Positions 1-28,567 of a DNA stretch of 28,567 nucleotides are shown one piece after another. Under the pieces are notes generated by a model that saw only the letters and a program-made list of their open reading frames with translations, had not been told where the DNA came from and did no database searches. Source of the stretch: a virus. The stretch covers positions 1-28,567 of the IMG/VR virus record IMGVR_UViG_3300030329_003787; one strand, given 5' to 3'. A program made the position numbers and the translations under genes. The first letter of the stretch is position 1. Every line of letters begins with the position of its first letter.

Positions 1-4
1 CAAC

Positions 5-154
5 ATGAAAAAGAAACTACAAATAGGGATCACCTCTATTATCTTAGCTACTAGTATTAGTTATCTTGTACAACATTGGTTTAAACATAGTGGACTAGAA
101 GATAAAACACTCAATAAACTAGATGATATTAAAGATATATTTAAAAGTAAGTAA
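5..154 (+). CDS. Small single-span membrane protein
   Basis: A 49-residue ORF (MKKKLQIGITSII...) whose stop overlaps the next start by one base (TAATG). It has a positively charged N-terminus (KKK, residues 2-4), one hydrophobic segment at about residues 6-22, and a charged C-terminal tail rich in K and D. This predicts one membrane span with a short cytoplasmic head. Family not recognised; a holin accessory or spanin-like role is possible in a phage late region but not shown by any motif. The ribosome binding site cannot be judged because the window begins four bases upstream. Confidence 0.55.
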   Translation: MKKKLQIGITSIILATSISYLVQHWFKHSGLEDKTLNKLDDIKDIFKSK

Positions 155-639
155 TGATAGAAAAGATTGAAAAAGTAATACAACTTATTGATAAAACTCC
201 ACATATGCATGGTTCTGACCCTGAATATATTGGTGGTGAAAGAGCTGAGTATTTTGAATGGGCAACAGATCAATTGATAAAACTAATTACAAAGCCTTCA
301 ATATCTGATTGCGGAAAAAGAACAGGTACTACTTTAGTTAAACCTGAAGACTTACCTTTTTCTTTTGCAGAAAATGCTTGGAAATTATATTCATTTCATT
401 ATTTTATATCAGAGTTAATACAAGCTTGTATCAATCAAGGTGAATGGAATTTATTACCTAATATATTATCTCCTAGTTGTTGGAAAGTTTTTGATTACGA
501 GCCTCACAAAGATTCTATGTTTCAGTATTTACCTGAAGATCAAATAGTTAAACAAAGATCGAGTTGGAGCTTAGAATACATAATTAAACATCCAACAACA
601 TGGAATTGGGGAAATAAATTTTTTGTTGAAATTGAATAA
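154..639 (+). CDS. Hypothetical protein, 161 aa
   Basis: Starts inside the stop codon of the preceding membrane peptide (TAATG), indicating translational coupling. The protein is soluble and aromatic-rich (many W, F and Y), with no transmembrane segment or signal peptide. An N-terminal amphipathic helix (IEKIEKVIQLIDK) is followed by mixed sequence with a tryptophan-rich end (WSLEYIIKH, WNWGNKFF). I do not recognise a family or catalytic motif. Its place between two small membrane proteins and a nuclease suggests a late or accessory phage gene. Confidence 0.7.
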   Translation: MIEKIEKVIQLIDKTPHMHGSDPEYIGGERAEYFEWATDQLIKLITKPSISDCGKRTGTTLVKPEDLPFSFAENAWKLYSFHYFISELIQACINQGEWNLLPNILSPSCWKVFDYEPHKDSMFQYLPEDQIVKQRSSWSLEYIIKHPTTWNWGNKFFVEIE

Positions 640-657
640 TATTAATGGAGGTAACAA

Positions 658-816
658 ATGAATTGGATTGCAAAGATTAGACCACAGATATTCTTAGCTA
701 TAGTTATACTAGGAGCTATATCTTTATATGCTCTTAAAGTAGGTTATGTAGAAGTGGCAACAGCTACCATAGGTGGATTGATTGCATTAGGCATGAAAGT
801 ATTGGAGGCAGATTAA
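658..816 (+). CDS. Holin-like small membrane protein
   Basis: A 52-residue ORF with a good Shine-Dalgarno (GGAGG at 647-651) and an end overlapping the thermonuclease start (TAATG). It starts MNWIAKIRPQIFLA, then shows two hydrophobic stretches (about residues 10-25 and 32-47) joined by a short turn, and ends in a charged KVLEAD tail. Length and topology fit class II-type phage holins. Holin families are defined mainly by topology, so the call is inferred from shape and context; no lysin is visible nearby in this window. Confidence 0.6.
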   Translation: MNWIAKIRPQIFLAIVILGAISLYALKVGYVEVATATIGGLIALGMKVLEAD

Positions 817-1175
817 TGTTTACTTATGATTGCGAAGTAACTTATGTAGTAGATGGTGATACTTGTGATGTCACTATAGATTTAGGATTTAAAATATTTC
901 ACAAAGCAAGGATTAGATTGTATGGTATAAATACTCCCGAATCTAGAACTCGTGACAAAGAAGAAAAGTATCGTGGCCTCCAGGCAAAGGCCAGGTTTAA
1001 AGACTTAATCAAAGATAGACCTACTAGATTACTTAGCCACGGCAAAGGAAAGTATGGTAGAGTATTAGGAGAAATCCTTTTTGAATCTAAAAAAGAAAAA
1101 AATAAATGGATTAATGTAAATAAACAGCTTGTCAAAGAAGGTCATGCTGTAGAATATTATGGAGGTAAGAGATGA
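816..1175 (+). CDS. Staphylococcal nuclease (thermonuclease)-family protein
   Basis: 119 residues, matching the SNase fold length without a signal peptide, so probably cytoplasmic. Family signatures are in order: VVDGDT at residues 11-16 (D15 aligns with the calcium-binding Asp21 of the S. aureus enzyme), RLYGINTPE at 34-42 (R34 and E42 match catalytic Arg35 and Glu43; the usual Asp40 position is Asn39, a common variant), and KYGRVLGEI at 79-87 (R82 matches Arg87). The family hydrolyses single- and double-stranded nucleic acid in a calcium-dependent way. Shine-Dalgarno GGAGG lies upstream, and the 3' end overlaps the next start (ATGA). Likely roles are host DNA degradation or nucleotide recycling. 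Confidence 0.9.
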   Translation: MFTYDCEVTYVVDGDTCDVTIDLGFKIFHKARIRLYGINTPESRTRDKEEKYRGLQAKARFKDLIKDRPTRLLSHGKGKYGRVLGEILFESKKEKNKWINVNKQLVKEGHAVEYYGGKR

Positions 1176-1354
1176 AGAATCTCATGCAGGCATACAACTT
1201 GGTCAAGAGGTATGGTCATGTTATTGGTGAGGTAATTAAACTTCTAGAGATAGTGGAAGCTAGTGGTAAAGATAAGAAGTTAACTACCAAAGAAAGAAGC
1301 CAAATCATGAAACAACTTTGGCAAATAGTTTATGCTATCAAAGGTCAAATTTAG
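1172..1354 (+). CDS. Hypothetical protein, 60 aa
   Basis: Starts within the end of the nuclease gene (ATGA overlap) behind a clear GGAGG. The protein is basic and predicted helical (MKNLMQAYNLVKRYGHVIGEVIKLLEIVEA... then a charged KDKKLTTKERSQ turn and a second helix). No membrane span is strong enough to call and no family is recognised. It is the last gene before the convergent terminator, so it closes the rightward transcript. Confidence 0.65.
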   Translation: MKNLMQAYNLVKRYGHVIGEVIKLLEIVEASGKDKKLTTKERSQIMKQLWQIVYAIKGQI

Positions 1355-1361
1355 TTTTATA

Positions 1362-1472
1362 AAGGGAAAAACCCTAAAAAACCATCGATTTTAAGGGGTC
1401 TTAAAAAAATTTTATGTATTAAACTATACAAAAATTTTTTAAGTGGCCTCTATGAAGACCCTATTTTCCCTT
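1362..1472. terminator. Large nested hairpin between convergent operons (bidirectional terminator)
   Basis: Three nested arms: 1362-1370 with 1464-1472 (AAGGGAAAA/TTTTCCCTT), about 1394-1402 with 1455-1462 (GGGTCTT/AAGACCC), and 1401-1413 with 1430-1442 (A/T-rich, 13 positions). A- and T-runs flank or form part of the arms, so either strand gives a stem with a U-rich 3' side. It lies between the ends of the + genes (1354) and the - gene RusA (1550). This is unusually long for a simple terminator and resembles the nested elements elsewhere in the window. Confidence 0.65.
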
Positions 1473-1549
1473 CAGTAGAACTTAATTAATTTGTAAACAA
1501 ACTATTGCAAATAAAAAGACTATAACTACTATATATAGTTGAACTATTC

Positions 1550-1948
1550 TTATATCTTTTTCGATTTGTTTATTTCGCTTATTGTGATTATTGTTTTTTC
1601 TTCGCCTTTTTTGCATTTCTCAAAATCTCCTGTAATTTTTACATAGCTAGGTGAGTCGTCTGGGATTAATCCTGCATTAACTATCCCATCTAATGTAGCT
1701 TTCATACCAAATATAAGATTATCAACATCAACATCTCTGTTATTGTAAAACATATATTCAATATGAACTTTACCTTTTAGTTTCCTAATCCCCGCTTCTG
1801 TCATAGCATCTTTAGTTAGCCACATAGCTGTTTCTTTTCGTTGTCTGCGAATACTATTAAGGGTTTGATAGTGTGCTCGTGTGTTTCCTCTTACTTGTGC
1901 AGGTGGAATATCATATAGTATGATAACTACCTTTCCTGACTCCTCCAT
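1550..1948 (-). CDS. rusA: RusA-family Holliday junction resolvase
   Basis: 132 residues. The RusA active-site signature is present: RDVDVDN at residues 71-77 (acidic D74 and D76, then N77), K83, D87, then the hydrophobic-acidic patch GLIPDDS at 93-99 (D97, D98). RusA proteins are dimeric, metal-dependent endonucleases that cut four-way junctions, and are common in lambdoid and other phages. The ORF overlaps the upstream gene by 38 bp. Its start has only a weak Shine-Dalgarno, so coupling is likely and the exact start is uncertain. It is the last gene of the leftward operon. A resolvase is notable in a genome so rich in potential cruciforms. Confidence 0.88.
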   Translation of the reverse strand: MEESGKVVIILYDIPPAQVRGNTRAHYQTLNSIRRQRKETAMWLTKDAMTEAGIRKLKGKVHIEYMFYNNRDVDVDNLIFGMKATLDGIVNAGLIPDDSPSYVKITGDFEKCKKGEEKTIITISEINKSKKI

Positions 1949-2249
1949 ATTCTCTTGCCTTTCTTTTAATATAAGAATAATTTACCCCTGCGAGATCTGT
2001 CCAATAAGATCCGCAGTACTTATAATTATAATCTGTTGTGCAAGTTTTGCAAATACCACTAAAATAATCAGACCCTTCTTCCAGGTAACCACCTTTTAAT
2101 ATTGCTCCTACTAATACAAGTATAGGATCACTAGTAGGACAATTAATTATTTTATCTTTTCTAACTTCTTTCCAAGGCAAAATAGAATAAGGATTTCTAG
2201 CTTGGTTATTATTCCAACTATCTTTTTTCTTTCCTCTTCTAATACTCAT
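1911..2249 (-). CDS. Hypothetical protein with cysteine cluster, 112 aa
   Basis: A basic N-terminus (MSIRRGKKKD) precedes a hydrophobic stretch (PILVLVGAILKGGY, about residues 42-55) and a cysteine group, CKTC followed by YKYC, plus an earlier single C. The spacing suggests a small metal-binding or redox site but no full zinc-finger pattern. It lies 4 bp after the previous gene and has no good Shine-Dalgarno, so it is probably translated by reinitiation. The end overlaps RusA by 38 bp in another frame. Function unknown. Confidence 0.6.
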   Translation of the reverse strand: MSIRRGKKKDSWNNNQARNPYSILPWKEVRKDKIINCPTSDPILVLVGAILKGGYLEEGSDYFSGICKTCTTDYNYKYCGSYWTDLAGVNYSYIKRKAREYGGVRKGSYHTI

Positions 2250-2253
2250 ATTA

Positions 2254-2577
2254 CTATAACCATTTATCTAGTAACTTAACACGATCATTATCACTTGGAT
2301 ATTTTCTAATATTTTTACCACACATTTTTCTATCATTCCTTCCTACATGAGTAAGGTTAGCTTCGATAAGAACATTCTTTTTATTAAACTTTTTTTCTTC
2401 CATAAATATTTCTATCAATTTAACTAAATCAAAAGAAGCTTTGTCTGCTGCTTTCCAACTAGGGAAATCAAATGCATATCCTATAGGAAATTTAATATGC
2501 AATTCATACATATGCTCTACATCTGAGTCTTCGTGTATGGGGCAATCATCTACCCCTGGATCGTAATAATGTTTCAT
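2254..2577 (-). CDS. Hypothetical protein, 107 aa
   Basis: Overlaps the end of the RepA-like gene by 4 bp (ATGA) and has GGAGG 11 bases upstream. The protein is acidic at the N-terminus (DPGVDDCPIHEDSDVEH) and basic in the C-terminal half (GRNDRKMCGKNIRKYPSDNDRVKL). No recognised motif and no membrane segment. Tight coupling to the ATPase gene suggests a replication-associated accessory protein, by context only. Confidence 0.65.
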   Translation of the reverse strand: MKHYYDPGVDDCPIHEDSDVEHMYELHIKFPIGYAFDFPSWKAADKASFDLVKLIEIFMEEKKFNKKNVLIEANLTHVGRNDRKMCGKNIRKYPSDNDRVKLLDKWL

Positions 2578-3830
2578 TTGGTACCATAACCTCCATGACT
2601 ATCTTGCATAATTTTATTTGTTCTTAATAAAGTTTCTAATGTTATATCTATTTCTGTTTGAGGATATTTATCTAGAGTATTAATTAAATTATTTCTATCC
2701 ATACCTGGATTTAATAAAATTTGTTCGTATAATACTTCTTCTATATCTCGTTTTAATAGAGAACTATCATCAATTAATTTACTTTTTATAGTAAATTTAT
2801 TTGTTATATCATAAGTACTATCTGTATAAAATTTAGCATCAAATGCTACAGGATTCATTCTCTTATGATTAGTTTTGGTATGTTCAAAAGCTATTTCCAT
2901 TTCATCACTACCTACAGGATGATCGCCTGACATTCGCCAAAGGTTTCTAGCAAAGGCCTCTTTATAAATACTACCAATAGGCTTGTCGTTATTACCTTTA
3001 GCTACATGATCAAGAGCTAAGACAGATGTGTTGTATGATCTAAGTATACCAGAGAATTCTGCTATAGCATCAGCATCATTTATGTTACCTTGCAATGCAC
3101 CACCTACACTATCTACTATAATTAATTTAACATTATTACTATGAACAACATCAGATATTTCATCTTGTACTTTATCTAATGAGCCTCTAACTTTTCTGTA
3201 TTCAAACTCTGCTTGATCAAGATATTCGTTTTGATATTCATCTTTGAATCCTTCTTTAACTGCTACTGTTCGTTCATTAAGATCATCTCTTTCACTTTCC
3301 CAATCAAGATATAATACATTGCCTTGTTCAGGTATAAGACCTTTATGTGCTATACCTGTCTGTACACATAGTGCTGCTGTTACAGCTATATAAGATTTAC
3401 CTATACCTGCTGATCCGTATATCATATTGATTTGATTCTTTCTAACAAAAGGATATAGCACATGACGATCCTCGTATACAATAGGATCGTTACCTATGGT
3501 TGCTGAATCTGATACTTCCCAACTATTAGAATCAACAGTAACAACAAGTTGTTCTATTATAGATTCCCAATTGATATCAAATGTATCTCTAGCTTCTAGT
3601 GCTTTAACTACTGAATTAATAGATTGCTGTGAAAATAAATTCCAGGATCTTTTAATTAAGTGATGTCCTTGTCCTGTCTGCTCGACTCTTTTAGGAGTAT
3701 AACTTATAACAACATGGGCATTGAGTGCTGACTTGCTTTCGTGTACTCTGCTTACTTCAGCTTCAACTCCTTCTCTCTCCCATTCTAAATAAAGTTTACT
3801 ACCAACTTTATCTGTTTTAATATTACTCAT
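2574..3830 (-). CDS. RepA/AAA_25-type ATPase (probable replicative helicase)
   Basis: 418 residues. A P-loop NTPase core begins after a roughly 120-residue N-terminal region: Walker A GSAGIGKS at 139-146, VLYLDWESE at 172-180, Walker B LIIVDS at 236-241 and the sensor-like LALDH at 271-275. This order and wording match the RepA-like hexameric helicase branch of the RecA fold (AAA_25), which unwinds DNA or loads at plasmid and phage origins. The C-terminus (about 350-418) looks like a winged-helix region. The start has AAGGAG upstream and overlaps the coiled-coil gene by 8 bp. It is the only ATP-dependent replication protein seen in the window. Confidence 0.85.
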   Translation of the reverse strand: MSNIKTDKVGSKLYLEWEREGVEAEVSRVHESKSALNAHVVISYTPKRVEQTGQGHHLIKRSWNLFSQQSINSVVKALEARDTFDINWESIIEQLVVTVDSNSWEVSDSATIGNDPIVYEDRHVLYPFVRKNQINMIYGSAGIGKSYIAVTAALCVQTGIAHKGLIPEQGNVLYLDWESERDDLNERTVAVKEGFKDEYQNEYLDQAEFEYRKVRGSLDKVQDEISDVVHSNNVKLIIVDSVGGALQGNINDADAIAEFSGILRSYNTSVLALDHVAKGNNDKPIGSIYKEAFARNLWRMSGDHPVGSDEMEIAFEHTKTNHKRMNPVAFDAKFYTDSTYDITNKFTIKSKLIDDSSLLKRDIEEVLYEQILLNPGMDRNNLINTLDKYPQTEIDITLETLLRTNKIMQDSHGGYGTK

Positions 3831-4035
3831 TTTTTTCTATCTCCTTTCTTAAATCCTCTAGTATCTTTTGAAAGATAGATATATCAGTATCAACTCTTTG
3901 CATCCTGTCTTCAAACAATTGATGTTCTGTATCGTGAGTATTCATTAATGATCTTCTATCTTCTTTTAACTTATCTATTCTTTTTACTACTTCATCTTCT
4001 CTTAATTGTAACCTTTCTTTATAATAACTAGACAT
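3823..4035 (-). CDS. Small coiled-coil protein, 70 aa
   Basis: Almost entirely charged and helical (KERLQLREDEVVKRIDKLKE, then a histidine-bearing break and a second helix, ISIFQKILEDLRKEIEKNE). Heptad-like spacing of I, L and V suggests an antiparallel or dimeric coiled coil. Strong Shine-Dalgarno AGGAGG; both ends overlap neighbours by 8 bp. Immediately upstream of the RepA-like ATPase, so a partner or loader role is possible but unproven. Confidence 0.7.
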   Translation of the reverse strand: MSSYYKERLQLREDEVVKRIDKLKEDRRSLMNTHDTEHQLFEDRMQRVDTDISIFQKILEDLRKEIEKNE

Positions 4036-4336
4036 CTATACCTCCTGTCTTATTTTTAAATTTACTTAATTGTTTAGGAGAATTCATAAGAAATTCAAAA
4101 TCTTTCTTATTCTTCTCCACTAATTTCTTCATCTGTTCATTAGCCTCTTGTGCCTCTCCAAATGCTAATCGTGATCTCATATCAGCACTAGCTATTAAGT
4201 CATGTAGTTTTAATATAGTTTTAGCCTGCTCTTGTATTAATCTTAGTTGTTGTAAGTTTTCTTCAGCACAACCACAATCTTCATGTAATACTAAGTCACT
4301 CATTTTGTCTAGGGCATTTTTAAATTCTTCACTCAT
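4028..4336 (-). CDS. Hypothetical helical protein, 102 aa
   Basis: Mostly helical and rich in E, Q, K and L, with an N-terminal cysteine group (HEDCGCAEEN, about residues 18-27) and no membrane span. The start codon shares one base with the previous stop (TAATG), and the end overlaps the coiled-coil gene by 8 bp. Shine-Dalgarno AAGGAG. No family recognised; possibly forms a complex with the adjacent coiled-coil protein. Confidence 0.65.
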   Translation of the reverse strand: MSEEFKNALDKMSDLVLHEDCGCAEENLQQLRLIQEQAKTILKLHDLIASADMRSRLAFGEAQEANEQMKKLVEKNKKDFEFLMNSPKQLSKFKNKTGGIDV

Positions 4337-4671
4337 TATTTATTCTCCTTATCTATCTGTTCTAATATTTCTTTTATATCATCACGATTTAAATATTCTT
4401 CAATGATATCTCTTACTACATTGGAATAAGAATGTCTTTTTTTGTTGTATATATTTCGTTCTCCTATTCTGTAATACTTAGCAAGTTTTATTAAAGTTTT
4501 TTTATGAACTAAATTTTTATCTCTGTAATATATTTTTATGGATTCATTTTTATCTTTCCATTTTGGTTTAGTTTCACGAATCAATAATAATTCTGTCTTA
4601 GCTTTTAATTCTTCTTCCTTTTTAACTAAGTCATCTTTAGTTTTATTCCATTTATTAATTAAGTTACTCAT
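4336..4671 (-). CDS. Hypothetical basic protein with possible HTH, 111 aa
   Basis: The N-terminal third is a charged helix (INKWNKTKDDLVKKEEELK). The centre (LVHKKTLIKLAKYYRIGERN, about residues 54-73) resembles a helix-turn-helix in hydrophobic spacing, and the C-terminus is an acidic helix. Starts in the preceding stop codon (TAATG) with AAGGAG upstream. A DNA-binding role is a guess from the HTH-like segment and high pI; no family match. Confidence 0.6.
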   Translation of the reverse strand: MSNLINKWNKTKDDLVKKEEELKAKTELLLIRETKPKWKDKNESIKIYYRDKNLVHKKTLIKLAKYYRIGERNIYNKKRHSYSNVVRDIIEEYLNRDDIKEILEQIDKENK

Positions 4672-4826
4672 TATTTATTCTCCTTTGTTTTATTCCAATA
4701 CCATTTATCATCATAACCTTCACTTTCCATATCCCCATTTTTTCTTGCCCAAATACATTCTTCACAAGTTTCAAGATCATGTTCTTCTTCTTCGCTTACT
4801 TCTACTCGTTTAATTAAGTCACTCAT
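4671..4826 (-). CDS. Small CxxC protein, 51 aa
   Basis: A 51-residue frame linking its neighbours: it starts with an ATGA overlap with the upstream gene and ends in TAATG with the downstream one. Shine-Dalgarno GGAGGTGG. The peptide is acidic (EVSEEEEHDLE) and contains CEEC (residues 21-24) followed by W- and Y-rich sequence. The perfect overlaps at both ends make it a real gene despite its size. Function unknown; CxxC could bind zinc or be redox active. Confidence 0.75.
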   Translation of the reverse strand: MSDLIKRVEVSEEEEHDLETCEECIWARKNGDMESEGYDDKWYWNKTKENK

Positions 4827-5029
4827 TCAAGTCCACCTCCTGCAGGATATCTCTTGTCTAGTTCAGCAATTAAACTATCTTTTTCTTGTAAACAAATTCC
4901 TTTTAATCTTTTAACATCTTCTTGATTAACAAATTCATCTACCAATTCTATTGTAGCATCATAAGTTTTTACTCCTTTAACAGAAGTACCTACATTAATC
5001 CTAACTCTAACTCTATTTTTTTCTTCCAT
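4823..5029 (-). CDS. Hypothetical protein, 68 aa
   Basis: A beta-rich N-terminal half (VRVRINVGTSVKGVKTYDATIELV split by turns) is followed by a helical acidic-basic C-terminal half ending in PAGGGLE. Shine-Dalgarno AAGGAG at normal spacing. It follows the structured RNA-like element at 5052-5128 and is the first gene after it, so its expression could be affected by that structure. No family recognised. Confidence 0.65.
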   Translation of the reverse strand: MEEKNRVRVRINVGTSVKGVKTYDATIELVDEFVNQEDVKRLKGICLQEKDSLIAELDKRYPAGGGLE

Positions 5030-5051
5030 ATATATTCTCCTTGAATATTGC

Positions 5052-5128
5052 GGGGGAATGGCAGGTTAAACTTACTAGTTTCTCGTCTAGTAAGGGAGTC
5101 TACAGCCAAGCAGACCAACCACTCCCCC
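5052..5128 (-). ncRNA. Compact three-way-junction structure (77 nt), leader or ncRNA candidate
   Basis: Read on the - strand: an outer stem of 10 pairs (5128-5119 with 5061-5052), a first hairpin of 6 pairs (5115-5110 with 5103-5098, loop TTGGCT) and a second hairpin of 8 pairs (5094-5087 with 5078-5071). Both non-Watson-Crick positions are G-U on the - strand but A-C on the + strand, matching the leftward transcription of neighbouring genes. It lies between the genes ending at 5238 and starting at 5029. tRNA size but no T-loop consensus, so not a canonical tRNA. No known riboswitch recognised. Confidence 0.5.
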
Positions 5129-5129
5129 T

Positions 5130-5234
5130 AATTTATTTATTTTTTTAATACGAATTATGGATCAGAGATACAGGAGTTAGGGGATAGGGGTGGTATCTCT
5201 GATAAAATAAATGAGTAGTAAAAATAAATAAATT
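5130..5234 (-). terminator. Nested hairpin just downstream of the 5238-5852 gene
   Basis: Outer A/T stem of 15 perfect pairs (5130-5144 with 5220-5234), inner stem of 11 perfect pairs (5161-5171 with 5193-5203) and a 21-nt loop that is G-rich on + (runs of 2-4 G) and C-rich on -. It starts 4 bases after the stop codon of the leftward gene, so termination or 3'-end protection is the simplest role. It is back to back with the Y structure at 5052-5128. Confidence 0.5.
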
Positions 5235-5237
5235 TAT

Positions 5238-5852
5238 TTATTCTAACTCACTTAATTCAAACTCGCCTATGTTATTAATTATTTTAGACAACTCTGTTAT
5301 AGTTACTTGAGCTTGTCCGTAATCTTCTTTAGACCAAGTATCAACAGGCTTACTGTGATTTTCCATTAAGCTTTTCATCATAGCTGTTCTAGTAATCTTC
5401 ATGTCTGTAGTCATTGTACTTGATGTAGGAGTAGCAGAAGCAATAGGTTTAGGGGTATTTATTTCAGAAGGTTGAGGGGTATTTACCTCAACTTCTGATT
5501 TACCCATAGCTACTATCTCCCAATCCCATTCATGATTTAACATTCTTCCTTCATCATTGTAACCTTTTTTAACTACACCTTCTCTAGTTTGTTGCAACCT
5601 TCTTCTTCTTAAAGAAACTGTTTGAGTTTGACCAGGCTGTAACTCTTTTGCTCCAGGCATACTCTGTAATATCCAATACTTTTTAGAATAGAATTGGTCT
5701 ATAGCTTCTATCTTTGCAGTAACTTCAAACTGATCCTTCCCAAAATTATTGGAAGGAACAATGCTTTCTACTACCATATCAGCAGACATCTCTGCAAAAG
5801 GTGCCTTTGGTTCAGGTGGGTTTGTATTTATAATCGCAGGTATTTGATTCAT
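5238..5852 (-). CDS. Hypothetical protein, possible DNA-binding (OB-like) domain, 204 aa
   Basis: I start the gene at the ATG at 5852, which has GCGAGG six bases upstream and lies one base after the preceding stop, rather than at the longer frame (5891). The N-terminal 110 residues alternate strands and turns (VVESIVPSNNFGKDQFEVTA, then the basic RRRRLQQTR), suggesting an OB-like nucleic-acid-binding fold. Then comes a low-complexity T/P/S linker (about residues 124-148) and a helical acidic C-terminus (INNIGEFELSELE). An acidic tail after a disordered linker recalls phage single-stranded DNA-binding proteins, but no family match can be confirmed. Confidence 0.6.
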   Translation of the reverse strand: MNQIPAIINTNPPEPKAPFAEMSADMVVESIVPSNNFGKDQFEVTAKIEAIDQFYSKKYWILQSMPGAKELQPGQTQTVSLRRRRLQQTREGVVKKGYNDEGRMLNHEWDWEIVAMGKSEVEVNTPQPSEINTPKPIASATPTSSTMTTDMKITRTAMMKSLMENHSKPVDTWSKEDYGQAQVTITELSKIINNIGEFELSELE

Positions 5853-5853
5853 T

Positions 5854-6234
5854 TTAATCCTCGCTTTGTTTATTAATTTCTCGGAGCTCATATCTTTTAG
5901 GGTCTTCGTCTATACCAAAGTAATCAAACATTATTTGTCTTGTCATAGATATCCATGGAACATAGACTTGTAAGTCTTCTATAACAAATAACTTTAACTT
6001 GGTACCATATCTACTTGTCCAATCACCATCATACTCATGATAGAATTGAGGACTTATAGAATAAGTATCAGGATATACTAGTTCACAATCTCCTGTCTTT
6101 CTTCGATAAGCTATGTTAACTCTTAATTCGTTAACACCTGCTACTCTTCCTGGAGCTAGTCCTATTTGCCTATGACCACCATACCAAATAGGAGTCTTGA
6201 TCTCGTAGTATCGTACACGATAATCCCCTTTCAT
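5854..6234 (-). CDS. Hypothetical protein, 126 aa
   Basis: Strong Shine-Dalgarno AAGGAG upstream; ends one base before the chosen start of the next gene. Rich in Y, W and R (YRVRYYEIKTPIWYGGHRQI), probably beta-rich in the first 85 residues and helical at the end. No recognised catalytic or zinc motif and no membrane span. Position between putative DNA-metabolism genes suggests an early accessory role. Confidence 0.65.
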   Translation of the reverse strand: MKGDYRVRYYEIKTPIWYGGHRQIGLAPGRVAGVNELRVNIAYRRKTGDCELVYPDTYSISPQFYHEYDGDWTSRYGTKLKLFVIEDLQVYVPWISMTRQIMFDYFGIDEDPKRYELREINKQSED

Positions 6235-6282
6235 TTAAATCTCCTTCATATATTATAACATATTAGTCAAGATTTTTATATC

Positions 6283-6732
6283 TTATTTATCTTTTTTGTT
6301 ATACCAATCTGACTCTCTACACTCTTTGCAATATGGTAATCTTTCTCCGTTCTTACCATATCGTTTTGCAAATTCTTCCTTAGGTATTTCTCCATCCATA
6401 TATATTTCTTCGGGGCCACATGATACACATGGTTCATCTCTGTCTACCCATCCGTAATGATAGACCACATTAAATATAGATTGAGGAATACGAACTGCTA
6501 GTCTTGTAGTAGCTGAATCAGACAAGATAACAACTGCATAGTAATCATCAAAGACTTCATTTGGTTTGTGAAATTCTATTCGTATTCGTCTATCAGATCC
6601 TGGCTCTGTGTATAATGCCGAAGGATAATCAGGCTTGCCGTCTATAAATCTATTATAGATTCCCAAATTATCTTGATAATATACTCCTGTTTCAAATAAT
6701 TCAGGATGATTTGTTGGTTCTCCACAACTCAT
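6283..6732 (-). CDS. Hypothetical protein with C-terminal zinc-ribbon-like cysteines, 149 aa
   Basis: The first 95 residues look beta-rich (RIRIEFHKPNEVFDDYYAVV). The C-terminal part has CVSCG (about 103-107) and YCKEC (about 135-139), a CxxC-x28-CxxC arrangement typical of zinc-ribbon pairs. Start overlaps the previous stop (TAATG) behind GGAGAAG. Zinc binding is inferred from spacing; function unknown. Confidence 0.68.
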   Translation of the reverse strand: MSCGEPTNHPELFETGVYYQDNLGIYNRFIDGKPDYPSALYTEPGSDRRIRIEFHKPNEVFDDYYAVVILSDSATTRLAVRIPQSIFNVVYHYGWVDRDEPCVSCGPEEIYMDGEIPKEEFAKRYGKNGERLPYCKECRESDWYNKKDK

Positions 6733-6947
6733 TACTCTTCTCCTTTACTGTCTAACCATGTATAAAATTCTAATCTTAATTCATCTATATCTCCACCATC
6801 TCTTACATCAACATCTCCATTTATTAAATCAACTATCCATTGTGCCATGGTTTCTTCTGATATAAAAAATTCCATGTCATTTATACAAGCACCTTTATCT
6901 TGTATAACAGGTACAGTTCCATCTCCTTCCATATATTTATCTTGCAT
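6732..6947 (-). CDS. Small acidic protein, 71 aa
   Basis: Very acidic (many D and E), with a helix ISEETMAQWIVDLINGDVDV followed by GGDIDELRLEFYTWLDSKGEE. Shine-Dalgarno AGGAG. First gene after the 500-bp array of inverted repeats, read leftward. DNA-mimic phage proteins are acidic in this way, but nothing here beyond charge supports that. Confidence 0.65.
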   Translation of the reverse strand: MQDKYMEGDGTVPVIQDKGACINDMEFFISEETMAQWIVDLINGDVDVRDGGDIDELRLEFYTWLDSKGEE

Positions 6948-6960
6948 TATTTTCTCCTAT

Positions 6961-7460
6961 TAATAAATAGAGAGTAGCTACTATAACTTTATGTAATAGT
7001 TAAACTACCATTTACTTCACTACTCTCTTAAATTATCTCCTACTTCACAAGTGTTCCGTATTGCAATGAGTACTCACCAATACCTGTGGAGATAATAATA
7101 AATAGAGAGTAACTTACCCTACTTTGACAATGCTTATCAGCACTCGTGGGATTTATAGTTACTCTCTTAATGTGTTGTTTAATGTCATTTGATGTCATGC
7201 TATAGCCTTATTAAACAACACAAACAAATAGAGTATCTATAATTAGTTTATTAAAGTTACTTGATAATCGATTACTCAGTAATTATAGATACTCTCAATA
7301 AAGAATGATCTAACAGGTGCACACTTAGTTACGGCTTTCATTCTTTAAACATATAGAGAGAGCTGTTCGATATGGTCGGTCTATATATTATCAAGTATAC
7401 TTGTATATATCCTAGAGTTTGACCACTCCATTTAATATTCATACTGAATAACTCTCTCTC
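6961..7460. repeat. Tandem array of seven inverted-repeat (Y-type or nested) elements
   Basis: No gene lies in 6948-7471. Seven consecutive units each close with a perfect or near-perfect stem: A 6969-6977/7020-7028; B 7032-7040/7088-7096; C 7104-7114/7157-7167; D 7171-7183/7210-7222; E 7230-7245/7280-7295 (16 bp); F 7299-7308/7338-7347; G 7355-7368/7446-7459. Each interior carries one or two smaller hairpins (for example B: 7042-7045/7049-7052 and 7058-7063/7078-7083; C: 7131-7134/7139-7142). Units A and C share the exact 16-mer TAATAAATAGAGAGTA (6961 and 7096); E and G carry relatives of it. Spacers are 2-7 nt. It sits directly downstream of the ParB-like gene. Structured RNA or a partition site are both possible. 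Confidence 0.7.
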
Positions 7461-7471
7461 AAATTCAGGGA

Positions 7472-8383
7472 CTAAGCAGGGGGAGTTCCTTTATGTAAGT
7501 CTGTTAAACTTTTTTTCTGTTCTTCGTCTTGTTCTTTTTCCTTCTTCTGGTATTCAGCCCATAATTTTTGTAAATATAATGGGTCTTTATCTTTGATAAT
7601 TTTTTTATCAAGAATTTGTTCGTCTATCCATTGAATCCATTGAGTGGAATTTTTATTTCCTGGTTCTACTTTATTTCTTTTTCTACTTAATAACTTTTCA
7701 AATTGATCGTTATCTATATCCTTATTGTCATAGATAAACCACAAAGCTATTAAAAAGTTTTGAGATTTTTCTTTTACATGCTCAGCACAAACTCCCATCC
7801 ATGTAGCAAGATCATCTGATTTACTAGGGTCAGGGTATGTTAAGATTCCTTTTTTAAATCTTCCATACAATTGGTTTGTACTTTTATTTAAAGAAAACAT
7901 TCTTAAGCTTATATTAAAATTAAACTTATGTACCTTCATAAACTCTGCTAACAAAGGATAATTTTCAAAAGTTGTATCGCCATCTTCTGCATCTTGATCT
8001 CTTTGTATATAGTGTGAGTGCCAATCAGGATATGTCCATCCTTTTCTGTCCATATTCAAACGAGCTATGTCATTCTTAGCACTTAATCCTTCTACTACTA
8101 TGTAGTAAATAGGAAGTTTTAATCTTCTTCTAGCTTCAAGTCTGTTACCACCATCAACTACTTCCATGTTTTCGTTTACTATTATTGGAGTAGCTTTCTT
8201 CAAATCCTTTTCAGCAAAGCTAGCCATAAGTTTGTAAACATAATCCTCTGTTACAGTACGATTATATTCAGTAGTATTAAACATATCATACTTAGTTGTC
8301 TTCCATACTATGTCAACGAATGTTTCGTTTGACTGAGTATATGGGTTCCATTGTCTGGAAGTTTTTTCTTCTATGTTATTCAT
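7472..8383 (-). CDS. ParB-N-like (ParB/sulfiredoxin superfamily) protein, 303 aa
   Basis: Residues about 38-120 match the ParB N-terminal nuclease-like fold: N-terminal NRTVTEDYVYKLMASF, then PIIVNENMEVVDGGNRLEA with the hallmark VVDGxNRLEAxxxL at 75-88, then LPIYYIVVEG and an LNMDRKGWTYPDW segment as in phage ParB-like proteins. The C-terminal half is helical with a charged tail (EYQKKEKEQDEEQKKS). These domains bind CTP or act as nucleases; phage versions are often of unknown role. Start overlaps the DUF932 gene (ATGA) behind GAGGT. No ParA is present in the window. Confidence 0.78.
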   Translation of the reverse strand: MNNIEEKTSRQWNPYTQSNETFVDIVWKTTKYDMFNTTEYNRTVTEDYVYKLMASFAEKDLKKATPIIVNENMEVVDGGNRLEARRRLKLPIYYIVVEGLSAKNDIARLNMDRKGWTYPDWHSHYIQRDQDAEDGDTTFENYPLLAEFMKVHKFNFNISLRMFSLNKSTNQLYGRFKKGILTYPDPSKSDDLATWMGVCAEHVKEKSQNFLIALWFIYDNKDIDNDQFEKLLSRKRNKVEPGNKNSTQWIQWIDEQILDKKIIKDKDPLYLQKLWAEYQKKEKEQDEEQKKSLTDLHKGTPPA

Positions 8384-9228
8384 TGTTGTACCTCAATTAA
8401 TTCTTTGTTTGTAAATTCAATCATCCTATCTGTGACATAAGCATTGTTAGTAAAGTCTGCTTTTGTCTGAGTAGGGTTGTGCCACAGTACATTCGTACAG
8501 GCATTGTAAAAATCCCACACAGTAGCTTGATTGCTGTCTTTAGTTTCTTTAGAAAAATTCCTATAGATTTTTCCAAAGGTACTATCTGATATGCCAGGTA
8601 TAACATTGCTTGCTATATGTCTAAGCATACCTTCATCTAAGATTGACCTATCCATCTCAGAGAATGCACTCATCATTCCTGATACTTGCTCTCCACTTGA
8701 ATCAATCAATCCTAAAATCTTTTCTACATCATCTTCCCATTTAGCATTAGACTTATCATGTAATATTCTTACACTATCTAAGCTGTGGTTAGTAACCATA
8801 CCATTAGTGCAGATCAATCTTTCAAGATGTAATCCTGCTGTAAGAGCTTTACTTCCGTCATAACTATTTAGAAAGTGTAACCCTAACCCAACAGTATCTC
8901 CTGTCTTGATACCATTTTCTGAATCTATAACATGGGTCTGATCTGTAGCTGTGTAGTACAAACCAAATGACTTACCATTGTAGAATTCTTTTTTCACTTC
9001 CCAATTGAGAGGTGACTCCTGTGTGATATGATTAGCCATATCAAACACTTGCTGATTACTGACTAACAAGTAGTCATTTCTAACAACACCAACCTCTTTC
9101 CATTTACTTTTGCCACTCTTACCTGTATCGGTTTGAATAGCAAAAGCTGAAGAGCTAGTGCCGTCTGTACCTACCAAAGATACTTTCCTTATATCAGCAT
9201 AAGGATCTAATTTAGGTTTTGTTTCCAT
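8380..9228 (-). CDS. DUF932 phage/plasmid-like protein, 282 aa
   Basis: Contains the family hallmarks: V..NDYLLVSNQQVFDMAN at about residues 49-66, GLGLHFLNSYDGSKAL (114-129) and RLICTNGMVT (137-146), followed by a helical C-terminal half. DUF932 proteins occur widely in phages and plasmids; some members are linked to DNA metabolism or recombination, but no biochemical role is settled. Shine-Dalgarno GGGAGAA. Pairing with a ParB-N-like gene is common in phage and plasmid early regions, supporting both calls. Confidence 0.82.
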   Translation of the reverse strand: METKPKLDPYADIRKVSLVGTDGTSSSAFAIQTDTGKSGKSKWKEVGVVRNDYLLVSNQQVFDMANHITQESPLNWEVKKEFYNGKSFGLYYTATDQTHVIDSENGIKTGDTVGLGLHFLNSYDGSKALTAGLHLERLICTNGMVTNHSLDSVRILHDKSNAKWEDDVEKILGLIDSSGEQVSGMMSAFSEMDRSILDEGMLRHIASNVIPGISDSTFGKIYRNFSKETKDSNQATVWDFYNACTNVLWHNPTQTKADFTNNAYVTDRMIEFTNKELIEVQQ

Positions 9229-9266
9229 AACAAATTTCTCCCTGAATTAAATTTAATAAAACTAAT

Positions 9267-9554
9267 TTATGTATTGGCTTTCATTGTGACAAACTCTTGT
9301 TTAATCCAATTGTTTGCTAAGTTATTGTCACTCATGTACCAACCAAGTAATATTTCCCTAATCACATTAGCCATCAACTCTCGGTCTTCACTTTCCTGGT
9401 GCCACTCAACTATAGCTTCTATCTTAGGCATTAATACTTTATTAAAAGTATTTGCCATATCTTCAACTTCTTTCATTCGTTGCTTTGCTATTTCTTTATG
9501 ATCTATTTCTAAACCAATTTGAAAATCTATTTTGTTATCTAAATCTTTTCTCAT
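9267..9554 (-). CDS. Hypothetical helical protein, 95 aa
   Basis: I prefer the ATG at 9554 (MRKDLDNK) to the longer frame from 9566, because GGGAG lies just upstream and the start overlaps the previous stop as ATGA. Nearly all helix: IDHKEIAKQRMKEVEDMANTF, then IVEWHQESEDRELMANVIRE, then LLGWYMSDNNLANNWIKQEF. No motif recognised. Confidence 0.62.
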   Translation of the reverse strand: MRKDLDNKIDFQIGLEIDHKEIAKQRMKEVEDMANTFNKVLMPKIEAIVEWHQESEDRELMANVIREILLGWYMSDNNLANNWIKQEFVTMKANT

Positions 9555-9769
9555 TTGTTCTCCCAAAATTTATAATTTCTTTTAAACCTTGCAACACAAT
9601 CATCACAAGGGTAGTCATGACATTTACCATAGTCTTCCATGACCATAGTGCAATCGTCAGGTTCAAACACCTGTTCAATATCTATGTTGTCATCTTGTAC
9701 ATCTTTTATATTTTTAATATGACTGTCGTCAAAGGGATTCCACCCTGCAAACCTAGGTTCGTTACTCAT
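9551..9769 (-). CDS. Small cysteine-containing protein, 72 aa
   Basis: Strong Shine-Dalgarno AGGAGG. Acidic N-terminal two-thirds (DDSHIKNIKDVQDDNIDIEQ), then four cysteines: one at about residue 40 and C-x3-PCDDC near residues 50-58, with histidine between. The pattern could bind one metal ion. Ends with the basic, aromatic RFKRNYKFWENK. Function unknown. Confidence 0.66.
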   Translation of the reverse strand: MSNEPRFAGWNPFDDSHIKNIKDVQDDNIDIEQVFEPDDCTMVMEDYGKCHDYPCDDCVARFKRNYKFWENK

Positions 9770-9895
9770 TTATTCCTCCTTTAATAATTACTCATGGCTC
9801 CTACCTTCCTGTAGTTTCTAGTAGGCATTAAGCTGTTTATAAACTGTGTGTTAATAACAGTAACAGGAACTTTCACCAAGAGTATTTAAATATAT
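9770..9895. other. Non-coding spacer with small hairpins
   Basis: No ORF is supported. Short inverted repeats are visible: CCTAC/GTAGG (9800-9804/9821-9825), the palindrome GTTTATAAAC (9835-9844) and ACTGT/ACAGT (9843-9847/9857-9861). They are weaker than the elements to the right and could be chance. Confidence 0.35.
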
Positions 9896-9965
9896 TGACT
9901 AAGCAAATCCCCTACTGTATTATGTAGTAATTTCTTAGCTATCAGGGAACTGATTTGCTTAGTCA
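9896..9965. repeat. Y-type inverted-repeat element with 14-bp outer stem
   Basis: Perfect outer stem TGACTAAGCAAATC (9896-9909) with its complement at 9952-9965. Interior hairpins: TACT/AGTA (9913-9916/9926-9929) and TCA/TGA (9942-9944/9951-9953), the second overlapping the outer stem by two bases. Alternative CCCT/AGGG pairing (9910-9913/9944-9947). Same layout as the other units: an outer arm closing over two small hairpins. Confidence 0.55.
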
Positions 9966-9973
9966 TGGCACAA

Positions 9974-10021
9974 GCGACAAGAAGTTTACAAATGGCAAAG
10001 GAGTTAAACCCAACTTGTCGC
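9974..10021. repeat. Nested hairpin, GCGACAAG/CTTGTCGC
   Basis: Outer stem 9974-9981 with 10014-10021 (8 bp), inner stem GTTTA/TAAAC (9984-9988/10005-10009), 16-nt loop. It follows the Y element above after 8 bases and ends 18 bases before the stop of the leftward gene at 10039, so it may be its 3' hairpin. Confidence 0.5.
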
Positions 10022-10038
10022 CACTTTCGGAGGTGACC

Positions 10039-10248
10039 TTAGTCTTCTCTATTTTTTGTCCACCTTTTCTTATTCTGTGGACAATTCTTATGTTCACTAT
10101 ACAATTGAGCTTGCATAATACCAGGTTTGTTTTCCCAACCTATATTAATTAATTCACTATTCATATTCGTGGTACTCTCTCCACATTTTTTGCATAATGG
10201 ATTATCTTTTATATAAGATTCTCTTTCTTCTTTCCAAGTCTTACTCAT
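10039..10248 (-). CDS. Small zinc-ribbon-like protein, 69 aa
   Basis: CKKCG (about residues 19-23) followed by EHKNC near residue 51 gives a C-x2-C...H-x2-C set, resembling small zinc fingers of HNH-like or ribbon type, but no catalytic HNH motif is present. Basic C-terminus. The ATG has no convincing Shine-Dalgarno of its own; a short upstream frame with a strong one overlaps it, suggesting translational coupling. Confidence 0.62.
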   Translation of the reverse strand: MSKTWKEERESYIKDNPLCKKCGESTTNMNSELINIGWENKPGIMQAQLYSEHKNCPQNKKRWTKNRED

Positions 10249-10283
10249 GCTTTCAACTCGTAAACTATACTAGGACTAGTCAC
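10245..10283 (-). CDS. Possible 12-residue leader peptide
   Basis: On the - strand a consensus GGAGG (10293-10289) lies 5 nt before a GTG codon that opens a 12-codon frame (MTSPSIVYELKA) whose TGA overlaps the next ATG as ATGA. The downstream gene lacks its own ribosome site, so this mini-ORF is a plausible way to deliver ribosomes. No attenuation-type codon run is present. Could be chance. Confidence 0.35.
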   Translation of the reverse strand: MTSPSIVYELKA

Positions 10284-10331
10284 AGTAACCTCCAATAACT
10301 AAACTAAAAAACAACAATAACAAAATACCAA

Positions 10332-10426
10332 ACTATAGGATTGATATTTTTTTTGTTGTAAATGGAATGAACCACATCTTTGATGTGGTATAGTGAAATG
10401 TCAACAAAAAAAATTAATCCTATAGT
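10332..10426. repeat. Long nested hairpin with 22 paired positions and a TTT-loop inner hairpin
   Basis: Outer arms: ACTATAGGATT (10332-10342) with 10416-10426, then TTTTTTTTGTTG (10347-10358) with 10402-10413, separated by a small internal loop. After 12-nt spacers on both sides comes a perfect 8-bp hairpin ACCACATC-TTT-GATGTGGT (10371-10389). The left spacer TAAATGGAATGA and right spacer ATAGTGAAATGT resemble each other as direct copies rather than complements. It overlaps the last codons of the leftward gene at 10420; the T/A run would give a U-rich tract, so it may terminate or stabilise the transcript. Confidence 0.6.
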
Positions 10427-10788
10427 ACATCTAACCCCTCTATATCTTTCATTAATCTATTCGTTATCTGTGCATCGGTAATTTTTTTTCTTTGTTCTGC
10501 TGTATTCTTTTTTATAATCGATTCATTCTTAGCAAAGAGTGGAACACAAACATCACAGCATCCTTCATCATCTTGTGTCTTTCCTTTGTGTCCTATATCT
10601 TTCATTACTTTGCATAGTTCTCTCAGCCTGTACTGTGCATGATCTTTCGTAGCCTCGTGTAACCACATATCATCTGTCACTCCAAGCAAAGCTTGTGCTA
10701 ACTTCTCTATCTGATAAGATAACATTGTCTTGAACCAATCACTTCGCTGATTAAAGTTAAAATCTTTTCCTGAATAATGTGTACTCAT
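10420..10788 (-). CDS. Hypothetical protein with CC-x2-C motif, 122 aa
   Basis: Start overlaps the upstream stop (ATGA) behind GGAGGTAG. The first half is helical and resembles a small phage cell-surface or replication accessory fold, without a match (DWFKTMLSYQIEKLAQALLG, HAQYRLRELCKVMKDIGHKG). A cysteine cluster EGCCDVC lies at about residues 74-80. The C-terminus overlaps a long stem-loop in the DNA. Function unknown. Confidence 0.66.
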   Translation of the reverse strand: MSTHYSGKDFNFNQRSDWFKTMLSYQIEKLAQALLGVTDDMWLHEATKDHAQYRLRELCKVMKDIGHKGKTQDDEGCCDVCVPLFAKNESIIKKNTAEQRKKITDAQITNRLMKDIEGLDVL

Positions 10789-10988
10789 CTTAAACTACCT
10801 CCTTCGCAATGATCTGGGTTTACTATATATTCATTATACATATCATTGGGATCCAAATCAGGATCATGTTTGTCACAGAAATCTGTGTCAGGCATCCATA
10901 CATTTTCTTCAGGATGCCACTCCTTAGTTTCTTTACAGTCATTGCAAGAATTAACCTTATTCCAATCTATCTTTTTTATTTTCTTCAT
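10785..10988 (-). CDS. Small zinc-binding-like protein, 67 aa
   Basis: Contains CNDCKET (about residues 15-21), then W/H-containing sequence, then FCDKHDPD (about 37-44) and DHC near residue 59, so three potential ligand groups. Basic N-terminus (MKKIKKIDWNK) and an acidic middle. AGGAGG Shine-Dalgarno; both ends overlap neighbours by 4 bp. Metal binding is inferred only from spacing. Confidence 0.66.
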   Translation of the reverse strand: MKKIKKIDWNKVNSCNDCKETKEWHPEENVWMPDTDFCDKHDPDLDPNDMYNEYIVNPDHCEGGSLR

Positions 10989-11281
10989 TTACCTGCCTCC
11001 TCTGGTAAGTCATCGTTACTATCGAACTGACTGTCAACGATACCTTTTCTTCCGTGTATTGCTTCGTCATCTGTTTGATTCTCAAAATCAAATGACTCTT
11101 CGATCCGACCTGAACCCTCGACTAGTGAATTGCAATTGCAATTACGATAGTCACAGTCACAAGACTCTGTATCAGGGTAAGTACCCTCGCTACCTGCAAT
11201 AAAAGAATCTAAATTCGCATCCTGCTGTGCCTTAACAGTCAACCAACTGCTAACAGAACGATTAAAATTTCTCAAACCCAT
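10985..11281 (-). CDS. First gene of the leftward operon, cysteine-rich protein, 98 aa
   Basis: The frame is open to 11335, but AGGAG 6 bases before the ATG at 11281 (MGLRNFNRSVSS) and the long leader hairpin overlapping the extension favour the shorter protein. Residues about 40-54 contain ESCDCDYRNCNCN, with four cysteines in ten residues; the rest is acidic and probably disordered. The - strand gene block is continuous from here to 1550. Family not recognised. Confidence 0.6.
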   Translation of the reverse strand: MGLRNFNRSVSSWLTVKAQQDANLDSFIAGSEGTYPDTESCDCDYRNCNCNSLVEGSGRIEESFDFENQTDDEAIHGRKGIVDSQFDSNDDLPEEAGK

Positions 11282-11307
11282 GCTCACTCCTTTGAATTTT
11301 TTGATAA

Positions 11308-11379
11308 GAACTTTGGGATAAGAAAATTTGATCATATTTTTAGAATAAAAATATGATACAATATTTTCCCCAAATGTTC
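11308..11379 (-). promoter_or_regulatory. Leader hairpin of the leftward operon
   Basis: Nested arms: GAAC/GTTC (11308-11311/11376-11379), TTTGGG/CCCAAA (11312-11317/11369-11374), GAAAAT/ATTTTC (11322-11327/11363-11368) and a perfect 11-bp ATCATATTTTT stem (11331-11341/11347-11357) with a 5-nt loop. It lies 27 bases upstream of the first gene. A weak promoter-like pair on the - strand (TTGTAT at 11361-11356, TATGAT at 11336-11331, spacing 19) overlaps it, so whether it is transcribed or sits at the promoter is unclear. Confidence 0.5.
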
Positions 11380-11663
11380 GTTCAAAAATTCAAGGAGTAG
11401 CATAGCTCCCTGGCTTCGCCTCACGATCTGCGATCTCCTCGTACGACACAAACACTGCCTCTGGCTGACAGCTAGTGCAACTAGCTGTGATGAAATAAAG
11501 CCTTCGGCTTCGATCATCTAATAAGACACAAACACTTTGTCCCCAAGCCTTGGGGCTTGATCATATGAAAGAAACTTCGTTCCATGATACTGTCGTCTAA
11601 TGTAAACACTTTAGATCAGGAATCCTAAAGCTTTTTTTAGAATGGAAATAAAAGAAGGGGGAA
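11380..11663. other. Non-coding region with short hairpins and a direct repeat
   Basis: No ORF is supported. Hairpins include ACAGCTAG/CTAGCTGT (11468-11475/11481-11488), AAGCC-TTC-GGCTT (11498-11510, a C(UUCG)G tetraloop if RNA) within GATGA/TCATC (11489-11493/11514-11518), and CCCCAA/TTGGGG around 11541-11555. The 12-mer GACACAAACACT occurs at 11445 and 11525, with a shorter relative (AAACACTTTAG) near 11604. A stem at 11621-11643 has G-U on the - strand. Confidence 0.4.
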
Positions 11664-11728
11664 AGTTAAAGTTTTGGCATTGCCAAAACCATTGGAGGTG
11701 ACTAAGTCACACCCCAATTGTTTTAACT
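11664..11728 (-). repeat. Y-type three-way-junction element
   Basis: Outer stem AGTTAAA/TTTAACT (11664-11670/11722-11728); first hairpin GTTTTGGC-ATT-GCCAAAAC (11671-11689) directly stacked on it; second hairpin 11691-11702/11706-11718 with a TAA loop. One internal opposition is A-C on + and G-U on -, favouring a - strand transcript. It lies upstream of the leftward operon, so it could be part of its leader. Confidence 0.55.
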
Positions 11729-11762
11729 CTAGCTATTGATTGCTTTGCAATCTTAGCTAGAG
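11727..11762. repeat. Nested hairpin, CTCTAGCTA arms and TTT loop
   Basis: Outer arms 11727-11735/11754-11762 (9 bp), inner GATTGC-TTT-GCAATC (11738-11752), separated by 2 and 1 unpaired bases. Overlaps the preceding Y element by two bases. Confidence 0.5.
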
Positions 11763-12125
11763 CTTTCAGATGTAATATCTTCGGAATGAAATCCTTAACA
11801 GGAAGGTTCCGTATTCCTCATCGTTGAATCCTTCGGGTGGCAAAATATGCACATATCGTTACATCAATAGCTTTGAATCCAAAGACCTTTGTCCTCCTAG
11901 ATCAGCAAAACCTGAAGAGTTGGTACTCCCAGGTAGCCTAATCCAATGGAAAGATTTCACATCTGTTAGTCGACTTGCCAAGGATTTGTGCCCCATTTTT
12001 CTTAGCCTATTCGAATTTGCAACCAATAATATTCCTTCATAAAATTGACCACTAAACTTGTGTAGTCAAGGCCTTTGCAAGAGCAAAGACTAAAAGTCTT
12101 CGTGACGGCAACCCATAACACCCCT
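11763..12125. other. Non-coding stretch without a convincing gene
   Basis: An open frame at 11824-12042 lacks a ribosome site and coding character, so I do not call it. Modest hairpins are present: ACCTG..GAGT-TGGT-ACTC..CAGGT (about 11910-11935), CTTTG/CAAAG near 11871-11884, GACCAC/GTG..GTC (12047-12067), CTTTGC-AAGA-GCAAAG (about 12073-12088) and AAGACT/AGTCTT (12086-12100). Less structured than the flanks; no promoter is clear. Confidence 0.4.
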
Positions 12126-12213
12126 ATAAATAGCATTAAATGAAATAATAATAATTGTAGCATATGGCGAAAGTGCCATATGCTTTTAAGCAATTATTAT
12201 TAATGCTATTTAT
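12126..12213 (+). promoter_or_regulatory. Large 5' hairpin abutting the ribosome site of the 12225 gene
   Basis: Outer stem of 14 perfect bp (12126-12139/12200-12213), a middle A/T-rich stem (about 12149-12157/12191-12199) and an inner 10-bp stem AGCATATGGC/GCCATATGCT (12159-12168/12175-12184) with a GAAAGT loop. The Shine-Dalgarno GGAGG begins at 12215, one base after the stem ends, so the ribosome site is free only when the hairpin stops exactly there. Such 5' stem-loops can protect an mRNA end; the close apposition is unusual. Confidence 0.6.
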
Positions 12214-12224
12214 TGGAGGTTTAT

Positions 12225-12584
12225 ATGGGTAGCACTTACACAAAAACTTTTAACAACACAAGTTCAGGGAATTTCATAAAGGAATATTCTTCGGATCAAA
12301 TTGCGAATTGGAAGAAAAATGGAACCCAAATGGGCAAGTCTTGGAAACAGATCCAAAATCTTATCCTTGGCTTAGTTCATACGGGAGTCCCTACTCTTTC
12401 AGAACTTGCTGATCTTTATCAGGAGGAAAAAGCTCTTAAGGTTAAAGCTATGGATTTAAACGATACGGCTTTTGCCACCAGAGTGATTCATTCTATGATG
12501 AGAAATAACGACCCTGTCGTTAAGGAATTAATTCCTGAAGATACTCTGAAAGCTATAGCTAAAGATTTAAAATCTAATAGCTAA
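12225..12584 (+). CDS. Hypothetical protein, 119 aa, isolated among structured elements
   Basis: Start ATG at 12225 with GGAGG six bases upstream (the frame also opens from TTG at 12213, which is less likely). Soluble; N-terminus rich in T, S and N (MGSTYTKTFNNTSSG), then helices with QIANWKKNGTQMGKSWKQIQ, LSELADLYQEEKALKVKAMD and a C-terminal KAIAKDLKSNS. No motif recognised. It has its own leader hairpin and its own intrinsic terminator, so it is a single-gene transcription unit. Basic helices could bind RNA or DNA, but that is speculation. Confidence 0.7.
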   Translation: MGSTYTKTFNNTSSGNFIKEYSSDQIANWKKNGTQMGKSWKQIQNLILGLVHTGVPTLSELADLYQEEKALKVKAMDLNDTAFATRVIHSMMRNNDPVVKELIPEDTLKAIAKDLKSNS

Positions 12585-12665
12585 AGTTAAAAGCAATTGG
12601 GGGGATTAGTCCCCCCAATTTTTTTGTCTTAGCAAATATGCTAAGACAAAATTTAACTTCTAGCT
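12579..12665 (+). terminator. Rho-independent terminator built into a Y-type element
   Basis: AATTGGGGGGA (12595-12605) pairs with TCCCCCCAATT (12610-12620) over a TTAG loop and is followed by a T run (12619-12625): a textbook intrinsic terminator for the gene ending at 12584. Next to it TTTTGTCTTAGC/GCTAAGACAAAA (12622-12633/12640-12651) forms a second hairpin, and both are enclosed by AGCTA-AAGTTAAA (12579-12591) with TTTAACTT-c-TAGCT (12652-12665). The junction has almost no unpaired bases. The stop codon is inside the outer arm. Confidence 0.8.
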
Positions 12666-12666
12666 T

Positions 12667-12755
12667 AGGTGTTTGCCTCTGCAAACTCCTTCGTAAATTT
12701 TGTTTGCCTTGGGGCAAACAAGCGACTAGGGTCGCTTAGAAAATTTACAGGAAGG
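12667..12755. repeat. Hairpin plus clean Y-type element with two tetraloops
   Basis: First AGG-t-GTTTGC-CTCT-GCAAAC-t-CCT (12667-12690). Then outer arms CCTTC-GTAAATTTT (12688-12701) with AAAATTTAC-ag-GAAGG (12740-12755), 14 bp, enclosing GTTTGCC-TTGG-GGCAAAC (12702-12719) and AAGCGAC-TAGG-GTCGCTT (12720-12737). Only two bases are unpaired at the junction. The clearest example of the recurring architecture. Confidence 0.7.
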
Positions 12756-12758
12756 TTT

Positions 12759-12886
12759 CTAACCACAATGCAATGGTACTTTGGTACCATATGCATTGTT
12801 CTACACGAGCAAAAAATTGCTTACGGCAATTTTTTGCGAGTTCGATCGAATTCGCTTTAAGCGAATTCGACATAGAGTGGGGTTAG
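12759..12886. repeat. Multibranch element with three long hairpins
   Basis: Outer CTAACC/GGTTAG (12759-12764/12881-12886) encloses: ACAATGCA+ATGGTAC with GTACCAT+a+TGCATTGT (12765-12799, TTTG loop); GCAAAAAATTGC/GCAATTTTTTGC (12809-12820/12826-12837, 12 bp); and TCGAATTCGCT/AGCGAATTCGA (12846-12856/12860-12870, 11 bp). A four-way version of the same theme. Confidence 0.6.
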
Positions 12887-12895
12887 GGAGGGGTC

Positions 12896-12969
12896 GTAAA
12901 GTAAATATTCTTCTTGCATTTTAGCACAATCTTTGATTGTGCTATGCTAAGAAGAGAATATTTATTTAC
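12896..12969. repeat. Nested hairpin with about 18-bp outer arms
   Basis: Outer arms 12896-12915/12949-12969 (GTAAA..AAATATTCT..TTCTT with one bulge and one mismatch zone), spacers GCATT and TGCT, and a perfect inner TAGCACAATC-TTT-GATTGTGCTA (12922-12944). Same design as 10332-10426: long arm, short spacers, perfect inner hairpin with TTT loop. Confidence 0.6.
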
Positions 12970-12972
12970 GAA

Positions 12973-13090
12973 GGGGGGTGGTCGTATGAGCTTTGCTCAT
13001 ACTCCCTCCACACAGTTGCCCTTGGCAACTAGTGTGATTGTGTGTGTTGCCTTTGCAACACTACACAATGTAGGGTATACAATACCCCCC
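12973..13090. repeat. Cluster of four hairpins, possibly closed by a G6/C6 stem
   Basis: GTATGAGC-TTT-GCTCATAC (12984-13002); CACAC+AGTTGCC-CTT-GGCAACT+a+GTGTG (13009-13036); TTGTGT+GTGTTGC-CTTT-GCAACAC+t+ACACAA (13038-13068); GGGTAT-ACA-ATACCC (13073-13087). A G6 run at 12973-12978 could pair with the C6 run at 13085-13090, competing with the last hairpin. Confidence 0.6.
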
Positions 13091-13093
13091 GTT

Positions 13094-13110
13094 AATTGCC
13101 TTCGGCAATT
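13094..13110. repeat. Hairpin AATTGCC-TTC-GGCAATT
   Basis: Perfect 7-bp stem. If transcribed, the loop is the very stable C(UUCG)G tetraloop. It abuts the next Y element with no spacing. Confidence 0.6.
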
Positions 13111-13227
13111 GAAAGCATACATTATAAAAGCAAATGCCACTAAGCATTTGCATTTGCTTTTATAATCAAATGCTCTTTGCAACAATCGTCAAGCGATTGG
13201 TTGCAAAATTGCATTTGGTATGCTTTC
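13111..13227. repeat. Y-type element with 17-bp and 12-bp internal arms
   Basis: Outer GAAAGCATAC/GTATGCTTTC (13111-13120/13218-13227, 10 bp). Arm 1: ATTATAAAAGCAAATGC (13121-13137) with 13150-13166, 17 perfect bp, 12-nt loop. Arm 2: CAAATGC/GCATTTG (13167-13173/13211-13217) enclosing TTGCAACAATCG with CGATT-g-GTTGCAA (13177-13188/13194-13206). Arm 1 joins the outer stem and arm 2 with no gap. Confidence 0.7.
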
Positions 13228-13229
13228 TG

Positions 13230-13280
13230 TGTTCCTGTCGCCCTGCGACATGGAACAGAACCCCCCACCCGTAAGGGTGG
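13230..13280. repeat. Two adjacent hairpins
   Basis: TGTTCC+TGTCGC-CCT-GCGACA+t+GGAACA (13230-13257) and CCACCC-GTAA-GGGTGG (13265-13280), the latter with a GNRA-type GUAA tetraloop if RNA. Confidence 0.55.
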
Positions 13281-13284
13281 CTTT

Positions 13285-13379
13285 CTTGGAGTAGTACTTG
13301 CCGTAGCCTACAACCATTGCCAATGTATTGCACAGCAAGGTGCAATAATTGAGCAATGTGTTGTGGCTACTACTCCAAG
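13285..13379. repeat. Long branched hairpin with 12-bp base
   Basis: Base CTTGGAGTAGTA (13285-13296) with TACTACTCCAAG (13368-13379). Alternatively a 9-bp base plus GTAGCC/GGCTAC (13303-13308/13365-13370). Inner arms ACAAC/GTTGT (13310-13314/13360-13364), CATTGC/GCAATG (13315-13320/13353-13358) and TTGCAC/GTGCAA (13328-13333/13340-13345). Two alternative bases are possible. Confidence 0.6.
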
Positions 13380-13380
13380 C

Positions 13381-13480
13381 TTACCTGTGCTTGCAAATTG
13401 TCAAGCAATTTGCTTGTGCGAATTAATTGCTTCAGCCCTTGGGGGCTTAGAAGCAATAATTGCACAAACTGCACAGGTAA
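13381..13480. repeat. Y-type element with long second arm
   Basis: Outer TTACCTGTGC/GCACAGGTAA (13381-13390/13471-13480). Arm 1: GCAAATTG/CAATTTGC (13393-13400/13406-13413). Arm 2: TTGTGC (13414-13419), AATT, ATTGCTTC (13426-13433) pair with 13450-13467, with single-base bulges at 13420 and 13425, capped by AGCCC-TTGG-GGGCT (13434-13447). About 23 pairs in arm 2. Confidence 0.7.
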
Positions 13481-13483
13481 AAA

Positions 13484-13684
13484 ACAGTAGCGATTGCATC
13501 GAGCAATCGCAACTGTTGCGAGGGGTTGCAATGCAAGGAGTGGAGGGTGCAACCCCTCGCTGTTACAGTCGCTGTGCGACTGTGCAAGTTTGCAAATAAA
13601 ATGCAACAACCAGGTTGCATTTGATTCACAAACTTGCGAAAGCAATTGCTCAATGCAATTGCGAGGGGGCGATTGCAATCGCCC
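13484..13684. repeat. Run of six hairpins
   Basis: ACAGT+GCGATTGC/GCAATCGC+ACTGT (13484-13516); GCGAGGGGTTGCA/TGCAACCCCTCGC (13518-13530/13548-13560, 13 bp); ACAGTCGC-TGT-GCGACTGT (13565-13583); GCAAGTTTG+AAATGCAAC/GTTGCATTT+CAAACTTGC (13584-13637); GCAATTGC twice (13642-13662); palindrome of 18 nt at 13667-13684. Almost every base belongs to a stem. Confidence 0.6.
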
Positions 13685-13866
13685 TAGGTATCAAAGTGGT
13701 GCGAGTAACTTACCTACTATCTGTGTTGCTTGTTGCCTGTGGCTCGATTGGATGTTGCTTGTATGGGGGTATGGCTTGGGGTTCTTCTTCTTGGCTTGTA
13801 TATACCTATGACAAAATTTTTTTTGCAAAAAAGTGATTCGGTGTAGCTATTATATGCTAAATGATA
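13685..13866. other. Non-coding spacer, less structured
   Basis: A long-range TAGGTAT/ATACCTA pair (13685-13691/13802-13808) could close it; GTTGC recurs several times. Open frames across here are continuations of the cysteine-rich artefact frames of the hairpin block and have no ribosome site. A poor promoter-like pair (TTGCAA 13823, TATTAT 13848, spacing 19) is visible. Confidence 0.3.
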
Positions 13867-13906
13867 TAGCAAATGTTCTCCCTTTTAATTAGGGAGAACA
13901 ATGCTA
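13867..13906 (+). promoter_or_regulatory. Leader hairpin with a repeated anti-arm
   Basis: GTTCTCCCT (13875-13883) pairs with AGGGAGAAC (13891-13899) over a 7-nt loop, extended by TAGCA/TGCTA (13867-13871/13902-13906). The same 9-mer AGGGAGAAC occurs again at 14028-14036, so the left arm has a second possible partner 130 bases downstream, inside the attenuator-like leader. Confidence 0.45.
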
Positions 13907-13919
13907 ATTGGTAGATGTT

Positions 13920-14103
13920 ATTCCCTTCCCCTTTGCAAATTATACTGCAATAGCAAAAAAATAGTCAAGCGAATAAAAAAGAAAAAAGAAAGTATATAAA
14001 GAAAAAAGAAAGTAGGTAGGGGTAGCAAGGGAGAACCAATACTACCCCATGATAGATAAAGGGGAGGAAGGGAATTATAAAAATTTAGACCTCCCCTTTT
14101 TTC
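13920..14103 (+). promoter_or_regulatory. Attenuator-like leader with mutually exclusive stems and a terminator
   Basis: Terminator: AAAGGGGAGG (14058-14067) with CCTCCCCTTT (14090-14099) and T run to 14102. Competing partner: ATTCCCTTCC+CCTTT (13920-13934) with the same AAAGG..GGAAGGGAAT segment (14058-14075). Between them lie GGGGTAG/CTACCCC (14019-14025/14042-14048) and a 17-bp direct repeat of purine-rich sequence (13978-13994 and 13998-14014). It precedes the terminase operon; the long-range pair would prevent the terminator. No ligand domain is recognised. Confidence 0.5.
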
Positions 14104-14111
14104 AAGGAGAT

Positions 14112-14143
14112 AGTTGACTATAGAAGTCAACTTCAGTTATTAT
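14112..14143 (+). promoter_or_regulatory. Sigma70-like promoter overlapped by an inverted repeat
   Basis: TTGACT (14114-14119) and TATTAT (14138-14143) are spaced by 18 bp. The perfect 8-bp inverted repeat AGTTGACT-n5-AGTCAACT (14112-14119/14125-14132) covers the -35 box and part of the spacer, as an operator would. Placement just after the terminator and 24 bases before the small terminase start makes it a good candidate promoter of the head genes. Confidence 0.5.
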
Positions 14144-14166
14144 ATTTTATAGAGGAGTGCAGGTCA

Positions 14167-14604
14167 ATGGCAACGGAAGCATTTAGAAACAGGCAGAAAG
14201 CTAGATTTTTAAAAAAGTTTAAAGAGATTAAAACTATATACAGTACTTGTGAGGCTATAGGTCTTCCAAGACGGACAGTATATCTGTGGTTGAAGGAAGA
14301 TTCTGAATTTAAAGCAGACTTTGAAGATATAAGACTAGGAGTTGGCGAAGAATTAGAGAGTATAGCTTTTCAATTAGTAAACAAGATGGCTGAAAAGGAA
14401 GATTATTCCAAGCCTGTGTTATTAATTACTATGTTAAATGCTAACTTACCTGGTAAATACAGATCTACAGACACTACTTCTGAAGATTCCAAGCAATTAA
14501 TGGAGGATTTCAGAAAGATGGCTGCCAAGAAAAAGAGAAAAGCTCCCAAATCCAAGGTAGTTAAAGAAGCAGAGGACATAATTAATGACTCAGACAACAA
14601 ATGA
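14167..14604 (+). CDS. Terminase small subunit (HTH type)
   Basis: 145 residues with AGAGGAG upstream. N-terminal basic region then a helix-turn-helix (about residues 22-45: TIYSTCEAIGLPRRTVYLWL), followed by SEFKADFEDIRLGVGEELES, the helical pattern of phage small terminases that bind the packaging site. The C-terminus is lysine-rich (KKKRKAPKSK) and acidic at the very end. The end overlaps the large terminase start by 20 bp. The family call rests on HTH type and synteny. Confidence 0.8.
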   Translation: MATEAFRNRQKARFLKKFKEIKTIYSTCEAIGLPRRTVYLWLKEDSEFKADFEDIRLGVGEELESIAFQLVNKMAEKEDYSKPVLLITMLNANLPGKYRSTDTTSEDSKQLMEDFRKMAAKKKRKAPKSKVVKEAEDIINDSDNK

Positions 14605-15925
14605 GCTAACAGATTTCCTTTATGAGAAGGTAGGGTTTGATCCTACTGATGAACAGAGAGTAATATTGGACTCTGATAAAAGATTTACACTTGTAGCAGG
14701 CGGGGAACAGGCAGGAAAAAGCATGATCGCTAGTAAATTCCTACTAAAAAAGACATTTGAAACAGAAAATCCAGGATTATATTGGCTAGTTGCTGCAGAT
14801 TACGGCAGAACTAGGGCAGAATTTGAATATTTAATAGAAGATTTTGGTAAGCTAGGCTTATTAAAGAAGGCATCTAAGAGAGTAGACCCAGGTAGAATTG
14901 AATTAGTAGACGGAACTGTTATTGAAACTAAATCAGCTAAGGATCCTAGAACTCTAGCTATGAGAGCACCCGATGGAATCATAGGTTGTGAGGCTAGTCA
15001 GCTAGATTTAGAAAGTTATTACAGGATAAGAGGTAGGTGTGCACCTAAAGCAGCATGGATGTTTCTAGCAGGAACATTTGAGGGTAGCCTTGGTTGGTAC
15101 CCTTCGTTATTTCAGGCATGGAAGTACGGAGATAAAGACGAGAAATCTTTTTCTTTACCTTCTTATACTAATAAACACTTATATCCAGGAGGTAAAAATG
15201 ATCCAGAGATACAAAAACTCAAGAATGAGGCTAGTGATGATTTCTTTATGGAAAGGATTGAAGGTATTCCTTCTCCACCTACGGGAATCGTATTCCAGGA
15301 ATTCAGAAGTGATAGACATATATCAGAAAAAGCTGTCTATGTACCAGGGGAACCAGTCCACTTGTGGATCGACCCAGGTTATGCAGGCGGCTATGCAATC
15401 GAAGCGGTACAGATCAGCGATGATCAAGTTAGACTTATCGATGAAGTCTACGAAAAGTCCCTCATTACAGAGGAAATGATTAATATTTGTCAGAATAGAG
15501 AGTGGTGGAGTGATGTACAGTTTGGAGTAATTGATGTAGCAGGGTATCAGCATCAGGCTATGGCAGCTCCTGCTGAAATTTGGTTAAATGAAACAGGATT
15601 ATATCTAGATTCTGAGAAAGTTAAGATTAATGATGGTACAGAAAAATTAAAATCTATGTTAAAATTAGCTCCAAATGGCGAGCCTAGATTAATAATTAAC
15701 CCTAAATGTAAGGGAATCTTATCAGAGTTTGGTGCAGCTCCAAATCCATTTAATGGACAGACACTTGTGTACAAGTGGAAGACAGATAGAGATGGAAACA
15801 TAGTTGGCAATCAACCTGAAGATAAGTATAATCATGGTGTTAAAGCCGTAATCTATGGTTTAATAAACCATTTTGGTTATGCACATATAGAAAATAGAAG
15901 CACAATTCGTGTGAAGAGGTGGTAA
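14585..15925 (+). CDS. Terminase large subunit (packaging ATPase/nuclease)
   Basis: 446 residues. ATPase: Walker A GGEQAGKS (39-46), Walker B-like GIIGCEASQ (131-139, catalytic E136) and coupling motif LAGTF (161-165). RNase H-like nuclease: WIDPGYAGG (261-269, D263), IDEVYE (285-290) and VIDVAG (315-320, D317), then the C-terminal DKYNHGVKAVIYGL. These are the acidic metal ligands of large terminases. It cleaves concatemers and translocates DNA into procapsids, working with the small subunit and portal. Ends in a TAATG overlap with the portal gene. Confidence 0.93.
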   Translation: MTQTTNELTDFLYEKVGFDPTDEQRVILDSDKRFTLVAGGEQAGKSMIASKFLLKKTFETENPGLYWLVAADYGRTRAEFEYLIEDFGKLGLLKKASKRVDPGRIELVDGTVIETKSAKDPRTLAMRAPDGIIGCEASQLDLESYYRIRGRCAPKAAWMFLAGTFEGSLGWYPSLFQAWKYGDKDEKSFSLPSYTNKHLYPGGKNDPEIQKLKNEASDDFFMERIEGIPSPPTGIVFQEFRSDRHISEKAVYVPGEPVHLWIDPGYAGGYAIEAVQISDDQVRLIDEVYEKSLITEEMINICQNREWWSDVQFGVIDVAGYQHQAMAAPAEIWLNETGLYLDSEKVKINDGTEKLKSMLKLAPNGEPRLIINPKCKGILSEFGAAPNPFNGQTLVYKWKTDRDGNIVGNQPEDKYNHGVKAVIYGLINHFGYAHIENRSTIRVKRW

Positions 15926-17760
15926 TGGCACGGAAGAATTACAAACCTGAAACAATTATAGATAAAGTAGAAAGTCATTATGAGGCTACTGAACCATTAA
16001 GAAATAGAATGGACAGGGATTACTCCCTTTACAGATTAGATCCTTATGATGCAGGTGATGGATATCAATCGTATACATCAAATGAGCCATCTACTTATGC
16101 AGATAAAATAATATCTTTTGTTGTTGGATCTGAAATGGTAGCTAGAATACCTAATGTATCTGAGAACGAAGATGATAGAGATGCAAACAATATGAAAGAA
16201 AGATTCTTTCTTGGTGCACTAAGAAGTGCTGATGAAAGAATTAAAAAAGCATCCATGCCTTCAATCAAAAGTCAAATAGGTTGGTACATATGTATGAGAG
16301 GTTGGTATGCAGGTAGAGCTTTGCTTATAAAAGATGATGAAGATAATACTTATGTAGATATAACTCCTTGGGATCCAATGCATACTTATTGGTCAGCAGG
16401 AACAGATGGGCTAGAGTGGGCTTGTTATAAGATTAAAAAATCTAAAGAATTAGTAGAAGCACAATACAATATTAAGCTACCAAAAAACGAACAGTATGAT
16501 GATGAAGATTGGATAGATGTATATGATTACTACGATAAAGAAATGAACACAGTAGTTCTTTCTAATGGAAGAGTAGCTAAGAAACCTACACCACACGGAT
16601 CACCAAGGGTGCCTGTGTTTTTGGGGCCTGTAGGGTCAGCTCCTATGATACAGGCACTTAATGATATGACTCCTATTGATGATACGATTGCTGATTATGG
16701 CGAAAGTATATTTAAACATAATAGAGAGAATTACGAAAAGAATAATCTTATGATGTCTATAATGTTAGAGCTTACAGCTAGAGCAAGACGACAAGGATTA
16801 AAGATTAGATCAAGAGATGGAATGAAAACTCTTGATGAGGATCCGTATAAAGAAGGTACAGAAATATCCTTGGCACAAGGTGAAGATATAGAACCATTAG
16901 GTTTAATGGAAGTAGCTAGAGAAACAGGTGCTTTCATGGGACTAGTGTCAGGAGAAACTCAAAGAGGATCTATACCTCATACTCTTTATGGAGATATACA
17001 ATTTCAATTATCAGGATTTGCAATCAATACCCTTAGACAAGGGATTGATTCTGTTATATCCCCAAGAATAACAGCAATGGAAGATGCTTACACAAATATG
17101 TGTATGTTGTTAAATGATCAATATTTAACAGAAGCTTTTAGTGCAATGGAATTATCTGGTCAAGATATGAACAGACAATATTTTAAAGATAAAATATCTC
17201 CTGCTTCAATTAAAAAAGCAGGAGATATTGTTATAACATTTGTTGGCCAATTGCCACAAGATGATATGACAAAGATGAGCATGGCTCAGATAGCAAGGGA
17301 AGGAGAATCTCCATTGCTACCTGATATATTTATTAGAGATAAGATCCTTGGCTTGCAGGACACGGATCAAATAGATGATGCAATCAAAGAACAGCAAGCA
17401 GAAAAAGTTTTACCTGAAGCTGCATTATGGACATTACTTAAAGCAGCAGAAGAAAAAGGTAGACCTGACCTTGCACAATTTTATTATAGTGAACTAATTA
17501 CTTTGATAACAGAAAAAGAAACAAGGAAGTTAGAAACACAAATGGCTTTACAGCAACAACTAACAGGACAAGCTCAACAAGAAGGAGGTATGCCAACAGC
17601 AGACCCTAGAGTGGCACCTAATGCTATGATGGGAGCACCACCTCCAACACCTACTCCACAAGCAGGAGCATTTGTTCCTCCAGGAACTCCTAGGCCAGGA
17701 GCTCAAAGTGAAGAGGAACAATTAAGAAGAGCAGGTCTTAACAATATGAGAGAGGTATAA
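15925..17760 (+). CDS. Portal protein
   Basis: I choose the ATG at 15925, overlapping the terminase stop and behind GAGGTGG, rather than GTG 15919. 611 residues. Position after the terminase and a long mixed alpha/beta body are typical of portal proteins: N-terminal DYSLYRLDPYDAGDGYQ, a WYICMRGWYAGRALLI segment, ITPWDPMHTYW, and a helical LELTARARRQGLKIRSRDG segment. The Q/P-rich C-terminus (about 540-590) is probably disordered. Twelve copies would form the vertex channel for DNA entry. The call rests on size, synteny and these features. Confidence 0.82.
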   Translation: MARKNYKPETIIDKVESHYEATEPLRNRMDRDYSLYRLDPYDAGDGYQSYTSNEPSTYADKIISFVVGSEMVARIPNVSENEDDRDANNMKERFFLGALRSADERIKKASMPSIKSQIGWYICMRGWYAGRALLIKDDEDNTYVDITPWDPMHTYWSAGTDGLEWACYKIKKSKELVEAQYNIKLPKNEQYDDEDWIDVYDYYDKEMNTVVLSNGRVAKKPTPHGSPRVPVFLGPVGSAPMIQALNDMTPIDDTIADYGESIFKHNRENYEKNNLMMSIMLELTARARRQGLKIRSRDGMKTLDEDPYKEGTEISLAQGEDIEPLGLMEVARETGAFMGLVSGETQRGSIPHTLYGDIQFQLSGFAINTLRQGIDSVISPRITAMEDAYTNMCMLLNDQYLTEAFSAMELSGQDMNRQYFKDKISPASIKKAGDIVITFVGQLPQDDMTKMSMAQIAREGESPLLPDIFIRDKILGLQDTDQIDDAIKEQQAEKVLPEAALWTLLKAAEEKGRPDLAQFYYSELITLITEKETRKLETQMALQQQLTGQAQQEGGMPTADPRVAPNAMMGAPPPTPTPQAGAFVPPGTPRPGAQSEEEQLRRAGLNNMREV

Positions 17761-17761
17761 A

Positions 17762-20305
17762 ATGCAATTAGTAGGATTAGGAATTAAAGATAATTCAGGA
17801 AAAGAAATAACAATAGGAATTGAAGGGCTTTATGATACTAGAGAATTAGATAGTATTTTACAAAATAATGCTCAATGGATTATCTATTCTTTAACAGGGC
17901 AAATGCCTGGAGGAATATTGCCTACGGGGACAGCAAATCCTATAACAGGAGAAATAGGGGTTATTCCTAATGACATAAGTGGACTTACTCCATGGATGAT
18001 TACTAATTCAGGAATTCCTGCATTTAAATTTGACAATGGAAGATTAACTCAAATTGAAACTAACATAGGTAATGTAGCAAATTGGGGAAAATATAATTAT
18101 GTTGTTGATGCTGACGATAGGAGTAAATTAAATTTATCAGCATTAGGTAGTCATCCTATAGTAAACAAAGAAGCAAAATCATTTGGTATGTATGCAGTTA
18201 AAGCAGGTGAAGGACAACAAATTGCAGATAAATTTGCGGCACCTCAGGGAACTTATGCTGCAGGTGACTTTGGAGATTTTGTTGGATTAGGAGGTAGGCA
18301 AGGGATGCAAACAACATTTGTCCCTAAGAACGAAGCAGAACTTAAAGCAGCAAAAAATGCAGGTATAATTCCGAAGGATCAAACACTTCAACAGGCACAA
18401 GATAAAGCAAAGAAAGCTCAACAGGGCGAAGTAACTAGAGGTACTACAGTAAATAAGGAAGGAAAAGTTGTAGACCAAAGTGGTAAAATTGTTGGACAAG
18501 CATTAACTCCTGGAGGTTCAGGAACCCCTGGTGCAGCAGGATCTCCAAGCTTTGCAGGTACACAAGGAGTACCTGGAGTTGATATGCCGTTTGGTGGAAT
18601 CAATCCATTACAAGCTTTTGCTAGTCAGACCCCTGGAGAAGCAGCAAGCTTTGCTTTAGGTTCAGGAATGTTACCTGGATTTGCTAATCAAAACTTAGCA
18701 GCAGCTTACAGAAATATATATCCTGGATTAGCTAATGCATATAATCTTGCATTACAAACAGGAAGATTAACAGCCCCTGTTATAGGACAAGGAATAGCAG
18801 GTACTGATATTCAAGCACCTGGAGTTGGCTTTGCTCAATTTACACAAGGTGGAGGTGGCAATATTGTTCAAGGATTACAACAAGACTTGCAAAGTATACA
18901 AAATGTAAAAGCTAAAGTAAAAGCAGCAGGTGGAACAGTAGCAGGATTAACTGAACAAGAGTTGGTACTTTATCAGCAAATTATATCAGACCCTGAAACA
19001 GAATATAAAATAAGAACTAGTTTAATTGGATTGACTTCGCCTAATGCTGCAACAGCACAAGCAAGAAGAACAATGCTAGATAGAGCATATTCTATGGGAG
19101 AACTGCAGGCACCTGGACAATTAGCCATGACACCTGGAGGATTTGGAACTTTAGGAGCTGTACAAGCACCTCAATATACTCCTCCCACAGGAGCTTTTAC
19201 ACCAACCCCACCACCATCCGTAGTACAACCACAACCATCTGTAGTACAATCACAATCAGTAACACCAGGAGGAACTCCACCAATAGGTCAGCCACCTGCA
19301 GGTCAGCCACCAATGGGGCAACCTCCAATGGGGCAACCTCCAATGGCACAACCACCAAATACAGAAACAGCAGCTCAAACCGCAGCTCAAGCAGCAGCAA
19401 TGGCAGCAGCAACTGATGCAAGTTTAAATAAAATGCAAGCTCAAGCAGATGCTAATCGAAGAGCAGGAGATGAACTAGCTATGGGTACAGGAGGAGGCAG
19501 TAATTTAATGAGAGAATTATTGTCAACAATTAATACTGTTGACAATGTAGCAAGTCCTGCAAAAGGCGGATTAGATATGAACCAACCTCCTAATAGACAA
19601 GTAGAAGTGTCTGATGTTAATGAAACAGCAACACAAATAAACCCAGGTTCAGGAATAAAAGGAAATCCTGCAATGTTAGATCCTACTGCTACCAATATTA
19701 TACTAAACAATCCTATGGGAGTAGATCAAACTGCAAATGATAAAATATTTTATGTTGACGATGATGGGAACAATGTGTTTACATTTGTTAATAAAGAAAA
19801 AATATCTCAACAAGCTAAAGCACAAGCTGCAGCAACAGGTACTCCTTGGTATGATGTAGTTTATATAACAGATCCTTTAACAGGAAAATCTCTTGGACTA
19901 AAGAAAGACAGCACTAGTCCACATGATGATGCTCCTTACAAAGTTATGTTCGTAGGACAATCAGGAGCTAGTGAAATAGACACAAGCCCTCAGCCCGTAG
20001 TACAACAACCTTTGAAAGAAATGGAATACTCTAGATTCCAAGAACTTATGGGAGCAGGAGGAGGAGTTCAAAACACAAATCCAGGAGGTCTTTTCCCATT
20101 TACAACTGATATATCTGACGAAGCTCCTGGTCAAGCATGGGAACAACTGAAAAAAGATATTGGAAAAGCTAAGACATTTAAAGAATTAGCAGATTTACAA
20201 CAAAGTGTGCTTAATCCTAAAGCTGCAGCAGAGAAAAAAGAATTAGAAGAAATGGAAGCTTTTAATCAATTCATGGGACAAGGAGAAGGATATTATGGCA
20301 GATAA
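17762..20305 (+). CDS. Large unknown virion-associated protein with G/P/Q repeats, 847 aa
   Basis: Starts one base after the portal stop, with GAGAGG upstream. The N-terminal 230 residues are folded-looking (IKDNSGKEITIGIEGLYDTR...). Then come low-complexity segments: collagen-like G-x-P (about residues 245-270), a long A/Q/G-rich middle, and five-residue repeats of GQPPx near 507-535 (15-base repeats, about 19279-19350). The C-terminal 200 residues look more regular (DDDGNNVFTFVNKEKISQ...). Family not recognised; operon position between portal and the giant protein implies a neck, internal or decoration protein. Confidence 0.65.
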   Translation: MQLVGLGIKDNSGKEITIGIEGLYDTRELDSILQNNAQWIIYSLTGQMPGGILPTGTANPITGEIGVIPNDISGLTPWMITNSGIPAFKFDNGRLTQIETNIGNVANWGKYNYVVDADDRSKLNLSALGSHPIVNKEAKSFGMYAVKAGEGQQIADKFAAPQGTYAAGDFGDFVGLGGRQGMQTTFVPKNEAELKAAKNAGIIPKDQTLQQAQDKAKKAQQGEVTRGTTVNKEGKVVDQSGKIVGQALTPGGSGTPGAAGSPSFAGTQGVPGVDMPFGGINPLQAFASQTPGEAASFALGSGMLPGFANQNLAAAYRNIYPGLANAYNLALQTGRLTAPVIGQGIAGTDIQAPGVGFAQFTQGGGGNIVQGLQQDLQSIQNVKAKVKAAGGTVAGLTEQELVLYQQIISDPETEYKIRTSLIGLTSPNAATAQARRTMLDRAYSMGELQAPGQLAMTPGGFGTLGAVQAPQYTPPTGAFTPTPPPSVVQPQPSVVQSQSVTPGGTPPIGQPPAGQPPMGQPPMGQPPMAQPPNTETAAQTAAQAAAMAAATDASLNKMQAQADANRRAGDELAMGTGGGSNLMRELLSTINTVDNVASPAKGGLDMNQPPNRQVEVSDVNETATQINPGSGIKGNPAMLDPTATNIILNNPMGVDQTANDKIFYVDDDGNNVFTFVNKEKISQQAKAQAAATGTPWYDVVYITDPLTGKSLGLKKDSTSPHDDAPYKVMFVGQSGASEIDTSPQPVVQQPLKEMEYSRFQELMGAGGGVQNTNPGGLFPFTTDISDEAPGQAWEQLKKDIGKAKTFKELADLQQSVLNPKAAAEKKELEEMEAFNQFMGQGEGYYGR

Positions 20306-20660
20306 TTATTTTGGTACATTCACAGATTTTTCTTATAGCCCTGAAGTATCTTCTATGCTATCAAGAGATTTTTTAGAATCTACTCCTACAGCAGCTTATT
20401 ATAGTTCGCCTGTAGGTACAGGGTTTGCCAAACAATCTCCTAATAGACAAAGATTTTTTCAACAAAGTTTCCAAGATATTTATAACCAATATCTTGGAGA
20501 GCTTGGGGCACAAGCTAGACAAGGACAAATATCTCCTTTAAGGTTCTCAGATTATTTAGAAAGAGATCCGTTTACTGAAAGATATTCAGGTTTAACTCCA
20601 ATGCAAAAAGGAGTTTACAGTCAACAGTTTTCACCATCAACTAGATTTATTTATTACTAA
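20295..20660 (+). CDS. Hypothetical structural-type protein, 121 aa
   Basis: Overlaps the preceding gene by 11 bp and shares its stop with the next start (TAATG). Aromatic and Q/R/S-rich (FSYSPEVSSMLSRDFLES, RQRFFQQSFQDIYNQYLGEL), with a tyrosine-ended tail RFIYY. No motif recognised. Translational coupling to the 1886-residue protein suggests they act together in the virion. Confidence 0.65.
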   Translation: MADNYFGTFTDFSYSPEVSSMLSRDFLESTPTAAYYSSPVGTGFAKQSPNRQRFFQQSFQDIYNQYLGELGAQARQGQISPLRFSDYLERDPFTERYSGLTPMQKGVYSQQFSPSTRFIYY

Positions 20661-23600
20661 TGCCACATGAACCTGGACATAATCCGTTTTATTCTTTTCA
20701 AAAAGGAGGAACCCCTCAATCAATTCCTTCTACTAGTAAACTATTACCTCCTCCACAACCTACTACTTCAATAGAACAAGTAGCTCAAGCTGACCCACCA
20801 AGAAAAGAAAGAGGAGGATTCTTTGATCCGATAATTTCTAAAGAAACTGTCGAAGAAAGAATACCTGGTTTTGCAGGAACTGCATTAGGAACTATAGCAG
20901 AATATACTACTAGTCCATTTGATTTAGCTTTAATACCCACATGGGCTGTTGGAGGGCCTGCGATATCTACAGGATTAAAAGGGGCTAGGGTTTTATCTAA
21001 ATTTCCCAAAGGATTAAAATGGTTCCCTAAAGTATTAGGATCACTTTTTGATCCGTTTCCTGGAACTGTTACTTCCTTGCCTTTAAGATTAATAGCAGAA
21101 ACAGGAGCTACTGCAGGAGGTGGCTTTTTAGGAAAAGAAGCTGCAGAATACGGAGAAGATTTAGGAGGATTACCTGGAGCTATAATAGGAGGATTAGCAG
21201 GTGGATTAGCAGGAGGAACTGCAGGTGGATTAGGAGCTGTAGGAGGAATGAAAGCAATAGCTGGATCTGTAGCAAGATTAAGAGGAAAAGATTCTCTTAA
21301 TCCTAGAGATCATGCAGGGTTATATACAATGATGGAATCAGATAAGTTTGTTCCTATTCGTAACACAACAGAAGAAGATCTTAAAAAGAAAATTAGAGAA
21401 GTAGTACAAAAAGAAACAGCTAGACAATTTGAAATAGCAAAACAAACAGGAGAAGAAATAACTGTACCTGGATTTGGAGCTATAGAAGTTGAAACTGATT
21501 TGCCATTTTGGAATAAAACTGTAGTTGGAAAAAGACAACTTTATTACGAACCTCCTCAATGGATTAAAGAAAATCTTCCTGAATTAGTTAGACCTACAAT
21601 AAAAGATCAATTAATGCCACTACTTCAAAAAACTGATACAGCATCTGCTTTAAACATTAGAAATATATCTACTGAAGACAGACAAGATTTACAACAAGAA
21701 GCTTTAAAGAAAATAACAAAAGAACGACAAGATTTAACTAATCGATTAAACACGACAGGAGTAATGATAGTAAATCCTGATGGCTCTACTCGACAATCTT
21801 TTAATAGCCAAGATATACAAGCAGAAGTAATACGACAAAAGGGAAGTGAAGATACTGATTTTAGAAAAGCAATTGAAAGAGCAGAGGAAGAATTAAAGTT
21901 AAATGAACAAAAAGCAAGATCTTTATTGTCACAACTTTATCAAGACCCACATGAACTTGAAATAAATACTGTAGATGATTTAGATAATTTAATTATGCCT
22001 GATGTAGATACATCTAAAATTGTATCTGATATAGAAGTTGCTACTGCCGAAACAGCTTTAAGTAAACTAGGAAGAACTGTAGATAAATTACCTAGACCAT
22101 TGTCTAATGTTTTAGGAAGGATGCATAGATTAGGAAATCCTATGTCTAAAGCTAGAACATTAATGGAAAAATTAGGAGCAGCTAAAAATATAGGAGAAAA
22201 AAATGCAAGTATTGCAGCAATGAAACTATATGAATGGACAGGATTATGGAAGATGGATGAAGTATTTGGTAAGACAGATCATAATGTATGGACTAAAAAC
22301 GAAGCAGGAGAAAGAGTCGGTAACATTATGGTAGGAAAACTAGAAGATGGAGGAGAATTAAAAGAAGCTGCTAAAGCAGCAGGCATACATGATGCTGAAA
22401 ACTTAAGTGTATTACGAATACTTGAAGAAACAAGACCACTAGAAGGCAGATGGTTTTCTTACAAGAAAGGAAAAATAATTGATAAAGCAAGAGATTACAG
22501 AAAGATTTTAACTGATGATCAAAAAGAAATGTTAAGACGGGTTGCTTTAGCAAATGAGTATTCACAAAAACAACTTAGAAAGTTTGGTATACGAACAGGG
22601 CAAAACTTTACAGCTAAGTCAGAATTAGAACAACAAGATATATTTGCATGGACACAAAGTATGTTAGATGAAGCTGCAGAAGAAATGAGACTTAATCCTG
22701 ATATAAGTGATGCAGAGAAACAACTTTTTGATCAAGATGTTAACTATGCTAACAGAAGAGTTATCATGCATAAAAAAACAAATGACATAGCTATTATAGG
22801 AAAAGAAGATAGAGTATGGAAACTTGGTAAAAAAATTGGAGCTGAATACTCAAGACAATTTAACAGGATTTCTTCAGCAGAAGCGGAAGGCTATGTTTAT
22901 ATGCCACTTGATAGTGCTTTTATAATTGGAATGACATCTAAACATAAAAGAGCTTTGTATCAATCTATGGCAAAGTATTTAAAAGAGTCTATAGAAAAAG
23001 GCGATTATAAAGAATACAAAGATATAGAAGTTATAAGACTTGAAGACAGAAGAAATGAATTATTATTTAGAGAATTGCAAAGAGAAAGACCTGGATTAAC
23101 TGATAAAAAAATTGCAGAGCTAATGGCAAGATCTATGGATGGAGATTTAGATGCTAGGCCTGATCAAGTTATATTAGCAGACAATGCTAAAAGAGTTCTT
23201 CCTAAAATTAGAATCATAAGAAAAAAACTAGAAGCAGGAGAAAGCATTAGAGGATTAGCAGGAGAAGATTTAGATGTTATAAAACAAATATTTACTCTTT
23301 ATCCTGCCAGGTATTTCCAAGAAAACGGAATAGATATTTCTGATTTGTTTGATGATAAGAATGGATTAAAAAGATTACAAGGATTAAAAGAAAATAATTT
23401 TGAAAACAAAAATACTAATGAATCTTTTAAAGAGATATTAGAAAAATTAAATTTAGAAAATGAAGAAGAAGCAGAGTTTGTTATAACACTTGCATGGGCT
23501 AAAAGAATTATGGGAGATAACTTTGTTTCAAATGGTGGAAGAGTTAAAGATGTTGACTTAGATAAAATAAAAGAAGTTATTGATGGAACAAGAATAGGAA

Positions 23601-26320
23601 CAAAAGAAGATGCTCAGGAATTAAGAAAGTTAATTGATGAATATAAAGATTCTGTATCAGAAACAGGAAGAACTAGGCAAGCAGAATTACAATCTCAAAT
23701 AGATGAGTTGGCTCAAATGAGAGAAGCTTTTGACTACGAAGATGAAAGAAACTTTGGCTTGTTAAGTCAGATGAATGAGTTACAAGCACGATATGATGAG
23801 ATTAGTAGATTGCAATTTATATACAAAAGATATGGTAGTAACAAAAGATTAGATTTTATAGATGAAGATTTCTTAACAGGATTAAAATATAAAAAAGATG
23901 GATTTGATGCTGAGTATAATAGTAATGTATTTGCAAGAGAACAAGCAAACTTACTTAACTTAGAAGGAGTTGATGAAACAACATTAGTACAAGCAGAAGA
24001 TATTCTTAATTCTTATAATGAATTTATAGATGGAGCTTTAATAAAAAGCAGACAAAAAATTAATTGGGATGCTGATCCTGAAAGACTTGATAAAGCATTA
24101 GGCAAACTTGAAACTAGGCAATACGAAACATTGCTTGGAAGAACTGAAACAATCATTAATGAAAGGGGACAAAAAGAAACAAGAAAGATTCCTGGTGTTG
24201 AAGAAATAATATTAAACCAGGAAATCAGAGCTAAGAAAAACTTAGATGATGTTATATTTTTAGACCAACCTGAATTAGATGAGTTGATTTTTAGAACTGC
24301 TAGAGATGCTGAACAAGGAGCTCACGAAAGTCTTTTAAAAATGAGAAGAGATTTTGAAGCTATTTTTGAACAAGTAAATCCTAATGAAATGAGCAAATGG
24401 TGGACAGGAGTAAATGCTATTCAAAGAATGGTAGCTTTAGGTTTTGATGCTTCTATATTTATGATTCAGTTATTCCCTGTAATGATGAACCACCCAAGAA
24501 TAATGCCTAAAGTATTTAAAGGATATTTTAATGCTTTGCTAAGAACATGGAGAGATCCTGACGCAGGAAGACAAATGATGTTTCAGTATAGAAATATGCC
24601 TGAAAACCAAGCAATACTTAGAAAGTATGGTAGGTGGTTATTAATGTCTGAAGACAATGAAGTGTTTGATTTGCTAGCTACAGGAAAAATGGGAGAAGTT
24701 TTCCAACAACAAGTACAGGATCCAGGTAGATTAGGAGATGTTGCGAGAGCAGGACAAAGATTTGGAGGAGGATTTAAAAATGCTTTTGATCATGTACTTG
24801 ATATAGCAGGAATAGAAATAGCAAAAGCAATGGATGTAGTGGTAGATGGAGCTACTCCTGAAATAATGGAGAAACAAATTAAAGCTGTTGCAGATTATGC
24901 AAACGGAATGAGAGGATTATTTAGTTCACAGGCAGCAGGGGTTAGTGCTGTGCAAAGATATAAAGAAGCACAATGGATGTTGGCTGCAAGATACAGAAGA
25001 GCAGTAGCTTCTCTTTATGCTATGGCTTTAAGTCCTGATCCTACAAGAAGTTATCTTGCACAAAAGGCTATGATTAATTTAGCTACAGGAACTATAATGA
25101 CATCTATAGTATTACAAATGATGGGCTCATATATAGATGGAGATTCTGAAGAAGAAACATATGACAAACTAGAAAAACTTATAGATCCTACAAGTGGAGG
25201 ATTTTTAATGTTTCAAGCAGGAGGACAAAGTATAGGTATTGGATCCAAGTTTGTTTCTGATTCTAAGTTTATAGGTAAAGCTCTTACCTTTATGTGGAAA
25301 AGAGGTACAGGACAAGATGTAAAAGAATGGCAAGATTTTCTTTCTATGGAAAGAACAAACCCTGGATTACAATGGGTTAGAGCTCAAATGGCTTATGCTC
25401 CTACTACAGCTTGGGGAATCTTTTCAGGAAGAGATTATATAGGAGAACCTGTATTTAGACCAGGGGAAAGTAATTTTGATTCAATTACTAACTTTGTTCA
25501 ACCTTTAAGTGAAGCTGCAATTCCTATATGGATGTCTTCTACTTTCTTTGAAGGAGGTGGTAGAGATGGTGATTGGGCAGGACAAACATTAAGAGGATTT
25601 TCAGAATTGTATGGAATGAGAACTCATCCACAAAGTACTAGTGAAATATTAAGGTTAGCTTCTTATGATTATATGGATATGCCTTTCGATGAAATGGAAC
25701 CTTTTCAAAAAGATTTGTTAAGACATATGTTAACAGATGACTTAACAAAACTTCAGGAAGAACAAGTTAAACAAGGAGCAAATGATTTTGCACTTTACTT
25801 TAATAATATAAAAAGAATAGAAGAAGAATATCAGCAAGGATTAATTGAATTAACTCAATTATATCCTGCCACTAAAGAAGGAAATAGAAATATGTATACT
25901 GCTTATAGGGGATTAAAAAGCTTTATGCGAGGACAAAAAACAGAAAGAGGATATGATATAGAGTTTGAAGATGAAAGCTTAAAAGATAGTAATCCTAACA
26001 AGAGAGCATTAGCACAATATTGGGCACTATATGACAAAGCTACAATCCCTGGTACTCAAGTAATAGATTGGGATTTGTGGCAAAATGAATATGATAAACT
26101 TATGCAAACACTCACTTTAGAACAGCAAGTTACTGTAGCTAGAAACTCTCATGATCTTCCTATGCCTGCTGTATTTATGCAAAGACTAGCACAAGTAGGA
26201 AAAAAAGAATACACAAGAATTGTAATAGCACAAAAGTTAAGAGAAGATTATTGGAGATCTATGGGCAGAGATGATTTGGCTGACAAAATGAGAAGCTATC
26301 ATCTTATGTTAGAGGATTGA
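20660..26320 (+). CDS. Giant virion/ejection-type protein with glycine-zipper segment, 1886 aa
   Basis: The largest gene, uninterrupted. P-rich N-terminus, then FAGTALGTIAEYTTSPFDLAL and a glycine-zipper membrane-like segment (about residues 169-197, G-A-G-L repeats). The long middle is charged and coiled (about 300-1200). The C-terminal third carries hydrophobic helices (ASIFMIQLFPVMM near 1263-1276; LATGTIMTSIVLQMMGSY near 1473-1490) and R/W-rich segments. This resembles large internal or ejection proteins and large polyvalent proteins of phages, which enter the host with DNA. No polymerase or lysozyme motif is seen. Role inferred from size, hydrophobic segments and position before scaffold and capsid. 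Confidence 0.6.
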   Translation: MPHEPGHNPFYSFQKGGTPQSIPSTSKLLPPPQPTTSIEQVAQADPPRKERGGFFDPIISKETVEERIPGFAGTALGTIAEYTTSPFDLALIPTWAVGGPAISTGLKGARVLSKFPKGLKWFPKVLGSLFDPFPGTVTSLPLRLIAETGATAGGGFLGKEAAEYGEDLGGLPGAIIGGLAGGLAGGTAGGLGAVGGMKAIAGSVARLRGKDSLNPRDHAGLYTMMESDKFVPIRNTTEEDLKKKIREVVQKETARQFEIAKQTGEEITVPGFGAIEVETDLPFWNKTVVGKRQLYYEPPQWIKENLPELVRPTIKDQLMPLLQKTDTASALNIRNISTEDRQDLQQEALKKITKERQDLTNRLNTTGVMIVNPDGSTRQSFNSQDIQAEVIRQKGSEDTDFRKAIERAEEELKLNEQKARSLLSQLYQDPHELEINTVDDLDNLIMPDVDTSKIVSDIEVATAETALSKLGRTVDKLPRPLSNVLGRMHRLGNPMSKARTLMEKLGAAKNIGEKNASIAAMKLYEWTGLWKMDEVFGKTDHNVWTKNEAGERVGNIMVGKLEDGGELKEAAKAAGIHDAENLSVLRILEETRPLEGRWFSYKKGKIIDKARDYRKILTDDQKEMLRRVALANEYSQKQLRKFGIRTGQNFTAKSELEQQDIFAWTQSMLDEAAEEMRLNPDISDAEKQLFDQDVNYANRRVIMHKKTNDIAIIGKEDRVWKLGKKIGAEYSRQFNRISSAEAEGYVYMPLDSAFIIGMTSKHKRALYQSMAKYLKESIEKGDYKEYKDIEVIRLEDRRNELLFRELQRERPGLTDKKIAELMARSMDGDLDARPDQVILADNAKRVLPKIRIIRKKLEAGESIRGLAGEDLDVIKQIFTLYPARYFQENGIDISDLFDDKNGLKRLQGLKENNFENKNTNESFKEILEKLNLENEEEAEFVITLAWAKRIMGDNFVSNGGRVKDVDLDKIKEVIDGTRIGTKEDAQELRKLIDEYKDSVSETGRTRQAELQSQIDELAQMREAFDYEDERNFGLLSQMNELQARYDEISRLQFIYKRYGSNKRLDFIDEDFLTGLKYKKDGFDAEYNSNVFAREQANLLNLEGVDETTLVQAEDILNSYNEFIDGALIKSRQKINWDADPERLDKALGKLETRQYETLLGRTETIINERGQKETRKIPGVEEIILNQEIRAKKNLDDVIFLDQPELDELIFRTARDAEQGAHESLLKMRRDFEAIFEQVNPNEMSKWWTGVNAIQRMVALGFDASIFMIQLFPVMMNHPRIMPKVFKGYFNALLRTWRDPDAGRQMMFQYRNMPENQAILRKYGRWLLMSEDNEVFDLLATGKMGEVFQQQVQDPGRLGDVARAGQRFGGGFKNAFDHVLDIAGIEIAKAMDVVVDGATPEIMEKQIKAVADYANGMRGLFSSQAAGVSAVQRYKEAQWMLAARYRRAVASLYAMALSPDPTRSYLAQKAMINLATGTIMTSIVLQMMGSYIDGDSEEETYDKLEKLIDPTSGGFLMFQAGGQSIGIGSKFVSDSKFIGKALTFMWKRGTGQDVKEWQDFLSMERTNPGLQWVRAQMAYAPTTAWGIFSGRDYIGEPVFRPGESNFDSITNFVQPLSEAAIPIWMSSTFFEGGGRDGDWAGQTLRGFSELYGMRTHPQSTSEILRLASYDYMDMPFDEMEPFQKDLLRHMLTDDLTKLQEEQVKQGANDFALYFNNIKRIEEEYQQGLIELTQLYPATKEGNRNMYTAYRGLKSFMRGQKTERGYDIEFEDESLKDSNPNKRALAQYWALYDKATIPGTQVIDWDLWQNEYDKLMQTLTLEQQVTVARNSHDLPMPAVFMQRLAQVGKKEYTRIVIAQKLREDYWRSMGRDDLADKMRSYHLMLED

Positions 26321-26361
26321 CGAATATAATTTATTTTGGTATTTTTATATAAGGAGGACAA

Positions 26362-27132
26362 ATGGTAAACGAAAATGAAAATATACAACCAGAGTTAAAT
26401 ATGGTATCTGAAGAGAGTACAGCTCCTGTAGCTGAACCTCAAACAGAGCCTACAGTAGAGCCTGCAGAAACCCAGGCAGAGCCACAGGTAGAACCTGCAC
26501 CATCTACTGATTCTGCATCTGTTACAGAAACATCATCGGAAACATCAGATGAGTTATCTGTAAATACTTATCCATCAACTATTGAACCAACAGCTACTAC
26601 TGAACAGGCTATGAAAGATCAGCTTGCTGAATCACAAAAAAGAATTAGTGAATTAGAACAGCATAATCTTTATAACCAAGCACAGCAAGAAGCTGCACAG
26701 TATCAACAGTCATTGATAGCTCAAGGGTATAGCCCACAACAAGCACAATATGCTGCACAACAATGGATGGGTACAAGAACACAACAGATGCAAACAGAAC
26801 AAAATTATCAACAACAAATACAGTTCAAAGAAGGGCAATACAAAGCATCTTTACATTATGGTAAACAATTTAATGTAGATCCTGAAGTACTATTAAAGTA
26901 CCAAACCCCTCAAGAAATGGAAACAGCAGCAATGCATATGTCTGAAGTCAGAGCATTGAAGGAAGAAAATGCTAGACTTAAAAAAGGAACAGTACCTGCA
27001 CAAAAGTTTGACAGTAATACTGCTCCTGCAGATGCTAGTTCTAGTGAGGAAAGATTATTGGATCTTTACAATTCAGGAGTTCGCAATCCTGAAACTGAGG
27101 CAGCAGCTCGAAGGGCAGCAGGTCTTGGATAA
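26362..27132 (+). CDS. Scaffolding protein
   Basis: 256 residues with AAGGAGG upstream. Acidic, low-complexity E/P/T/Q N-terminal 90 residues, then a long Q/E/A-rich coiled-coil middle (QKRISELEQHNLYNQAQQEA), and a C-terminal helical, basic end (EERLLDLYNSGVRNPETEAAARRAAGLG). These are features of phage scaffold proteins, and it directly precedes the capsid gene. Scaffolds direct capsid assembly and leave the procapsid. Confidence 0.8.
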   Translation: MVNENENIQPELNMVSEESTAPVAEPQTEPTVEPAETQAEPQVEPAPSTDSASVTETSSETSDELSVNTYPSTIEPTATTEQAMKDQLAESQKRISELEQHNLYNQAQQEAAQYQQSLIAQGYSPQQAQYAAQQWMGTRTQQMQTEQNYQQQIQFKEGQYKASLHYGKQFNVDPEVLLKYQTPQEMETAAMHMSEVRALKEENARLKKGTVPAQKFDSNTAPADASSSEERLLDLYNSGVRNPETEAAARRAAGLG

Positions 27133-27164
27133 ATTATAAACCTTAATTAAAAGGAGTAGTCGTA

Positions 27165-28040
27165 ATGGCACAGACAGCGACAACAGGTAATCTAGAAAAT
27201 GCGAGTAAGATAATTATCGCAGCAGCTAGGTATACTGAAGAACACAATGCCCCTGCTATGGCTTTGATTGAGCAATTTACTTTGCCAAAAGGAGCTAAAC
27301 AGGTAACAGTACCTAAAGTAGGGCAAATGACAGTATCTGATTTAACAGATGGTCAAGACATTGTTGACGAAGAAGAGATCGGAATGACAACTGTTGATCT
27401 TACTGCAAGTGAAGTAGGAGCAAAAGTTATCTTAACCGATAAACTAGTTCGTGAACAACAAAACAATGTATTCACAATAATTGGTAAACAGTTAGGTGAT
27501 GCAATGGCAAGAAAGAAAGATACAGATGTTCACTCATTGTATAGTTCTTTAAATGGTGGTACCACTCTTGGTGCTGCAACTAAATTTATGAAAGCAAGTA
27601 ATGTACAGGGAGCAATCACTTATGCAAAAGCTAATAAATTTGGTAGCCAAATTTACATTTTACATCATCCAAACTCAGTAGCTTATCTTTCTAAAGAAGC
27701 TGCAACAGTTGCTTCATCAGGTTCAGCAGAACTATCAAGTGGTTGGTCTGCAGATCTCTTGAAAGACTTCTGGAGTGGACTAAGACCTATGAATGGTGTA
27801 TCTATATTTGAAGATGGTAACTTAACAGTTGATTCTGAAGATGATGCGACAGGTGTTATTGCTGATAAAACAGCTATGGCAGTTCTTAAGTCTGTAGACA
27901 CTAGAACAGAGAGGCAGAGAGATGCAAGTTTGAGAGCCACAGAGGTGGTTATTACTTCAGACTATGGTGTTTTTGAGTTAGATGATTCTAGAGGTGCAGG
28001 ACTTATATTTGATGCTGCAGCTTTGGCAACTAATAACTAA
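27165..28040 (+). CDS. Major capsid protein (HK97-fold type)
   Basis: 291 residues, AAGGAG at normal spacing. Starts with a helical N-arm (MAQTATTGNLENASKIIIAA), followed by TLPKGAKQVTVPKVGQMTVS and DLTDGQDIVDEEEIGMTTVDLTA split by turns. The end shows the characteristic VVITSDYGVFELDDSRGAGLIFDA. Strand-turn patterns and its location after the scaffold support a capsid subunit of the HK97 fold, of a phage group with short proteins. Hexamers and pentamers build the head. Confidence 0.82.
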   Translation: MAQTATTGNLENASKIIIAAARYTEEHNAPAMALIEQFTLPKGAKQVTVPKVGQMTVSDLTDGQDIVDEEEIGMTTVDLTASEVGAKVILTDKLVREQQNNVFTIIGKQLGDAMARKKDTDVHSLYSSLNGGTTLGAATKFMKASNVQGAITYAKANKFGSQIYILHHPNSVAYLSKEAATVASSGSAELSSGWSADLLKDFWSGLRPMNGVSIFEDGNLTVDSEDDATGVIADKTAMAVLKSVDTRTERQRDASLRATEVVITSDYGVFELDDSRGAGLIFDAAALATNN

Positions 28041-28058
28041 TAAGTATGGAGGTATCAA

Positions 28059-28415
28059 TTGGTTAATCATTATTATGGACACAAAGGCAAAGAAGCTAGA
28101 AATAATATTAATAAACAAAGGAAAGGTATGGGCGTAGATTCATTTGATGGATTACTTCCTGATTGGCAGGGTAAAACAACATACTATAATCATATCCCTA
28201 AGTTTAATGTTGAAGGAGATTTGCAAAAACCTTGTGGATCAGAATATCCAAATCAACCAAGCGATGCAGCTACACAGCAAAGAAGAGGAAACATTGGTTT
28301 GTTTCCTATAGCATGGGATGGCAAATGCAGACTTGAAGCTAAAGGTGACAAGTGTGTATGCAAACCCAAACAAGAAAAAGTAGAGGAAGTTAAGAAGGAA
28401 TCAAAACCTTCTTAA
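28059..28415 (+). CDS. Hypothetical protein, possible capsid-associated, 118 aa
   Basis: Starts at TTG (28059), the only reasonable start, with GGAGG 6 bases upstream. G- and K-rich N-terminus (VNHYYGHKGKEARNNINKQRKG), a conserved-looking centre (GSEYPNQPSDAATQQRRGNIGLFPIAWDGKCRLEAKGD) divided by turns, and a cysteine pair (CVC near residue 101). Lysine-rich tail. Family not recognised; small proteins next to the capsid gene are often decoration proteins. Confidence 0.65.
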   Translation: MVNHYYGHKGKEARNNINKQRKGMGVDSFDGLLPDWQGKTTYYNHIPKFNVEGDLQKPCGSEYPNQPSDAATQQRRGNIGLFPIAWDGKCRLEAKGDKCVCKPKQEKVEEVKKESKPS

Positions 28416-28416
28416 C
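28389..28416 (+). terminator. Hairpin over the stop codon of the 28059 gene
   Basis: GTTAAGAAGG (28389-28398) pairs perfectly with CCTTCTTAAC (28407-28416) over an 8-nt loop and is followed by TCCTTCTTTT. It overlaps the last codons and the stop. An incomplete U-run makes it a partial terminator or processing stem rather than a strong stop. Confidence 0.5.
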
Positions 28417-28427
28417 TCCTTCTTTTA

Positions 28428-28502
28428 GTATAAGTGTAATCTTTGACCGAGCTTATACGAATTTTTATTAATCGGTTAAAGACGAGGTGTATAAGAAACT
28501 CG
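28428..28502 (+). promoter_or_regulatory. Possible pseudoknot leader with alternative pairing
   Basis: Stem 1 GTATAAG (28428-28434)/CTTATAC (28452-28458); stem 2 TCTTTGACCGA (28440-28450)/TCGGTTAAAGA (28472-28482), with one G-U on the + strand. The arms interleave, as in an H-type pseudoknot. A second exact GTATAAG (28489-28495) offers CTTATAC another partner, and CGAG/CTCG (28483-28486/28499-28502) closes it. It precedes the next gene by 24 bases. Function unknown. Confidence 0.45.
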
Positions 28503-28526
28503 TAAAATTAAATAGGAGGAAAGATT

Positions 28527-28567
28527 ATGTCTTTTCCAAATACAATCCACGGAAAATATGGGTGGGA
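28527..28567 (+). CDS. Partial CDS, N-terminus of a structural gene
   Basis: ATG at 28527 behind AGGAGG; reads MSFPNTIHGKYGW before the window ends. It continues the head operon, so probably a head-completion or connector protein. Nothing more can be said from 13 residues. Confidence 0.6.
   Translation, partial: MSFPNTIHGKYGW

Follow-up and report, generated by a model that had tools for sequence, protein, structure and literature searches.

Genome setting of the array

The window analysed here is a 28.6-kb virus record, taken as a whole. It contains a block of non-coding DNA that is packed with hairpins, referred to below as the array. Genes to the left of it are minus-strand early genes, and those to the right are plus-strand packaging and structural genes; the array lies at the junction between the two gene sets in an uncultured phage family. 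Non-coding DNA separates a small gene of 123 amino acids from terS, and the hairpin block makes up the first 1.1 kb of this DNA. A scan with the 123-aa protein as query gave no relatives. The remainder of the gap includes a non-coding stretch (13765-14166) that precedes terS, is conserved family-wide and contains the hairpin at 13874-13900; it is probably a late control region. The features of the locus are listed in Table 1.

Table 1. Genes, hairpins and insertion or deletion sites at the array locus, in window coordinates.
Feature	Position	Strand	Remarks
Early gene products to the left: AAA-domain helicase/primase-like protein, ParB-like protein, DUF932 protein, RusA-like resolvase		-	
Leader hairpin of the 123-aa gene, ribosome-binding site at stem base	12123..12213	+	direct reading; similar leaders recur in relatives
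Upstream gene, 123 aa	12213..12584	+	no family found
Whole DNA hairpin array, non-coding	12579..13690	none	
Y unit 1	12579..12665		folds as outer stem over two branches
Y unit 2	12688..12755		outer stem GTAAATTTT...AAAATTTAC over two hairpins
Three hairpins	12773..12870		12773-12790, 12809-12837, 12846-12870
Site of extra DNA in L008	12883..12886		1.15 kb of extra hairpins and two small ORFs, flanked by GGGG runs
Long imperfect hairpin	12898..12970		
Four-branch junction	12979..13084		short hairpins
Y unit 3	13111..13227		
Site of a further Y unit	13281..13286		GTAAATGTC...GACATTTAC, carried by L008 and L017, missing in the window
Long hairpin	13285..13379		perfect 12-nt outer arms
Y unit 4	13381..13480		
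Hairpin run	13484..13684		
Hairpin outside the array	13874..13900		family-conserved; 9-nt loop 13883-13891 = TTTTAATTA
terS, terminase small subunit	14167..14604	+	
terL, terminase large subunit	14585..15925	+	query for finding relatives
Capsid-like protein	at 27165	+	

Density and form of the hairpins

The array holds about 27 short hairpins, plus several outer stems that each close over two of them. The minimum free energy (MFE) of the whole block is -546 kcal/mol for 1112 nt, with a z of about -20 against dinucleotide shuffles. Windows of 120 nt average -45 kcal/mol inside the block and -19 kcal/mol outside, and values on the minus strand are approximately equal to those on the plus strand. 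A string-based measure, which uses no energy model, agrees with the folding result: perfect hairpin arms of at least 7 bp make up 36% of 12585-13690, compared with 2.0% in shuffles (maximum 6.7%), 1-4% in genes and 0-14% in most other non-coding gaps. The exception among the gaps is a 118-nt leader (11283-11400) that reaches 26%, its own shuffles reaching 36%. Since hairpins are not comparably dense in the other non-coding gaps of the genome, something appears to make this locus special. By 8-bp arms, the best 500 nt score 0.38 in the window, as against a top value of 0.17 among 76 other viral contigs (one copy of a relative was excluded). MFE, shuffles and perfect-arm cover together bear out the dense block of stem-loops that a preliminary description had placed at 12579-13684, both in its coordinates and in its structures, and energies lie far below those of dinucleotide-shuffled controls on both strands alike.

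The same description saw a recurring Y architecture, in which an outer stem encloses two hairpins. All four units named there fold in this way (z of -8 to -10 against dinucleotide shuffles), and none of 200 shuffles folds equally well. The Y plan is common in the block, but it is one of several forms and not a general rule, as simple hairpins also occur in the fold, along with junctions of 4, 5 or more branches. The statement that primary sequences differ between units needs a similar qualification: the units share almost no sequence, but TTGC/GCAA reaches a density of 55 per kb in the block (12585-13690) versus 9 elsewhere in the genome, an approximately six-fold enrichment, and given this the sequences of the units are not fully unrelated. 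The enrichment is also found in the homologous arrays of L006, L008 and L017, and is absent from the independent array of L084 (see below).

Hairpin loops are mostly 3-4 nt long. The loop-closing pair is C-G in 18 of the 27 tips and G-C in none, although a strict count of closing pairs is only moderately biased (C-G to G-C 65:34, versus 106:78 in control contigs). The first hairpin of Y unit 1 (12595-12620) is G/C-rich and followed by TTTTTTT, and looks like an intrinsic terminator of the upstream plus-strand gene.

Strand symmetry and base pairing

Only 1.8% (plus strand) and 1.6% (minus strand) of the predicted pairs in the array are G-U, as against 8-16% both in shuffles and in the genome's own genes. 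In an RNA under selection, G-U pairs are normally tolerated on one strand. Here the two strands fold with about equal stability and pairing is almost purely Watson-Crick, which points to palindromic DNA rather than a strand-specific RNA; the strand-specific stability with G-U tolerance expected of a structured RNA is not seen. In the longer array of L008, G-U pairs are commoner on the plus strand (26 vs 10). Mismatches in Watson-Crick-only stems comprise three G-T and three A-C, too few to test strand bias. No Rfam family matched the array, and searches of tRNAs, GenBank phages and plasmids gave nothing similar to it.

Distribution among related viruses

A TerL search yielded 80 related viral loci. 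Homologues of the array, which are few in the collection searched, are found in L006-L010 and L017. The L008 array is longer than that of the window by 1.15 kb and 0.2 kb, and one hairpin tip of Y unit 2 is identical in L017. In many relatives at 70-94% TerL identity the array is slight or missing. By contrast, L084, at about 51% TerL identity, carries a comparable array of unrelated sequence at the same position, and this second array is also present in L226 at 79% identity. Recurrence in L084 combined with patchy occurrence in close relatives indicates that such a block recurs at one position and is quickly gained and lost.

Patterns specific to the array had matches in the close relatives already identified, at the same site, and nowhere else. 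Four further loci (L070, L071, L076, L077) were considered as arrays and rejected, as their low energies track high G+C and they have few perfect arms or weak blocks only. A 15-nt loop motif, AATTGTCAAGCAATT, was rejected as a marker; it is present in more than 100 viral contigs, which by our estimate is about chance for the size of the collection, and none of these contigs has such a block save a copy of relative L007.

TerL relatives (37-57% identity) occur in seven genomes of a GTDB-based collection, all of them Chloroflexota MAGs. This suggests that the host of the phage family is to be sought among marine Chloroflexota, possibly of SAR202 type.

Sequence change within the array

L007-L010 are near-identical to one another and were compared over up to 1.85 kb before terL, of which L007 and L009 cover part only; contigs are assemblies and were read as assembled sequence. 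Four events separate them in this region. Two loops, of 3 and 9 nt, are exactly inverted, one A-T pair is exchanged for T-A, and one base of a loop is substituted. In the stretch of terL compared, the changes are scattered single substitutions only. The loop at 13573-13575 is TGT in the window and its exact inversion, ACA, in L010, and the loop at 13883-13891 is exactly inverted from TTTTAATTA to TAATTAAAA in L007. An A-T pair is replaced by T-A at 13667-13684 between near-identical relatives. The loop at 13051-13054 is CTTT in the window and, again exactly inverted, AAAG in L008 and L010. Family-wide, there are six exact inversions with at least three differences and flanking stems of at least 4 bp, five of them with stems of 8-11 bp, and no reverse-only change with flanking stems of at least 4 bp. 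Four complement-class cases with stems, representing two distinct swaps (TGT/ACA and TAAT/ATTA), can also be read as inversions.

Arms change jointly, with Watson-Crick pairs kept. Double changes of this kind, observed versus expected, number 5 vs 0.34, 2 vs 0.05, 8 vs 1.5, 6 vs 1.6 and 10 vs 3.2 in five of six compared segments; the sixth (segment b of the window and L008) has none and is uninformative. In this test the structure is predicted from one of the two compared sequences, which favours pairing in that one, and the permutation control preserves base make-up. Arms co-vary beyond independence in the window's array and in that of L084. The stem around 12773-12790 takes up most of the double changes between the window and L008. 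Many paired changes exchange A-T and G-C pairs and could also pass via G-U intermediates. The compensatory stem changes whose lack in related phages would, by the preliminary description, have refuted it are present, but they do not prove an RNA, since template switching yields them as well.

Stems diverge by 2.8%, unpaired positions by 16% and the neighbouring spacer by about 5.5%. The total divergence of the array is thus ordinary, but shifted into the loops. Whole modules may be missing in one genome, and in the other they are bounded by the short direct repeats CTCC, CCCC or GGGG. Paralogues within an array are few: hairpins with GCAAATGCC in L008, and hairpins with a ATACAGTC loop in L017. 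The L017 hairpins at 4395, 4462 and 4704 have nearly the same loop (ATACAGTC or ATGCAGTC) on different stems, flanked by A- and T-runs.

Origin of the array

Template switching is reported to lead to arm homogenisation and spacer inversion (PMC8604942), and to be able to create and maintain hairpins (PMC8794818). Exact spacer inversion between intact arms is observed here in close relatives. As exact loop inversion and arm homogenisation are two known products of template switching, we read the locus as shaped by it: with a probability of roughly 60%, it is a hypervariable non-coding array of DNA hairpins, made and kept palindromic by template switching during replication. A polymerase on single-stranded DNA would fold back or switch strand inside an inverted repeat. 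The event would either overwrite one arm with a copy of the other, so that the stem stays perfect, or copy the spacer in reverse, which inverts the loop. Y and nested shapes would result when new hairpins are inserted next to or within existing ones, and modules could be lost by slippage between the short direct repeats at the bases of hairpins. The array would persist either because the spot is free of coding constraint and the hairpins are tolerated, or because it serves as a structural DNA site with little regard to sequence. As a counterpoint, a search for DNA polymerase A, polymerase B and reverse transcriptase, any of which might make the process unusually active, found none in seven family records, which may be incomplete.

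As a counterpoint to the array being a mutational by-product, the stems diverge about half as much as the flanking spacer, which hints at selection beyond this. Restriction to a single locus, slow stems, the preference for C-G closing pairs and the recurrence in L084 all argue that the place is special, while many relatives lack an array, which speaks against an essential role. Hence the array may be tolerated, or it may be used as a cis-acting DNA site. A region of the latter kind, such as a replication origin, a site of single-strand initiation or a packaging site, in which structure is selected and sequence is free, is a realistic minority alternative. It would suit the position at the switch in gene orientation, adjoining terS and terL, the return of an array at this position in L084 with unrelated sequence, and the stems that change less than their flanks. 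The short loops and biased closing pairs look as if physical hairpins matter, and the phage encodes a RusA-like Holliday-junction resolvase. However, the relatives with little or no array show that such a site is not essential family-wide, and no binding-site logic was found. GC skew was set aside as a sign of an origin, as it follows gene direction and carries no independent information. More tentatively still, the two readings might be combined in a dedicated locus where hairpins are actively made, flipped and swapped, its structure being functional and its sequence free; this could be, for example, a replication or packaging region that is recognised through its hairpins and supplied by continuing template switching.

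The three ideas put forward in the preliminary description were a giant multi-domain RNA, mobile palindromic elements and a DNA cruciform, and it is the last of these, in the form of DNA hairpins, that fits best. The very low folding energy and the paired changes would suit a structured non-coding RNA of large size, or a series of RNA domains, transcribed from the plus strand with stems under selection at the RNA level. We consider this unlikely in view of the strand-symmetric pairing with almost no G-U and the lack of an Rfam match. Loops that flip, modules that come and go, the likely terminator at the start of the array and the different sequence of the independent L084 array also tell against it. 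Even less probable is a family of mobile palindromes (REP/BIME-like, or resembling mitochondrial double hairpins) inserting into one another. Discrete gain and loss of modules at fixed sites, the few paralogues in L008 and L017 and the TTGC/GCAA enrichment speak for such a family, but the units share almost no sequence beyond a few similarities in two or three copies, dispersed copies were not found elsewhere in the genome, and those modules of the array that were tested are confined to close relatives at the same site. Palindromes might confuse assemblers, and amplified viral metagenomes might hold chimeras; nevertheless, an artefact of this kind (inverted chimeras, or an ambiguous path through palindromes) is scarcely credible, as the same hairpins occur in the same place in contigs from several separately numbered metagenomes, and in diverged form in L017, and the inverted loops have arms of just 8-11 bp, which reads and usual k-mers span.

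Comparison with known systems

The changes seen here resemble template-switch mutations at quasipalindromes and short inverted repeats, reported from E. coli, yeast, primates and rRNA genes (PMC7202029, PMC8604942, PMC7954356, PMC8794818), in which arms are homogenised, spacers exactly inverted and perfect hairpins created. Those events affect scattered single sites, whereas the phage locus consists almost wholly of hairpins over 1-2.5 kb. Small loop inversions between close relatives at short inverted repeats are likewise described for chloroplast hairpins (e.g. PMC6824564), which are isolated and intergenic in the plastid, in contrast to the dense phage array. Mitochondrial genomes of sponges (PMC2800124), Volvox (PMC2670323) and Lobosphaera (PMC4524435) have non-coding DNA packed with palindromes, but there similar families are spread genome-wide, while the units here differ in sequence and occupy one locus. 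Bacterial REP/BIME elements are also extragenic palindromes; REPs are high-copy, sequence-defined and have a tagged end (PMC3733652), and no high-copy shared sequence was seen in the array. Further marks of the REP/BIME class would be a GTAG/CGTC tag and a RAYT-type transposase. Phage leader hairpins and intrinsic terminators have counterparts in the first hairpin of Y unit 1 and in the leaders of small genes nearby, yet this type accounts for only one or two of the approximately 27 hairpins. The template-switch process is already known; for a phage locus as dense and recurrent as this one, the open-access literature searched yielded no description.

The locus offers a naturally occurring hot spot, where a comparison of near-identical viruses reveals how hairpins are born, invert their loops, change in both arms and are lost. 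It also serves as a warning that compensatory changes by themselves are no proof of a structured RNA. Should the locus prove functional, it would represent a control region of the phage that owes its identity to the shape of the DNA and not to its sequence.

Other features of the genome and its relatives

An ORF of 1886 amino acids (20660-26320) lies between the packaging and capsid genes; Pfam gave no match to it, and PHROGs gave only a non-significant one (E 0.086). Long leader hairpins with a ribosome-binding site at the stem base precede small genes; these leaders lie at 11283-11400 and 12123-12213 in the window, at 3163 and 3713 in L008 and at 2986 and 3871 in L017. A leader-hairpin core, AACACAGC...GCTGTGTT, recurs in L008 and L017. 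These leaders may control translation. At 3041-3414 in L008 a small ORF (ATG at about 3238) lies within a long imperfect inverted repeat, and the sequence 5' of this ORF is a degenerate reverse complement of its ribosome-binding site and first codons.
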